Positions 1-63,363 of a DNA stretch of 63,363 nt are shown here, in pieces. A program made the translations under genes and the position numbers. Location of the stretch: positions 1 to 63,363 of the forward strand of contig JAICXY010000005.1 of NCBI GenBank assembly GCA_025934495.1, written 5' to 3'. This DNA is from Candidatus Nitrosocosmicus sp. Lineage in GTDB: Archaea; Thermoproteota; Nitrososphaeria; Nitrososphaerales; Nitrososphaeraceae. The notes below the pieces were generated by a model. It had not been told where the DNA came from, ran no database searches, and saw nothing but the letters and a program-made list of their open reading frames with translations. How positions within the stretch are numbered: position 1 is the stretch's first letter; each line of letters starts with the position of its first letter.

Positions 1-1
1 T

Positions 2-325
2 AGCAATCCAGATCCAGAGATTCTACCCTCTGATGCAATGGAAGCAGGAGCAAGAATTGTAGCTACTGGAAGATCAGACTTTGTAAATCAGATCAATAAT
101 GCAGTAGTATTTCCATCAATATTACGTGCACTACTTGATCTTAGAATCAATACTTTGAGTGAAGATATGCTTGTATCTGTTGCATCTGCGATTGCTAGTA
201 TAATTGATGATAATCAATTGAAAGATGATTATATCATACCTAAAATAGATGATCCTCGCATTATTCAAATAGTTACTGATACATTAAAGAATGCAATTCA
301 AAGACACGCCAATAAGAAAAAATAG
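2..325 (+). CDS. NAD(P)-dependent malic enzyme, C-terminal fragment
   Basis: The gene enters from the left edge; the reading frame is open from base 2, so only the last ~107 residues are present. The fragment begins SNPDPEILPSDAMEAGARIV and continues with ATGRSDFVNQINNAVVFPSI, which matches the conserved C-terminal part of malic enzymes, where a Ser/Asn-Pro-x-Pro-Glu segment and the N-N-x-x-x-F-P motif close the NAD-binding and active-site region. The family oxidatively decarboxylates malate to pyruvate, giving NAD(P)H and CO2 in the cytosol. The tail is basic (HANKKK) and ends at a TAA. The next gene on the same strand starts about 155 bases downstream, so co-transcription is possible but not shown. 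NAD versus NADP preference cannot be judged from this fragment. Confidence 0.8.
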   Translation, partial: SNPDPEILPSDAMEAGARIVATGRSDFVNQINNAVVFPSILRALLDLRINTLSEDMLVSVASAIASIIDDNQLKDDYIIPKIDDPRIIQIVTDTLKNAIQRHANKKK

Positions 326-480
326 GTAAATAAAAAAGGAGAATCTTGTTATATATTAATCATTTAACTTTGGAAGGGGGTTAAAAATATACTTTTTATG
401 GCTATAGGAAGGAAAGTTAAATTAATTATTACCACGGGAACTTCATATTGATTACTACTACAAATACAAATTCTGTATCT

Positions 481-2283
481 ATGCACTCTTGTGATGTACT
501 TATTATAGGAGGTGGTTCTGCAGGCCTTCGAGCAGCAATTGAAGCTCATGATAATGGTGCAAATGTTCTTTTAATTAGCAAGAATAGAGAAGGAGATCCA
601 CATACTGTACTTGCAAGAGGAGGTATCAATGCAGCGCTTGGGACTATGGATCCAGAAGATAATTGGATGATACATGCTACTGATACACTTCGTGAGGGAG
701 AGTTTTTAGCAGATTATCAAAGAGTTGAATTACTTTGCAAAAGTGCACCTGACGCTGTAAACGAATTAGTTAACTGGGGTGCTAGATTCCATAGGGAAAA
801 AGATGGCAGATTAACACAACGATTTTTTGGAGCTCATACATACAGAAGAACAGTATTTTATGAAGATTGGACTGGTCAAGAAATAGTTCGTGTATTAATT
901 GAGCAGGTCAAACAGCGAAAAATCAAGGTAATGGATGACATATACATTACAAAATTGTTAAAATCAGAAATCGCAAATGATGAAAAAGAAGCGAAAGTAG
1001 ACAAAATTACAGGAGCATTAGGCATAGATATTAAAAAGAAAGAAATAATCACATTTCAATGCAAATCTCTAATTCTTGCTGCTGGTGGATATACACGAGT
1101 ATATGAAATTAGTAGTTCTAGAATGTTTGAAAATCATGGAGAAGGTATGACTCTTGCATATGAAGCCGGTGCAAATTTAGTAGATATGGAAATGGTACAA
1201 TTTCATCCTACAGGAATGGTGTGGCCAGAGAAAGCACGTGGTACCTTAGCTACTGAAGCAATACGTGGAGAAGGGGGTATTTTACTAAATTCAAAAAATG
1301 AGCGATTTATGAAAAAATATTGTCCGGAGAAAATGGAGCTAGGACCACGTGATGTAGTTGCTCGTGCAGCTTATAATGAAATACTAGAAGGTAGAGGAAC
1401 AGAACATGGTGGAGTTTGGCTAGATGTAACCCATCTACCAAAGGAGAAAATTATGGATAGGCTAACCTCAATGTATAAACAGTTCAAAGATCTCAATGGG
1501 ATTGACATATCCAAAGATAAAATGGAAGTAGGACCTACTGCCCATTATTCAATGGGAGGCGTGGTAGTAGATATAAATTGCAGAACAAAAATAAGGGGAT
1601 TATTTGCGGTTGGAGAAGTAATTAGTCAAATTCATGGTGCTAATCGTTTAGGTGGGAATTCTCTACTTGATACGCAAGTTTTTGGAAAAATTGCTGGTAG
1701 TGAAGCAGCTATTCTAGCAAAAGGTGTAACAGAAGAAGGAGGAGAAAGAGAAGGAGGGCAAAACAAAAATGATCAAAAAGAAATACCAGATAATGCAATC
1801 TTTGTAGTTAAAGAACCACTTTCCTTTCTCAAAGAAATACAAGAAGTAATGAAAGAGAACGCCGGAATAATAAGAGATGAGAAAAAGCTCCAAAATGGAT
1901 TGAAAAGAATTTTGGAAATAAGAGAGAAATTTTATTCTAAAGATAATATATTAAAAGAATTTGAAATTAATGATGAAAGAGTGGTATTAACTTTCGAGGT
2001 AAAGTCTTCCCTTATTGTTTGCGAGGCCATAATAAAGAGTGCCATTATGAGACAGGAAAGTAGAGGAGCTCATTATAGGTCTGATTATCCAGATCTAGAT
2101 GATGAAAAATGGAAAGTGAACATATATTGCAAGAAGAAAGAGAGGCAAGAAGAAAGAGAGGATGGAAAAGGAGAGCAGGAGACAATAATATTGTTTAAAG
2201 AACCTGTTAAAGAAATAAAGGGGCCATTGCTAGATTTAATTAAATCTCATAAAAAAGCAGAACATCATCGGGAATTTGAATAA
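481..2283 (+). CDS. succinate dehydrogenase/fumarate reductase-type flavoprotein
   Basis: About 600 residues. The N-terminus has the FAD Rossmann motif (LIIGGGSAG), followed by PHTVLARGGINAALG; the His here is the position that covalently binds FAD in SdhA/FrdA. Further family motifs are HPTGMVWP, RGEGG and GANRLGGNSLLD. The covalent-FAD His argues against L-aspartate oxidase (NadB), which normally lacks it. SdhA oxidises succinate to fumarate at the membrane with an iron-sulfur and an anchor subunit, but no sdhB, sdhC or sdhD lies nearby. This copy may therefore be a soluble paralogue or have its partners elsewhere. I chose ATG 481 because the FAD motif begins a few residues later; an in-frame TTG at 448 would add 11 residues. 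A charged Glu/Gly/Lys-rich insert sits near residue 430 (bases 1730-1790), and a second charged stretch lies close to the C-terminus. Confidence 0.75.
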   Translation: MHSCDVLIIGGGSAGLRAAIEAHDNGANVLLISKNREGDPHTVLARGGINAALGTMDPEDNWMIHATDTLREGEFLADYQRVELLCKSAPDAVNELVNWGARFHREKDGRLTQRFFGAHTYRRTVFYEDWTGQEIVRVLIEQVKQRKIKVMDDIYITKLLKSEIANDEKEAKVDKITGALGIDIKKKEIITFQCKSLILAAGGYTRVYEISSSRMFENHGEGMTLAYEAGANLVDMEMVQFHPTGMVWPEKARGTLATEAIRGEGGILLNSKNERFMKKYCPEKMELGPRDVVARAAYNEILEGRGTEHGGVWLDVTHLPKEKIMDRLTSMYKQFKDLNGIDISKDKMEVGPTAHYSMGGVVVDINCRTKIRGLFAVGEVISQIHGANRLGGNSLLDTQVFGKIAGSEAAILAKGVTEEGGEREGGQNKNDQKEIPDNAIFVVKEPLSFLKEIQEVMKENAGIIRDEKKLQNGLKRILEIREKFYSKDNILKEFEINDERVVLTFEVKSSLIVCEAIIKSAIMRQESRGAHYRSDYPDLDDEKWKVNIYCKKKERQEEREDGKGEQETIILFKEPVKEIKGPLLDLIKSHKKAEHHREFE

Positions 2284-3090
2284 CCTCTATAAAATTCTTG
2301 AATACAAACAAAAAACATATCAAAAATAAATAACGCCTGCTACACATACATTTTTTTATTTTATATCTATCATTATCTAGTCTTCAATATTTAATCAAAT
2401 GAATTTGGTTTTACAGACCATTATACAAATAATTTTAACAAAATGAACATAATTTTATAATGCAAATCGAATTTTTGGAGCGTCAAAATTAAACATTTAC
2501 AGAAAGAATATCTTTTGTCTTATCTTTATGGGACATATTAAATAACATATTTTATTATATTATATAAAAGATAAAATCATCCCACAATAAACAATCAGTT
2601 ATACAAATGCTCTACATGGAAGAACATTGTATTGTGATGCTTCAATAATGCATTTTCCACAAACAAATAAAATAAAAAAATTTTCCTAATTGCTACAAAA
2701 ATATTTCTTTATATTCCTAAGATCGAACGTTTTTTTATCCATTGCACTCATGCTGTAACTTTATATTTTCTTGATGCAATTAAAAGTCGAAGCCAATTAA
2801 ATATCTTGTTAGAAGTTTTCTTTGTTTGCATTTTATATAATATTTCCAATATCTACTATATCAAGAATTTTATACATTGTTAAATATGTGATTGAACTTT
2901 TAGAATATAGATTTTAAAAAGCAGCCATCATATAAGTAATATATACAATATATGTAATATCAATTAAAGGAAGTAGTAGTTCTTAAAGAAACCTATTTCT
3001 TTTATGTCCCATCTGGATGTATAGTTCTTTCCAATAACAATAAATTTCTATGTGATTTTGATATGGGGATATGTATATATTTTTAGATTA
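2284..3090. other. AT-rich intergenic stretch, no gene seen
   Basis: About 800 bases of very AT-rich DNA after the flavoprotein gene. I see no open frame with protein-like content, no tRNA and no long repeat. It leads into a decayed transposase. Confidence 0.5.
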
Positions 3091-3099
3091 ATTGGCAAT

Positions 3100-3620
3100 G
3101 TAAAGAAAATGGTACGGGCAATTATCCGATGGATTTTTGGATATAAACTACATCTTACATGTACCGTAGCAATATGGGATCTTGTATTACCTTTAACTGC
3201 AGACGTTACTACTGCTAATGCTCCGGACAATAAGATGTATGTCCCTTTATCATCATCTTCTTCGATATTCTCTTTATCATCTGTATTTTATACAATAGCT
3301 GACCCGGGATACGATGCTAAGAAACTCTGATTATAGCAAAAATACATTGGGAGCAGACCTGATTTGTCCTATTGAAAGATATGGAATATTCCAAAAATAG
3401 GTTTGAGCTTGTATGCTTTTATGAATCTGAAATAGGGCATTTACCTGTAGTCGTAGAAGGATATCCATCGAACCGCTGATAGAAAATAAAATCAGTTTTT
3501 AGGATAGACCAATTACCGGTATATCGATTTCAGTCTGTATCTGAAATTGTACTATTATCTATTTTACTAGATCAGATAATGATATACTATAACTGTAAAA
3601 CCGAACAATCAATCAAGTTA
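3100..3620 (+). pseudogene. decayed DDE transposase remnant
   Basis: Bases 3150-3330 read FGYKLHLTCTVAIWDLVLPL, then TADVTTANAPDNKMYVPL and IADPGYDAKKL. This is the central catalytic portion of an archaeal DDE transposase, with the [FG]YKLH and TADVTTAN...DP-GYD motifs. The frame is then lost, but fragments continue in other frames: DLICPIERY, RFELVCFYESEIGH and SVFRIDQLPV, the usual order in this family. Several stops and frame breaks make it clearly dead. The 92-residue open frame at 3052-3330 is part of this relic and not a gene of its own. I could not find clean terminal repeats, so the element's limits are unknown. Confidence 0.6.
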
Positions 3621-3629
3621 ATAAAGGAT

Positions 3630-3912
3630 ATACTTGGAACTTTCACATGATACAGAGGAAAGAAAAGTAAATTAGAGATAAAAATAGATGTATATGTAAA
3701 CAGATTCTATACCATCATAGAAGGACAAAAAGATGCAGTAACCGAATATCTTGATAGAAGATTTGGAAAATGGAATAACGACATTTTTGATGACACTTGA
3801 CTTATAATGATGCCATCATCAATGATAGACTTGCAAAAACGATAAAATCAATGTCACAAATAGGATATGATTCTTTAATGAATCTAACAAAAAGAACATG
3901 CATATATTAAAT
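3630..3912 (+). pseudogene. unidentified coding debris
   Basis: In shifted frames this stretch gives protein-like fragments (DAVTEYLDRRFGKWNND, then NDRLAKTIKSMSQIGYDSLM) ending at a TAA near 3910. There is no start and the frame is broken near 3800. It looks like the 3' end of a lost gene lying between the transposase relic and the patatin gene. I do not recognise the family. Confidence 0.3.
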
Positions 3913-3953
3913 AGGATAACATTCTTTAATCATAAAATTAAACATAATAAAGT

Positions 3954-5249
3954 ATGGCAACTTCGCAAAAAGAATATCAAATACATAATATACATAACAA
4001 TAAGCTACAACATCAGTATGAAACCATTCTTGTAAACCAAGGTGGAGGCTCTCTTGGTGCTTATGAATGTGGAGTTTGCAAAGTTCTAGCTAAATATGAT
4101 ATAAAATTTGACATTATAGCAGGTACATCTATCGGAGGTATTAATGCTGCAATACTAGCATCCGGTTATTCTAAGAAATATGGAATTAGAGATTCAGTAA
4201 AAACACTTGAGAATTTTTGGATGGATTTAGCTGAAAAACATCCACCATTAGTGTTTTGCTCGGATAAACAAAGATCTGAATTAGCAGCTCTGAATGCACT
4301 TTTATGGGGAATTCCTAAAGCATTTACTCCTATATGGATAGAACGCGGTGGATCTCCTTTTTACTATTTTTTTAATTCTCCTTACCTTTATGATATTACT
4401 CGTTTTAAAAATACAATAAGTAAATATGTTGATTTTACAAAACTTCAAAGAAGAACAGGACAACAACAATCAGAAGAAGGCATCAGTAGCGGTAGTAAAA
4501 GACAACAACAAAATTACTACAAAGATAACAAACATGATGATGCCGGAGATGATGGAGACTATTTGCCTTCTAGGCTTATTCTAACAGCTACAAATATACA
4601 AACAGGCGAACCTACAACATTTGATAGCAATAATATGGATATTACTATAGATCATGTTATGGCTTCTGCAGGTTATGCTGTATATGGTTTACCCTGGACT
4701 AAAATAAATAATAATTATTTTTGGGATGGCTCATTTATACACAATACTCCACTAAAATCTGTAATAAAAGCATCGCCTAGATATAAAAAAATAGCATATA
4801 TCTCTGATGTATTTCCCCTTAAACAAGAAAAACTTGCAAGTAATATGCCTGAAACATATCACAGAGTAAGAGATATGCTATTTCATGATACATCTATCCG
4901 ATTAGCTGAAGAAACATCAGATATTGTAAAAAAACATATATCGCTTATAGAAAAAATGCATGAGATAATATTTGAAGGCAATAAAGAGAATAGTCCCAAT
5001 TATCACCATAAAAATGCAAAGACAAAATCACAATTAGATGAGATAAAAAAAGAATATAATGACCTTGTCTCCAATGGCCTAGGAGTAATACTGGAAAAAT
5101 TAATACATATAGAGCGAAAAGAAAGCAAAGGTCATCGCTATATATTTGAAGATGCCGATTTTTCTATTGCTACAATAAATAAACTAATACAAGATGGTGA
5201 GAAAGACGCAGAAGATGCTCTTATAAGAAATAAAATTATATCCAAATAA
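3954..5249 (+). CDS. patatin-like phospholipase
   Basis: 431 residues. It has the complete patatin set: an oxyanion glycine loop (NQGGGSLGAYE, residues ~28-38), the nucleophile elbow GTSIGG with catalytic Ser (residues ~59-64), and the catalytic Asp in WDGSFIHNTPL (residues ~262-272), where patatins have D-G-[GA] and this one has D-G-S. The family hydrolyses acyl esters of lipids through a Ser-Asp dyad. There is no signal peptide or membrane helix, so it is probably cytosolic. A hydrophilic Gln/Lys/Asp-rich insert (residues ~165-200) interrupts the lid region. The C-terminal third is helical and charged. The ATG at 3954 fits the fold. It is flanked by transposon debris on both sides, so it could have come in or been left behind by rearrangement. 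The natural substrate is unknown; archaeal membranes contain ether lipids, so free fatty acids or imported esters are possible targets. Confidence 0.85.
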   Translation: MATSQKEYQIHNIHNNKLQHQYETILVNQGGGSLGAYECGVCKVLAKYDIKFDIIAGTSIGGINAAILASGYSKKYGIRDSVKTLENFWMDLAEKHPPLVFCSDKQRSELAALNALLWGIPKAFTPIWIERGGSPFYYFFNSPYLYDITRFKNTISKYVDFTKLQRRTGQQQSEEGISSGSKRQQQNYYKDNKHDDAGDDGDYLPSRLILTATNIQTGEPTTFDSNNMDITIDHVMASAGYAVYGLPWTKINNNYFWDGSFIHNTPLKSVIKASPRYKKIAYISDVFPLKQEKLASNMPETYHRVRDMLFHDTSIRLAEETSDIVKKHISLIEKMHEIIFEGNKENSPNYHHKNAKTKSQLDEIKKEYNDLVSNGLGVILEKLIHIERKESKGHRYIFEDADFSIATINKLIQDGEKDAEDALIRNKIISK

Positions 5250-5386
5250 GATCAGACTCTGTAAAGTTAATATATCCAATTTCTTGTTATAAGGTAGGTA
5301 AGGTAAATAGATTAAACCATTTTTAAAATTGTTTTGGTTTACAGTTCTTTTTTCTAGATGGAAAATAGTCAAAGCGCTCTGTTCTA

Positions 5387-6209
5387 CTTTGTTGCATGAT
5401 TCCCAATAATACATTTAGCTAACCCTCTTTAAGAAATAATATGAAATGGTCTGCCTACAATCAATCTCTAGTTAGAGAAGGTAAAATCTTGCTAGGCTTT
5501 GATGTTATTGATAACTGAAATATGGGAAAGGGATGAACCAGGACAAGTTGGATTAAGAGCCCTTTCATTATCTTTACCTTTTTCTTTTACTTGTATATGT
5601 CAAAATATACTTTCATCTTCCGTATAGACCAACCAAAGAAGTTATTTCTCAATGGCATACTAAAGGAAAAATTACCTTCTATTCCCGACTATACCACAAT
5701 AAGAAGAAGAATAAATCTTTTGGATATCAAGATTAAAGGTGTGGATAATAAAGAAGGATTTTGAAGACGATATAATGTCATTGGTGTTATAAAATCAGAT
5801 GGCATGATAACCGAAGTAATAGACAAACTATTCTGTGATGGAGTTTATGATAGTAATGCGATTTTAATGTATCCATAAGACAACGAAATTTTGTCATGTA
5901 TTAAAGTGAGAAAGAATTCTAGAGTTAGAGAGATAGAAAACAGAGAACATCCTTAGAAATATATCAGGTTTAGCTCAAAGAAATGATTTACAAAAGTGAA
6001 AGATAGTAAAAGATATGGGCAAAGATGGATTGTTTGTAGAAACGATATTCTCTTCAATAGAAAGAAGATTTGGTGAATATGTATACTCGGAGGTTAGATT
6101 AAAGAACTTGATACAAGAAATGATGTTGAAAGCACCATTGTGCAACAAAATGATAACTATTTAGAAAGATCAAATAGTAAAATCAGATTTAAATAATCAT
6201 GTAACAAAG
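5387..6209 (+). mobile_element. decayed IS element (copy A) with 15-bp terminal inverted repeats
   Basis: The left end CTTTGTTGCATGATT (5387-5401) and the right end AATCATGTAACAAAG (6195-6209) are inverted repeats with one mismatch, defining an 823-bp element. Inside, on the plus strand, transposase fragments follow the normal order: KWSAYNQSLVREGKILLGFD, then LPSIPDYTTIRRRINLLDIK, SCIKVRKNSRV and FGEYVYSE near the end. Stops and an internal deletion in the catalytic domain make it non-functional. The same element, longer and also dead, lies at 51044-52099, and a short derivative at 28357-28625. The layout (DYTTINRR-type motif, then DGxYDxND, then CIKVRKNARV) fits an IS5-like DDE family; the exact IS group would need a database search. 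Confidence 0.75.
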
Positions 6210-6563
6210 CATATTCTAAAATATTTTTCAGTATATGTTTTGTTTAATATTTATTTTTGAAAGTATATGGTTTATTCTAATGGATAATCCAATACATTAA
6301 AGAATTATTATATGGATTGATCTCAATTCAAACATCATTTAAAGATTAGATATTGACATGATCATTTGACATTAAATTTAATAAGTTATCAATTATACGT
6401 ATAGGATAATTATATATTGAATATCCTGTTATTTTCTCTTTTGCAGTTAACTATGTTGCAACAGCTAAAAGTATGTATTTATCTTTTTCTAAATGAATTT
6501 AAAAAAAATCACTAGTATTATTTTCTACTGTACTTAATACCTTGATTGATTTGCCGTTGCAAT

Positions 6564-6767
6564 CTAGGCGGTTATCTCTATGTTAGGTAATGGAAGATCT
6601 GATGGAATATTTTTTATTATAGGCCCGATATAAGAATCATCTATTAGATTTATATTATTTTTTAATGTAAGATTGAATTTTACTTTTTCTAATGGTATTT
6701 GGAGTTGGGAAAAGGTCAAACCTTCTCTAAATTTAGAGTCGACTAACTCCACTGAATACTTTTCCAT
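6564..6767 (-). CDS. small hypothetical protein
   Basis: A 67-residue frame starting at ATG 6767, soluble and moderately acidic, ending LPNIEITA. I do not recognise it. It lies alone between the IS relic and an exported protein on the opposite strand, whose start is about 120 bases away, so the two could share a divergent promoter region. Its amino-acid composition looks reasonable for a protein, but it has no domain or motif that would confirm it. It may also be the tail of a lost gene. Confidence 0.3.
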   Translation of the reverse strand: MEKYSVELVDSKFREGLTFSQLQIPLEKVKFNLTLKNNINLIDDSYIGPIIKNIPSDLPLPNIEITA

Positions 6768-6886
6768 TATATATCAATAGAGTGGAAGGATGCAATACTG
6801 TAGATGTATATGTCATATATCGAAGAAATGATTTAGTATATAAGAAAATCAATAAATATAAAAATCATTATTAAAGATTCTTAGTG

Positions 6887-7174
6887 ATGGCATATAAAAT
6901 AATTTTCCCATTAATAGTATCTTTAGCACTTTTTACAGCAAGTATTATCACTACGACAAATATATATGCTCAAAGTACTAATAAAGTCAATCAAACAAAA
7001 GCCGGAGCGGGTGCTACCGCAATGAATAAAACAAGCCAAACTTCATCTAACAATGGAACCCAAGGCGCAGGCGCTGCTTTGCAAAATCAGACAAGCAAAG
7101 GTCTTTCTAATGCTGCTGGAAGTGTTATGCAAGGAATTAAAGGTCTGTTTGGAGGTAACGGGCAAAAACAATGA
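6887..7174 (+). CDS. small exported low-complexity protein
   Basis: 95 residues from ATG 6887 (a GTG lies just upstream at 6884). The first ~27 residues form a signal peptide: a short polar start, hydrophobic IIFPLIVSLALFTASII, and a possible cut after NIYAQ. The mature part is rich in Gln, Asn, Thr, Ser, Ala and Gly (NQTKAGAGATAMNKTSQ...), ending in a glycine-rich GLFGGNGQKQ. Its NxT/NxS sites could be N-glycosylated outside the cell. Such small Asn/Thr-rich secreted proteins are common in soil ammonia-oxidising archaea and are usually unassigned. I do not know its function. Confidence 0.6.
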   Translation: MAYKIIFPLIVSLALFTASIITTTNIYAQSTNKVNQTKAGAGATAMNKTSQTSSNNGTQGAGAALQNQTSKGLSNAAGSVMQGIKGLFGGNGQKQ

Positions 7175-7647
7175 TATTTTTTATAATCAAGTATTTGACT
7201 TAAATTTTATTTGATTTATATTTTATATTGCTTTGTTACATGGTTTTAAAAATAGTTAAAGATATAACGTAATACCTTTAGTAAACTGCAATAGATCATA
7301 ATATGTTACTTCAGAAATACTAATAAAAACTAATAGGGAAATCTATTCAGAATTAAATTAAAAGAAAATAATAACTATACGATTTATTATCAAGATTTTA
7401 ACCAATACAAGATTAAGCCACCTGTTAAAGAATGAAATAAGAAATATACGGTTTGTGTTTTTTACTATACTAATTAACATAAATATACAAACTATGAATT
7501 TCTAAAATAAACAGAAAAATTTTCGATAAGGTTTGAATACATAATCTAAATGGTATACCAATTATAATTTTAAAGTGTGCACATATATTCCCACTCGAAT
7601 TTATTATATACATACACAAATTTACCAATATCAAGATTTTACAAATT
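7175..7647. other. intergenic stretch, nothing recognised
   Basis: 473 AT-rich bases between two convergent genes. No coding frame, RNA gene or repeat seen. Confidence 0.5.
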
Positions 7648-8151
7648 TCATTTTGTAGCCACTATTTGTCCTCTAATCTCGCCATTTGGATTATTTTTAG
7701 TATGAACATTAACATATGTATTACCATTCTTCATTGCAGATATCAAGTCAGATACCTGTTTTCCCTTCAATGGTCCTAATAGACTACTTGATGTGAGCAC
7801 ACCTTTTTCTATAACTTTGCTTTGTGGCGATTTAAAATCAAATAACGTTGCTATAATATCACCATTTTGGCCTGCCTTTCCAAGATGAATGTGGCCTGCC
7901 ATAACACCGTTAATAGCATTAATGACAATAGTATATTTTATACTATTATCCATTGTCGTAAATTCTGCCATACCTGCAGCCTTTGAATGACCAGGGGGTA
8001 CTTCATTTGAACTTAATAAATTAGCAATGAATTTACTGTTTTGTGCAAATGTTGATTGATGTAAACTAAAAGAGGTTATACCAACAATTGTTGTAATTGT
8101 TACAATGATTACAAAAATAAAAGATAGTGATGGACTTGGTTTTGTTTTCAT
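7648..8151 (-). CDS. exported CHRD-domain protein
   Basis: 167 residues from ATG 8151; a TTG three codons upstream is the alternative. A signal peptide or anchor occupies residues ~8-36 (FIFVIIVTITTIVGITSFSL, then a likely cut after TFAQ). The rest is a single CHRD domain: it opens with FIANLLSSNEVPP, has AGHIHLGKAGQNGDIIATLF in the middle, and closes with TYVNVHTKNNPNGEIRGQIV, the family's signature 'Y-x-N-[VI]-H-T-x-x-x-P-x-G-E-I-R-G-Q'. CHRD domains are extracellular beta-rich domains first described in chordin; the conserved His residues may bind metal, but the microbial function is unknown. It is the last gene of a minus-strand run after the double propeller and the CPxCAG membrane protein (gap 122 bases). 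Confidence 0.85.
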   Translation of the reverse strand: MKTKPSPSLSFIFVIIVTITTIVGITSFSLHQSTFAQNSKFIANLLSSNEVPPGHSKAAGMAEFTTMDNSIKYTIVINAINGVMAGHIHLGKAGQNGDIIATLFDFKSPQSKVIEKGVLTSSSLLGPLKGKQVSDLISAMKNGNTYVNVHTKNNPNGEIRGQIVATK

Positions 8152-8273
8152 ATTATACAATAGTATAAATGTACTATTTAATTAGATCCATTGATGATTA
8201 TTGACCATTACCAAATCTTGTAATCATAGTTATTATAAAAGTTTTTATTTTAATTTGAATATTATATTTAAGA

Positions 8274-9233
8274 TCATTTACTTTTTTTCATAGTTTGAGA
8301 TATATTTTTTCTAATTAAAAGTAACGGGATAATCAATAGAATAAAGCTTACAATAATAAAAAAAGGCTGAATTCCAGTAATAATACTATTAGGTACAATT
8401 GCTCCACCTGCTGTTAAATTGGATCCAATCAAATACACGATCAAATTTCCTGCACAAGCAGGACATTCTACAAATAATCCTACTAGAGATCCTATACCTA
8501 GAAAAGTTGAATTTTTTCTGTTAGCGATATTGCAATATGGCGTTTGTTCTCTTTTAATTTTTTTGCGATTATTTTGTATTTTATAGACAAAAAGTAGCAC
8601 ATTTGCTCCAACGAGTAAAGAGAGAAAAGATGATAAGATCAGGTTTAATGGGATTAATAAAAGACCAAAATGGTTTGTAAAATAAACTGTTAAAACGGGA
8701 TAGGCTCCAGGTGTTCCACAGCATCCGATGATATGCCAAGATGGAATAGCAGCATTGTATAATTGCGAAAATGATGAAAAAGGTCTATAAATTATAGTAC
8801 TAGAAAATAAAGATATTATTAAAAAATAGCAAATAGATGAAAGCAAAAAAATTTTTTTTGATAAATGTTTTTGTATTTTTGAGTATACACTATCTCTTTG
8901 GATTTGTTTTGTTATCCAAATAGTAATTGAATATTCATTAAACCAGTTTAAAAGAACTAGTCCAGAACCTATGATAGTAAAGATTAAACCAAGAAGAAAA
9001 ATAATTAATGTAGGCAAAGCAATATCGTTTAAGGATTTAATTTGTTCCTCATTTATGGAAATTCTATAGACAATATTATCACTATGGGTAACTGACAGTG
9101 ATCCGATGGAAACATATTGAGTTATTAAAATAACTAATAATATAGTTAGTCCGCATGCTATAATAATAACACCTTTGCGCTCTTGTTCATACCATTGTTT
9201 GAAGTTTTTTTCAGAATTTTCAATAGAATCCAT
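8274..9233 (-). CDS. multi-pass membrane protein with CC and CPxCAG cysteine motifs
   Basis: 319 residues with about six hydrophobic segments (near residues 23-42, 74-96, 129-150, 188-213, 244-268 and 285-308). Two cysteine motifs stand out: GCCGTPGAYP before the fourth segment and VECPACAGNL in the fifth. A diverged paralogue at 42728-43672 keeps both (ICCNSIGYIP and VGCPTCAGSF) and also LLIPLN followed by SLLVG-N between them, so the four cysteines are under constraint. CPxC pairs usually bind a metal or carry out disulfide exchange; which applies here is inference. It lies 151 bases downstream of the 1140-residue propeller gene and 122 upstream of the CHRD gene on the same strand, suggesting a shared envelope role. 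I do not recognise a named family. Confidence 0.75.
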   Translation of the reverse strand: MDSIENSEKNFKQWYEQERKGVIIIACGLTILLVILITQYVSIGSLSVTHSDNIVYRISINEEQIKSLNDIALPTLIIFLLGLIFTIIGSGLVLLNWFNEYSITIWITKQIQRDSVYSKIQKHLSKKIFLLSSICYFLIISLFSSTIIYRPFSSFSQLYNAAIPSWHIIGCCGTPGAYPVLTVYFTNHFGLLLIPLNLILSSFLSLLVGANVLLFVYKIQNNRKKIKREQTPYCNIANRKNSTFLGIGSLVGLFVECPACAGNLIVYLIGSNLTAGGAIVPNSIITGIQPFFIIVSFILLIIPLLLIRKNISQTMKKSK

Positions 9234-9384
9234 AAGTTTGACCTAGATTTTCAAATGGATACTTTTAACCTTTGTGTATTTATTCTCATCAAATTATTAT
9301 ACTCTATTTGATTTAATCTTTGGAAATATATAAAAAAAGGGGGAAAAATATATTCGATTATTTATCTCTGCTACCAATTTGCTT

Positions 9385-12300
9385 TCAATTTATTTTTGTT
9401 ACTTTCCATATTGAACCTGTAGTTGGAATGGACCAAGGTATAGTAAAAGGCAATTGGACTCCATTTGGAGTTATTAATCTTGCCTCATCTTTTCCAACAC
9501 TAGATATGTAGAGAGTTTTTCCATCGGGTCCAAATTGTATTCCAAAGGGTCTGAAAGCTCCGTTAGCTGTATTTATGCCTATGAATTTATCGAGTGCGAA
9601 TGTTTTTGGATCTAAAATTTGTATATCTTGTCCGATTGTTTGCCCCATAACCCCGCCAATATACATCTGAAATGGTGAATCTGCAGAAAGGTGTGTTTGA
9701 GGGGCAAGTGTTCCATATTCTGCTAACAGTATTTTGCCATCAAATCCAAATTTGCTACTCTCATTTATTAATCTCTCTTCTCCAACAGCCGCCCCGACCT
9801 TGAGTATAAGAGAAGGAATCACTACCGGTGGATGCTTTTGCATTAAAAATACGATTGTATTATTATTTTTAGGAATCTCAAAAGCACTTTTAAACTCGGG
9901 ATTAGTTACCGGTTCACCATAATTAATATAATCAGGCCACCCATACCATTTACCCCAGTTACTATGATTAGTAACATCGATGCTATATATTTTATCTGTA
10001 TCATGAGCTATAGGTCTACTACCTCTTTCATCCATCCCATTCATGGATACTATCAAATTCTTATCACTATTGTTAAATGTAAAACCAATTAAATGTCTAA
10101 ATCCCCATCCAACAAGATGGATATCAGAACCATCATCTTTTGTACTTAGAAGAGATCCAGAGCATCCATATCCTGGCCAAACACCTTCATATGGTTTAAT
10201 TCCACCTTTTACTATTTCTCCTTTATACGTTGTAGTATTAAATGGTACATATGCACCAGTTATTGCAGATTTGTTCTTTTCTTGAGGCTCAAAATAATAA
10301 TCTGTAATATGATTATTACCTGTTAAAGTAATATCTTTGCATGGTACATCGTAGAATTTAGGATATGTTTTTGCCCAGGGATTATCTCGCCCCATATTCA
10401 CTATTCCAGTATTTGTAGCAACTCCCACTCCAAAGTACATTCTTTTATCAGTTCCAAATGCAGTGCCATCGACCCAATGGTCTCCTAAAGCAGGTAATCC
10501 AGATACTATGTTAGTTATAATTCCATTCATATCAATAGTAGAAATTTTTCCACCATTTGTTGCATATAATTTCCCATTGTGAAAATCGATATGTAATAAT
10601 GGTCTGGATAAACCTCTATCAACAAAAATAGATAGATTTCCGGTTTTATGATCAATTTTTAGTATTTGTGGAGGTGTAAATAAACCTCCATAATTAAGAC
10701 CTGATTCGGCTATGTACATATTTTCTTTATTGTCAAATGCCACTGAAACAGGTAGTTCCAAATGCCATAACACTGGTTGTATTTTATACCCATTTTTTAT
10801 GCTGATTTGATTTGTTGGGAGAGGAGGATTGCCTGAATTTATTGTAACATTAAAATCTTTTGGGGATAGTATTATTTTTTGTTTTTGTACTGAGGCTGGT
10901 AGTATTGCTGTTGTTGATGAGGATGAGGAATTTTTTGTGACTTTCCAAATTATTCCTGTGTGTTGATAAACCCATGTTTGAGGAATGGGCAATGATACAC
11001 CGCTTGGTAAAGTATTTCTTACTTCTTGTTTTCCTATACTTGCAATATACATGGCATTTCCATCGTTACTAAATGCTACACCGGTTGGTCTAAAAGTAGG
11101 ATCAGGTTTTTTTAATGATATAAAGTTGTCAATTTTTCCAGTCTTTGTATCAAGCATGACAATTTTTTGTCCTATAGTATCATTTGTTCCCGGGATTACC
11201 TGGCCTATTATAGTATTATTATCTCCAAAAACAGAGGTCATCTGCCCTTTACTTGATGAGGTTTTTGTAATAGGGGCATAAGATCCTCTTTCAGCAAAGA
11301 ATATTTTTCCATCAAATCCGAATTTATTATTAGATATGTTGCTATCGCTATTACTGGTACTAGTATTATTTGTACTGGTATTGTTCGATAGAACAGCTTG
11401 AGTTACTATACTTCCCCATCCAGCATCTGCAAATACTTTTTTCTCAACTGGTGGTGGATTTTTTAATAATAAATTAAGTGGTTGATTATCTTTATTTGAA
11501 TGAAATATAGGATTAGTTACAGGCATCGTCTCATTTTCTTTACCACCTGCAAATGCATAATCAGGCCATCCATAGAATTTTCCTAATTCAGTTGCATTGC
11601 TTACATCTATTTTGTATATTCTATCATGATCATTTGCGATGGGTCTGCTTCCTCGTTCATCATCACCTTGTACTGTAACCACAAGTTTACCATCTTTGTC
11701 AAATGCCAATCCTTCAGGATCTCTTATTCCCCATGCAACTACTTTTAGATCAGTACCATCAGGCTTTGTGCTTAGAATACAAGCATTGCAAAATATATCT
11801 CCTTTAATTTTTTCGCCCTTGACTGTACTGTTACCAAAAGATTGGAAAGCGCCTGTTGTAACATTAGCCAAATAATTACTGCCATTCTTGCCAACGGAAT
11901 TTGATTTTGAGGTAATACTGCTAACTTTGACTTTAAAGTTTCCATTCAAATATCCAGTCGAGCTTATATTCTTAGGACCGGGTGCTATAATATTAGGTGT
12001 TGTAAAGTTTTTTCCAGTTAATGTTATACTTTTAGCAGGAACATCATGTATTTGTGGAGCATCAGCAAGCCATCCTAAATCCGGCAAATCATTATCTATA
12101 CCTACTATACCGCTATTAGTTGCAGAACCTTGACTAAAATACAATCTACCATCTTTTGGTCCAAATGCAATTTGATTTGTCTTGTGATCTCCACCAGCAG
12201 GCAATCCTGCAACAATGTCTTGGACTGTGCCCTTTATAGGATCAACAACAGAAATCTTACCTGCATTTGATACGTACAATTGCCCTTGATAAAATTTTAT

Positions 12301-12807
12301 ATCCTGAATTGGAGGCGCTAATGATCTATCAGCTAATATTGTCAAATTTCCCGTTTGATGATCTAATTTTAATATACGGGGATGAGTCGTTAATCCACCG
12401 ACTGTAGCCCCTGATTCTCCAATATACATATTTCCTTTATTATCAAAAGTAACTGTACCTGCTAAATCTAAATTCCACAAAATAGGTTCAATTTTGTAGC
12501 CTTTTGGAATATTAAAATTATTTATTTGCGGAGGATTGCCTTGATTAATTTTTATCGTCAATCCGCTAGATAAGGTCATATTTTTAAAAGGCAATCCTAA
12601 AGATGATACTGATAATGTTTTATTATTCTCCTGTTTCTGCTTAATCATTACTAAAGGGTTTACTTTTACTGCTACTTCAAAGGAATTTTTCAATGGTAAA
12701 AGATTGTTAAATGATGTGAATATCGAAAAAATCAGTATTACAAATATAATTTTTCCAAAAATTGTTTTATTGATTTTTTTTAATCCATTCGGTTTTCTAA
12801 ATGGCAA
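9385..12807 (-). CDS. exported tandem beta-propeller, glucose/sorbosone dehydrogenase-like
   Basis: 1140 residues made of two similar halves, about residues 90-640 and 675-1140. Each half has PxxI...GYKI[EQ]P[VI]LW.L, then FDN[KE][GE]NMYI[GA]ESG, ILK.DH.TGNL, a GLPA.GDH strand, [VL]GWG-type repeats, DERGSRPIA.D.D[RK]IY.IDV and GWPDY. These are the soluble PQQ-glucose/sorbosone dehydrogenase (GSDH, NHL-like) propeller motifs. The N-terminus has one hydrophobic segment (residues ~16-35), a signal or anchor, so the protein works outside the membrane. Whether it oxidises sugars with PQQ or is only a structural propeller cannot be told. The halves have diverged, so the duplication is old; single-propeller members are about half this length. 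The start is TTG 12807, since the next Met lies beyond the membrane segment. It heads a three-gene minus-strand run. Confidence 0.8.
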   Translation of the reverse strand: MPFRKPNGLKKINKTIFGKIIFVILIFSIFTSFNNLLPLKNSFEVAVKVNPLVMIKQKQENNKTLSVSSLGLPFKNMTLSSGLTIKINQGNPPQINNFNIPKGYKIEPILWNLDLAGTVTFDNKGNMYIGESGATVGGLTTHPRILKLDHQTGNLTILADRSLAPPIQDIKFYQGQLYVSNAGKISVVDPIKGTVQDIVAGLPAGGDHKTNQIAFGPKDGRLYFSQGSATNSGIVGIDNDLPDLGWLADAPQIHDVPAKSITLTGKNFTTPNIIAPGPKNISSTGYLNGNFKVKVSSITSKSNSVGKNGSNYLANVTTGAFQSFGNSTVKGEKIKGDIFCNACILSTKPDGTDLKVVAWGIRDPEGLAFDKDGKLVVTVQGDDERGSRPIANDHDRIYKIDVSNATELGKFYGWPDYAFAGGKENETMPVTNPIFHSNKDNQPLNLLLKNPPPVEKKVFADAGWGSIVTQAVLSNNTSTNNTSTSNSDSNISNNKFGFDGKIFFAERGSYAPITKTSSSKGQMTSVFGDNNTIIGQVIPGTNDTIGQKIVMLDTKTGKIDNFISLKKPDPTFRPTGVAFSNDGNAMYIASIGKQEVRNTLPSGVSLPIPQTWVYQHTGIIWKVTKNSSSSSTTAILPASVQKQKIILSPKDFNVTINSGNPPLPTNQISIKNGYKIQPVLWHLELPVSVAFDNKENMYIAESGLNYGGLFTPPQILKIDHKTGNLSIFVDRGLSRPLLHIDFHNGKLYATNGGKISTIDMNGIITNIVSGLPALGDHWVDGTAFGTDKRMYFGVGVATNTGIVNMGRDNPWAKTYPKFYDVPCKDITLTGNNHITDYYFEPQEKNKSAITGAYVPFNTTTYKGEIVKGGIKPYEGVWPGYGCSGSLLSTKDDGSDIHLVGWGFRHLIGFTFNNSDKNLIVSMNGMDERGSRPIAHDTDKIYSIDVTNHSNWGKWYGWPDYINYGEPVTNPEFKSAFEIPKNNNTIVFLMQKHPPVVIPSLILKVGAAVGEERLINESSKFGFDGKILLAEYGTLAPQTHLSADSPFQMYIGGVMGQTIGQDIQILDPKTFALDKFIGINTANGAFRPFGIQFGPDGKTLYISSVGKDEARLITPNGVQLPFTIPWSIPTTGSIWKVTKIN

Positions 12808-12861
12808 CTATTTTACACTAAGTTCATATGAATAATAACTTTTTCTGTAGATTTCTATTTT

Positions 12862-12877
12862 CTTTGTTGCATGATTC
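12862..12877. repeat. solo terminal repeat of the 5.4-kb IS family
   Basis: CTTTGTTGCATGATTC matches the inverted-repeat end of the elements at 5387, 28357 and 51044. I see no partner end or transposase of that family beside it, so it is a leftover end. Confidence 0.5.
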
Positions 12878-13344
12878 GAAAATAGTTTTAACTATACTAA
12901 ATTATCAACAGATTATATTAAATTACGGTTATTTACTTTATAAGTACAATCTAAGCGGGTAACAACAGACGTACCATTAGAATCAAACAATATATTATCT
13001 TAATCATCGCATACGACTAGGATCCTCTATTAAGATAATGTAATAAATATGGATGCTTTGAATTATAGCCAAACATTATTTAATGCAAAATGATCAGATT
13101 GTTGAAACAAAAAACTTCTACTTTTTAAATATGTAAAATAAATCCAAAGATTCTGTACAGTTAATGATTAGAATAGATTATTCCAATCAAATATGTTGTT
13201 TTGTTATTTTAAACATATACAATAATTTTATAAATTCTAATACAAATTTGAATAAAAAAGACCAAATTAAGAGCACATATAAAATTCGATAGGATTATAG
13301 CTCTTCTTTTTTTGATAAACTGTGGCCTTCATCCAGAAGAATGA

Positions 13345-14245
13345 GAAAAATTGAACAATCTAACAAACTCAATATTCATGATGAAATATGGAATGAGATT
13401 AAGAGTATTTTCCCAAAGGAAAACCTCCCCTCAAGACACAGTTAGTCTGCCAATTATTTCATACAGATAAGTGGTTGATGGAATTATCTATGTACTGAGA
13501 ATATTAGGATATGAGTGGAAAATGCTACTCAAATAATACTGGTCGTGTTCTATATACCTGTCATCGTAGATTTCATAAGTGGAATGGCCTTGATATATTT
13601 AAAAAGTCAGGATAGATCAGATTACTGAAAATCTATGATGACTGTATTGTTATTAATTGGACCTGGTAATCCATCGATAGCACATCCATAAAGTCACCTT
13701 TAGGGGGTGATGACCTGACATAATCCTACTGATAGAAGAAGCAAATTAGGCTAAACAAAAAGACATATTTTTAACAGATAAAAAAGGAATCTATCTATCT
13801 GCACTCATTTCTTCTTCAGCCAGTACACATGATATCAAACGTAACAGATGTAGTTGATAATATAGTTATCAAACGACCACCAGCATATAAAACTAAAACA
13901 GGAGAAAGAGGAGGAAGAAAACTTCAATATCTATGTTTAGATAAGACATCCAATTCCGAACAAGAAGAACAAGAACTAATCAAATGAGGATATGTACTAC
14001 ATATTCCCAATAAAAGAAAAAGAGGAGGAGGAGGAGGTCAATGTTATAATACAACATTGCTCAAATCGTAAAAAGCATCCTGCAAAAAGATGGATTGTAG
14101 AGAGAACAAATTCATGATGGCACAAAAGGTTCAGGAAACTGTTCACCATGTATGAGAAGAAGGTAAAAGAGAATTATCTTGGATTGGTACAGTTTCCTCT
14201 GCTGTATGATCATATATAGAAAGATAATTTTGGGATTGGCGAAGT
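13345..14245 (+). pseudogene. decayed IS5-family transposase
   Basis: Across three frames this region gives the ordered motifs of an IS5-type transposase. The N-terminal domain appears as NIHDEIWNEIKSIFPKENLP, followed by VVDGIIYVLRILGYEWKML and then KWNG. The catalytic part follows with SIDSTSIKSPLGG-like fragments, IFLTDKKGIYLSALISSS, and KTKTGERGGRKLQYLCLDK. The end has HPAKRWIVERTNS and a final FTMYEKKVKENYLGL. In-frame stops and shifts occur every 50-100 bases, so it is dead. It belongs to a different group from the 5.4-kb and 51-kb relics. I could not define its terminal repeats with confidence. Confidence 0.75.
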
Positions 14246-15071
14246 TGTTAAAATTTAAAATTGAGGGCTTCTTTCCTTTACGAGATCATTTCAAATCAAT
14301 TGCTTTTACTTAGGAATTTTTTGCTAATTCTTTTGAATTTATATTGGTATTACTTTAATTGAATTTATTTGGGTTAATGTTTCTCATTGTTTTAAATATT
14401 TTAATAATGAACTTCAGAGATCCTTTTTTATATAAACAATGAGACAAAATAATTTTAAACAAATTTCTTTTTTTAATTTTAAATCAAGTTCTCTACTTAA
14501 AACTATCTCTAGAAGTTGGTTTTAGCCATCGGGATTATTCAAATTGGTTCCTTCACCAATATTTTTATTGAGATATTTTATTCAGAAATCCATTGAATCC
14601 ATCTTTATTATCCTCATTTTTATAGGTTATAAAACAAAAATGCTATCTATTGCCTTTACTTCTTAAATCTGAATATATTAATTAATTAATTTTCATAATT
14701 TTGACATTATGGAATTATGCTCTAATGGTCTCCACTATGCATTTGACGGACATTTGACGGACATTTGACGGACATTTGACGGACATTTTGTCACTAATTG
14801 ATAACCATAATTTTGGTTTTTATCAACAACATCTTTACTTTACTATAAGGGTTTATTTAAATAATTGTTAATTCAAAATTAAGTAAAAAACAGACAAAAG
14901 ATTTGTTGATAAACTCCATAAATATAATATTCATTTTGTTACAAAAAAATAACATATTCACCATAACAGGAAGATAAGATAAAGAATACTGAGATACATA
15001 GATCATCTTCACCTGATGTTCAAAGTTAAATATTCTGTAAAAAAATTATGCTTTTGGATAATACAACAAGA
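14246..15071. other. intergenic stretch with a short tandem array
   Basis: About 830 AT-rich bases between the transposase relic and the DUF1404-like gene. The only structure I see is the tandem array at 14740-14783; no coding frame. Confidence 0.5.
14740..14790. repeat. tandem array of CATTTGACGGA
   Basis: Four perfect 11-bp copies (14740-14783) followed by a partial CATTTTG. It is in non-coding DNA about 500 bases past the IS5 relic. A separate cluster of CGTCATT words lies at 61991-62058, also beside an IS5 relic. Confidence 0.9.
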
Positions 15072-15782
15072 TTATGTTTTTGCTTTTGCATAAGATAATG
15101 TTTTTTTTATTGTATATAGGGGTAACCCTATAATTAAAAGTACAAGGCTAACAACTACCATGCATGTTCCTGCATAATTATGACTACTTATAGAATAGAC
15201 ATCAAATATGGAAGTATCCAATACTGAAAATATTAATCCGATAAAACCCATCATACCTGCCAAGATCAATAGTAAAAATATTTTATAGGATTCCCCTAGT
15301 GCTCTTAAAGATAGAAATCCAGTCATACCTACAATAATAAAAGAGATATGCTGCAGTATGTGTATATCTGCATGCAATTCAGAATAATCAAATATTGAAG
15401 GAATATGCCAAAAAGCCAATATAAAAATTGATATAATTACCCATACAAAACCCATTTCTTTGGTTTTGAAAATTTTCCTTAATAATTTACTCCAAAATAT
15501 AGTAAATTTTAAAATCATATTTTTCTTATTATAAATATTTGAATTTTTGGAATCATTATTTCCTTGTTTTTTGGAATATATTACTAATGCTTTTAGAAAT
15601 AATTCAGCAATTTTTATTGATGTAGCACCCAAAAGAAAAAATATGCTATGTTCTACTATCATATGATATGCCAGTTCTTTTTCGAGTGGTATTAATATGA
15701 AAGTTTGAAGTGAAATAATAATTAACCCGATAAAACCAATTATTAACAAATATGTAGATTTATTTTTAATCGTCGTTGCCAA
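15072..15782 (-). CDS. multi-pass membrane protein, DUF1404-like
   Basis: 236 residues with about seven hydrophobic segments. Motifs that suggest DUF1404 are YHMIVEHSIFFLLG in the second helix, FWHIPSIFDY in the middle, and LQHISFIIVG in the next helix; the histidines in neighbouring helices could hold haem or copper. The overall pattern also resembles the CtaG/Caa3 assembly family. It is the first gene of the respiratory region, close to the oxidase subunits on the same strand, so a role in oxidase assembly or electron transfer is a reasonable guess. The start is TTG 15782; a later Met would cut off the first helix. A perfect 14-bp palindrome lies about 90 bases upstream. Confidence 0.5.
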   Translation of the reverse strand: MATTIKNKSTYLLIIGFIGLIIISLQTFILIPLEKELAYHMIVEHSIFFLLGATSIKIAELFLKALVIYSKKQGNNDSKNSNIYNKKNMILKFTIFWSKLLRKIFKTKEMGFVWVIISIFILAFWHIPSIFDYSELHADIHILQHISFIIVGMTGFLSLRALGESYKIFLLLILAGMMGFIGLIFSVLDTSIFDVYSISSHNYAGTCMVVVSLVLLIIGLPLYTIKKTLSYAKAKT

Positions 15783-15871
15783 AAATAATTGCTATTCTAT
15801 TACGTATTGTTATCATTAATAAAGATTATATGATTTTTTAAACTATTTCATTTACTTGCTTGTCATCTATC

Positions 15872-15885
15872 TTTCGGTACCGAAA
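15872..15885. promoter_or_regulatory. perfect 14-bp palindrome, candidate operator
   Basis: TTTCGGTACCGAAA is a perfect inverted repeat 90 bases upstream of the DUF1404-like start. The 12-bp core TTCGGTACCGAA occurs once more, at 22519-22530, upstream of the phasin-like gene. CGGTACCG is unusual in DNA this AT-rich, which supports a dimeric regulator site. The regulator is unknown. Confidence 0.4.
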
Positions 15886-16105
15886 TATTTTTCAATTTTT
15901 TGGTCCTCATAGCAATACTAATTTGATCATGCAATATTCGATATATCCATAGTTTACAAATAAATAAATTACATTTTATTTCTCTTATTCTATGATTTAT
16001 GGCATTTTGCTAATCATTCTCTTTAATATAATAACTCATTCATTAAATGATTCAAGTTAATTATGACTTTGAATTACATAAAGAATATTATTTTATTCTT
16101 TTTTG

Positions 16106-16747
16106 TTAGTGTTTTTCAATTTCTCGGATATCAAAATTATATACAGAATAAGCCAAGGTAATTATTCCGCCTGCGACAAGTCCATAAATTAAATATGAGA
16201 TTAATCCCCAAATTAGTAAACTCTCAGTAGGTATGTGATTGGGCAGCAGATTCAGATTCATAGTTTCGAATCCTCTGGTAGATAAAAAAGAAGAAGAAGA
16301 AATTATAGATAGAGATTTAGAAAAAAGATTTTGATATATTGTTGAAATGTACACCATTGGAAAATATAAAATTATAAATGAAATTAAACCTGTTACCAAT
16401 CCAAGTATTACACCCTTTTTTTTGTTTGAAGGATTGAGTATTTTTATTTTTGATACTATGATGCCAAAAATTATTCCAATTATTATCCCTTGAGCAAGTA
16501 TTATTGCTAATGCAGCTAAACCAATTGAAACAATATCATTACTAAGACCAACAATTGATATTCCCAATGCATCTAGAAATGCTCCTTCTGGATAATTGAA
16601 TAGTAAAGACAAAAATAAAATAAAACCTGTAAAAGCAATTGATGCAACAAATCCGCCCATTGCTCCAAATACTATACCTTTTTTTAAACCATAGGATTTA
16701 TATTTTTTAAACGAATGAGACTTTAGATCATCATTGCTTTCAACCAT
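16106..16747 (-). CDS. multi-pass membrane protein of unknown function
   Basis: 213 residues from ATG 16747. The N-terminus is cytoplasmic and basic (SHSFKKYKSYGLKKG), followed by five or so hydrophobic segments, with glycine-rich helices GIVFGAMGGFVASIAF, GIIIGIIFGIIV and GVILGLVTGLISFI. A Ser-rich loop (ISSSSFLSTRG) lies between the third and last segments. I do not recognise a family. It sits between the DUF1404-like gene and oxidase subunit I, all on the minus strand, with gaps of about 320 and 200 bases, so it could act in the same membrane system, but nothing in the sequence proves this. Confidence 0.65.
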   Translation of the reverse strand: MVESNDDLKSHSFKKYKSYGLKKGIVFGAMGGFVASIAFTGFILFLSLLFNYPEGAFLDALGISIVGLSNDIVSIGLAALAIILAQGIIIGIIFGIIVSKIKILNPSNKKKGVILGLVTGLISFIILYFPMVYISTIYQNLFSKSLSIISSSSFLSTRGFETMNLNLLPNHIPTESLLIWGLISYLIYGLVAGGIITLAYSVYNFDIREIEKH

Positions 16748-16946
16748 AACATCTAATAAATATATAGATTATTATATAATAATTTCTGGGATATTAAATT
16801 GAGAATTCCAATTTATCGATAAAATAGTATGTATCTATGATATAGAAAATTTGAAGATTTATCTTCAAATCTGTAAATAAAAAAACCAAATAAAATTTTC
16901 TATATTCAGATTTTCTTTCTCTTTTTATTTTTAATACTCAATATGG

Positions 16947-18698
16947 TTAATCGTTTTTGTTTATTAATGAAGAACCCCCTGCAGATGTAAAACTATTTCC
17001 CATTGGATTCTTATGCAATACCTCATATTCTTTTATTTCCTCTTCTGTTGTTTTTCGTCTCATTGTTTTTGCAAAATTATATACAAAAATTAATTGAGCT
17101 ATACCAACACATAATGCAAAAAACAATAATAATGGCATTGCCCAATCAAATGGACCTGGCATCACAGCCTCTCTGCGAATAGCCCCTTCTGCCCCAATTA
17201 TATTGAAAAGAATTGCAAAACCAAAGCCTCCAAAAAGTGTCATCCAAAAATGAATTTCTCCAAGTGTTTTGCTCATATGCTTTTTGCAAAGGTCAGGTAA
17301 TATTGCATATATAACACCAAATGCCATAAGCAGAGGTCCCATTAACAATATCAAATGAATATGAGATGGCATTGCCATTGTGTTATGCTGGTATATATCC
17401 GCACCCCATAATCCAAATTCAGCTCCATTGAATCCTCCAAAAGCCCATCCTAGAATACCAGCTATGAAAAAACGAGATGTTATGTTCCAAACCACTTTGG
17501 AGCGCCACATGAACATTAAAAATGTGAATATGGTAAGAGCCGATGGAAATACAATCCCTAATGAAGCAGTTTGTGCCACCATTTGAAGCCATACAGGATT
17601 AGGCATATCCATGAATACATGATGAGAGAATACAAGTACTGAAAACATAGCATAAAAAGGCCATGTACGGTAATTCCATTTATTGTAACGAATGCTTTCA
17701 TCTCCGGCCCTTGATCCAAAGAAATACCAAGCGCTAAGAAATAACAGTAATGGAAAATAAACTATTGGATGAGCAAAGAACCACCATGCATCTTTTGTCA
17801 ACAACCAATTAGTTGCAGTAGTGGGATTTGATATAGACATAAATCCTTGTGCCAATTGTAAAAATAAACCAGGGTTTCCAATTAATTGAACTATGGCTGT
17901 AACAAATGCACCAACTAAAATTATAGGAACAGCAGGTGTCACTTCTCTCCACTTTTTAGGAAACCACGAACTTATTCCAAGCAGTGAAACCCATCTAACA
18001 CCCGCAGGAAGATTTTCCATATGAGTATGTTCTAAATCTGGTTTTTCTTCTGATTCATTTTTTGATTTTTCTGAAGAATATTCTTGCTCATCATGTCTTG
18101 CTCCAAACTTTTGGCTTCCTATAGGTATTTTTCCTTTTAATATTGTAGTAATTATTATAATACAAAATATTGTAAGTGATATCCCAACGAGAACATCTGC
18201 AGTTAGAAAAGTAGCAGAGGCTAGTGGCCCCCAGCTTAACAATGGCCTGCCGGGCATAAAAGTTAGTGGCATTAGATTGTACCATCCTGCGCCAAAACCA
18301 GAAAGACCCGATATTAAAATGAGTATTACAGCTGATTCCATTATCCAAAAGGATATTTTTGCCCATTTCATTCCTAATAGTGGTTTTCTTCCCCACTTGC
18401 TTGTAGCATAATATCCAAACCACATTGTATTAAGTGAAACAACCCCAAAGAACATAACCTGACCATGAGCAGTTAAAAGCGCATAAAAAAGTACATTTTG
18501 GGGCATCCAATCAAATTTTAGTATAGAAACATCCGTTTGCAAAATACGCATTCCTAACGCCAAAGCACCAGCTACCAGAAAATTGATCAGCATTGCGCCA
18601 ATCATAACAAGTGCTAATTTTTTGAGAGAAGGTGATACATCATATTCAGGAAGAGGTGGTGGTTGGTGAGGATAACGATCTTTATACTCGATTTGCAT
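16947..18698 (-). CDS. haem-copper terminal oxidase subunit I, B-type (ba3-like)
   Basis: 583 residues from ATG 18698 (TTG 18707 would add three). It has the full ligand set, numbered from the TTG: low-spin haem His81 (TAHGQVMFF); CuB His313 in AHPIVYFPLL with Tyr317 for the His-Tyr crosslink; His362-His363 (FSHHVF); and the helix X pair in HNTMAMPSHIHL, where His449 binds the active-site haem and His451 the low-spin haem. HPIVYF, where A-type oxidases have HPEVY, is the mark of B-type oxidases such as Thermus ba3, and means the A-type D-channel Glu is absent. The enzyme reduces O2 to water and pumps protons. A hydrophilic loop at residues ~195-232 separates helix groups. The CuA subunit gene lies 420 bases upstream on the same strand, so this is the core oxidase pair. 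Confidence 0.93.
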   Translation of the reverse strand: MQIEYKDRYPHQPPPLPEYDVSPSLKKLALVMIGAMLINFLVAGALALGMRILQTDVSILKFDWMPQNVLFYALLTAHGQVMFFGVVSLNTMWFGYYATSKWGRKPLLGMKWAKISFWIMESAVILILISGLSGFGAGWYNLMPLTFMPGRPLLSWGPLASATFLTADVLVGISLTIFCIIIITTILKGKIPIGSQKFGARHDEQEYSSEKSKNESEEKPDLEHTHMENLPAGVRWVSLLGISSWFPKKWREVTPAVPIILVGAFVTAIVQLIGNPGLFLQLAQGFMSISNPTTATNWLLTKDAWWFFAHPIVYFPLLLFLSAWYFFGSRAGDESIRYNKWNYRTWPFYAMFSVLVFSHHVFMDMPNPVWLQMVAQTASLGIVFPSALTIFTFLMFMWRSKVVWNITSRFFIAGILGWAFGGFNGAEFGLWGADIYQHNTMAMPSHIHLILLMGPLLMAFGVIYAILPDLCKKHMSKTLGEIHFWMTLFGGFGFAILFNIIGAEGAIRREAVMPGPFDWAMPLLLFFALCVGIAQLIFVYNFAKTMRRKTTEEEIKEYEVLHKNPMGNSFTSAGGSSLINKND

Positions 18699-19118
18699 AC
18701 TATCCAAAGTCCTAATGCATATAGATTTATAAATATATATATAGAAAGAAAATGCAATACAAATAAAACAAATTATTTGATAACTAAAACTTTATCTAAT
18801 ATCTTTAGATAGGATCTCAATTATAAATGATTATCTATTTAAGAACGTTATCTGATGCCGACTGCTATTAATACGCTTTAAAAAAATGATTAATGCTATT
18901 TTATATATAAATGGAAGAAAGAATGAATAACTATAATGAGATATTTATTTATATATTTTTTTAATAAAAATAAAGGATCAATTTGCGAAATGCAGACAAT
19001 AAAAAAGTTATTTTTGAAATTATATATGATTAGCTTATTTACATAGATGATTGGAAGATATAGGATTTTCTTAATGCCTTTTTAAAAAATTGCTTTAAAA
19101 TTTTTCTCCAATTGAAAC
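18699..19118. other. intergenic stretch between oxidase subunits
   Basis: 420 AT-rich bases separate the CuA subunit gene from subunit I. I see no coding frame; the size suggests that subunit I may have its own promoter. Confidence 0.45.
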
Positions 19119-19808
19119 CTAAATTTGTGCTGATGGGTTAAATAAGGTAGTATTAGTAGGGTTGTTTTTTATAGAGTTTTGTTGTTGAAGTGTAGGAGAA
19201 ATAACTTTTATTTCAGATGTCATGTAAGGGTGAGCCATCCCACAATATTCTAAGCATCTTATAAAGTATGTTCCAGGATGTTTGAACGTATAGTAAAAGA
19301 CATTTTCCACCTTGGGAATTACTTGCATTTGTAATAATATGGGTGCACCATCATTTGAGCCAGCAAATATTCCAAAGCCATGATTTACATCTATTGAATG
19401 AGCGACAAATTTAACTGGCTGATTTGCTACGACTGTTACTCGTGGAGTATCGCCTGGATGAATTCCTTGGGGTTGCTGATCTACTCTATTCATGAGCCAA
19501 AACCATTGACCCGCAGTAACATCTACTACTTGAATAGGTACTGATTTAGTTATAGATGATGATGCCACAGGTGGCATCCAAGGATAACTGATAACCCATA
19601 ACCATATTAGAATTGCAGTAACTCCAATAGCCCAGAAAGCTTCTGGATGATATTTGGATTTTGATATAAAACTTTGTTTATTTTTGGATTTTGTTGTAGC
19701 CATGACAATAAAAAAACCGATTGTAGTTACAATTACAGTTATTATAAATATAATAAGTAATGTATGCGGTCCCCAACCATAATCCGCAGCAAGATTAATC
19801 ACCGTCAT
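19119..19808 (-). CDS. haem-copper oxidase subunit II (CuA)
   Basis: 229 residues from ATG 19808. Two membrane helices (residues ~15-36 and ~57-75) are followed by an outside cupredoxin domain. All CuA ligands are present: His137 (VAHSID), Cys185, Cys189, His193 and Met196 in CLEYCGMAHPYM, with Glu187 giving the backbone ligand. The subunit accepts electrons from a small blue-copper carrier or cytochrome and passes them to subunit I. The family commonly works with plastocyanin-like carriers in ammonia-oxidising archaea, and three cupredoxin proteins are encoded just upstream. A Gln/Asn-rich tail follows the domain. Subunit I is the next gene downstream on the same strand. Confidence 0.93.
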   Translation of the reverse strand: MTVINLAADYGWGPHTLLIIFIITVIVTTIGFFIVMATTKSKNKQSFISKSKYHPEAFWAIGVTAILIWLWVISYPWMPPVASSSITKSVPIQVVDVTAGQWFWLMNRVDQQPQGIHPGDTPRVTVVANQPVKFVAHSIDVNHGFGIFAGSNDGAPILLQMQVIPKVENVFYYTFKHPGTYFIRCLEYCGMAHPYMTSEIKVISPTLQQQNSIKNNPTNTTLFNPSAQI

Positions 19809-20230
19809 TTATATTCCAACTTTCTCCGCTAAAATTAGAGGTTCCTATATTATTAACATTATGTTATAAATTGGATTAAAGTCAAAGAGAACATATTCTT
19901 TACAAGTATAAGTTTTAAAATAAGAGCATATAGATAGTCATACTTTTCACCATTTGTTTTAATCTTTCATTATGGGATAATTCCAGAGATTATCTATTTG
20001 TAAATCATTATAATTCTGGAAAAAATATATCTATTGTATCCCAATTAGTATCATCTATTTATTAATATTGATATTAAGATTTTTTGAAGTGTAGTTACCA
20101 TTCAACCCGAGTACTTTTAAAAATGCCTTTTTATATTAATTTATCAATTTATGTACAATGCCTCAAAATGAATTAGAACATAATAAATGTTGAAAAGGCA
20201 GTTTTTCAAAACAGAAAAATTTGTTTGGTC
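19809..20230. other. intergenic stretch, nothing recognised
   Basis: 422 AT-rich bases between the membrane-anchored cupredoxin gene and the CuA gene, both minus strand. No coding frame or clear repeat. Confidence 0.45.
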
Positions 20231-21025
20231 TTACAAAGCCATATTACTAGTATTCATATTTGTGGTAGAGCCAGTGCTCTCTCTTACAATCAAATCACCA
20301 ATCATTCCTAACCATAAATGGCCTCTAACCATGCAATAATATTTGAAATGACCTGCTTTATCAGCTACGAATGTAGTAACTTGTTGAGTACCTGGTTCCA
20401 TAAAGAGGTTTATATGTCCGCTTTTAAATACATCTTGGCAACCAGGACAGGGCATAGCAGCCATCATATCATAAGGAATATAGTTCATTCTCTGATCCAA
20501 TGGAATATTATTTTCTTTATTAATTAAATTTAAAATTCGGCTAGGTAATATGCCTATTCCTAAATTATGGGCCATATGACCTCTATTGATAACAATTAAT
20601 TGCACTAGATCACCTTTATCAACTATAATGGGAGGACCACCATTAGTTCCATTCCATCCAAAATCTTGCTGAATTAAAATTATTCTTTTATTAATTTTTT
20701 GAGATGAAATCGGCAAGGTTGAAGAAAAAGATGAAGACGATATAGCAGTTGCTTGGGATTTATGAGGATTAGAATTAAATGATGAAGCCAGAAGCGACGG
20801 CATAACTGAATTAATTGATAAATGAATTTGAGGAGATTGAGAATACATGGCCATAAATATTGTAGTTATTGCAGATATTACCATTATGATTCCAATACCT
20901 ACTACCACTTTTCCATTAAAAGAATACGATTTTGGTTCAAAATATTTTTTATTAGATCCAATGGAATCATTTTTTTTCTCACTTTTATCTTCACCTTTAT
21001 CCTTAATCGGACTTCCTATAGCCAT
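20231..21025 (-). CDS. membrane-anchored cupredoxin (blue copper protein)
   Basis: 264 residues from ATG 21025. A charged cytoplasmic N-terminus (~40 residues, Lys/Asp-rich) precedes one membrane helix (VVVGIGIIMVISAITTIFMA). A Ser-rich linker of about 50 residues leads to a C-terminal cupredoxin domain. Copper ligands visible are His in RGHMAHNLGIG and the C-x4-H-x4-M loop CMVRGHLWLGM. Extra Met and Cys residues (MMAAMPCPGCQDV) lie in an inserted loop and could add a second site. The protein probably carries electrons on the outer face of the membrane to the nearby CuA oxidase; sulfocyanin and nitrosocyanin-type proteins are alternatives within the same fold. It lies 422 bases upstream of the CuA subunit gene. 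Confidence 0.8.
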   Translation of the reverse strand: MAIGSPIKDKGEDKSEKKNDSIGSNKKYFEPKSYSFNGKVVVGIGIIMVISAITTIFMAMYSQSPQIHLSINSVMPSLLASSFNSNPHKSQATAISSSSFSSTLPISSQKINKRIILIQQDFGWNGTNGGPPIIVDKGDLVQLIVINRGHMAHNLGIGILPSRILNLINKENNIPLDQRMNYIPYDMMAAMPCPGCQDVFKSGHINLFMEPGTQQVTTFVADKAGHFKYYCMVRGHLWLGMIGDLIVRESTGSTTNMNTSNMAL

Positions 21026-21524
21026 ATTAAAATTATTAACTGATGTATTTATAAATTAAAAAGGCTTTCTATATCTCAATGATTTATTCTCTAAACAACA
21101 GATTTGTAATAAAAATTTAATCAATAACATTTTTCAACATAAATCAATTTGAGATATTGTATGTTAATTTTTAAATTATATTTATATCGATTATAATGTA
21201 GTCAACAGATAACAAAATATTAAAATTATTAAATAAAGTAATTTGATATGGAAATTCAGATTATCTATTACTATACTTACAAATTGACAATTTAATGAAA
21301 ATGCCATCCATATTAGGAAAGATACATATATTCAAAGAAAAAGTCTATAGTTTATCTTTTCTTCAACTGTAAAAAGATAAAGATGTATAAATGCCCGCTT
21401 TTTGTAGGTTTATAAAACCTATTTAAAACCTTTTAAAATATGTTTTATTTTTATTCTTTTATCCTTAAATAGAAAGCCCTCTCCAAAATATAAAATATTT
21501 TTTTAATGGCTTATATTTAATTTC
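21026..21524. other. intergenic stretch, nothing recognised
   Basis: 499 AT-rich bases between the phasin-like gene and the anchored cupredoxin gene. No coding frame seen. Confidence 0.45.
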
Positions 21525-22127
21525 TTATCTATTTTGACTATATGTTGTAGTGGAAGAAACTGTATTGTCCTGATTATCTTGATGATGCATATCTTCACAT
21601 ACTCTTGCATTTCTTTTACCAATTTCTGCTAATTGTTTAAAGTGTTCTTTTGTGGTATTAGCTAAATTTTTAAATGAATCAACATTTGCAAAAGCAAGGT
21701 CATTGAACATTCTGTTAGCTGCCATAGTATTTTCTGCATAATTGCTAACTACTTTTGAATACATTTCTGGAAGTTTCTTACCAATGTAATCTTGGTTATT
21801 CCATGCATTGTTATTCATATTTTCAATATATGGAGTAAATATAGATTGAAAAGAGTTTAATGCTTGTTTTTGATATTCAATATAGCTATCTGCTATTTCT
21901 TTTGTTGCTTGGATTGCATGCTCCTGTGCATCACTAATAGATTGAGTGTAACGTGGAATTTGACCTCTAGCTTCATCCAAATTTTTTTGGATATTTCTTT
22001 TGGTTTCATCTAAAGATCGATTGAGCGATTGTTTATTCTCTTCAGCAGATCCCCGATTATAGTTATCAGTATTTGGAAAAGAATATGATGATGATGATGT
22101 TGCTTCTCTTTTATCTTGTTTTGACAT
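21525..22127 (-). CDS. phasin-like amphipathic helical protein
   Basis: 200 residues from ATG 22127 (a TTG 9 bases upstream is possible). The N-terminus is polar and Ser-rich; residues ~40-180 are predicted all-helical by eye, with repeated stretches such as EHAIQATKEIADSYIEYQKQ and ENTMAANRMFNDLAFANVDS. The pattern of SYIEYQKQALNSFQSIFTPY followed by a second helix pair resembles phasins, the proteins that coat polyhydroxyalkanoate granules. Group I.1b archaea carry PHA synthase genes, but none lies in this window, so the assignment is tentative. A general coiled-coil or stress protein is the alternative. It stands alone, with large gaps on both sides; a palindrome like the one at 15872 lies about 390 bases upstream. 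Confidence 0.5.
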   Translation of the reverse strand: MSKQDKREATSSSSYSFPNTDNYNRGSAEENKQSLNRSLDETKRNIQKNLDEARGQIPRYTQSISDAQEHAIQATKEIADSYIEYQKQALNSFQSIFTPYIENMNNNAWNNQDYIGKKLPEMYSKVVSNYAENTMAANRMFNDLAFANVDSFKNLANTTKEHFKQLAEIGKRNARVCEDMHHQDNQDNTVSSTTTYSQNR

Positions 22128-22510
22128 TATCAACAAGTATTAAAAAGAGCATATAAGTATTCCGCTATATGGTTTTTTATGGAAAAAAAAACCATAAATT
22201 GATTTTTTTTACTAAAGATAGTGTTAAAGATACAACTACGATATGAAGTATATCAATATATTGTAATACATTTTAATATAGATTAATTTCTTTTACAGCA
22301 CAAAAAATAATTCATTTAAAAGAATGAAAATACTTTCAATTAGATAATACAAAAATAAACATTCGTATAAATAATCCGAATTACTCTCATTACAAATTCG
22401 CAAATACAATTACAAATAACAATAATTATTCCTAGTTATGAGTATAAAATAGTATTTTACATTTAAAAAAAATGAGACATATTGCATTGTAGCAAGCATT
22501 ATATTGGCTA

Positions 22511-22537
22511 AATTCTAATTCGGTACCGAAAGAATTT
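22511..22537. promoter_or_regulatory. second copy of the CGGTACCG palindrome
   Basis: The 12-bp perfect inverted repeat TTCGGTACCGAA (22519-22530) is flanked by AATTC on the left and GAATT on the right, giving a longer imperfect dyad. It lies between the 3' end of a cupredoxin gene and the phasin-like gene. Its core is the same as at 15872-15885. Confidence 0.4.
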
Positions 22538-22656
22538 TGCTGTATTGGCTACATGTGGTCTATAGATATTTACATTTGTTAAAATATTACTAGTACCTTT
22601 TACCTAGTTATTATATTAACCAACGAATATGAAAAATAAAATATATTTAATACGTA

Positions 22657-23313
22657 TTATTTTACTATTATTTTTCCTACCATCGTAGGATGTATTTGGC
22701 AAAAGTAATTGTAAATCCCAGGTTTCATAAATTTATGCGTATAACTACCACCTAATAATCCTGAATCAAATTCCTGGCCTCTATTAGGTGAATTGAAACT
22801 AGAACCCGATGTTACTGTATGAACCACATCATCCATATTTTTCCAAATTACAGAATCTTGAGCATGTATTATTATTGGATTTGGACTATAGGCTTTATCT
22901 CTTAAAAGAGCCGCACCTTTAACAATCAATACAGTTTTTGCAGAAGGTAATGAGGATGCTGTATGGTTTCCAATCGAAGTTGTTTGTAAAGAGATTTTAG
23001 GCAAAGATGTATTTTTATCTGATCCATTACTTTTTTCATGTTGCGATAATAAAGTTGCTTTATTTGTAATATTTGCAATGTTACCACCATTATTGATTTT
23101 ATTTGAATCATTACTATGTGATTTATTTATTGCATTCATGTCATTATTTTTGTCTATTGCAATATAATTATACGAGTTTTTAGTTACTACTTCTTTAGCA
23201 AATGCCACTGCTTTTGATTGGAATCCTACAAAAGGTAACATCATTATCAAAATCCCAATGATAGATATCTCAACAAATATTGTTGTAGTACACATTTTAT
23301 TCAACATACACAT
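22657..23313 (-). CDS. exported cupredoxin (plastocyanin-like)
   Basis: 218 residues from ATG 23313. A hydrophobic signal or anchor (residues ~10-38, ISIIGILIMMLPFVG) is followed by a ~80-residue Asn/Ser/Lys-rich linker and a C-terminal plastocyanin-like domain. Copper ligands: His in DVVHTVTSG and C-x2-H-x2-M in FCQIHPTMVG. The typical beta strand VIWKNMDDVVHTV precedes the first His, and the 'P-G-I-Y-N-Y-F-C' strand the Cys. It is likely to shuttle electrons on the outside of the membrane. The next gene upstream, 111 bases away on the same strand, encodes a two-domain cupredoxin, so the pair may be co-expressed. Confidence 0.85.
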   Translation of the reverse strand: MCMLNKMCTTTIFVEISIIGILIMMLPFVGFQSKAVAFAKEVVTKNSYNYIAIDKNNDMNAINKSHSNDSNKINNGGNIANITNKATLLSQHEKSNGSDKNTSLPKISLQTTSIGNHTASSLPSAKTVLIVKGAALLRDKAYSPNPIIIHAQDSVIWKNMDDVVHTVTSGSSFNSPNRGQEFDSGLLGGSYTHKFMKPGIYNYFCQIHPTMVGKIIVK

Positions 23314-23424
23314 ATTTATAAAAAGTCATTTAAGAGTTTTTTATGTTACTTGATAAAAAAAAATAAAATTTTGAAATATATTATTGTAGTAATACTACTC
23401 TACTATTGATAAGTAATTACTTTC

Positions 23425-24291
23425 TCATTGAGAGATTTTCTGCGCAAAAGCCGGAGATGGAGGATCTACCGTAATTATGGCTTGCATCCATGGATGAATT
23501 CTGCAGAAATATGTAATAGTTCCCTGTCTTTCATCAAGAATAAATGTTTTTGATTGTCCCGGTTGCAAAGTCGAGGTATCAAATGTTCCATCTGTAGCAG
23601 TAGCAGTATGCGCAACATAATCTCGATTAGTAAATGTTATTTGACTCCCAAAAGGAACATGCGCGCCAGATGGAATAAACATAGGTCCATAATTAGTATC
23701 ATAAGCAGCATTTTGAGGTATTTCAATTTTTACGTCCATAATATTATTGCCACCTGGACTATTACTAGATATTTCCCTCTGAGTTTCTTGAGTATCTACA
23801 TATACTATACCGCCCATATATGGATGAATTTGACAGAAATATACGTATACACCAGGAATAGCAAATGTGTGACTATATGTTGAAGGTCCTTCAGTAGATC
23901 CAGTCGGCCAAATTAATCCGGAATTAAAGGCCATAGCAGTAACAGTATGACTAACAGTATCCTTGTTTATCCATTTTACTGTATCACCAGCATGAATATG
24001 GAGAGTAGTTGGAGTAAAATAGGTTGTTCTGATTCCTGGTGCACCATCGCCAAATGGAATTACAATATCAAATTCACTATGATTTTTCAATGACTTTATA
24101 TTATTCGCTGCTGATTCCGGATTAGATGATTGCGATGTGGAAATAGATGATATTTGAGTTGTATTTGACAATTGTATATTAGTGATAGCATCGTTTCGAT
24201 TCATTATTGTTTTAGAGGCATAAACAATAGCAATGATAGAAACGATTATAAAAAATAATCCAATTATTTGCAAACCCTTGTTAAATCTCAA
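23425..24291 (-). CDS. exported protein with two cupredoxin domains
   Basis: 288 residues from TTG 24291. A membrane segment (residues ~8-26, LQIIGLFFIIVSIIAIVYA) is followed by two full cupredoxin domains. Domain 1 (residues ~75-165) has His in VSHTVTAM and C-x2-H-x2-M in FCQIHPYMGG. Domain 2 (~185-275) has VAHTATAT and FCRIHPWMQ. Both sets of copper ligands are complete, so two copper centres per protein are likely. Domain 1 resembles the single-domain protein encoded just downstream (22657-23313) in its FCQIHP loop, which suggests relatedness by duplication. A role in electron transfer near the terminal oxidase is likely; a two-domain nitrite-reductase-type enzyme is unlikely, because no type 2 copper histidines are apparent at the domain interface. 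Confidence 0.85.
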   Translation of the reverse strand: MRFNKGLQIIGLFFIIVSIIAIVYASKTIMNRNDAITNIQLSNTTQISSISTSQSSNPESAANNIKSLKNHSEFDIVIPFGDGAPGIRTTYFTPTTLHIHAGDTVKWINKDTVSHTVTAMAFNSGLIWPTGSTEGPSTYSHTFAIPGVYVYFCQIHPYMGGIVYVDTQETQREISSNSPGGNNIMDVKIEIPQNAAYDTNYGPMFIPSGAHVPFGSQITFTNRDYVAHTATATDGTFDTSTLQPGQSKTFILDERQGTITYFCRIHPWMQAIITVDPPSPAFAQKISQ

Positions 24292-24620
24292 TTAGTATCC
24301 AGTGATAATAATAATTAATATATTAAGATTATTACATAATTCATTTTCGGTTGTTCAAATATTATATTAAATGCAAACTTATACAACTTAAATTTTAGTA
24401 AAATGATATCAGTAAAATGCATGATATTTTTATAAAAAAAAGTAAATCGTAATTTAATAAAAATTTAAAATATTGTTTTTTTCAAACAAATTTTGCCATC
24501 GCATTAAAATTGTGAATGTCCTCTACCACGTTATTTGTTCCTTCTTCTTAAATCATTATTTAAATATAATAATAATAAACAATATGGAAAAATAAAAAAA
24601 GAAAATTATTCAAAATCCTT
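24292..24620. other. intergenic stretch, nothing recognised
   Basis: About 330 AT-rich bases between the C2H2 mini-gene (transcribed towards lower numbers) and the double-cupredoxin start. No frame or repeat seen. Confidence 0.4.
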
Positions 24621-24800
24621 CTACTTATTGTCTACCTCTACTTCTGGAAAATCATATTCATTCATATGCTGTACCATCATATGCCTTTGCATCTTTGCCA
24701 TATCATCAAACTGTTGTCCACATATGCTACAATTTGGCTTATCCGAATCAGATTCAGATTGTGATCCATTATGGATATAATTATTATTTTCTGAATTCAT
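24621..24800 (-). CDS. C2H2 zinc-finger mini-protein
   Basis: 59 residues from ATG 24800 to TAG 24621. The middle holds one classic zinc finger, C-x2-C-x12-H-x4-H: Cys24 and Cys27 in CSICGQQF, His40 and His45 in RHMMVQH. The flanks are acidic and Ser/Asn-rich, and the finger has extra Met residues (DDMAKMQRHMMVQHM). Single C2H2 fingers of this size occur widely in archaea and are thought to bind DNA or protein, but few have been tested. It is divergent from the glycosidase gene at 24953 (gap 152 bases). A similar mini-protein is encoded at 53136-53321. Confidence 0.75.
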   Translation of the reverse strand: MNSENNNYIHNGSQSESDSDKPNCSICGQQFDDMAKMQRHMMVQHMNEYDFPEVEVDNK

Positions 24801-24952
24801 CTATTTTCACTTTCCTTTTAATATGCATTAACAAATAATTATCTATATATTAATATTATTCCTTGTAGCAAAAAAATATTTACTAATTTAACATATTATT
24901 ATTAAATTCATATAAATCCATAAGTATAACTTATTTTTTTTAGATATAGTAT

Positions 24953-26629
24953 ATGTCGCCAAATACTAATATGAACACCAATATCAATGATAGTAATAAT
25001 AATAGTGATGTTTATGGAGAACAGAAACAAAAAGCTCAAACTCAACAGCATCTTCAATCAGTAGAGGAATCCTTTGATAAAAAAGCAAAACAATTTATTC
25101 AAAGAACCGAAGACCATGCATTACAGGGGTTAAATCCTGGCGGAATTTATCAAGCCATTTGGTGCAGAGATGCCTCATTTATTTTGAAAAGTTGGTTTCA
25201 TTCTGGAAATATACAAGGATTACTTCAGCAGATATCGACTGTGTGGACACATCAGATTGAAGCGGGAAAAGAAAAAATTGTATATGGCAGAGGATCACCT
25301 GAAATGAAATACAAGCCAACTAAGGCCACAAAAGAAATACAAAAAAAATTTGAAGGAGCACTTCCTACTACCATATATCAAGCAGGTTATTCCGAAGTAT
25401 ATGGTTTGAATCCGGATCTTGATTCCACAGCTTTGATGATAAGTACTTCTTCCTGGGTATTAACAAAAATTTTAAAAAACCAAATCAATACTAGTAATTC
25501 AAATATCAAAAACCAAGGGATATCAACTCTGCCATCAACACCACCACCAAATCCATCATCACAGCTCTCTAAATACTCGCAATCACAAACAAACACAAAT
25601 AGTAAAAAAGTTATTGATTACGTTGTACCACGGATGATAAATGCAGTTAGATATCTCCAAAATAGAGATATAGATAATGATGGAATTCTAGAACAAAGTC
25701 ATAATGAGGATTGGATGGATACAGGGTTAAGAGCAGGAAAAGTTGTATATAGCCAGGCTTGCTTTATACTTGCCCTAAATAATCTATCGTATCTTTTAGC
25801 AGAAATTGGTCAAGATGATGAATCCAAAAAAATGATGGATATTTCTAACAGAACTATAAATGCTGTAGAAAAAATCCTGTGGTTAGAAGATAAAGGTGCC
25901 TATATTGATATTTTAAAATCTGATTATATTGGCGGTCCACATAGAGTACTTACACAGGATGTTTCTTTGTATTCAGTTGCCATTAGCGAAAATACGAATA
26001 GCGATAGTCTTAGAATCCATCAAAATAATAATAATAACAATAACAATAATAGTGATATATCTAATCAAGAAAGTAATATAAATAAAGATAACAGTATATC
26101 TATAAAAGGTAATGATGATAATAATGAGCACCCATTAAAACAAAAATCGGGAAAGCACTATAATCAACAGCAGGACAAAGAAGAAAACCAACAGCGATTT
26201 GAATATGACAATAATAGCAATAATCTTGATTTGATGTTGCAGAGATCAAACAGAACGTTAGATTCAATAAAAGAAAGGGTGTGGCTCGACAAATGGCCTA
26301 CTAATATAGAAACACTATTGAAAGAATCAGGTCCATTGCATTTGAAACCTTATTTTTACCATAATAGAACCTTTTGGCCATGGATAACAGGAATCGAAAT
26401 GATGGCTAGAAGCCGATTCGACAGATTTGATGAATGCGATATCCTTCTTTCCAAACTCGCATCAAAAGAGGATATTCATATTTCCACTTTTTATGAATGG
26501 GTGAATCCCAAAACAGGAAAAGGAGGCGGAGCTTTTCCTTTTAGAACTGGAGTGTGTACTGTTAGAACTGCCATAGATCATATTATTAAAGGATTAGATA
26601 ATAAAAAAAGAAAAGATATTCATAAATAA
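24953..26629 (+). CDS. six-hairpin glycosidase (glucoamylase/debranching-like)
   Basis: 558 residues from ATG 24953. The motifs fit the (alpha/alpha)6 toroid of the amylo-alpha-1,6-glucosidase/GH15-like superfamily: GGIYQAIWCRDASF (residues ~62-75), LNPDLDSTALMI (~150), DIDNDGILEQSHNEDWMDTG (~240-260), VVYSQACFILALNNL, and near the end FWPWITGIEMMARSRF and FYEWVNPKTGKGGGAFPF. The Asp in NEDWMDTG and the Glu in FYEW are good candidates for catalytic residues, by analogy only. No signal peptide is seen, so it probably acts inside on glycogen- or trehalose-type sugars. Two low-complexity inserts (Ser/Pro-rich at ~190-220; Asn-run and Gln/Asn-rich at ~355-430) sit in loops; the second comes from an AAT/AAC triplet expansion at 26025-26050. 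Confidence 0.7.
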   Translation: MSPNTNMNTNINDSNNNSDVYGEQKQKAQTQQHLQSVEESFDKKAKQFIQRTEDHALQGLNPGGIYQAIWCRDASFILKSWFHSGNIQGLLQQISTVWTHQIEAGKEKIVYGRGSPEMKYKPTKATKEIQKKFEGALPTTIYQAGYSEVYGLNPDLDSTALMISTSSWVLTKILKNQINTSNSNIKNQGISTLPSTPPPNPSSQLSKYSQSQTNTNSKKVIDYVVPRMINAVRYLQNRDIDNDGILEQSHNEDWMDTGLRAGKVVYSQACFILALNNLSYLLAEIGQDDESKKMMDISNRTINAVEKILWLEDKGAYIDILKSDYIGGPHRVLTQDVSLYSVAISENTNSDSLRIHQNNNNNNNNNSDISNQESNINKDNSISIKGNDDNNEHPLKQKSGKHYNQQQDKEENQQRFEYDNNSNNLDLMLQRSNRTLDSIKERVWLDKWPTNIETLLKESGPLHLKPYFYHNRTFWPWITGIEMMARSRFDRFDECDILLSKLASKEDIHISTFYEWVNPKTGKGGGAFPFRTGVCTVRTAIDHIIKGLDNKKRKDIHK

Positions 26630-26786
26630 CCATTTTTTTGCTTCATACAAGATTGCTGTTACTAAAATAAATATTTAAATCATACATGTATTCTCCATTT
26701 TGAGAGGGTTTATTTCCATTATAGTTTACTATCTTAAATACAAAAATCAAAATAAAATTAAATTTATTGGAATGTAAAGAATATAC

Positions 26787-27674
26787 TTATTTTTGGTTAT
26801 GTGAAGAAGGTGAAGGTGAAGGTGAAGATAATCCAAAGCTCGGATATAATGTCATACCGCCATCAACATAAATAGTTGTTCCTGTAATATAGCTGGATTT
26901 GTCTGATGCTAAAAACTCTACAGCATTGGCAACTTCTTCTGGGCTTCCTATTCTATCTACAGGTATTTGTTGTAATACTCTTTGGCGCTCTTCCTTATTT
27001 TCTCTTAATACTTTATTCATGTCTGTATCTATAGCACCTGGTGCAACTACATTTACTCTAATATTTTTTTTAGCTAATTCCAATGCCATAGTTTTTGTCA
27101 TCATTTCAATGCCAGCTTTTGATGTTGCATAAGGTACATAATGTGGTTTAGGTATTGCCTGATGAACAGACGATATATTTATTATACTATAACCTCCTGC
27201 AGGAGGAGGATTTTGTTGCTTTTCCATATGTTTTACTGCTTCTCTGCTACAAACAAATGGTCCTGTTAAATCTACCGCAATAATCTTGTGCCAATCATCC
27301 AAAGTTGTTTCTTCAATTGGTATATTTTTTTGTATCCCTGCATTATTTACCAAAACATCTAATCTGCCAAAATGCTCTATGGTCTGTTCTACAAGTTTTA
27401 TACATTCGCTTTCTCTAGAAATATCGGCTTGAATAGCAATTGTATCTAAATTGAGACCAGAATTGACAGCGTTATCCTTTATTTCACTAGCTGTTTGTTG
27501 AGCTTCGTCTATTTTTCGAGAATTTATGACTAATCCATCATATTCACCTGATTTTGCAAATGCCACTGCTATTGATTTACCTATTCCCTCACTTGATCCA
27601 GTTATAATTGCAACCTTCTTTTTTTTATTGCTATTGATATCATCAATATTTTTTAAATTTGTTTGCGAAATCAT
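26787..27674 (-). CDS. short-chain dehydrogenase/reductase, glucose 1-dehydrogenase-like
   Basis: 295 residues from ATG 27674. A complete classical SDR: cofactor motif TGSSEGIGKS (residues ~25-34), NNAG (~111), the catalytic Ser in INISSVHQ and Y-x3-K in YATSKAG, then NVVAPGAIDTDMN and the C-terminal SSYITGTTIYVDGGMTL. This pattern is closest to the 3-oxoacyl-ACP reductase/glucose 1-dehydrogenase branch. The enzyme reversibly oxidises an alcohol or sugar with NAD(P); the substrate cannot be read from sequence. The tail FGLSSPSPSPSSHNQK comes from a short GGTGAA tandem repeat at 26810-26826 and is probably disordered. It stands alone, convergent with the glycosidase. Confidence 0.85.
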   Translation of the reverse strand: MISQTNLKNIDDINSNKKKKVAIITGSSEGIGKSIAVAFAKSGEYDGLVINSRKIDEAQQTASEIKDNAVNSGLNLDTIAIQADISRESECIKLVEQTIEHFGRLDVLVNNAGIQKNIPIEETTLDDWHKIIAVDLTGPFVCSREAVKHMEKQQNPPPAGGYSIINISSVHQAIPKPHYVPYATSKAGIEMMTKTMALELAKKNIRVNVVAPGAIDTDMNKVLRENKEERQRVLQQIPVDRIGSPEEVANAVEFLASDKSSYITGTTIYVDGGMTLYPSFGLSSPSPSPSSHNQK

Positions 27675-27853
27675 ATTTATTTATTAATAGATTTGAATAA
27701 CTAATCTATAAAGGTGACATCAATATTAAAAGAAGATACAACCGATCAATATGAAAATTAATTTTGCATTTATAATTAATAAAATCAATACAATATAAAA
27801 ACAGTATGAACTGTAATTTAAAATAGTAACTATTTCTCATTATAAGTAACAAA

Positions 27854-28228
27854 TTATCTTTTGGAAAAAAATCTCCTGACATTTGGCCTATAAAGATAGT
27901 ATATAATAATTAAATTTATAATAAGGCCTATAATTGAAATACGTTGCCCATTTACTATATTTAGTAAATAACCAGCAGCACCAAACCCTGATAATACTAA
28001 AAGCAATGTCCATGACCAGCCATTTCCTCTATACAATCCTATTGAAACAATGATTGAAGCAATACCCAGTATGAATAAAAATCCAGAGCCCATTAGTGCA
28101 ACTGGACCAATTGGGAGAGAAATAATGAATGAAAAAAAAGACATTGTTAACAAAATTAATCCACTTATTACAGTCAAAATAGTAATGATTACAATACCCA
28201 AAGGTTTTTTTTTCCTAATTTCTACCAT
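27854..28228 (-). CDS. small membrane protein, four helices
   Basis: 124 residues from ATG 28228 (TTG 28234 possible). A basic start (VEIRKKKPLG) is followed by four hydrophobic segments: IVIITILTVISGLILLTM, PVALMGSGFLFILGIASIIV, WTLLLVLSGFGAAGYLLN and IIGLIINLIIIYYLYRP, then a basic end (RRFFSKR). The pattern resembles small archaeal and bacterial membrane proteins of unknown role. It lies 179 bases downstream of the SDR start and beside the IS derivative at 28357, which lies upstream of it. I do not know its function. Confidence 0.6.
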   Translation of the reverse strand: MVEIRKKKPLGIVIITILTVISGLILLTMSFFSFIISLPIGPVALMGSGFLFILGIASIIVSIGLYRGNGWSWTLLLVLSGFGAAGYLLNIVNGQRISIIGLIINLIIIYYLYRPNVRRFFSKR

Positions 28229-28356
28229 CTGCAAATTAATTAGTAGAAAGAATATATCTTTTTAAATAAAATACATATTATTATCTATAAAAATATTTGA
28301 AATATTTTCGTAATTTAGAACAATAATTATTGGTACCTATCTATTTGTTCTTATTG

Positions 28357-28625
28357 TTTTGTTGCATGATTCCTATAATCTTGGATTTTACTAACCGTCT
28401 TCTCTAAATAAATATCAACTTATTATACAACGATACCTAAATGACTCTTCGACTTTATCGCGGTTCATCTCTTTTAATTCGGTATCCCGGTTGTAATCAT
28501 ATCAAAATCCGGTAAGATTTCATCGCCTCTTCTGACTAGAGATTGATTATAGATGGACCAATTCGCATGTTTTGTTGGTTAATATTATCTAAATGTATTT
28601 AGAAATAGAGAATCGTGCAACAAGG
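28357..28625 (-). mobile_element. MITE-like deletion derivative of the 5.4-kb IS
   Basis: Left end TTTTGTTGCATGATTCC (28357-28373) and right end GAATCGTGCAACAAGG (28610-28625) are inverted repeats of the same family as at 5387 and 51044. Between them, on the minus strand, is only the start of the transposase (WSIYNQSLVRRGDEILPDFD, then ELKEMNRDKVEESF-like residues in a shifted frame). The catalytic part is missing, so the 269-bp unit is an internal deletion product that could only move with help from an active relative. Confidence 0.65.
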
Positions 28626-28770
28626 CATGTTTTTATATCTTAATAGATGAAAATCATCAATATCAATCGAATCCATATCGTTATCTTAAGTATTAATGCA
28701 TGGAAATACTTATCCAATTCCAACGTAACAAATGAGTAATTTTTAAATAATAAGAGGATCTAAAATTTTC

Positions 28771-29550
28771 GTGATAGTTTTAAAAAAAACAACCATTTTT
28801 TATTCTCTCTTGTTTGTAGTTACGAGTTTTGTTACATTAACTCCTTCAATTCATGCTCAAAATATTCTATTACCTGACAATAATCCAACAGTTTCTGTTA
28901 TAGGGGAAGCAGAAAAACAAATTTCATCCGATCAGTCAAAGATATCACTTGCTGTTGAAAATTCTGCAACTGATTCAAATATTGCACGTAAGGATAATGC
29001 AGAAAAAATGGACAAAATTATTTCTGCTTTAAACACAAAGGGGTTAACAAGCAAAAATATATCAACTTCAAATTTTGAAATAACTCCAAACTATGATAAT
29101 CAAAATAACAATTATGGAAAAATTATTTCCTATACTGCATTAAATAGAATTACACTGACCGTATCAGCAAATGTAAATATATCATCATTTATTGATTTGG
29201 CAGTTAATAATGGAGTTAATCGGGTAGAAAGCATAGAATTTACAACATCTAAAAAAGTCATAGATGAAAACTATAATGAATTGTTAAAGGAAGCATTCAT
29301 TAATGCAAAACAAAAAGCTGAAATACTATCTGGTGAAGGTGGATTTTTAATAAATGGTGTAAAAAGGATTGACATATCACAAGATAATGGTAACCAACCG
29401 TCTCTCCCTCCTTTGCCTTATGCATTTAACTCCAACTCGCTCTCTGCATCACAAAAAACTTTATCATCACCAACGCAAATACTTCCGCAAGGAAATAAAT
29501 TGATTGTGGATTTACCAGTAACATTTTATATCAAAAACAAAATTCAATAG
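28771..29550 (+). CDS. exported SIMPL-domain (DUF541) protein
   Basis: 259 residues from GTG 28771. A signal peptide (residues ~8-28, IFYSLLFVVTSFVTLTPS) ends near HAQN. The remainder is one SIMPL domain: it opens with PTVSVIGEAEKQISSDQSKI, continues with the helix ARKDNAEKMDKIISALNTKG and the strand SKNISTSNFEITPNY, then VNNGVNRVESIEFTTS and AFINAKQKAEILSGE. SIMPL/DUF541 proteins are periplasmic or surface oligomers (Brucella BP26 forms a hollow ring); their role is often linked to envelope or oxidative stress. The C-terminal Ser/Pro-rich linker breaks the last strand. It stands alone between the MITE and a convergent small exported protein. Confidence 0.85.
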   Translation: MIVLKKTTIFYSLLFVVTSFVTLTPSIHAQNILLPDNNPTVSVIGEAEKQISSDQSKISLAVENSATDSNIARKDNAEKMDKIISALNTKGLTSKNISTSNFEITPNYDNQNNNYGKIISYTALNRITLTVSANVNISSFIDLAVNNGVNRVESIEFTTSKKVIDENYNELLKEAFINAKQKAEILSGEGGFLINGVKRIDISQDNGNQPSLPPLPYAFNSNSLSASQKTLSSPTQILPQGNKLIVDLPVTFYIKNKIQ

Positions 29551-29705
29551 ATCTTCTCCAACAGACACTAGGTACAAATTTTTACTATCTTTTTGTTCAA
29601 TAAGTAGAAGCCTCGGAATTTAGAATCTTTTAAATAAGAAATCTGTATCTAAATATAATTTTAAAACTGATTTTTAAATGAGAATTCCAAAAGCAAAAAA
29701 AAGGG

Positions 29706-30095
29706 TTAGTGATTTTGATAATAGTTTTTTGCCAAGCTATTACCCACGTTGTTATTTGGATTACTTACTGGTTTATTTTTTGTAAAAAATTGTGAATTAT
29801 TGCCATTTAGTTGATTAAATGTTTTGACAGTCTCGGTACCATTTGGAAATATTTTTGATTGATTAAACGGGGTATTAATACTTGGATTGGAATGAGGTCC
29901 TGGTGAATAGGGTGTTAATGGTCCAGCAGCCTTTGATGCGGATGATTGATTTCCAGAGGATGATGCGGATGATTGATTTCCAGAGGATGATGGTTGAGCA
30001 AATACTTCAGCATATCCTACATAAGTTATAATTGCTGCGGCTAGAATAAAAATTGCCACTACCAATGTTTTTTGATAAAAGGAAATATTGTTCAT
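29706..30095 (-). CDS. small exported Asn/Ser-rich protein with 9-residue repeats
   Basis: 129 residues from ATG 30095. An upstream in-frame start at 30170 exists, but the extra 25 residues are Ile/Tyr-rich and unlike a signal peptide, whereas MNNISFYQKTLVVAIFILAA begins a normal one, ending near AEVFAQ. The mature part has two copies of SSSGNQSSA (27-bp DNA repeat at 29938-29991) and an Asn-rich tail with several NxS/NxT glycosylation sites. No fold recognised. It is convergent with the SIMPL gene. It resembles the other small Asn/Thr-rich secreted protein at 6887-7174 in style, though not in sequence. Confidence 0.6.
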   Translation of the reverse strand: MNNISFYQKTLVVAIFILAAAIITYVGYAEVFAQPSSSGNQSSASSSGNQSSASKAAGPLTPYSPGPHSNPSINTPFNQSKIFPNGTETVKTFNQLNGNNSQFFTKNKPVSNPNNNVGNSLAKNYYQNH

Positions 30096-30485
30096 TACTT
30101 TGAAAAGATTACTATAATATAAAAATATACTGCAATAAAGAATAGAAATATTACAAATGCGAAATATCATCCTTTAACCAAGATAAATATAAAATAATAA
30201 TGCTTTGGCTACAATGCTAAACAAATTAATAAAATAGTTTTATTGAGAATTCAGTTCCATGCAAGGCGCGCCATTAGTTAACTGTCTATGCGAATCATCA
30301 AAGATAAATAACATTATTATCACAAAAACAAAAAAAATCTCTATTGTAAAAATATTATGATTATTCATGTATTTCTCATATTTTTGATATATTAATAGAT
30401 ATTTTTTAATATTTTATTATTGTATTTAATTTATATATCATTAAAAAAAGTAATACAGTTAAATAGCAAATAAAAATATAGAGAT
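30096..30485. other. intergenic stretch, nothing recognised
   Basis: 390 AT-rich bases. An isolated GC-rich word AGGCGCGCC (30263-30271) stands out but I see no wider structure. Confidence 0.4.
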
Positions 30486-31928
30486 TTAGCAAACTATTTT
30501 TGAAATTTCTTTTATAATTTCTATAAAACATTTTGTGGCTTTATTTAAAAGATCAATATTTGTAAATTCATTAGGTGAATGCATTTTATTAGGTAGAATA
30601 GTACTTCCGATACAAATTGAATCAACTGACAATAATTTATTAAAGATATACATTGGTCCTGATCCGGGTGAAGAAATATTTAATATAACATCATTGAATA
30701 TTTTTTTTGCTCCATCTATAACTATATTTACATATTCATTGTTAAGAGGAGTCCGGTATGCAGGCTCTCCGCTCCAAAAAGTAATTTTTAATTCATCTTC
30801 CGAATGGCCTTTTGCTCTCAGAAAGGAAACTAACTTATTAAATTGAGATTTTGGATCCATAAATGGCACTAACCTAAAATCGAGTTTGGCCGTTGCACTC
30901 GAAGGAATAATAGTTTTTACTCCCTGATTGGTATATCCAGAACAAAAACCGGTTATATTACAAGTAGGTTCTAAGGCAAGGCGCTTCTTTATATCAGAAC
31001 CTGATGCGTTATTGATAAATTGACGTATACCATATTCTTTTTTAAAAGAATCCTCATCAAAATATTCTTTCTCTATTTGTTGTAATTCTCCTTCTGTAAG
31101 GTGTTCGATATCGTCGTACCAACCATCTATCAATATTTTACCATTATTATCATATAACGACGTTAAGATTTCAATAAGCTTCCAAGCAGGATTTTCGATG
31201 GCAACTGCCAGGCTAGAATGAACATCATGAGAAGGGCCTTGAACATTTAATTCAACATTTAGGATACCCTTTTGCCCAAGTGATATTATAGCTCGTCCTT
31301 TATTATCGATATAACCACTTTCCCAAATTATCAAATCACAATGAAATTTATCAATGTATTCTAACAAATATTTATTTAAGTTCGGACTTCCAATTTCTTC
31401 TTCGCCTTCAATTAAAAACTTTATGTTGCAAGGAACATCTCCAGTTTGTTTTAAAAAGAACTCTACTGCTTTTATACGAGTTATTAATTCCCCTTTATCA
31501 TCAGAGGAGCCTCTACCGAAAATAACATTTCCATCAACCTTGCCGCTGAAAGGATCATCATCCCATTTTTCAATTGGATCAATAGGTTGAACATCGTAAT
31601 GATTATAGAACAAAATTGTTTTTCCCAAAGGATTAGATTTTGATTTTACCTCGCCAAAAACTATTGGAGGTATGGTTAAATGTTTTTCAAGGTCATTATT
31701 ATCTTTTGATTTAAGATTTTTAGGTTTACTCAAATATAATAATTCTGTTCTTATTCCGGCTGTATTCATCATTTTAGCTAAAAGCAATGCACATTCTTCT
31801 AGTCCTTGATTTAGTGCAGAGACACTCGGTTGCCTAATTAAAACTTGTAGATCTGCTATCAAATCATCCATTCTTTCATCAACAAGAGAAGGAGACAATA
31901 GAAAGGTATCATTCATATTCTTTTCCAT
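30486..31928 (-). CDS. M20-family metallopeptidase (dipeptidase-like)
   Basis: 480 residues from ATG 31928 (TTG 31934 possible). The zinc-binding and catalytic motifs are present: FYNHYDVQP (zinc His, catalytic Asp; residues ~110), GRGSSDDKGE (bridging Asp, ~140), and IEGEEEIGSPN (catalytic Glu pair, ~175). A dimerisation domain begins near ISLGQKGILNVELNVQGPSHDVHS, and the C-terminus carries a zinc His in NKMHSPNEF. The long SLGQKG/GPSHDVHSS pattern fits the carnosinase/CPG2-like dipeptidase branch. No signal peptide, so it likely cleaves small peptides in the cytosol. The next gene upstream (GCS2-type ligase) lies 164 bases away on the same strand, so the two may be expressed together and act on related gamma-glutamyl or dipeptide substrates; that link is inference. 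Confidence 0.88.
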   Translation of the reverse strand: MEKNMNDTFLLSPSLVDERMDDLIADLQVLIRQPSVSALNQGLEECALLLAKMMNTAGIRTELLYLSKPKNLKSKDNNDLEKHLTIPPIVFGEVKSKSNPLGKTILFYNHYDVQPIDPIEKWDDDPFSGKVDGNVIFGRGSSDDKGELITRIKAVEFFLKQTGDVPCNIKFLIEGEEEIGSPNLNKYLLEYIDKFHCDLIIWESGYIDNKGRAIISLGQKGILNVELNVQGPSHDVHSSLAVAIENPAWKLIEILTSLYDNNGKILIDGWYDDIEHLTEGELQQIEKEYFDEDSFKKEYGIRQFINNASGSDIKKRLALEPTCNITGFCSGYTNQGVKTIIPSSATAKLDFRLVPFMDPKSQFNKLVSFLRAKGHSEDELKITFWSGEPAYRTPLNNEYVNIVIDGAKKIFNDVILNISSPGSGPMYIFNKLLSVDSICIGSTILPNKMHSPNEFTNIDLLNKATKCFIEIIKEISKIVC

Positions 31929-32091
31929 GACCAAAAACTTTTCTTTATATAAAATTAAACACCCCCATTCAATAAGATACTTTATTCACTCGTGAACATA
32001 CCAAATAAGAGTTTTTTTAATTATTTAAATAAGTTCATTCTTTATAATAAATAGAGTATAAACATATATAAAAAAATTATAAATTAATCTT

Positions 32092-33354
32092 TTATAACAA
32101 TGGAGAATTATTTTTTGTTTTATTCCAAATATGTTGAATAATTTCAGAAACAGTTTGATTGATATTTCCATTGTATCTTGACTCCCATAATCTTGCTACA
32201 TATAGCCCAGGAGATGTTTTATTATTCAATCTTGACTCCAAAATACCTATAAATTCTGAACCTAATCCTAAATCCATTAAACCTTGTTTTGCAATATGTA
32301 AATGTGATCTTGTAGTTTCAGTAATGTCAAAATGAGTTTTTGCATTATATCCTGAATGAATAACAGCATTTCGTTCTTCTCGTATAGATGATAGAGGTCT
32401 TAATGTTTTACTGGCTAGGATGGATTTATAAAGAAATCCTATAAAAAACTCTATCATTGCCACCATTTCTTTAGGTGTTGGTTGCACAGACATTATTCTA
32501 GTCTCAACCCTATAATATTCAGAATTTAATCTAATACGTAGATCATCATGTCTATCTTTTTCTAATCCAAAATAATCTTTTGAGGGAACATGAGTCCTAG
32601 ATGTAATATAATCGATATAATCTTCCAGTTTATCCAAATATCTTGGGATTGCAGGAAAACCAGAATTATGTTGTTCAGAATGATCGTACAAGTAAATTCT
32701 TGGCGAATATAGTGAAAATAATTTACCTGCAAATAACCTACTATTACAACCAAGTAAAATAGCCGAGGGAATTAAATTAAGAATATAGTTAAACATATTT
32801 GCAGTATGTATTGGATTTTTTCCTTGAAGATGTAAATGAAAACCTTGTATCGCTGTTGCAATATTTCGAGCTTTATATTTCTGTCCCTCAAGTTCTACAT
32901 CAGGTATTTTCATCGAACTATTGTAAAGATTCAGATATCTTTCTTTTCTTGTAATAAATTTTCTTTTAAATATATCTGGAGACGGATTCCCGCCTAAAAA
33001 AACAGGTATTACATCTCTGTTTTTATAAACTTTTTTTATAGAAGAGGCGAGAAAGTCTAGAAATTCTTCAAAGAAAGAATTAATATTTGAAAGGTTATGC
33101 ATTGATATTGGATCTGTTATAATCTCAAATTGACATTTGCCATATTCGGTATCAACTTTATATTTAGAACACAATTCTTTAATTAATGGATAAGCATTAA
33201 CAGGCAAAGCTTTATCATCAAGTAAACAAGCTTCTACCTCAACTCCGACCCTATATATTTCATCGATTCGCTGGTCGTCCTCCTGAACTCTTTTTTTTAG
33301 TCCAAGTGATTGATCCACTAAAACGTTATTCAATTTAATTGATACTTTCCTCAC
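32092..33354 (-). CDS. GCS2-type glutamate-cysteine ligase family protein
   Basis: 420 residues from GTG 33354. GCS2 family motifs: GVEVEACLLD near residue 35 (the Glu pair that binds metal in the ATP site), YGKCQFEIITDP (~85), AIQGFHLHLQG (~170) and YYRVETRIMSVQPTP (~285). Family members join an amino acid to the gamma-carboxylate of glutamate, using ATP; well-known ones make gamma-glutamylcysteine or act on related carboxylates. Whether this one makes gamma-glutamylcysteine is unknown, as Thaumarchaeota are not known to make glutathione. Length and motif order are normal. It precedes the M20 peptidase gene on the same strand. Confidence 0.75.
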   Translation of the reverse strand: MRKVSIKLNNVLVDQSLGLKKRVQEDDQRIDEIYRVGVEVEACLLDDKALPVNAYPLIKELCSKYKVDTEYGKCQFEIITDPISMHNLSNINSFFEEFLDFLASSIKKVYKNRDVIPVFLGGNPSPDIFKRKFITRKERYLNLYNSSMKIPDVELEGQKYKARNIATAIQGFHLHLQGKNPIHTANMFNYILNLIPSAILLGCNSRLFAGKLFSLYSPRIYLYDHSEQHNSGFPAIPRYLDKLEDYIDYITSRTHVPSKDYFGLEKDRHDDLRIRLNSEYYRVETRIMSVQPTPKEMVAMIEFFIGFLYKSILASKTLRPLSSIREERNAVIHSGYNAKTHFDITETTRSHLHIAKQGLMDLGLGSEFIGILESRLNNKTSPGLYVARLWESRYNGNINQTVSEIIQHIWNKTKNNSPLL

Positions 33355-33501
33355 TAAATATACTATAAATTTGCTTATAAAGATATATGTATATTGTGAT
33401 ATAGGCTATTGATTTATATTATTACAGTTATTATTACCTTTTCTATATAGTTCAATTATTTATAACAGATCTATTAGCAATAACATTAAAAAAAATAATA
33501 T

Positions 33502-33999
33502 TTAACCTTGATCATTCAACATAGATCCTTTTTGCTTTTTATGGTTTATTGTTACTTCTTTATGACATTTATAACACAAAGTCCTCAAATTATCTTTATT
33601 GTGATGAAATTCCAGTATTGTTTTGATTTTATTTTCAAGTGTATCAAAACGATAACCAAAATTGTAATAATAGGATTTAGGAATTATATGATCACACTCA
33701 AGCCAATTTTTCTTTACTTTGTTATACCGTTTTTTCTTGTGTAATTTAATTTCACAAATTTGACATGTGAAATTGTCTCTCTTTAAAACGCTATTTCGTA
33801 CCTTACTCCAGTAAAAATTTGAATTATACCATTTTGAAAAATCTTTATTACATCTTTTTGAACAGTATTTTCTAAAGGGTTTACAAACTCGATTTGTACA
33901 ATTAATGTTTCTGCATATAGGTTCACTATTCTCATCATATTTATCAAACTCATTTATATAAACAATAAATTTTTCATTTTTACCTTCTGTGTTGTTCAT
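33502..33999 (-). CDS. HNH endonuclease-like protein with zinc clusters
   Basis: 165 residues from ATG 33999. An N-terminal zinc cluster (CRNINCTNRVC...YCSKRC) is followed by the HNH domain: CQIC, LECDHIIPKS (catalytic His), HHNKDNLRTLCYKCH with the central Asn and the last Cys pair and His. Structural cysteines CQIC and CYKC frame the domain, as in McrA-type HNH nucleases. The protein is very basic (RYNKVKKNWL). It could nick DNA as part of defence, repair or a selfish element; no restriction or phage gene lies beside it. It is divergent from the haem A synthase gene (344-base gap). Base composition is extremely AT-rich, like its neighbours. Confidence 0.8.
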   Translation of the reverse strand: MNNTEGKNEKFIVYINEFDKYDENSEPICRNINCTNRVCKPFRKYCSKRCNKDFSKWYNSNFYWSKVRNSVLKRDNFTCQICEIKLHKKKRYNKVKKNWLECDHIIPKSYYYNFGYRFDTLENKIKTILEFHHNKDNLRTLCYKCHKEVTINHKKQKGSMLNDQG

Positions 34000-34343
34000 A
34001 AAACTTGAATAATATTTGTAAAGTAATGTTTTAAATAAATTATTATGTTCTCTCCAGATTTAGCAATATATCAAAAATTATACATCCTATTGGGCCTTTT
34101 CTATATTGTTTTTAATAAAACATTATATTTAGAAATTTGAGAGTTTTCATATTCAAACATAACAAATCCCATAATTATACTACTATCTTAATCCTATAAT
34201 AATCAAAATAAAATACATATAGAACCCCAAAAAGAATAATCCCATAAATTGCTATTACATATCTGAGCATAGTAAATAATCGCCAAAATATATGATAAAT
34301 TATTTACTGCAATTATAAACATAAAAAACATTTAAAATATGCA
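34000..34343. other. intergenic stretch between divergent genes
   Basis: 344 AT-rich bases between the HNH gene and the haem A synthase gene; must hold both promoters, though none is obvious by eye. Confidence 0.4.
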
Positions 34344-34841
34344 ATGAAACAATTCAGTTTATTTAAATTGAAAAATAGCAAACAGGTTAAATTCCCTAGC
34401 TCATCTATTTTTACTACAATATTTGTAATTCTTGGTTTAATTTATTCAGTAATGTTACTAGGTGTCTATCTTACTTCGAGTCACCAAGGATTATCATGTT
34501 TAACTTGGCCTTTATGTCCTAATGGTTTTGATTTCCCACCGCCAAAATATTTTTATGAGCATATACATAGGTTTTTAGTTTTAGTTCTTTCTATAGCGCT
34601 ATTTTCTTTTACAGTTTTTGCATATAAAAAAATTCCGGATAAGAAAATCAGAGTAAAATTATTAATTGCATCAATACTATTAACTGCTCAAATACTATTA
34701 GGATGGCTTGTTATTTTTACAAGGTTAAATCCATTTGTTGTTGCAAGTCATCTCTCTAATGCAGTAGCACTTTTTGGAATTATTCTAATTACATTACTAT
34801 CAATTCATAACGAAATAAAGAAGGAAAAGATGAAAATATGA
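34344..34841 (+). CDS. ctaA: haem A synthase, half-size archaeal type (CtaA/Cox15)
   Basis: 165 residues from ATG 34344 with four membrane helices. Motifs are GVYLTSSHQGLSCLTWPLCP, where the two cysteines C-x5-C sit on the outer face and can form the functional disulfide, EHIHRFLVL (haem His) in helix 2 and ASHLSNAVALFG (haem His) in helix 4. Bacterial CtaA has two such four-helix halves; many archaeal enzymes, such as that of Aeropyrum, have only one and are thought to dimerise. The enzyme oxidises the C8 methyl group of haem O to make haem A, needed by A-type haem oxidases, which fits the oxidase genes at 16947-19808. No haem O synthase (CtaB) is seen in the window. The downstream gene is convergent, with two bases between the stops. 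Confidence 0.85.
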   Translation: MKQFSLFKLKNSKQVKFPSSSIFTTIFVILGLIYSVMLLGVYLTSSHQGLSCLTWPLCPNGFDFPPPKYFYEHIHRFLVLVLSIALFSFTVFAYKKIPDKKIRVKLLIASILLTAQILLGWLVIFTRLNPFVVASHLSNAVALFGIILITLLSIHNEIKKEKMKI

Positions 34842-34843
34842 TA

Positions 34844-35878
34844 TCAAATTTTTGTTAATTTTAACATATTTAACATTTTAATTTCCATACCATATCTATT
34901 TTCTTGAGTCTTCATATGGGTATAAATTTTAATCAAGTCTACAAAATTTTTTAAAATACTAAATTTATTAGATATTTTCATTTTAATAAAATTATAAACT
35001 AGAGTATATATTTTAAAATAATTCAATACTTCGATGTAATAATTAGATAAGCTATACATATTTTTTATAAAAATATCGGCACAAATAGTAGATGGTATTA
35101 TACCTTCTCCTAGCAACGGGTATACTGTCCCTATTGATTCACCTACCCCAATTGTTTTTTTTCCATCACTAAATGGTATACATTTTGAGGGGGGAGTTAT
35201 TCGGACCGGTCTGCCTACTTTTTTAATTATAGTACAATTGTATTTTTTCAAAAAAGATTCAAGAAAATCATTTGTGTGTTTGCGTCTAAAATCTCCTGAA
35301 CCTATATGGGCATAACCATTTCCTAATGGAAAATACCAGAAATAACCAGAGAGTGAAGGAAAAGCCTTTAGATAAAAATCATCAAAAGGAATACTACTAT
35401 CGTATTTTACCTTATATTGTATACAAGGAATCCATAGCTCGTCTTTTAATTTTGGTAAATAATGTCTATGAAAACCAGTTGAATCAATAATTAAATCGAA
35501 ATCTTGTTCTAGAGTTTTTTTTTCCGGAACTTTATTATAATTGATGTTTGTTCCTTTAATCATATCTTGAATAAGTTTTAATTTGTCATAACTTATCATA
35601 CCTTTCAAGTTTATATCCATACTTTTATCACTTTCAAAACCACTTCCAATATCAACTGTCATTTTTTTTCCATCATGTAATACATAATTTTCAAAATCAA
35701 GACCACATTTTTTTGCATAATCTTTCATAACATTTTCACATGTCGCCCATGCACAAACAGCATCATGAGTTTTTTCTTCCATCCTTTCATAACCCACAAC
35801 ATGAACATCATGATGATCATTTAGCTGATTCATTAAATATGCACCCGCCACACCTATTCCTACAACGGCAACCTTCAT
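34844..35878 (-). CDS. FAD-dependent geranylgeranyl-reductase-like oxidoreductase
   Basis: 344 residues from ATG 35878; an upstream start at 35920 would add a Trp/Phe-rich leader and push the FAD motif away from the end. The N-terminus reads MKVAVVGIGVAGAYLMNQL, a Rossmann FAD motif. Later come DLIIDSTGFHR, then PLGNGYAHIGSGDF and GVGESIGTVYPLLGEGI, the second FAD-contacting Gly-rich segment of the geranylgeranyl reductase family. The family saturates isoprenoid double bonds in archaeal lipids or quinone tails. Saturated menaquinones are reported in Thaumarchaeota, so either lipid or quinone could be the substrate. It lies beside haem A synthase and within 11 kb of mqnC, mqnD and mqnE; that neighbourhood is suggestive, not proof. 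Confidence 0.75.
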   Translation of the reverse strand: MKVAVVGIGVAGAYLMNQLNDHHDVHVVGYERMEEKTHDAVCAWATCENVMKDYAKKCGLDFENYVLHDGKKMTVDIGSGFESDKSMDINLKGMISYDKLKLIQDMIKGTNINYNKVPEKKTLEQDFDLIIDSTGFHRHYLPKLKDELWIPCIQYKVKYDSSIPFDDFYLKAFPSLSGYFWYFPLGNGYAHIGSGDFRRKHTNDFLESFLKKYNCTIIKKVGRPVRITPPSKCIPFSDGKKTIGVGESIGTVYPLLGEGIIPSTICADIFIKNMYSLSNYYIEVLNYFKIYTLVYNFIKMKISNKFSILKNFVDLIKIYTHMKTQENRYGMEIKMLNMLKLTKI

Positions 35879-35962
35879 TGTCAATATAAAATTGAACCAA
35901 GACAAATAAATTGATTTCATCCAGAATTTAAGAATATTAATAACACCAAGCTGAATAAATAA

Positions 35963-36175
35963 ATGAGGAAAAAGAAAAATACCAAGGTTCCAACTCCTGT
36001 TCGGACAGGAATCACCCTCCTTATTATAGGTGCAATTATAGTTGGTGTTGGAACGTCTTTAAATAAAGATGCCTTATCTTTGTATGGATTTATTATCGTG
36101 GTCTGTGGATTTTTTTTATATTTCGTATCATCAATCTATCTGAAAAGACAAGAAAAGAAAGGCAAAATAAAGTAA
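35963..36175 (+). CDS. small two-helix membrane protein
   Basis: 70 residues from ATG 35963. Basic start (MRKKKNTKVPTPVRTG), two hydrophobic segments (ITLLIIGAIIVGVGTSL and LYGFIIVVCGFFLYFVSS) and a very basic end (RQEKKGKIK). The stop abuts the stop of the convergent leuS gene with no bases between. The upstream gene is divergent (84-base gap). Function unknown; the length and layout are common for small membrane proteins conserved beside core genes in archaea. Confidence 0.6.
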   Translation: MRKKKNTKVPTPVRTGITLLIIGAIIVGVGTSLNKDALSLYGFIIVVCGFFLYFVSSIYLKRQEKKGKIK

Positions 36176-39100
36176 TTATTCTAAAAAGATAGCTGGTTTA
36201 AATGGTCTTGAAAATTTTGCTTTTTTATTAGGATCCATTATTTCTTTTTGATTTTCTCCATATATATAAAAATTTTCAGCTGGAATTTTAAGCTCATCAG
36301 ATAATAAAGTAATTGAATCCAACAGTGGTTTAAATTCATCAAATTTTCCTATATTATACCTTCTCTCTCTTTCAGCAGGAGACAAAGAGAGTATATCATC
36401 GATAGTTTTTTTAATAAATACCGTATTTTTCTTTATAATGCTTTTAATTTTATCATCTTGATTCGATTCAGATAGCAATGTTTTCATTATCTCACCAAAG
36501 TTTTTATTTTTATTTTGATTATTTACAAATAGCCTTAATATTTCCCAATACAAATAGTTTTTTTCTTCTGAAGATAAATAAAGAAATACTTTACTGATAG
36601 ATGTATTTTTTGTTATCTTTAATATTTTATTCAAGTCATTTAAAATATTAGATATATATTGTTCATTTTCTTCGTTAAGACTATCCTGTATTTGATTTTT
36701 ATCTATCGATGGCCATGTATTTGTAAAAATAGAATTATTGTTACCAAATAAATGCCATAATTCTTCTGAAAGAAAAGGACAAAATGGAGATAGAACTTTT
36801 ATTCTTTTTGTCAAAAATGTATAAATGATAAATACATCTTTTTTAGTTTGATATAAATGTCCATATTTAGAAAATTTTCTTCTCTTATACCATTCAAAAT
36901 CTTTATCCATCAGATATAAAGCGGTATTAAGTGCTTCTCTTATCTTTAATTTTTCAAAAGAAAAAGTAATAGTTGAAATATTATTATTTAATCTAGTTAA
37001 CAACCATTTATCTTCCATATTTAAATTTTCATTCTCAAGTAATAATTTTTCTTCAGAACTATTAAAAATATTTAAAAGACTCTCTATGATGGAATTATTA
37101 TTTTTATAAAAGGACATGTAAAAATTATATATCTCTTTTAATTTTGTATAAATTCCTTTAAGTATTGAAAACGAAAAGTCAACGTCCTGTAATAGTTCGC
37201 CCAATACCAGCATTGCAACCCTTATGGAATCAGCACCGTATTGTTGTATAGCTTTTCGCAATGGTATAATATTTCCCATAGATTTTGACATCTTTTTTCC
37301 ATCCATCAATACTGAACCATTAACAACAATTTGTCTAGGCCAAAGATTTTGTGGAAATAATATTGCATGATTAAAAATAAAAAATGAAAGGTGATTTGGA
37401 ATAAGATCTCTTCCCGAATGTCTAGAATCTAGTGGATAATAATATTCAAATTCTTTTTTTATTTCAAAGGACAAATTTAAAAAACTTTTCAAGTAATTCA
37501 TATCAAAAACTTTATTATCATTATCAATAGTCTTGGAGGAGGAGCCCTCTTCTTCCAGAATAAAACTTCCATCGTCTTTTAATTTTGTAAAACTTTTATT
37601 TTTTTTTCCATATATTATATAATCAAAAAAAGATTCATCTATCAAATTGACGTAATTTTCCAGATTATTTGTATTTACATATTTTGCTATAATATAATAG
37701 ACCATATAAATTACCGAGTCTGATAAGCTTTCAATTATCCAATCTTTATCCCAAGGAAGTAATGTACCAAGACCAGTCTTTCTTGCACATGCCCTTTCCT
37801 TTAGCCAATCAAAAACATTTTCAAATTCTCCAATTATTTCACTTGGAATTATATCCATTTGCCTTAAACATTTTAATGCTAATTCTTTCCATTTTTCATT
37901 ACCATAATTTAGAAACCATTGATTATTAAGAATTTTAACAAAACAAAGAGCACCGCATCTACAATAAACAGGTTTATTTGTTAATTCATAAAAAATTATA
38001 GAATTTTTAGACTTTAAAAGCATTTGTTTAACTTCTTCTCGGACTTTTGAAATAGGCATATCCGAATATGGAGTCCTACTATTCATTACTCCTTCATAAA
38101 ATTCCAAAGTATACAGTTCTGATGTTGCCTTTTCCAAATTAGGATCGTTCTGATCTATTATAAAATATTTTTTAAGGAAAATTGATGAAGGTATTATTTG
38201 TTGATTGGCATCTAGCATATCTGTGTCGCTAAATTCAAATTTTAATTTATCCAAATTAGAATTTATAATAGTTATTGGTTGAAGTTCATTAGGATTAATT
38301 GCTTTAAAAAAATGATTTCCAAGTTTTTTAATATCGATTAATGCCTGCATATCAAATGGTGCGTGGGCAGGAACTGACATAACTATTCCACTTCCATCAT
38401 CCATTGTAACAAATGATGCAGGCAAAATAGGTATCAATAAATTAGTTATAGGGTTTTCTACAAAACTTTCAACAAATTCAGAACCATTAACTTCGGAAAT
38501 AATTTTTATATCGTGATTTTGAAATTCCAATTTTTTTGCTGCAGATTTGCTTATGATCCAAGTTTCATTATTGTTTACTATGACCTTCAAATAATTTTCA
38601 TTACTGTTTATCCATAAATTAGTAACACCAAAAATTGTTTCAGGTCGCAATGTAGCTACCGGAATAAAAACATGTTCATTTTTTAGTTTAAATTTTATCA
38701 AGACATATTCTGTGAATGATGGTTCAATATCGCCTAAAGTATCATGCTGACTTACAGGGTTACCATCATTTGGACACCACCCAACAGGATGGGAACCTTG
38801 TTCAATAACACCTAACTCAAACAAAGTTTTAAATTGCCATGAAATAAATTTTTTATAAATAGAATCAATTGTAGTAAATTCTCGCCTCCAATCAATAGAA
38901 TACCCCATTTCAATCATACCTGATTTAATTTCATTATGAAAATATTTTGCAATATTCAATGGCTCTACAAAAGAATCAATAATACTTTGATCAATTAAAA
39001 AAATATTTTTAAAATTATCTATCAAATCTTTATCTTTGCCTTGAACTCTTTTTGACATTCCCAGTATGGGTGTACCTGTATAATGGAATCCCATAGGGAA

Positions 39101-39370
39101 GAGAACATTGAATCCTTTTAATTTATAATATCTAGCGTGTACATCTGCCAAAGTATAAGTTCTTCCATGACCAATGTGTTGTGGCGAATTCGGATAAGGA
39201 TATGCTACGGTAATAAAAAACTTTTTCTTTGAATAATCAATATCAGAATTATTTATTTTATTTTTATCCCAGTAATCCAACCATTTTTTTTCTATTAAAT
39301 CCCATTTTATTTCACTACTTTTATTAAAAGTATTATATTTATCAGGATCAGTAGAAAAATTTGCAAACAT
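36176..39370 (-). CDS. leuS: leucyl-tRNA synthetase, archaeal/eukaryal type
   Basis: 1064 residues from ATG 39370. Class I synthetase signatures are SPQHIGHGRTYT (residues ~62-73, HIGH) and MDGKKMSKSMGN (~692, KMSKS). The editing domain begins near VATLRPETIFGVTNLW and includes FVTMDDGSGIVMSVPAHAPF. A Cys cluster CRCGALC (~480) marks a zinc site, and CARKTGLGTLLPW the tail of the editing-to-catalytic junction. The length (~1060) and editing motif are archaeal type; bacterial LeuRS is ~860. The enzyme charges tRNA-Leu. The C-terminal domain has the usual archaeal end with an Asp/Lys-rich tail. The gene is single-copy in the window and ends exactly against the convergent small membrane gene. 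Confidence 0.95.
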   Translation of the reverse strand: MFANFSTDPDKYNTFNKSSEIKWDLIEKKWLDYWDKNKINNSDIDYSKKKFFITVAYPYPNSPQHIGHGRTYTLADVHARYYKLKGFNVLFPMGFHYTGTPILGMSKRVQGKDKDLIDNFKNIFLIDQSIIDSFVEPLNIAKYFHNEIKSGMIEMGYSIDWRREFTTIDSIYKKFISWQFKTLFELGVIEQGSHPVGWCPNDGNPVSQHDTLGDIEPSFTEYVLIKFKLKNEHVFIPVATLRPETIFGVTNLWINSNENYLKVIVNNNETWIISKSAAKKLEFQNHDIKIISEVNGSEFVESFVENPITNLLIPILPASFVTMDDGSGIVMSVPAHAPFDMQALIDIKKLGNHFFKAINPNELQPITIINSNLDKLKFEFSDTDMLDANQQIIPSSIFLKKYFIIDQNDPNLEKATSELYTLEFYEGVMNSRTPYSDMPISKVREEVKQMLLKSKNSIIFYELTNKPVYCRCGALCFVKILNNQWFLNYGNEKWKELALKCLRQMDIIPSEIIGEFENVFDWLKERACARKTGLGTLLPWDKDWIIESLSDSVIYMVYYIIAKYVNTNNLENYVNLIDESFFDYIIYGKKNKSFTKLKDDGSFILEEEGSSSKTIDNDNKVFDMNYLKSFLNLSFEIKKEFEYYYPLDSRHSGRDLIPNHLSFFIFNHAILFPQNLWPRQIVVNGSVLMDGKKMSKSMGNIIPLRKAIQQYGADSIRVAMLVLGELLQDVDFSFSILKGIYTKLKEIYNFYMSFYKNNNSIIESLLNIFNSSEEKLLLENENLNMEDKWLLTRLNNNISTITFSFEKLKIREALNTALYLMDKDFEWYKRRKFSKYGHLYQTKKDVFIIYTFLTKRIKVLSPFCPFLSEELWHLFGNNNSIFTNTWPSIDKNQIQDSLNEENEQYISNILNDLNKILKITKNTSISKVFLYLSSEEKNYLYWEILRLFVNNQNKNKNFGEIMKTLLSESNQDDKIKSIIKKNTVFIKKTIDDILSLSPAERERRYNIGKFDEFKPLLDSITLLSDELKIPAENFYIYGENQKEIMDPNKKAKFSRPFKPAIFLE

Positions 39371-39489
39371 TAACGTGAAACAATAAATTAGTGGTATTAT
39401 TTAATTTATCCATTGCCATAATAACATATTATTTTTTTAAACATAAAGACCATAAGTCAAATTGATTGATAACAAATAAAAAATGTTAT

Positions 39490-40326
39490 CTAGTAGCTAT
39501 ATCTTATTTCCACATTTTTATCCAATATATAATTGGATTTTGCCAACTCTAACAATTTAGCAATAGACTTTTTTCCTTCTGATTTCATCTCAATCGTAAA
39601 GTCATTGACATACATTTGAATAAATTCCCTAATAATATTTTTAGGTGTATTTCTTCCATATTTCCTTGAAAAATTTACAGCCTCATCTAAATGATCAATA
39701 CTATATTTAATGGAGTGTTGTAAGATATTATCAAATTCAACTATCTGCTTGCGGTTAAGGTGTCGAGAGCTAGCAACGTTAATTCCCAATGGAACAGGCA
39801 ATCCATCAGTCTTCTTATACCACCAATTTCCAAGGTCAAAGATTTTTGTCAAGTTCATATCCGAATATGTAATTTGGGATTCATGAATGATCAGACCATA
39901 ATCAACATCTTCATTTTTTACAGCATTTGGAATTTCACTAAAAAGCATTTCTTTATAATTTAGTTTACCAAATGCTATTGACATCAAAAGATATGCAGAG
40001 GTCATAATGCCGGGAATACCAATTACACCTCCCTCTTGTATTTTATCAACAGAATGATTTTTAGATATTATTATTGGTCCATAATTTATACCAAAACTTC
40101 CGCCACTATTTAAGATTACATAATCAGATAAATAAGCATAGGCATGAGCGGAGATGGCAGTAATGTCCAATTCATGATTTAACGCTCTTTTATTTAGTTT
40201 TTCTATATCTTCAACTATATGCTCAATTTCAAATTCGCCGGTAGAAATCAATCCAGATTCCATAGCATAAAACATGAACGCATCATCAGCATCAGGAGTG
40301 TGGCCTACATTTATTTTTAAAACCAT
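39490..40326 (-). CDS. mqnD: 1,4-dihydroxy-6-naphthoate synthase (futalosine pathway)
   Basis: 278 residues from ATG 40326. The opening INVGHTPDADDAFMFYAMES is the MqnD signature (HTPDADDAFMFYA), followed by ITAISAHAYAYLSDYVIL, SFGINYGPIIISK and GLIIHESQITY. The family is a periplasmic-binding-protein fold that cleaves cyclic dehypoxanthine futalosine to dihydroxy-naphthoate; the paired MqnA lacks the DADD-FMF stretch. It is a step in menaquinone biosynthesis and acts in the cytosol. The next pathway genes, mqnE and mqnC, are 3.5 kb away, with aEF-2 and a membrane protein in between. It follows leuS start by 119 bases on the same strand. Confidence 0.88.
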   Translation of the reverse strand: MVLKINVGHTPDADDAFMFYAMESGLISTGEFEIEHIVEDIEKLNKRALNHELDITAISAHAYAYLSDYVILNSGGSFGINYGPIIISKNHSVDKIQEGGVIGIPGIMTSAYLLMSIAFGKLNYKEMLFSEIPNAVKNEDVDYGLIIHESQITYSDMNLTKIFDLGNWWYKKTDGLPVPLGINVASSRHLNRKQIVEFDNILQHSIKYSIDHLDEAVNFSRKYGRNTPKNIIREFIQMYVNDFTIEMKSEGKKSIAKLLELAKSNYILDKNVEIRYSY

Positions 40327-40508
40327 AATATTAACAATTATGTAGTATATTCAAGTGGATTATAAAAGTTAAATAAAGCACTTGAAAACTATTTTGGTAT
40401 AGTAAAATCAGTAAAATAGATAATACTTGGAAAAATAATATAAATTATTTGGAAATAATTTTTCAAGGAACGTTTAATAATCCTAAAAAAACTTTTTTGA
40501 ATTATACC

Positions 40509-42713
40509 ATGCCGAAATTTAAATCAACTCAAGATATTATTAGAATTATTGGAAATAGAGACCAGATCAGAAATTTTGGTGTGATTGCTCATGTAGACCA
40601 TGGAAAAACTACCATGAGTGATAGTTTGTTAGCAGCATCAGGAATTATCTCTCCATCTGTTGCAGGGCAAGCTCTTGCACTTGATTCTATGAAACTTGAA
40701 CAAAACCGACAGATGACAATTAGGGGAGCAAATGTAACATTGTTTTACGAGAATGAGGAGGGCAAAGAATATGTTATAAATATGATAGATACTCCAGGAC
40801 ACATTGATTTTACAGGAAGAGTAACAAGAGCTCTAAGAGCAATTGATGGAGTAGTTGTTGTTTCTGATTCAGTTGAAGGAATTATGACCCAGACTGAAAC
40901 TGTTACACGCCAAGCACTAGAAGAACGAGTTAGACCCGTTTTATATATTAACAAAATTGATAGGTTAGTAAAAGAATTAAGGTTGGATCCAACAGCTATG
41001 CAAAAATGGTTGGCAAATATCATTGCTGAATTTAATAGACTCGTTGATTTGTATGCAGAACCTGAGATAAAGGAAAAATGGAAGGTTAGTATACAAGGAA
41101 ATACTGTTGCTTTTGGCTCGGCTAAGGATAGATGGGGATTCAATTTTAATGTTGCTCAGAAAAAAGGAATAAGTTTTAAAGATGTTTACGATGCATATAC
41201 ATCATCTGACCCAGGGGCAATAAAGAAACTATCTGAAAGAGCTCCTTTACATGATGCTGTTTTAGGAATGGTAGTCCAACATCATCCTCCTCCTCATGTA
41301 GCCCAAAAATACAGAATACCAAAGATATGGCCAGGAGATTTGGATTCAGAAATAGGAAAGTCTCTTCTGAATTGTGATGAAAAAGGTCCTGCACTTATGA
41401 TGGTAACCACAATAAATGTTGATCCTCAAGCAGGCAGGGTTGCAACTGGTAGACTTTTTTCAGGTACAATCAAAGATGGTGATGAAGTATATCTAATAGA
41501 TTCCAAAAGAACAGGAAAGGTTCAATCAGTTAATATCTACATGGGAAACACTCGCGAAGTTGTAAATGTAATTCCTTGTGGAAATATTCCTGCTTTATTG
41601 GGTTTGGATTATGCTGTGGCTGGTGAAACAATTTCTACTATAAAAAATGTTAACCCATTTGAATCTATTAAATATGTTTCTGAACCGGTTGTTACAATTG
41701 CAGTAGAACCTAAACATCCAAAAGATTTACCTAAACTGGTAGAAGCTCTTCGAAGAATTACTGTCGAGGATCCAAATCTCATTATAAAGATAAATGAAGA
41801 ATCAGGCGAGACACTCATGGCTGGCATGGGAGTATTGCACCTTGAGATAGCTTCTTCATTGCTACAAGAAGCAGGTTTGGATATTAAAACCACCCAACCC
41901 CTGATTAACTACAGAGAAACAGTGAAAAGTAAAACAGGAGTAATAATGAGTAAATCGCCAAACAAACATAATAAAATTTTCATGAGAGCAGAGCCATTAA
42001 GTGAGGAAGTTATTGAAATGATTAAAACTGGCAAATTGCATGAAGATATGGATAAAAAAGAATTATCAAGGTTGTTAAGAGAAAAAGGATGGAGTACCGA
42101 TGAAGCAAGAAGTGTAGTTACGGTTGATCGAAGCGGTAACATGTTATCAGATGAAACAAAAGGTGTTCAATTTATTCAAGAGTCAATGGATTCGATCAAA
42201 TCCGGATTTGATGATGTTATCCATTCTGGACCCATAGCACAAGAATCAGTTAGAGGTCTACGATTTGTATTGCACCACTTTGTACCTCACGAGGATCCTG
42301 CTCATAGAGGTCTTGCACAATTATTACCAGCTACAAGAAGAGCAATGCTCGGTTCCATGTTAATAGCTGATCCTGTACTTTTAGAGCCAATATTAGGCAT
42401 AGAGGTAAAATGCCCTCAGGAGCAAATTGGAACTGTGGCTGGAATACTTTCTAGTAAAAGAGGCAAGTTGTTAAATGTGGATCAGAAAGGAATTATTGCA
42501 ATTATTTTAGGTGAAGTGCCTGCTTCAGAAACATTTGATTTGTCAGAATTGATGAGAGGTGGTACAGCTGGAAAAGCTATGTGGAGTACTTATTTTAAAA
42601 CATGGCAACCAGTACCTCAATCAGTAATAAAGAATATAGTTGCAGATATCAGAAAAAGAAAAGGATTAAATCCCGAGCCTCCATCAGCAGATGAATTCAT
42701 AGATAAAGAATAA
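40509..42713 (+). CDS. fusA: archaeal translation elongation factor 2 (aEF-2)
   Basis: 734 residues from ATG 40509; a TTG at 40449 is in frame but adds 20 residues unlike the conserved N-terminus, and aEF-2 is typically ~730 residues. GTPase motifs: AHVDHGKTTM (P-loop), DTPGHIDF and NKIDR. Domain IV has GPIAQESVRGLRF and HHFVPHEDPAHRGLAQLLPA, in which the HEDPAHRG stretch includes the modified His (diphthamide in archaea); the last domain has VKCPQEQIGTVAGILSSKRG. The protein moves tRNAs and mRNA through the ribosome using GTP. The start of switch I is normal. The convergent gene's stop begins 14 bases beyond. Confidence 0.95.
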   Translation: MPKFKSTQDIIRIIGNRDQIRNFGVIAHVDHGKTTMSDSLLAASGIISPSVAGQALALDSMKLEQNRQMTIRGANVTLFYENEEGKEYVINMIDTPGHIDFTGRVTRALRAIDGVVVVSDSVEGIMTQTETVTRQALEERVRPVLYINKIDRLVKELRLDPTAMQKWLANIIAEFNRLVDLYAEPEIKEKWKVSIQGNTVAFGSAKDRWGFNFNVAQKKGISFKDVYDAYTSSDPGAIKKLSERAPLHDAVLGMVVQHHPPPHVAQKYRIPKIWPGDLDSEIGKSLLNCDEKGPALMMVTTINVDPQAGRVATGRLFSGTIKDGDEVYLIDSKRTGKVQSVNIYMGNTREVVNVIPCGNIPALLGLDYAVAGETISTIKNVNPFESIKYVSEPVVTIAVEPKHPKDLPKLVEALRRITVEDPNLIIKINEESGETLMAGMGVLHLEIASSLLQEAGLDIKTTQPLINYRETVKSKTGVIMSKSPNKHNKIFMRAEPLSEEVIEMIKTGKLHEDMDKKELSRLLREKGWSTDEARSVVTVDRSGNMLSDETKGVQFIQESMDSIKSGFDDVIHSGPIAQESVRGLRFVLHHFVPHEDPAHRGLAQLLPATRRAMLGSMLIADPVLLEPILGIEVKCPQEQIGTVAGILSSKRGKLLNVDQKGIIAIILGEVPASETFDLSELMRGGTAGKAMWSTYFKTWQPVPQSVIKNIVADIRKRKGLNPEPPSADEFIDKE

Positions 42714-42739
42714 TATTTTATTTTATTTTATTTTATTTT
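42714..42739. repeat. (TTTTA)n tract between convergent genes
   Basis: About five TTTTA units fill the 14-base gap after the aEF-2 stop and the last codons of the convergent membrane protein. On the plus strand it is a T-rich tract of the type that ends archaeal transcripts, so it could serve as the aEF-2 terminator. Confidence 0.5.
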
Positions 42740-43672
42740 GCATGACTTCAAATATCGACTCTGTAATAATTTTGCCATAATTACCATATTTAAAATCAAT
42801 AATGGTATACTAATTAAAATAAACAATATTTGATATGTACTTAAATAAGAAAATGTAATTAATGAACTAAAACCCGCTATAGAATAAAAAAAACTTCCAG
42901 CACAAGTGGGACAACCAACAAATAATCCTGAAGAGATACCAACAAAACCCAAGAAATTTCGTTTGGATAATTTCATCGATTTAAGATGTTTCAAAAGGTA
43001 AATATTAAATGTCATATTAAATCCAACTAATAGAGAGATAACTAACCCTAAAAAAAAATTGAGAGGAATTAAAAGAAAAGAAAAATTACTGTTGATAGAA
43101 AGTATTACCATTGGTATATAACCTATAGAGTTGCAGCAAATTATCAAATTATATCTAGGATAATTATTTTTTGAGGTCATGTCCATGCTATTATTTTTTG
43201 AGGTCATGTTCATACTATTATTTTTTGAGGTCATGTCCATGCTATCATGATTATGATTAGGAAATAAAGAAAAAACTGTTCCATCATTATTAAAAATTAC
43301 AAAAAAATTTGATAGAAACCCAAAAAAAACAAAATAAATAGTGGTAATTAATAAAAATAATAATTTATATTTTTGAAATTTAAGGGAAGTTTGAATATGA
43401 AATATTAATCTCAAAGGATCGGATTCGTAATACTCTTTAGAAAAAAAAGCTCTCTTTATGCCAATAAATACAAAAAAAATACATATAAAAAATACAAGGA
43501 GAACCAGTTCCGCAAACAAATAAAGAGAATGGTTAATAAAAATATCATTGCCAGGAGAGGTATCTCTTGAATACAAATAAAGAATAAAGAATAAAGATAA
43601 CCCGCTAAATATCGAAAGATATATTCCTTTTTTGTAATTTAAAGAAAAAGATTCATCAATTTTATTTATCAA
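42728..43672 (-). CDS. second CPxCAG membrane protein, with Met/Asp repeat
   Basis: 314 residues from TTG 43672, about seven hydrophobic segments. It is a diverged paralogue of the protein at 8274-9233: both have a CC-x4-[GA]-x-x-P motif (here ICCNSIGYIP), then FLLIPLN and SLLVG-N, then GxFVGCPTCAG. It has an extra loop before the CC segment with three 9-residue repeats, MDMTSKNNS, MNMTSKNNS, MDMTSKNNY, preceded by NHNHDS. Met/Asp/His stretches of this type bind copper in proteins such as PcoA and CopA, so copper sensing or handling is an attractive guess. The four conserved cysteines could bind metal or do disulfide exchange. No named family recognised. Confidence 0.75.
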   Translation of the reverse strand: MINKIDESFSLNYKKGIYLSIFSGLSLFFILYLYSRDTSPGNDIFINHSLYLFAELVLLVFFICIFFVFIGIKRAFFSKEYYESDPLRLIFHIQTSLKFQKYKLLFLLITTIYFVFFGFLSNFFVIFNNDGTVFSLFPNHNHDSMDMTSKNNSMNMTSKNNSMDMTSKNNYPRYNLIICCNSIGYIPMVILSINSNFSFLLIPLNFFLGLVISLLVGFNMTFNIYLLKHLKSMKLSKRNFLGFVGISSGLFVGCPTCAGSFFYSIAGFSSLITFSYLSTYQILFILISIPLLILNMVIMAKLLQSRYLKSCKIK

Positions 43673-43789
43673 TTAGATATAATTATCAAATGTAAAATAT
43701 GAGTTTTTAATAATTAAAATTTTTAAATTAAATCCATTATTAAAAAAAATATATTAAATATAATAAATTTTTTTTATTTTTTTTATAAA

Positions 43790-44884
43790 TTATCCTATAA
43801 TGTTAAAGAAAGTATCTCGTCGAACTGGATTTCTGCCGATTTCTTTGATTAAAAATTTTAATTCTTGAACAGAAGTTTGATTTGATTTGCCTGCAGCTTT
43901 AAAAATTTCCTCTGAAAATGCCGTTCCAACTAAGTCACTACCACCATAACAAAGGGCTACCTGAGCTAATTTCTTTCCCAATGCAACCCAATAAACTGAT
44001 ATATTCTTTAATGCGGTATAAAATAATAGTCTTGAAACAGCAATAATTCTTAGATCATAAGTAGAAGGACTCTCGGAAATTAATGTGTGTTGTTTTTCTA
44101 GTTCAGTATTTTCCAAACTAAATTTTAAAGGAATAAATGTTGTAAAACCATTAGTTTTTTTATTTAGGTCTCTTAATTTTATTATATGATCTACAATGTC
44201 TTCAGGTTTTTCAATATGACCAAATAACATTGTACAATTGCCTTTTAAACCAAGATTATGGGCTTGGAATACAGTATCAAGCCATTCATCTCCAGAACAC
44301 TTACCTATAACTATTTTGTCACGAGTTTGTTTATTGAAAATTTCTGCACCCCCACCCGGTAAAGCATCAAGTCCAGATTCTTTTAATCGTACAAGTACCT
44401 CTTTTACCGAATTTCGCGTTACTTTAGAAATAAAGAATATTTCTGCTGGAGTTAGTGCTTTGATTACAATTTTTGGAAACTTTAATTTTATTAACTTAAA
44501 CATATTCTCATAATATTCAAGTCCGAGTTTTGCATTAAATCCTCCTACAATATGAAGCTCTGTAGCACCTAAATCATTAACAGCTATTTCAGCTCTTTTA
44601 ACAATCTGCTCTGGACTTAATGTATATGAATCCAAATCTTTTTCTTTTCGATAAAAAGCACATAACTGGCAACTGGCTACACAGATATTTGTATAGTTAA
44701 GATAGTACGATGATACAAAACTAACATTATTTCCAATCAATTCTTTTCTTAATTTATCTGCAGCTGCACCCAATAAGAAGAGATTTTCATCTTTCATCAA
44801 TTCTAACCCATCATTAAAATCCAATTCTTCACCAGAAAGTACCTTTTCAAGTGATGAAGTTGGTTTGATAATAGTTTTAGACAA
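43790..44884 (-). CDS. mqnE: aminofutalosine synthase, radical SAM (MqnE)
   Basis: 364 residues from TTG 44884. A radical SAM C-x3-C-x2-C cluster, CVASCQLCAFYR (residues ~65-75), binds 4Fe-4S. Other family motifs: TELHIVGGFNAKLGLEYYE, IKALTPAEIFF, LPGGGAEIFN, MLFGHIEKPEDIVDH and TFIPLKF, then VYWVALGKKLAQVAL. The GATELHIVGG and GGGAEIF patterns separate MqnE from CofG/CofH of F420 synthesis. It makes aminofutalosine from the chorismate-derived enol ether and SAM, with loss of CO2. It is divergent from mqnC, with 108 bases between the starts, so a shared promoter region is likely. Length is normal. Confidence 0.85.
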   Translation of the reverse strand: MSKTIIKPTSSLEKVLSGEELDFNDGLELMKDENLFLLGAAADKLRKELIGNNVSFVSSYYLNYTNICVASCQLCAFYRKEKDLDSYTLSPEQIVKRAEIAVNDLGATELHIVGGFNAKLGLEYYENMFKLIKLKFPKIVIKALTPAEIFFISKVTRNSVKEVLVRLKESGLDALPGGGAEIFNKQTRDKIVIGKCSGDEWLDTVFQAHNLGLKGNCTMLFGHIEKPEDIVDHIIKLRDLNKKTNGFTTFIPLKFSLENTELEKQHTLISESPSTYDLRIIAVSRLLFYTALKNISVYWVALGKKLAQVALCYGGSDLVGTAFSEEIFKAAGKSNQTSVQELKFLIKEIGRNPVRRDTFFNIIG

Positions 44885-44992
44885 TCAATAGATATTAATA
44901 TTTTAAAAATATAAGTCTTTTAAACAAATAAAAAATAGGGTCAAGTTAAAATTATTATATCAAAGATTAAATTAAAGCAAGGATAAATTAAT

Positions 44993-46126
44993 TTGTTCTT
45001 GCAAAATATCCAATTTTTTGAAAACTCTTTAAAAAATTCCGATATTGACAATATAATAAATAATATGGTTAATAATAACGATATACGTTTAAATGATATA
45101 GTTACCCTTTTAGAAACAAAAGACATCCAACATCTGGGAATAGTAGGTAATTATCTTAGAGAACATTTATATGGAAAAACTGTTACTTTTATAAATAATT
45201 TAATTCTTAATTATACAAACGTTTGTATCACATATTGTAAATTCTGTGCTTTTTATAGACCTCCAAATCATTATGAATCATATACCGTATCAAAGGAGGA
45301 AGTATTGAATAGAATTATTTTTGCAAAATCAAACTTTAACATAAAACAAGTATTATTTCAAGGAGGGCATAATCCAAAATTAAACATCGAATACTATGAG
45401 GAAATATTCAAAACGATAACGGATAAATGCCCTGATGTTGCAATTCATGGATTATCAGCATCTGAAATAGATATGATTTCAAAGGTTAACCGATCAAGTA
45501 CAGTGGAAGTTCTACAGAGATTAAAAGAATCTGGCTTGACTACACTTCCCGGTGCAGGAGCAGAGATTCTCGACGACGAGGTAAAAAAGGCAATTAGTCC
45601 ACTCAAAATATCGTCTGATACATGGTTGCGAATAATGGAAGAAGCACATAAGCAGGATATAAAATCATCTGCTACAATGATGTATGGAACCGTTGAGACG
45701 GTGGAACAAAGGGCACGTCATTTATTGAAGATATTGGAACTGCAAAGAAAAACTAATGGATTTATGGCATTTATACCATGGAGTTTTGAGCCAAACAAAA
45801 CTGAAATACAGGACAAAGGCGTAGTTAATTATCCGCTAGGTGGTTTTGAATTATTAAAAATGATATCCGTATCAAGAATAATTTTTAACGGTTTAATAGA
45901 TCATCTACAATCCTCGTGGCTTACAAATGGTGTGGGAATGGCACAATTAGCTATATTTCATGGTTCGGATGATTTTGGTGGTACACTTATAGGAGAAGAG
46001 GTAGTTAGTGCTACTGGTGCCCGATCTACAGAGTTGTTAGCCTCAAATATCATAAATTCAATTAAATCGATGAATTTTATTCCAGCTGAAAGAAATAATA
46101 AATATGAGATAATAAAACGATATTAA
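44993..46126 (+). CDS. mqnC: cyclic dehypoxanthine futalosine synthase, radical SAM (MqnC)
   Basis: 377 residues from TTG 44993. Radical SAM cluster CITYCKFCAFYR (C-x3-C-x2-C). Other motifs: QVLFQGGHNPKLNIEYYEE, VAIHGLSASEIDMISK, LPGAGAEILDDEV, TMMYGTVETVEQRARH and FMAFIPWSFEPNKTE. FIPW and the MMYG-VET pattern mark MqnC; MqnE has FIPL instead. It cyclises dehypoxanthine futalosine in the step before MqnD. The first ~20 residues vary in the family and the TTG start is not certain; a later ATG would drop 24 residues but leave all motifs. Together with mqnE and mqnD, three pathway genes lie in 6.6 kb; MqnA and MqnB are not seen here. Confidence 0.85.
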   Translation: MFLQNIQFFENSLKNSDIDNIINNMVNNNDIRLNDIVTLLETKDIQHLGIVGNYLREHLYGKTVTFINNLILNYTNVCITYCKFCAFYRPPNHYESYTVSKEEVLNRIIFAKSNFNIKQVLFQGGHNPKLNIEYYEEIFKTITDKCPDVAIHGLSASEIDMISKVNRSSTVEVLQRLKESGLTTLPGAGAEILDDEVKKAISPLKISSDTWLRIMEEAHKQDIKSSATMMYGTVETVEQRARHLLKILELQRKTNGFMAFIPWSFEPNKTEIQDKGVVNYPLGGFELLKMISVSRIIFNGLIDHLQSSWLTNGVGMAQLAIFHGSDDFGGTLIGEEVVSATGARSTELLASNIINSIKSMNFIPAERNNKYEIIKRY

Positions 46127-46434
46127 TTTATCAAAATTTGTAATATTTATAGAGTACACGTATAGTTTCATAAGGTAAGGTAGAATGTTTGCCATATTAA
46201 TTTTAATCAAGGTTTAATCATTTATTATAATAAGTCAAAAATCCCAATATTCATCCCATTTCACCATCCATCAAAATTATTCGATAAAATATAAGAAAAT
46301 GTTCTTTATATTTTTGTGAAGTTAGCATTATCATTGTAGATATTTATAACTTATATAGAGTTTAGGTTTTATAAATAAAGTTAATTTATTTATAATTTTA
46401 TAAAACCAAAAATATTACAAATTAAAGTCCGAAA
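46127..46434. other. AT-rich stretch before the HMG-CoA synthase gene
   Basis: About 300 bases with no coding frame or RNA gene seen. Confidence 0.4.
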
Positions 46435-46442
46435 TTTATAAA
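46435..46442 (+). promoter_or_regulatory. candidate TATA box for HMG-CoA synthase
   Basis: TTTATAAA lies 26 bases before the TTG start at 46461, the spacing expected for a leaderless archaeal transcript. AT-rich DNA gives many chance matches, so this is tentative. Confidence 0.35.
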
Positions 46443-46460
46443 TAGATTTATAAATGTATT

Positions 46461-47876
46461 TTGGTTGAATCCATAACTGTGCCAGTAGGTATAGATGACT
46501 TGGCCATCTATGTTCCGAAACTCTATATTGATTACAAAGACTTTGCTGAAGCAAGAGGGATAGATCCTCAAAAACTTGAATATGGAATTGGAATCAAAAA
46601 GATGGCCTTGGCTGACGCTAATCAAGACCCTGCATGTATGGCTGCAAATGCATGTTTGAGAGTTATGAAAAAAAATGATTTAAATCCCAAAGACATTGGT
46701 AGAATTTATGTAGCAACCGAGTCATCATTGGACGAATCGAAAGCAATGAATTCATTTGTAATCGGAATGCTAGAACAAGTTTATGGTGAGGATTCATTAG
46801 AGCATGCAGGAGGTATAGAATGCAAATTTGCATGTGTTAGTGGTTCTTATGCACTTTACGATAACGCAAACTGGATAAGGGCAGGGGAGAACAATGATAA
46901 ATATGCAATAGTTATTGTAAGTGATATAGCTAAATATGATATTGGTTCGGCTGGTGAATATACTCAAGGAGCCGGTGCCGTGGCCTTACTTATTAAGGAT
47001 AATCCAAGATTATTGGCATTTGATGAAAAAGTCACATCAACAATTATAAAAAATGAATACGATTTCTACAGACCATTTGGAAAAGTAACACCTTTGGTAA
47101 ATGGGATTTATTCAAATTTGCTTTATCTAATTCAAGTAAGAAAGGCATTAGAAGCTTTTAAAGAAAAGGCTATCAAATTAGGTTTCATAAAACTCAAAGA
47201 CGATGAATCTATTACCGATCATATTGATTACATAAATGTGCATTTACCATACAGAAGAATGGGCGAAAAAGCGTTGGCATATTTGTTAAGACATGAATGG
47301 AGACACTTGCCAAGGTGGAAAGATATAATATCGCAAGTAAAATTAAATGAACCAGTTCCCAAAGATCCGCGAGGTACAATTGAATCATTAATAGCTGATA
47401 CAGAATTTATGAAAGCGGATGAAAAATTCAGGAGAGAATTTATGAAAACCATTTATTATAGAGAAATTTTTGATAAAAAAATGTCTTCATCTTTGGAAGC
47501 ATCATCACTTATTGGAAATCTTTACACAGCGTCAATGTATATGGGTTTACGCAGTTTGGTAGAATTTGAAAACAAAAAAGGATTAGATATCTATAACAAA
47601 AGAGTTGGATTTGGATCATATGGAAGCGGATGCAGTGCAATGGTTTTCTCAGGTGTATTTCAGGAAAATTACAAAGAAATAGCAAACAAAATGGATTTAG
47701 ATAGAGAAATAGGTCAAAGAACAAAGATCTCTATCAACGATTATGAAAAATTGCACAATAATACTAAAAAATTTAGCGAATCCTTCCTAAATGGGGAAAA
47801 TGAATTCATTCTCATAAGTATAGGTGGAATAACGGCCGATAGAGCCGGTTTCAGAGAATATTGCTTTGCATCCTAG
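46461..47876 (+). CDS. hydroxymethylglutaryl-CoA synthase
   Basis: 471 residues from TTG 46461. HMG-CoA synthase signatures: VGIDDLAIYVPKLYID (residues ~8-23), ATESSLDESKAMNS (~85), and the catalytic Cys in IECKFACVSGSYALYD (~115). The active-site His is in a YINVHLPYRRMGEKALAY context (~260). GSYGSGCSAMVFSG near the end is a C-terminal motif. The enzyme condenses acetyl-CoA with acetoacetyl-CoA, the first committed step towards mevalonate and the isoprenoid lipids of archaea. It is longer than the common ~350-residue archaeal form, closer to the ~460-residue bacterial/eukaryal type. No other mevalonate gene is near. Confidence 0.9.
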   Translation: MVESITVPVGIDDLAIYVPKLYIDYKDFAEARGIDPQKLEYGIGIKKMALADANQDPACMAANACLRVMKKNDLNPKDIGRIYVATESSLDESKAMNSFVIGMLEQVYGEDSLEHAGGIECKFACVSGSYALYDNANWIRAGENNDKYAIVIVSDIAKYDIGSAGEYTQGAGAVALLIKDNPRLLAFDEKVTSTIIKNEYDFYRPFGKVTPLVNGIYSNLLYLIQVRKALEAFKEKAIKLGFIKLKDDESITDHIDYINVHLPYRRMGEKALAYLLRHEWRHLPRWKDIISQVKLNEPVPKDPRGTIESLIADTEFMKADEKFRREFMKTIYYREIFDKKMSSSLEASSLIGNLYTASMYMGLRSLVEFENKKGLDIYNKRVGFGSYGSGCSAMVFSGVFQENYKEIANKMDLDREIGQRTKISINDYEKLHNNTKKFSESFLNGENEFILISIGGITADRAGFREYCFAS

Positions 47877-47951
47877 AACCCTTTATTGCGCACATAATCC
47901 ATTATTTTAAAATAAAGATTTGCTTTTTAGTTCTCCTCTATGTTTTAATTT

Positions 47952-49184
47952 TCATTCAATAATTTTAAAATTAATATTCTGATTTTTAAATAATTCAATT
48001 AATGTATTTGATTGATCTCTATTTTCAAACTCCAAACTAAGGTAAACACCGGCAGTTCCGACTGGAATATTTGAACTAAGTCTATCATGAACAACTTCTA
48101 CTATATTTACATGGGCTTTTGAAATTTCATCTACAATATTTTTCAAGGCTCCCGGTTTATCAGGTAGTTCTACAAATATTTTTAATAATCGACCTGTCTG
48201 CATTAATCCTTTTGCAACAACCTGTCCTAAAAGATACATATCAACATTCCCTCCAGAAATTATGGAAACAATATTTTTATTTCGAGATTTACACTTTTCA
48301 TCAGTTATGAGATATGCTAATGAAGCAGCTCCGGCCGGTTCTGCTACTATTTTTGATCTTTCCATTAGCAAAAACATTGTTTTTACAATCGAAAGATCAT
48401 CTATTAAAACAATTTCATCTACATATTTTTTTACCATTTCAAATGTCAGATTTCCCGGAGTTTTAACAGATATTCCATCGGCAATGGTGTATCCTGTTTG
48501 AAGTTTAGTTATTTTATTTTCTTGTAAAGATTTTTTCATTGTAGGAAAAGCTGTAGATTCTACCCCAATAATTTTTACATCCGGTTTAAGAGATTTAAAA
48601 ACTAATGCAATACCAGCAATTAAACCCCCTCCCCCAACTGGAATATAGATTTCGTCAATTTGCTTTAACTCGTGAATTATTTCTAAACCAATAGTACCTT
48701 GCCCTGCAATAACATATGGATCTTCAAAAGCAGGAATTATGGTTTTGTTTTCTCGTTCTGCAATTTCTTTTATAAATGATGATGATTCATCATAATCTTT
48801 TCCATATAATATCACTTTTGCCCCATAAGATTTGGTAGCAGATATTTTTGCAGGGGATGCATTTTGTGGCATAACTATTGTACATGGTATTTTACCTCTA
48901 GAAGAAGCATAAGCTACTCCTTGAGCATGATTGCCCGCTGAAGCAGCTATTACCCCATTTCTCTTTAAATCTTCAGCCAAGCTATTTATTTTTGTAATCG
49001 CACCTCTTACCTTAAAAGATCCGGTTTTTTGCAGACATTCAAGTTTTAAATAAACATTATTTCCACATATATCGGAAAATGTATTTGACCTTATTATGTC
49101 AATTTTTCTAATATTCGACTGTGACAATATTTTTTGAGCTTCTTTTATATTTTCTAAATCTATAACGGAAATTTTTTTTCCCAA
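47952..49184 (-). CDS. ilvA: threonine ammonia-lyase (threonine dehydratase) with ACT domain
   Basis: 410 residues from TTG 49184. A fold-type II PLP enzyme: KTGSFKVRGA holds the PLP Lys (~60), ASAGNHAQGVAYAS (~85) the substrate loop, and VGGGGLIAGIAL (~185) the phosphate-binding glycines. SGGNVDMYLL closes the catalytic part. An ACT domain follows (IFVELPDKPGALKNIVDEIS), the pattern of TdcB/IlvA short forms. It converts threonine to 2-oxobutyrate and ammonia, for isoleucine synthesis or threonine catabolism. The ACT domain suggests amino-acid control. It is convergent with the HMG-CoA synthase gene. The symbol is by family; a catabolic TdcB role is equally possible. Confidence 0.88.
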   Translation of the reverse strand: MGKKISVIDLENIKEAQKILSQSNIRKIDIIRSNTFSDICGNNVYLKLECLQKTGSFKVRGAITKINSLAEDLKRNGVIAASAGNHAQGVAYASSRGKIPCTIVMPQNASPAKISATKSYGAKVILYGKDYDESSSFIKEIAERENKTIIPAFEDPYVIAGQGTIGLEIIHELKQIDEIYIPVGGGGLIAGIALVFKSLKPDVKIIGVESTAFPTMKKSLQENKITKLQTGYTIADGISVKTPGNLTFEMVKKYVDEIVLIDDLSIVKTMFLLMERSKIVAEPAGAASLAYLITDEKCKSRNKNIVSIISGGNVDMYLLGQVVAKGLMQTGRLLKIFVELPDKPGALKNIVDEISKAHVNIVEVVHDRLSSNIPVGTAGVYLSLEFENRDQSNTLIELFKNQNINFKIIE

Positions 49185-49358
49185 TTAAGAAAAGATTTTA
49201 GGTTTATTTAAATATAGAGGTTAACAGTATCGGCAGAGTATTCTGTAGAGAACAGTCGAGGTCTGTTTGCCAATACAAACTAATGATAAGTGGATCTTTA
49301 AATAAAAAACCGGATATAATGTATTTAGGGCTATAAATATTACAAATAATAATCTTCT

Positions 49359-50237
49359 TTAAGTGTTTTTTTTAAAAAGTTCAATAATAGAAGAAAACTC
49401 TTGTTCTATTCTTATAAATTCTGTTTTTTTAATTTTTTCAAAATCGATTACCGAAGTCTTTTGATGAGTTTTTTTATTTATTATAAACTCCATATCCATA
49501 TTGAATGCTATTCCTTCTTCGCCGATCATCAATTTATTAGAGTCAATTGATGCCAGATTTATTTGATATAGCTCAATCATAAGATTTTCAAGGTCCTTTT
49601 TTAAAGTTTCTAATAATTGAAAATTTTGTCTTAATTGGGGATAATTATCTTCCAAATTAGATGCTTTTTCAGAAAGATCTTCCGATAGATTTTGTTTGGT
49701 AAAAAGTTCTTCAAATAACTCAGTATTTCCTATTTCTTTATATCCTAAATTATCTAATTCTTGTTTTATAATTTGATTTCCTTTTTTCGAAATTTCCTGC
49801 TTGATATTAAAATTATTTTCTTCCAATTCCCTAATTTTCTTATTTATATTAATAACATTTTTATCAAGTTTATAAAATAAAAGTGAATGAAACTGTATGC
49901 CAAAATAGATGTAAAAATAATAACGTTCTATTTCATTATTCATTTGTAAAAAAATTCTATGTAAATCATCTGTTTTTGTAGATTGTACAGGAACAACTTT
50001 CCAACTTTTAAGTGATTTGGCTTCTTTTTCTTTATTAAAAAAATAATTCAATACTCTATTTGGATCAAAAGTATTTGTTTCAATAACGGTAAAATCTGCC
50101 AACATGACCTTCATTTGTATAGTTTCAAGGTTTTTTTTTATGGAGTTTTCAAAACTATCCCTAAGATCTCCATCTATTTTATTTATGAACTTTATAAATT
50201 CATTATTATTTCCTTTTTCATTAATAGGCAATCTCAT
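49359..50237 (-). CDS. hypothetical coiled-coil protein
   Basis: 292 residues from ATG 50237, soluble, rich in Glu, Lys, Asn and Ile. The first third looks globular (residues ~1-110, with MKVMLADFTVIETNTFDPNR). Residues ~128-165 and ~190-225 form coiled coils (NINKKIRELEENNFNIKQEI and LRQNFQLLETLKKDLENLMI). A short C-terminal strand-rich end has FNMDMEFIINK. No motif for an enzyme or membrane segment. The gene stands alone, with 174 bases to threonine dehydratase downstream and a long decayed region upstream. I do not recognise it. Confidence 0.6.
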   Translation of the reverse strand: MRLPINEKGNNNEFIKFINKIDGDLRDSFENSIKKNLETIQMKVMLADFTVIETNTFDPNRVLNYFFNKEKEAKSLKSWKVVPVQSTKTDDLHRIFLQMNNEIERYYFYIYFGIQFHSLLFYKLDKNVININKKIRELEENNFNIKQEISKKGNQIIKQELDNLGYKEIGNTELFEELFTKQNLSEDLSEKASNLEDNYPQLRQNFQLLETLKKDLENLMIELYQINLASIDSNKLMIGEEGIAFNMDMEFIINKKTHQKTSVIDFEKIKKTEFIRIEQEFSSIIELFKKNT

Positions 50238-51043
50238 TAAAATTTACTATTAAAATATACTAATTATTAGTTAAATAGGCTACTATGTATGACATATAGG
50301 TGAGGTTTTAAAACGATGTAGAAATATAAAACGCTCTAATTATAATACCACAACTAGTAAATAAATAGATATTTAAAGGGTATTATTGTCCATTAAATTT
50401 AACTCTAATATAAATAGAATTAATACATTTAAAACAGCTCAAATTTATCAAAAAAATTATGGTTCAGATGTAAAAGTTCAAAAGCATCCACAATAAAGAT
50501 ATAAGGAAAAGGAAAATAGATTGGCGGCTTTATTATATTACTATCTTGATTAATACCTCCTCTTAATACAGTCGTTTTGTGTCAATAAAAAATTGAAAAG
50601 TAAAAAAGTATCAAAATTGCTATTGAATAAGATACAAATAATGAATGTTAGAGCACAATGTGTAAGATATTGTGAAATGATAAAGCTAAATCCAATACCA
50701 GTAGGTAATAGATCTAAATTATATCCAATTTTTTAGATATCAATTCTTAAATATGATCCGCTTTTTTGATTTTGAGTGAGTTAGAGAAGCAGTATTGAAT
50801 GAACAGATATTAAAAATCCTAAATACAATGTATTTTAGTTCCTTTGAATTATAGAAATTGAGTATACATTACAATCATAAATGAACTCTTTTTACAGGTC
50901 TCTCGACAAGATGACGCAGTCTAAAGTTAACAGTCGAGTAAGGAATGCTATATATAATTACGTAAAATAATTCTGCTTGTTGTAATCAACAAAATTATTG
51001 CCGTATTTTTTTAATTTATTCTCAAGTTTTTAATAATAACATA
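50238..51043. other. decayed intergenic stretch
   Basis: About 800 bases. Bases 50590-50730 give one protein-like fragment (KLKSKKVSKLLLNKIQIMN, then VRAQCVRYCEMIKLNPIPVG) that ends at a TAG; it has no start and looks like debris. The rest shows nothing. Confidence 0.4.
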
Positions 51044-52099
51044 CTTTGTTACATGATTCCTCTTTCCCAAATACATTTAGCCAACATCTCTCAAGAAATT
51101 ATCTTAAATGGTCTCACTACATCTAATAATTCTTGTTAGATATAGTGATGAAATATTACTATGCTTTGATGTTATAGACAACTGGAATGCCGAATTAAAA
51201 GAGATGGACAAAGCCAATGTTGGAGTAAGACCCATTTCATTATCCAGATACCTCCTTCCTTCTTTTACTGCTTGCAGATGCCAAGATATACTTTCATCTT
51301 CCATCTAGAAGGCTAAAGAGGATATTGCAAAGGCATACCAAAGGAAAAGTAATTTTCATTCCTGATTTTACAACAATAAACATAGAAGAATAAACAGTAG
51401 ATATCAAGATAAAAAATATGGATAATAAACATAAGGATTCTAAAGACGAATGTATTATCATTGGGTAGATAGTAGAGGTATCAAGGTTACCCATAGAGAT
51501 AAGTAGAAGGATGAGGGAGAAAGGTCATATAAAAAAAGAAAGGATATTTAGAAATACATATAGTATTAGCAGTTAATGTGAAGAACAAGAAAATTCTTTC
51601 TCTAATAAAGGTAAGGACAAATAAACGCTTTCATGATGACAGCAAGGCGTTACCAGGATTGATTGAGGATATTGTAAAATCAGATAGTATCATAGTAATA
51701 AGCAAAATATTTGATGATGGGTACTATGAAGGTAATGACATTTTTAGATATCGGACAAATAATGGAATCTTAACATGCATTAAAGTGAGAAAGAATGCTA
51801 GAGTTGGGTGGATGGAAAAAGGAAATATTCTTCGAAATCTCTTCTCCATTATATTTCAAAAAAAATGATTTACAAAATTGGAAAGAGGATAGCATTGTAA
51901 GCTATGAATAAAGGTGGTAGTTTGCTGGAACTGTATTTTCTACTATAAAAAGAATGTTTGATGGTGAATATGTATACCAGAGATTGTTAGACTGAAAAAT
52001 AGGTACAAGATATAATGTTAAAAGCGTCCTTGTACAATTAGTTGATATCGATTTATACAAAATTCATCATAAAATTAAAAGTATAGAAATCATGCAACA
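51044..52099 (+). mobile_element. decayed IS element (copy B) of the 5.4-kb family
   Basis: Left end CTTTGTTACATGATTCC (51044-51060), right end AATCATGCAACA (52088-52099), inverted repeats of the same family as at 5387. Total ~1056 bp, the longest copy here and so the best guide to the intact element. Plus-strand fragments keep the transposase order: a start equivalent to WSHYI-NSC, then LLCFDVIDNWNAELKEMDKA, IPDFTTINI, and the last third, open from 51578 to 51868 (LSLIKVRTNKRFHDD, KSDSIIVISKIFDDGYYEGN, then TCIKVRKNARVGW). DGYYEGND holds a likely catalytic Asp. Many stops earlier make it dead; the 96-residue frame is part of this relic. Confidence 0.78.
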
Positions 52100-52225
52100 C
52101 TGTAATTGACAAATCAAAACAAGCACATTCTCTTTACATTAAAGATTATTCAAGTACTTACATAACTTCGAACATAATAATACCATATCAATAGATTAAA
52201 ATAATATATTATAATTTAATATGCA

Positions 52226-52474
52226 ATGCCTACTGCATATATTTTGATAAACAGTATTTTAGGAAAGGAAGAAGAAATAATAAAACAAATTTCACAAATA
52301 AATAAAGTTAAAGAGGTGAGAGGTACCTATGGAGTACATGATATTTTCGTAAAGATTCAAACCGAATCTGTAGACGAAATGAATAATACCATCACATCAA
52401 ACATTAGAAAAATAAATGGTATAACATCAACAGTAACCCTCGTTTCAATACCCGAGCAAGGTGGAAAAGATTAA
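52226..52474 (+). CDS. stand-alone Lrp/AsnC ligand-binding (RAM) domain
   Basis: 82 residues from ATG 52226. The whole protein is one AsnC C-terminal domain: AYILINSILGKEEEIIKQIS, then VKEVRGTYGVHDIFVKIQTE, and a last strand GITSTVTLVSI. The usual N-terminal helix-turn-helix is absent. The beta-alpha-beta-beta-alpha-beta fold pairs into rings and binds amino acids. Such stand-alone proteins are common in archaea and may act as sensors or as partners of full-length regulators. The gene follows the IS relic at a gap of 127 bases and is convergent with two small minus-strand genes. Confidence 0.85.
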   Translation: MPTAYILINSILGKEEEIIKQISQINKVKEVRGTYGVHDIFVKIQTESVDEMNNTITSNIRKINGITSTVTLVSIPEQGGKD

Positions 52475-52490
52475 AAACTTTTAATTATTT

Positions 52491-52548
52491 TTAAGACCAT
52501 ATAAAATTAAAAGAGTGATTTTTTAAGACCATATAAAATTAAAAGAGT
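52491..52548. repeat. 26-bp direct repeat overlapping a gene's 3' end
   Basis: TTAAGACCATATAAAATTAA plus AAGAGT occurs twice with a 32-base period (52491-52516 and 52523-52548). The second copy encodes the last residues of the small membrane protein at 52507-52719, and the first lies just past its stop, so the gene's tail has been duplicated. Confidence 0.85.
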
Positions 52549-52719
52549 AGTTAATCCCACACTTACCCAGCCAATAGACCCAACTATTAGAAATATTATA
52601 TAAATAGGTATTAAAAGAGCCACTGCAGATATTGCAGCACCCATACACCATATTAAAAGTAAAATTTGTATATTAATATTTGATATTATCGTATGTCTTT
52701 TAACCTCGAATGTCTTCAT
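52507..52719 (-). CDS. small two-helix membrane protein
   Basis: 70 residues from ATG 52719 (an in-frame TTG precedes it). A basic, polar start (MKTFEVKRHTIISN) is followed by two hydrophobic segments, IQILLLIWCMGAAISAVALL and IIFLIVGSIGWVSVGLTTLL, then LYGLKKSLF. The start overlaps the end of the upstream gene by 20 bases, so translation is probably coupled. The 3' end lies in a duplicated 26-bp repeat. Function unknown; the pair with a zinc-binding mini-protein is likely an operon. Confidence 0.6.
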   Translation of the reverse strand: MKTFEVKRHTIISNINIQILLLIWCMGAAISAVALLIPIYIIFLIVGSIGWVSVGLTTLLILYGLKKSLF

Positions 52720-52855
52720 CAAAACCTTGTAACATATTCAAAATTTTTCCACAATTGTTACACATTTGATATTCTACAAAATCAAAATCATTATACCTTC
52801 GATAAGCAAAAACATCCTTGTGAGAACAAAAAATTTTTTTTAAGTTTGTTTTCAT
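52700..52855 (-). CDS. small Cys-rich protein, likely zinc-binding
   Basis: 51 residues from ATG 52855. An upstream start at 52909 lies inside the tRNA gene and is discarded. The Cys/His pattern is FCSHKDVF at the start, then CNNCGK in the middle, which would make a Cys/His plus CxxC metal site. The C-terminus is acidic (LQGFDEDIRG). It overlaps the start of the downstream membrane protein gene, suggesting coupled expression. It lies 29 bases past the 3' end of tRNA-Phe on the same strand and could share its promoter. I do not recognise a named family. Confidence 0.6.
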   Translation of the reverse strand: MKTNLKKIFCSHKDVFAYRRYNDFDFVEYQMCNNCGKILNMLQGFDEDIRG

Positions 52856-52884
52856 TATTGACACATTCCAACATTTTCTATTAG

Positions 52885-52977
52885 TGCCGCCGGTGAGATT
52901 TGAGCTCACGACAGCTCGGTCTTCAGCTTCACCCTATTTTAATAGTCGAGTGCTCTTCCAGGCTGAGCTACGACGGC
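52885..52977 (-). tRNA. tRNA-Phe (GAA) with a 19-nt intron
   Basis: On the minus strand the 5' strand GCCGTCG pairs with the 3' strand CGGCGGC, followed by discriminator A (no CCA encoded). The D arm is GCTC...GAGC and the T arm GTGAG-loop-CTCAC. Removing bases 52928-52946 restores an anticodon stem CTCGG/CCGAG with loop CTGAAGA, giving anticodon GAA (52922-52924), phenylalanine. The mature tRNA would be 74 nt. The intron sits between tRNA positions 30 and 31, in the stem, and not at the common 37/38 place. Confidence 0.92.
52928..52946 (-). other. non-canonical intron of tRNA-Phe
   Basis: Sequence ACTATTAAAATAGGGTGAA on the RNA strand. It is the only placement that gives a perfect 5-bp anticodon stem; shifting by one base either way leaves a mismatch. 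The intron holds a small hairpin, CTAT-TAAA-ATAG. Archaeal splicing endonuclease cuts bulge-helix-bulge structures, and non-canonical sites like this need the broader-specificity enzyme found in some archaeal groups. Confidence 0.8.
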
Positions 52978-52995
52978 ACATGCGTATTTTGTACT

Positions 52996-53012
52996 TTTTA
53001 AATATATATATA
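52996..53012 (-). promoter_or_regulatory. candidate TATA box for tRNA-Phe
   Basis: On the minus strand the stretch reads ATATATATATTTAAAAA, about 20-35 bases upstream of the tRNA 5' end, which fits an archaeal TATA box. The AT-rich background weakens the call. Confidence 0.45.
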
Positions 53013-53135
53013 TTATTGCTTTGCTTTAAAGTATAAATAGCAGTAATATTTTAGGGTTAAATTAATAAGTTCAATATTGTAGAAAAATCAATCAAAATCC
53101 TAATTAAGGATTAATAATATTTAAAATAATTAGCG

Positions 53136-53321
53136 ATGATAAATCAAGAAAACCTAAGCAGTTCGGCTAATGAGTCATCCTCACTTTTAGAAAGCCCTGA
53201 AGAGAAAAAAAGAAGGTTTCTTATAGAATTTGAAAATCCTTTCAAGTGTGATAAATGCAATGAACGGTTTAAAAAGAAAAAATATTTGAGGGAACACAAA
53301 TCTGAGGTTCATGCATATTAA
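53136..53321 (+). CDS. C2H2 zinc-finger mini-protein
   Basis: 61 residues from ATG 53136. One finger at the C-terminus: FKCDKCNERFKKKKYLREH then KSEVH, i.e. C-x2-C-x12-H-x4-H, with the finger tip very basic (KKKK), good for nucleic-acid binding. The N-terminus is Ser/Glu-rich and probably disordered. It is a second, different C2H2 mini-protein beside the one at 24621-24800. It is divergent from tRNA-Phe and precedes the cobalamin adenosyltransferase gene by 94 bases on the same strand. Confidence 0.8.
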   Translation: MINQENLSSSANESSSLLESPEEKKRRFLIEFENPFKCDKCNERFKKKKYLREHKSEVHAY

Positions 53322-53415
53322 TTCCTATTTATAGATAAGCTTTTATTATTTAATTTTTTAATACATCCTACGGCTTTATATATTAATGATAAAATTAATT
53401 AATACAATATAATAT

Positions 53416-53970
53416 ATGAAAATTTATACTAGAACTGGTGATAATGGAGAAACTAGTCTTTTCAATGGTATACGTGTAAAAAAAAATAACAAAAGAATAA
53501 TAACTTATGGAACAATAGATGAAGTTAATAGCCACATAGGAGTACTTTTATACTATATAAGACAAGATGAAAGACTAAAAGACATTGAAGATCTTTTATT
53601 TAAAACACAAAATCAGTTGTTTATTTTAGGTAGCGATTTAGCAAATCCTGATATAAAATCAAATGATTATCCTAGAATTAATAACGAGGATGTAATTTAT
53701 ATTGAAAAAACAATAGATAAACTAGAAGAAACACTTGAACCGCTAAAATCTTTTATTTTACCCGGAGGATCTATTGAAGCTTCATATTGTCATATAATTA
53801 GAACAGTGGTTAGAAGAGCAGAGGTAAATATTACTAGTTTATTTATAGATGGCGATATTAATAAAAACTGTTTAATTTATTTAAACAGATTATCGGATCT
53901 TTTTTTTATACTCTCTAGAGTTATTAACAAACGCAAAAATTTTCAAGATATACCATGGAAACCATCATAA
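53416..53970 (+). CDS. cob(I)alamin adenosyltransferase, PduO type
   Basis: 184 residues from ATG 53416. PduO-type motifs: IYTRTGDNGETSLFNG (residues ~3-18, the ATP-binding start), GTIDEVNSHIGVL (~35), LFILGSDLANP (~75), FILPGGSIEASYCHIIRTVVRRAE (~118-141 region; the RR-E pair is catalytic) and LIYLNRLSDLFFILSRV. The enzyme moves the adenosyl group of ATP to cobalamin to make adenosylcobalamin, for B12-dependent enzymes such as methylmalonyl-CoA mutase. Its length is normal. The start is supported by the family's conserved TRTGD close to the N-terminus. No other cobalamin gene is near. Confidence 0.92.
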   Translation: MKIYTRTGDNGETSLFNGIRVKKNNKRIITYGTIDEVNSHIGVLLYYIRQDERLKDIEDLLFKTQNQLFILGSDLANPDIKSNDYPRINNEDVIYIEKTIDKLEETLEPLKSFILPGGSIEASYCHIIRTVVRRAEVNITSLFIDGDINKNCLIYLNRLSDLFFILSRVINKRKNFQDIPWKPS

Positions 53971-54394
53971 TTCTAATTATACTTCATAAAAATTAGATAG
54001 AGAGGGATAGATTAAACGTATTTAAACTATAATATATTATTTGCAGCCTCTAATGATATAGTGTCATATTGTTAGAATGATCTATAAAAAAAACAAATAT
54101 CATAAGAAAAATAAATTATTTGATTTTTTTTTAAATTGATATCTATAGAAATAAAAGAAATAAAATTTTTATATCTATCTTTAAGATAGTATCTAATAAG
54201 TAAGTTTTGTAGATTTACAAAACCGTATTCAATTTTGAGAAAAATTGTAATAAGCTAAAAATAAAAATAAGTTGATTAAAAGGATTCATTAAAATTAAAT
54301 TTTATAAGTCAACCTTTCTTTTTTATTTAAAGGACAAATAAAACCTATAATTTTTTTAAAAAGAATTAAATTGATTTTATTTTCGTTTGAAGAT

Positions 54395-54559
54395 ATGACG
54401 CAGATCACAAACGTTTTGCTTATGTTGATATTTACCATATTTTTATCAATTATTGCGACTTTTTTGACAATTATTATAGACAAGATATTTGATATACACA
54501 CTCTAGTGACGAATATCCCTCGATTAATTACATATAGTTATTTTATAGATATTAAATAA
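54395..54559 (+). CDS. possible small membrane peptide
   Basis: 54 residues from ATG 54395 with one long hydrophobic stretch, VLLMLIFTIFLSIIATFLTI. An overlapping minus-strand frame (54295-54501) makes it uncertain which, if either, is real. Hydrophobic frames arise easily in AT-rich DNA, so the call is weak. Confidence 0.25.
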   Translation: MTQITNVLLMLIFTIFLSIIATFLTIIIDKIFDIHTLVTNIPRLITYSYFIDIK

Positions 54560-55586
54560 AACACATATTAGATCAAAATTATAAAACAGCTTTTATGTAA
54601 ATGATTTTATTTGAAATACAATTTCATTGTTTTCCTAAATAAGATTGATAAAAAAGCCCATGTTCTTTAAATCATTCATTGAGAGTCTAACAGCAGTAAA
54701 ATAGTTTAATAATACATACAACAAGGAAGTCAAAAAGAGAAGGCAAATATTAAATGCAGCAATTATCAAAAATAAAAAATAGGGATCGATCCATAGATGC
54801 AAGAAAGCATCGCCTCATCCATTTGTTATTTATTTCATTGCTTTCCTTTGACGGTTATCAAAAAAAAATACTACTGCTTTTTCAAATCATTCACTGCTGC
54901 CTTGACGTACGAGTTCAATAATATTTACAATAAAGAGATATTATGATAATATAAACAGCAGAGGTATACAACACAACGTTCATCTTTTAAAAGAAAGAAA
55001 GAGAAAGAGGAATATTGGTGCTGTTATAAGTTAGACCTTTCAAACTTGACCTATGGAATAGATTTCTAATTCTTTTAGTGTACTATCTTTTTATATAACT
55101 TACACTTTCTAGTTTTCTCTTTGATTTAGATGAACAACATCTTTGTAGAGATATACAAAGATTGAGACTAGTAATAAGAGAATGTTTACTTACCAATCCC
55201 ACAGAAAACAATAGATAAAACAAAAAACATACTAAAGACATCGGTAGTAGAGGAAATAGTAGAGAATTATTTTTTAAGGTTTCTAAATAGGCAGAGATCT
55301 AGTATATGAAAGACCGAACCAAAGAATACTTTGATGATTGCTTTCCTATTAAAAAGAGAAATTGTAAACTAAGGTATGTTCAAAAAATGGTTAAATATAT
55401 TTGCTAATATGCGTAATAAGAAAAGTAATCATAACTTTATAGTGCCGAGATTGCCTTTTTATTCAAAATATATAAATGTTATAGAACTTGTATTACAAAT
55501 ATAATTACAAAGGCGATATTAAATACCTTATAAAACTGAATAATTAATATAAACGATATAGGTGTACATTTTAAGACGTAAATGGT
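54560..55586. other. decayed intergenic region with coding debris
   Basis: About 1 kb with no intact gene. Fragments in mixed frames include RDRSIDARKHRLIHLLFISL (54784 on) and KDRTKEYFDDCFPIKKRNCK followed by LRYVQKMVKY (55307 on). These look like the tail of one dead gene, perhaps a transposase, but I cannot name the family. Confidence 0.4.
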
Positions 55587-56171
55587 ATGAAAAAAAAACG
55601 AGATAATCGAGCTAATAAAATTATAAGAAATAAAAAAATTAATAAATTTATTATGATTGGTGTAATTATTGTTGCTGCCCTTATAGTTGGTTTTGCAGTT
55701 ACAAATATTAAATTTTCATCAAATGCGAATGCTGCAGCACCGATTGATGGCATTAAATGCGAGGCTATGGAACAAACTATATTTCATATACATGCAAAAT
55801 TGAACATATTCATTAATGGTCAAAATTATACCGTTCCTGCTCTAATCGGTATAAAGAATAATTGTTTCTATTGGTTACATACACATGATACGACAGGGAT
55901 TATCCATATCGAATCACCTTCAAATAGGACATATAATTTGGGTGAATTTTTTGATATATGGAAACAGAAATTGACTAATAATCAGATACTTAATCATACA
56001 GCCAGCAGTACTAATCCTTTGAGCCTTTATGTTAACGGAAAAAAGGTTCCTAGTGGAACAAATTATAGAGATATTGTTCTACATGCTCATGATGTGATAA
56101 CAATAGTATATGGTAAGCCTCCAAAAACAATCCCCATAAAGGCAGACTTTTCCTCTGTGGATGCTCCATAG
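55587..56171 (+). CDS. membrane-anchored His-rich extracytoplasmic protein
   Basis: 194 residues from ATG 55587. A very basic N-terminus (KKKRDNRANKIIRNKKINK) precedes one membrane segment, IMIGVIIVAALIVGFAV, so the rest lies outside. The outer domain has IKCEAMEQTIFHIHAKLNIF, then CFYWLHTHDTTGIIHIESP and a later VLHAHDVITIVYG. The pattern of HIHAKL and LHTHD...IHIE with two cysteines (KCEAM and NNCFYW) suggests a metal site or a disulfide. I have no family name. Similar His-patterned exported proteins occur in other Thaumarchaeota by my recollection. It stands alone between decayed DNA and a convergent zinc-ribbon gene. Confidence 0.65.
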   Translation: MKKKRDNRANKIIRNKKINKFIMIGVIIVAALIVGFAVTNIKFSSNANAAAPIDGIKCEAMEQTIFHIHAKLNIFINGQNYTVPALIGIKNNCFYWLHTHDTTGIIHIESPSNRTYNLGEFFDIWKQKLTNNQILNHTASSTNPLSLYVNGKKVPSGTNYRDIVLHAHDVITIVYGKPPKTIPIKADFSSVDAP

Positions 56172-56460
56172 TATTTATCAAAAACAATACTTTTTTTTAA
56201 TATCTTTTTTTAACAAATTAAAAATTTAAAATCCATAAAAACTATGAAAAAGGTCAAATAATGCAGTATATAACCATGATTTAACTTTTTTGAATATTTA
56301 CCTAACTATAATAATTATAAATTATTTTTTTCAGTTTCTTAAAATTGTTATGGAGTATAATTATAATGTAATGCCATTTAAAAAATTGAATGATTTAAAA
56401 TAAGAAAATAAAAAGAACCGACATAACCTTATAAATTATCAGTGAATATCTTTTGAATTG

Positions 56461-56688
56461 TTATTTATTATCGATTCTAATAATTTTACAATTTTTACAA
56501 TAATATTCCCTCTTATTGATCATTTCTAATTTTCCATGACATTTATAACAAACAAGACGTTGTTTTTCATCTAGTTTCTTTTTTATCATTTTGATGGCAA
56601 ATGGAACAATAATTGAGGTCAATATATAGGCTAACAAACGATTCAATAAACCATTGAATTTTGAACCATTATTATTAGATTTTTTCAT
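56461..56688 (-). CDS. small membrane protein with a C-terminal zinc ribbon
   Basis: 75 residues from ATG 56688. One hydrophobic segment, LAYILTSIIVPFAIKMI, is followed by a basic stretch and a zinc-ribbon CYKCHGKLEMINKREYYCKNCK (two CxxC pairs separated by 14 residues). The ribbon would face the cytoplasm if the positive residues after the helix stay inside. Small one-helix proteins with a ribbon are frequent in archaea and mostly unassigned. It stands alone between the His-rich protein gene and an unknown gene. Confidence 0.6.
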   Translation of the reverse strand: MKKSNNNGSKFNGLLNRLLAYILTSIIVPFAIKMIKKKLDEKQRLVCYKCHGKLEMINKREYYCKNCKIIRIDNK

Positions 56689-57184
56689 TTTACCTACTTA
56701 TTTAATAACTATATGTAATATTTTAATGAAATTGTATTTAACATATCAAATCTATAATTTAGTCAATAAACGCAAATAACTGTTAGAAAGAATTATCCAA
56801 TAATATCTATTATTGCCTCCAATTCCAATACTTTTGATTTATATCAGGAATGAACAAAATGACAAATGATAAATATAAAATATTATTCCTTTGGATTTTA
56901 TAACTTGAATGTATTTCAATGAATATGAGATCCAATAGAATTTTTAATTACACATCCATTATAATTTAAATGACCCATGATAATGAAAAGTTATTATTTA
57001 TTACAATGCAATAATACACTATTGTTTCGATCTAACATACTGTTCCAAAACTATTAATATTAAAATAAATAATTAAAAAAGAAAAATATAGTGCATAACA
57101 TCTTCAAATTCCTTTATCTGTTGTAGATAATATTTCTACAATTTTAATTATTATTGTAGATGGTATTTAGGCTTTGTTTATTCC
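56689..57184. other. AT-rich stretch, nothing recognised
   Basis: About 500 bases between two minus-strand genes, no open frame with protein-like content and no repeat seen. Confidence 0.45.
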
Positions 57185-57556
57185 TCAATTAAGTTCAACA
57201 AATACATTTGCAGGAATACCATTTGCTCTTAATCCCACCCTAATCTTTCCTCTTTCATATTCAACATCACCAATACTATCTTTTATTCCTCTTGATGCAA
57301 AATGCAACCGATTGCTTTTTAGAGTTATTTTATATGTTCCATTATTTTCATTATGGATTCCAGATACAAACTGAATGTTTCCCCCATGGACGAGATCATC
57401 TAGTTCTCTGCAAATAGGTTTGAGAATTTCCCATGATTCTTTTTCTGTTAGATCTGTGCTCAATACTATAGACAAGTTTTTTCTTTCTTTTATTGTTTCA
57501 CTTGCAAATATATAAGATAGACTTGATTTCTCATATTTGATTAAATACATAGACAT
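57185..57556 (-). CDS. hypothetical soluble protein
   Basis: 123 residues from ATG 57556 (a second Met two codons later). No membrane segment. The composition and alternating hydrophobic pattern (LSYIFASETIKERKNLSIVL, then GTYKITLKSNRLHFASRGI and GKIRVGLRANGIPANVFVEL) suggest an alpha/beta fold. A helix DLTEKESWEILKPICRELDD lies in the middle. I do not recognise the family. It stands alone; the region upstream is non-coding for 700 bases. Confidence 0.6.
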   Translation of the reverse strand: MSMYLIKYEKSSLSYIFASETIKERKNLSIVLSTDLTEKESWEILKPICRELDDLVHGGNIQFVSGIHNENNGTYKITLKSNRLHFASRGIKDSIGDVEYERGKIRVGLRANGIPANVFVELN

Positions 57557-58257
57557 TTTTAAAAGATCAATTTCCTCTAAATGATCTTGTGGAATAATTA
57601 TGAAATCAATCTTTAAGACATTTAATAAATAGGACCTCGTAGAAGATTAGTAATAATAAAATAAAATAAAAGCCTATCTCCAAATTAATTTAATAATAAT
57701 TTAATATAAAATGATTTTTCAGGCCTCTAAAGTTAATGTCCTACATAGCCTGTTTCAATTATATTTTATAGGAGTTTCTAAAATAAATAAAATAAATTTC
57801 ATCAAAATAAAATATAATTTTGAATATAAAATATCGAAAACATCTGATTTGTCTCTAAAATATTCCGGAATAGATAATAGTCTCAACCTTCCAGAGCCTT
57901 TCTTTGGAATAAATTTTCAAATATTCCTAAAACTATATCTATAATTATATCAAAATTTAGGGATGACCTGCTTTTTTATTATTAAAATTAACGATAAGTG
58001 TAAGAATTTATAATTCAAATAACATTTAACAAAAGCTTAAAAATAAAGTAAATATAGATAATTATAAAAATTGAAGATAATTAATATAAAAAGTATTTAT
58101 TCAAATATAAATTCTCAATTAAAGAATACTTTTAGAATCAATATAAATTTGTCCTCAAATAAATTAGCACTAGAAAAGAAAAATAATAATAATGTTAAAA
58201 TCCGTGTGGTTGTTTTAAATAACGATTTTTTGGTCTTTTTTTTAAAATAGAACCAAG
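57557..58257. other. AT-rich stretch upstream of thiDN
   Basis: 700 bases holding no convincing gene. A 77-residue frame at 57711-57944 is Ile/Lys/Asn/Phe-rich and looks like chance. A thiamine (TPP) riboswitch would fit here by context, but I see none of its conserved CUGAGA-type core. Confidence 0.5.
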
Positions 58258-59629
58258 TTGAAAAAAGCATTAACTATTGCTGGAAGTGATTCTTCTGGAG
58301 GAGCTGGAATACAAGCAGATATAAAGACATTTTCTGCATTAGGATTTTATTGTTCAACAGTAATTACTATTTTAACTGCCCAAAATACCGAGACTGTTTC
58401 TGATATATTTATTACTCCATCCAAGTTTTTCAGAAATCAATTGTCATTCACAATAAATGACATTAAACCGGACATAATAAAAATAGGTGTATTATATGAT
58501 AATTCGATCATCGATGTAGTCCACGATAGCCTTTTTCAATCAAAGATTCCTATTGTTTTAGATCCTGTATTATTTTCTGGAACTGGAATTAAACTTTTAA
58601 AAGATTCAGCATATGATAATTTCAAAAAAAAAAATAATTCCAATTTCTTTAATAATCACTCCTAATTTACAAGAGGCTGAAATATTAAGTGGAAATATAA
58701 TATCGTCTGAGAAAGAATTAATTGAATCAGCTTATAAAATAATAGAATTAGGAATTAACAATGTAATAATAAAAGGTGGTTATGATATGGCCGCAAATTC
58801 AAAAATTTTTGATATCTTGTTGGAAAAAGATAGTAACAGTATTACAAAAGTATATAACAATAGATTAAAAATTGGTGAAACTCATGGAACAGGTTGTAAT
58901 TTTTCTTCATCACTGGCATCATTTATAGGCAAAGGATATAAAATAAAAGAATCCTTTTTTTTAGCAAATGCCTATGTAAAGGAGGGTTTGATGAATGTTC
59001 AAAAAATTGGGAAAGGTGTTGGAATAACAAATCCATTGTTTAATTTGTATGAAAATTCTTCAAAATATAAAATACTTTATAATTTGAATGATAGTATAAA
59101 AATATTGGAAGAAATAAAAAACTTTTATCTTTTAATACCCGAAACAAAAACAAATTTTGTCTATTCGTTAGAAAATCCTAAAAATCATGCTGATGTGGCA
59201 GGAGTTTTAGGTCGCATTACAAATATGGGGGAAAAAATCCGGACTCCAAATGTTGTAGAATTTGGGGCATCTAGCCATGTAGCAAATGCTGTTATTTCAG
59301 CAAATCGATTCAATAAGTTGTTGCGAGCAGCAATCAATATTAAAAATGACGATAAAATTTTAGAAATATGTAAAACGAATTTTACTTGTTCATTTTATTC
59401 AAGAGAGGATGAGCCACAAGAAAATAAAAATAAAGAAGGGCTTTCAATTAGTTGGGGAATCAGAATTGCATTGGAAAAAATACCTGATGCTGAAATAGTA
59501 TTTCATTCTGGCGATTATGGTAAAGAACCAATGATTATACTCTTTGGTAAAAATCCCCAAGATATAATTGATAAAATAAAAATTATAATCCATCATTTAG
59601 CGAAAACTAATGTTTTAAATAACAATTAA
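58258..59629 (+). pseudogene. thiDN: ThiD-ThiN (HMP-P kinase/thiamine-phosphate synthase), frame broken in an A11 tract
   Basis: The first part, from TTG 58258, has ThiD motifs: LTIAGSDSSGGAGIQADIKT, TILTAQNTETV, PIVLDPVLFSGTG. At the tract A11 (58624-58634) the frame runs to a stop at 58665. With one A fewer it continues perfectly: ITPNLQEAEIL, NVIIKGGYD, ETHGTGCNFSSSLASFI (ThiD's anion hole), and then the ThiN domain, PKNHADVAGVLGRITNMGEK, VEFGASSHVANAVISA, FHSGDYGKEPMIILFG. Total with the repair is 456 residues, normal for ThiDN. Everything else is intact, so it may be functional with slippage at the tract, a recent mutation, or a sequencing error. The gene makes hydroxymethylpyrimidine diphosphate and joins it to the thiazole to give thiamine phosphate. 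The nucleotidyltransferase gene follows by 16 bases. Confidence 0.88.
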
Positions 59630-59645
59630 TTTTTCCTAGATTATC

Positions 59646-60365
59646 ATGAAAGCAGTAATTTTGGCAGGAGGTCTTGGAACTAGATTGCAACCGTATACAT
59701 TCTTTATACCCAAACCTATGTTGCCTTTAGGAAACAAACCTTTATTAGAATATATTGTAGATTGGTTATCAAGTTCAGGTAAAATCGACCAGATAGTTTT
59801 ATGTGTAAGTTATCTGCACAGAACAATTGAGGACTATTTTGAGGACGGATCCCGTTTTGGTATTGAAATTAAATACGCAAGATCAGAAAGACCTTTGGCT
59901 ACTGCTGGTCAGCTAAAAACAGCATCAGACTTTTTAAATGACACTTTTGTGTGTTTATATGGAGATTCCATATATGAATTCCCTTTAAAAACAATGATCG
60001 AAAATCATATCGATTCTGATACATATATTTCAATGGCACTTGCTATGTATAAAACCAAACTGAAATATGGTTTTATAGATGTAAATTCTGACGATTCACA
60101 ACAAAAACGTGTTACAGATTGGAGAGAAAAACCTGAAATTTCGGGTTTGATAAATATTGGATGTTATGTTTTTGAGCCGGAATTTTTAAAGCTCATACCA
60201 AATTCAACTTCGTATGGGATGGATGATGCGGTAAGAGAATCTATTAGCCAAAATAAAAAGGTTCAAGCATTCATTGTAGAGAATGAGGGATTTATTGATA
60301 TTGGAGATAAAAAATCTTATTTGGAGGCCTATAAACAATATGTTAAAAAATTAGGCAAAATATGA
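59646..60365 (+). CDS. sugar nucleotidyltransferase (NDP-sugar pyrophosphorylase)
   Basis: 239 residues from ATG 59646. Nucleotidyltransferase motifs: MKAVILAGGLGTRLQPYT (residues ~1-18, G-G-x-G-T-R-L), IPKPMLPLGNKPLLEY (~25-40), LYGDSIYE (~104, D for metal), DWREKPE and NIGCYVFEP, and ENEGFIDIGDKKSYLEAY near the end. This is the RmlA/mannose-1-phosphate guanylyltransferase core without the C-terminal left-handed helix, so a short form. It makes an activated sugar (NDP-glucose, -mannose or similar) for surface glycans or N-glycosylation. It starts 16 bases after thiDN on the same strand and may be co-transcribed. No glycosyltransferase is adjacent. Confidence 0.88.
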   Translation: MKAVILAGGLGTRLQPYTFFIPKPMLPLGNKPLLEYIVDWLSSSGKIDQIVLCVSYLHRTIEDYFEDGSRFGIEIKYARSERPLATAGQLKTASDFLNDTFVCLYGDSIYEFPLKTMIENHIDSDTYISMALAMYKTKLKYGFIDVNSDDSQQKRVTDWREKPEISGLINIGCYVFEPEFLKLIPNSTSYGMDDAVRESISQNKKVQAFIVENEGFIDIGDKKSYLEAYKQYVKKLGKI

Positions 60366-60385
60366 CCATTTTTGATATGACTTAA

Positions 60386-61079
60386 TTATAGGACCTTCTT
60401 GAGTTTATCTGATACTTTTTTAAAAGTCTGATCATTGAATTTTATATTTTTAAAATGTGGTATGATGCCTATTGTTGGTACCTTTGTCAACTTTTCCATA
60501 AATGTGGGCGTCTTTATTTCTACAATAGAAGGTCTTTTGGGCATTTTATTGAATACTATTCCTCTTATAGGGATATCATAGTTCTTGCACATTTGAACGG
60601 TTAGCAAGGTATGATTAAATGTTCCTATTTGAGGGGTTGTTACAATAACTACAGATAATTTTGTTAATTTTATAAAATCAATTAAATTATACTTTTGATT
60701 GAGGGGAACCATTATACCGCCTATTCCCTCAATAATAATAAAATTGTATTTTTTTTTTTAAATATTTAAATTTTTCAAGTGCTATTTTGATACTTGGGGG
60801 TTTAATCTTTAGCATCTTACTTGCCATGTATGGAGATGCGGGTAACTTATAAAAAAAAGGGTTCAAATAGTTTTGATTCTCTTTCAAGTTTATTGATTTG
60901 GATAACAGAAATAAATCTTTGGAGTTGAATTTTTTAGAAAAAATTTTATCCGAGGTTGCAAAAGGTTTCATTACACAAATATCATCATAATCTTTGGATA
61001 ACCTCCATGCCAAAGATGCCGATATTAGAGTTTTTCCGATATTAGTATCAGTACCTATTATAAATAAACCTTTGGACAA
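60386..61079 (-). pseudogene. bioD: dethiobiotin synthetase, frame broken in an A11 tract
   Basis: From TTG 61079 it opens LFIIGTDTNIGKTLISASLA, the P-loop of BioD (GTDT-x-G-K-T), and continues CVMKPFATSD and FYKLPASPYMAS. The coding-strand run of 11 A (plus-strand T run 60749-60759) then shifts the frame, ending at a stop near 60729. One A fewer gives KKKYNFIIIEGIGGIMVPLN, the normal second BioD motif (EG-x-GG-x-x-VPL), and the protein runs on through VVIVTTPQIGTFNHTLLT and GIVFNKMP to a stop at 60386, 230 residues in all. Dethiobiotin synthetase closes the ureido ring of biotin using ATP and CO2. No other bio genes are near. As with thiDN, slippage, mutation or sequencing error could explain the break. 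Confidence 0.85.
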
Positions 61080-61209
61080 TATGCTGTTTAATAATAAATG
61101 TATATAAATTATTATAAATTTATTGGAAACAAATAAAATTACCTTTAGATAAAACTATAGATCTTTCATAATTAAAAACAATATTACTTTCAAATATGAT
61201 ACTTTTTAT

Positions 61210-61860
61210 TTTTATCAACCTTGGTTCATAATCCTATAGTTTACTAGGCAGGCTACTATGTCTGATATACTATTGTACTTTCTCAATTTATTTCTAAAGA
61301 TATCACTCATTATTCTGTACCTTTTTAATCTTCGGATAGTATATTATGTTCCACTATAAACCTCCTTTTTAAAATGAATGGTGTTGGACTCGATTTCTTC
61401 TTGTGACAATGCTAGTTGGTTTATCTTCTTTTTGCACGGCAAGGAGGATAGCAGTTGTTCTGGTAAATCTTTTTCTATATACAATTATCAAGGATCAATC
61501 ACATTAACAACTTGTTTGGAAGTACATGGATGATTCTTTTTATGTACCGAATATAATCCTGTCTTCGTCATTTCTCATTGGCTGATTTATACATGATGTA
61601 ACCCGATGATTGTTAACCATCAAATGTGTCTTTACAATAGTATGTCTTTTCTTCTTGACTCAATAGTATGTCCTAAGTCTTCTTTAATCTACAGGTCTTG
61701 GTATCTGTTGTCCTGTGGAATCTATGAAAGCAAGAAATTCTGAAAAATACTTTTCTACTCCCTCTGTTGTTTTCAACCTTTTGGTTATTTGATATGTTTT
61801 CAGTGGAATTGGAACACATTAGATCTCACATAATTAGGACCATTAGAAAAATTTCAAATA
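61210..61860 (-). pseudogene. decayed IS5-type (DDE_Tnp_4-like) transposase
   Basis: Read on the minus strand in shifting frames, the order of fragments is EKYFSEFLAFIDSTGQQIPR, then RHTIVKTHLMVNN, then a short middle, QEEIESNTIHF-like residues, EHNILSED and finally YRIMSDIFRNKLRKYNSISD followed by IVACLVNYRIMN. This is the C-terminal two-thirds of a plant-PIF/IS5-like transposase (the FIDST, KKKRHTVK and YRIMSD...NKL motifs). Stops and frame shifts are numerous. The N-terminal helix-turn-helix is not visible. It is a different group from the relics at 5387 and 13345, so at least three IS groups have decayed in the window. Confidence 0.75.
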
Positions 61861-62440
61861 AAGAATATGTCTTGGTCTAAACTGCAATTTAAAATGTAAA
61901 TATTATACAATTTAATTATAGGTTGCAAAATTTTGATAGGTGCCTAATTATGCAAGAGATCTAATGTCCAAAAACTTTAAAATAAGCATCCGTCATTCAA
62001 ACTGTACCTGCGTCATTTCGTCATTTTTTCCGTCATTTCGTCAAAAAAACCGTCATTTTTTTTCAAATTCCAGATCAAGCCTAATAGAGTATAAAAAATT
62101 CATGTATATACTCATCAACAGTATTTGAAGATGCTTTATTGTAAGAGGAGAGAGTCAATTCAAACAACAATGTATTGTATATTTTTCTTGACTGGGGCTG
62201 CTGTCAGTTTAACCGTAAACTTGTACTGGCCTATGGATTAGTATCCCTTCCTAGCAGTAAACGTACGTTTGACAGACGTTTGTAGACTATTTCTTCTGCA
62301 GATGTAAAAGAAAGTATATCAACAATAGAATACTTTATTGCTGCAATAGAGGGTATAGAAGGACCATTCTATAACTGTAATAGACAATAAAAAGGTTGTA
62401 TCTTGAGTGGCAGAAATTATCCATGAGAAAAGGTGTAATA
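61861..62440. other. non-coding stretch with CGTCATT cluster
   Basis: About 580 bases after the transposase relic and before the proteasome-like pseudogene. The only structure I see is the CGTCA cluster at 61991-62058. Confidence 0.45.
61991..62058. repeat. cluster of CGTCATT words
   Basis: CGTCA occurs six times in 68 bases (61991, 62011, 62019, 62031, 62039, 62051), four or five followed by TTT. Two 8-bp steps and two ~12-bp steps give an irregular array. Confidence 0.75.
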
Positions 62441-63187
62441 TCATGCTCTGGTATCGATCCGGATACACGGTGAAGAGGTATAGCTTGTATAGAAATCATA
62501 ATGTATCGCCCGACTAATTACATGTATTGCTATTTCAATAGTAATATTCGTAGTCAATTCACGCATTCCATTGTTTAGTTTTTTTAATTGAATGCCATTT
62601 ATATCATCCATACGCATACGTGTACAATTAGTGTTACGACCTATTGATTCTCTCTTCTCTATTGGAGTTGCCTCTACCACTATCTGTCTCTTTGAATTAG
62701 GTTCAAATAAACCAAATATTCCATTATAAATATAAAATCATCTTTCAATTCCTTGTCTTTTGATTTATTTTTTTAATTTTGTAGATATTAATACTTGAGG
62801 GTTAAAATAGATATTTTCCTGTAGTGCAAAACTAGGCAAAAATTCCGATCGATTTTCCATTGCATTTAAATTTCTTAAAACATCATTAACACAATCTTCT
62901 AGTAATTGTTGTGCATCAGAATTATCATAATTTAAATATAAAGTTGTGTTTTTGATCAACTTTTAAATTATCTTATTTATTATCCAATTATCGGGAATTT
63001 TTTTGAAATGTTTTATTAGTTTATCAATATGATGTGTTTTCCCTGAACCGCCCAAACCCATATTTTCATTTATTTTAAAGACTTTTGTTATAGGTGACTC
63101 TGATATTGATCCATCATCTAATGCTCCTTGACTATAACTTGCTATTGCAATACTATCAATATACTTTATTGCTATTGATGTAGTCAT
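62441..63187 (-). pseudogene. proteasome-like Ntn-hydrolase gene with three in-frame stops
   Basis: From ATG 63187 the protein begins MTTSIAIKYIDSIAIASYSQ, which has the Thr-Thr start and the '[IV]AIKY.D.[IV]AIAS' strand of proteasome-type Ntn hydrolases. It continues SPITKVFKINENMGLGGSGK and HHIDKLIKHF, the K33 and GSG-helix region. After a TAA at 62963-62965 the same frame carries on: LEDCVNDVLRNLNAMENRSE, YFNPQVLISTKLK. A second TAA at 62765 and a TGA at 62738 follow, then again the same frame to 62441. No frameshift is needed over ~750 bases. It looks like a recently inactivated gene. The last ~100 residues (VVEATPIEKRE...) do not match the usual family ending, so the assignment rests on the N-terminal half. 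Confidence 0.5.
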
Positions 63188-63289
63188 TTTGATTTCTATA
63201 TAAACGATTCTCTATATGTCTCGGCTCTGTTAACTTAAGCCCTTATTCCTCTGTTATAGTAGCAAACAAATAGGTTTAACCAATTTCTT

Positions 63290-63358
63290 ATATGCTTTAG
63301 TTTGCATTTCTTTTTTCTACAAGGAAAATAGTCGTCAAAGCACTCGGTTCTATCTTTG
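63290..63358. repeat. repeat shared with the flank of IS copy A
   Basis: The stretch TTTTTTCTACAAGGAAAATA-GTCGTCAAAGCACTCGGTTC-TATCTTTG (about 63309-63357) matches 5347-5391 (CTAGATGGAAAATAGTC, AAAGCGCTCTGTTCTA, CTTTG) with a few changes. In the left copy it lies just outside the inverted repeat of the IS. The window stops here, so a further IS copy may begin beyond the edge. Confidence 0.6.
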
Positions 63359-63363
63359 ATATA

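Follow-up and report, generated by a model that had tools for sequence, protein, structure and literature searches.

Why should two neighbouring vitamin genes, thiDN and bioD, each be cut in two at a run of exactly 11 adenines? The genes lie in a window of 63,363 nt (the whole stretch of DNA analysed; G+C ~29%), corresponding to contig 59 in a draft genome of 200 contigs (3.56 Mb, 95.7% complete) whose host we take to be an ammonia-oxidising archaeon of the Nitrosocosmicus group. The first-pass annotation had listed three explanations—homopolymer error, recent loss of both genes, and slippage on poly-A, perhaps as a regulated vitamin off-switch. That list was the right one, and error was named in it as the most mundane entry. 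Error and recent loss taken together are the favoured part of it: a chance +1 change in tract length, either a miscall or an unfixed recent indel, very probably accounts for both tracts, and nothing points to a controlled switch.

Recomputing the frames bore out the first-pass tract lengths, positions and repaired products. The thiDN frame as it stands in the assembly ends at 135 aa; removing one A restores 456 aa, and adding one (A12) brings a stop at 126 aa. The tract sits 27% into the gene, and homology to the Phos_pyr_kin family flanks it without a break. The first part matches TIGR00097 (2e-40) and PF08543 positions 1–115, and the second resumes at PF08543 positions 113–245 before entering the ThiN domain (PF10120, 6e-51; also NF006346). 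This order, Phos_pyr_kin then ThiN, is that of the archaeal HMP-P kinase/thiamine-phosphate synthase fusion, and the gene is a ThiDN whose frame is broken in the present assembly.

The T11 of the plus strand is an A11 on the coding strand of bioD, which runs on the minus strand. Here the frame closes after 116 aa; removal of one A yields 230 aa and a further A (A12) brings a stop at 119 aa, the tract lying 46% into the gene. AAA_26 homology again flanks the tract, this time with a gap around it: the first part matches TIGR00347 (9e-12), PF13500 positions 1–83 and, by sequence, 1dts/1a82, and the second TIGR00347 (3.5e-13) and PF13500 positions 111–193. Coverage of both halves by these families, together with the P-loop, identifies the gene as BioD. 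Matches to either side of the two tracts thus mark one gene in two frames, as expected, for thiDN and bioD alike; neither has a further stop or frameshift, and the earlier description of both as otherwise intact stands. A search of the rest of the genome for a second intact bioD found only a distant P-loop relative. Elsewhere, the genome carries bioA, bioB and thiC at full length. For N. gargensis, complementation has established bioA, bioB and bioD as functional, its bioD rescuing an E. coli deletion (PMC6138646).

Table 1. Coordinates of the interrupted genes, their tracts and other features mentioned in the text.
Feature	Position	Strand	Description
thiDN, first part	58258..58665	+	ThiD (HMP/HMP-P kinase) N-terminal half plus out-of-frame tail, 135 aa, TTG start
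thiDN tract	58624-58634	+	A11
thiDN, second part	58613..59629	+	ThiD C-terminal half plus complete ThiN (thiamine-phosphate synthase) domain
Nucleotidyltransferase gene	59646..60365	+	Intact, between thiDN and bioD; synteny kept in nearest congeners
bioD, second part	60386..60712	-	TIGR00347 and PF13500 matches
bioD tract	60749-60759	-	T11 on plus strand
bioD (dethiobiotin synthase), first part	60729..61079	-	116 aa including out-of-frame tail, TTG start, P-loop GTDTNIGKT
PRC-barrel-like paralogue, tract	G000:C94:11970-11979		Member of a large family, out of frame at A10; fold named by eye, without a domain match
Unassigned open reading frame, tract	G000:C190:4697-4706		T10 at a frame change
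tRNA	52885-52977	-	Rfam match, 93 nt
Proteasome-subunit-like gene	62441-63187	-	Relic near contig end

The nearest congeners share the arrangement of thiDN, nucleotidyltransferase gene and opposite-strand bioD. Being on opposite strands, thiDN and bioD are not a single operon; their pathways differ too. Scanning for promoters and terminators gave signals not clearly above chance. Several independent congener assemblies break in or beside bioD and the nucleotidyltransferase gene (G001:C271, G003:C35, G005:C52/C58, G007:C92/C71 and G010:C172).

Comparison with close relatives, a check proposed in the first-pass annotation, covered both sites. The thiDN gene forms one uninterrupted frame in 12 of 14 congeners; the exceptions are G002, where it is split over two contigs, and G012, where it is frameshifted at a non-homopolymer. 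The latter was set aside as noise and not a true lesion, the same assembly also breaking thiC and bioA. At the thiDN site the closest species, G010, reads TTT AAA AAA AAA ATC, an in-frame A10 with the same codons. Only one other congener (G008, A8) has a long tract here, and most have it interrupted. The bioD gene is stop-free wherever it was found, with runs of at most 7 at the tract site; an in-frame A9 occurs there in G033, outside the genus. One congener, G003, lacks bioD in its assembly, but its thiDN contig stops just past the nucleotidyltransferase gene, and we do not count this as a loss. No out-of-frame tract was seen at either site in any congener examined. Near-identical strains for a direct comparison of tract length were sought among the genome contigs, the genus set and the viral contigs; none was found, the nearest species having ~70% protein identity.

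Both genes bear the marks of selection. Pairwise dN/dS against the three nearest species is 0.08–0.14 for each, with synonymous sites near saturation, and Tajima relative-rate tests with G014 as outgroup gave no excess of changes in the present genome (chi2 at most 1.6). The intervening gene, taken as a control, gave similar results. The further stops, indels and relaxed constraint of an old, decaying pseudogene were looked for in both genes and not encountered. Low dN/dS, the lack of acceleration and the intact bioA, bioB and thiC imply that thiDN and bioD were selected until very recently, or still are; a dN/dS of ~0.1 without acceleration is equally expected from a new indel and from a miscall.

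These data bear on a real, recent and fixed loss of both genes, which would turn the strain into an auxotroph for thiamine and biotin, supplied with both by its neighbours. Such a loss overlaps the real-mutation half of the favoured explanation, with the added claims that the mutation is fixed and that the lineage has lost both functions. It would require the simultaneous loss of two separate pathways through one type of +1 slip, in a genome where the other pathway genes checked (bioA, bioB and thiC) are intact, constraint is not relaxed, no second lesion has appeared and congeners keep both genes. We regard it as unlikely, though the distribution of breaks described below speaks in its favour.

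How unusual are the tracts themselves? The 3.56-Mb genome holds 85 A/T runs of 10 or more, of which the two in thiDN and bioD are the only ones in the window. Of the 83 beyond it, 54 sit in open frames that span 120 codons or more. Longer runs are no less often coding: the coding fraction is 0.56–0.66 for lengths of 4–9 and 0.71 from 10 upwards. Within coding sequence the longest class is almost always read as A on the sense strand (58 A to 2 T), a stronger bias than the ~4 to 1 seen at lengths of 6–8, and long runs of the Lys-Lys-Lys type are routine in this AT-rich genome. Coding A tracts of at least 10 are more numerous in this species and its three nearest relatives than in other members of the genus.

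Requiring Pfam matches on both sides, we confirmed 25 runs of 10 or more as in frame, including A11, A12 and A14. Among the genes that carry them are those for TrpD (A12), a helicase (A12), HemL (A14), MPG synthase (A11) and a Y-family polymerase (A11), and also those for HisRS, ArgH, DNA ligase, Cdc6, thiolase, MoaE, TruD, SMC, PolB, SRP54 and PurM. Three runs are confirmed as broken, those of thiDN, bioD and one PRC-barrel-type paralogue, in whose close homologues a single frame runs for up to 341–394 aa. A fourth coincidence of a long run with a frame change, the T10 listed in Table 1, lies in an open reading frame without a homologue in 14 congeners. Elsewhere, apparent shifts of coding potential at A/T runs of at least 7 nearly all prove to be gene boundaries (trpG/trpD, top6B/top6A, phaE/phaC and others). 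With such ordinary boundaries set aside, no break is left among ~160 coding runs of 7–9; of the 28 runs of 10 or more confirmed by homology, 3 are broken (Fisher p 0.003). Breakage thus tracks run length and strikes the longest class alone, the pattern to be expected of replication slips, PCR stutter or miscalls.

What, then, added the base? Each A11 would be a one-base-longer form of the Lys-Lys-Lys A tract that is common and in frame elsewhere, and long A tracts are prone to slip. We infer two candidate sources: the extra base could quite plausibly have entered during library preparation, sequencing or assembly, and almost as plausibly through a very recent, probably unfixed, replication slip. 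Either way, both genes would have encoded working, selected enzymes until the +1 event, and the two open reading frames as written would not yield ThiD or BioD. Against a pure miscall, the same assembly has 25 long tracts in frame and is not generally poor at them; that most are called in frame also speaks for a fixed loss. All three confirmed breaks lie in genes that are possibly dispensable given vitamins or paralogues, a pattern that gives a hint of real mutation rather than random miscall and likewise suits a fixed loss. The two breaks also sit together, in neighbouring genes, which would again suit a fixed loss and is unlikely by chance: placing 3–4 broken tracts randomly among the 85 put two within 2.2 kb in 0.7–1.3% of trials, a post hoc comparison. 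Their clustering within ~2.1 kb is thus mildly unusual (p about 0.01, post hoc) and no more than suggestive; a local consensus problem or a joint relaxation of selection would either of them explain it.

The same survey weighs on whether the cell could read through the tracts. RNA polymerase might skip one A in part of the transcripts and so make enough full-length ThiDN and BioD, possibly with control of dose. Such rescue is known from AT-rich endosymbionts, where 12–50% of transcripts are corrected for some frameshifted genes (PMC5009743), with Buchnera and Blochmannia as established examples (PMC5009743, PMC3017870), and the endosymbiont genes show normal evolutionary rates, as do those here, where a new indel or a miscall would give the same. 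The frame, however, needs a −1 (or +2) product, since +1 products end at the early A12 stops given above, and a one-base deletion is the disfavoured direction. Homopolymer deletions are much rarer than insertions in the bacteria measured, and in a survey of Buchnera transcripts across the genome 151/157 insertions against 16/57 deletions fell in homopolymers, with no frame-restoring case (PMC5574713). For Baranov and co-workers, slippage is unlikely where coding sequence shows no shortage of long runs (PMC1088944). The steady coding fraction found here matches that criterion, indicating tracts that are not purged as strongly slippery and hence unlikely slippage, albeit on small numbers. Nor is there the sign of a conserved device that a frameshift kept between species would give, no congener being out of frame at either tract. 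A literature search for slippage by archaeal RNA polymerase returned nothing. Slippage rescue is accordingly improbable, and the full proposition, that both A11 tracts truly exist and have become fixed, with an archaeal polymerase skipping an A often enough for functional ThiDN and BioD, is a shade more so; if true, it would extend slippage rescue of frameshifted genes to an archaeon, beyond the endosymbionts.

A contingency switch, in which tract length flips between 10 and 11 within the population to turn vitamin synthesis on and off, fares worse still, and we judge it very improbable. Both tracts are within the slippery range, and at thiDN the closest relative has A10 where this genome has A11. 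But the tracts are not conserved as tracts, with runs of at most 7 at the bioD site among congeners and interruptions at the thiDN site in most; they also lie well inside the genes and not at the 5′ end. Equally long tracts in unrelated essential genes, where they would be senseless as switches, argue against a vitamin switch. The regulated off-switch, called exciting in the first-pass annotation, is thereby left unsupported and unlikely: comparable in-frame tracts occur in many unrelated core genes, length is not avoided, no congener is out of frame and rescue would need deletions. Ribosomal frameshifting on the A tract, which would yield full proteins from the sequence as written, is the least credible and can be given hardly any weight. 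A-rich slippery sites do support a −1 shift in some archaeal genes and viruses (PMC5009743), whereas the frame needed here is +1 and sites of the A_AAA_AAR type give −1.

A chance +1 change in tract length is an ordinary homopolymer indel, whether as an error or as a recent pseudogene. The present cases resemble it in the one-base change, the restriction to the longest runs, the otherwise intact genes and the intact relatives; they differ in being two events in neighbouring genes, 2.1 kb apart. Likeness to the poly(A)-tract frameshifts of Buchnera and Blochmannia (Tamas et al. 2008, as cited in PMC3017870) lies in the AT-rich genome and in a single indel within a long A tract of a gene that is otherwise intact and constrained. 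Unlike those bacteria, the host is an archaeon with a large genome and not an endosymbiont as far as is known; and while some endosymbiont frameshifts persist between species, those described here are common to no relative. Phase-variable contingency loci share the principle that tract length sets a gene in or out of frame; they are unlike these housekeeping vitamin genes, where the tract is not conserved at its site.

Taken at face value, the annotation describes a thiamine and biotin auxotroph, a call that the evidence does not justify; both genes are for now best annotated as probably functional in the population. More broadly, dozens of coding A tracts of 10–14 lie in frame in core genes of this Nitrosocosmicus-group lineage, which makes the lineage a useful place to measure the fidelity of archaeal RNA polymerase on such sequences.

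Two further features of the window deserve mention. Near the contig end, the first 74 aa of the proteasome-subunit-like relic match PF00227 (1.1e-6), and the same frame runs on through several stops. The tRNA was detected by Rfam (45 bits) and missed by ARAGORN; its length, set against a 71-position model, suggests an intron.
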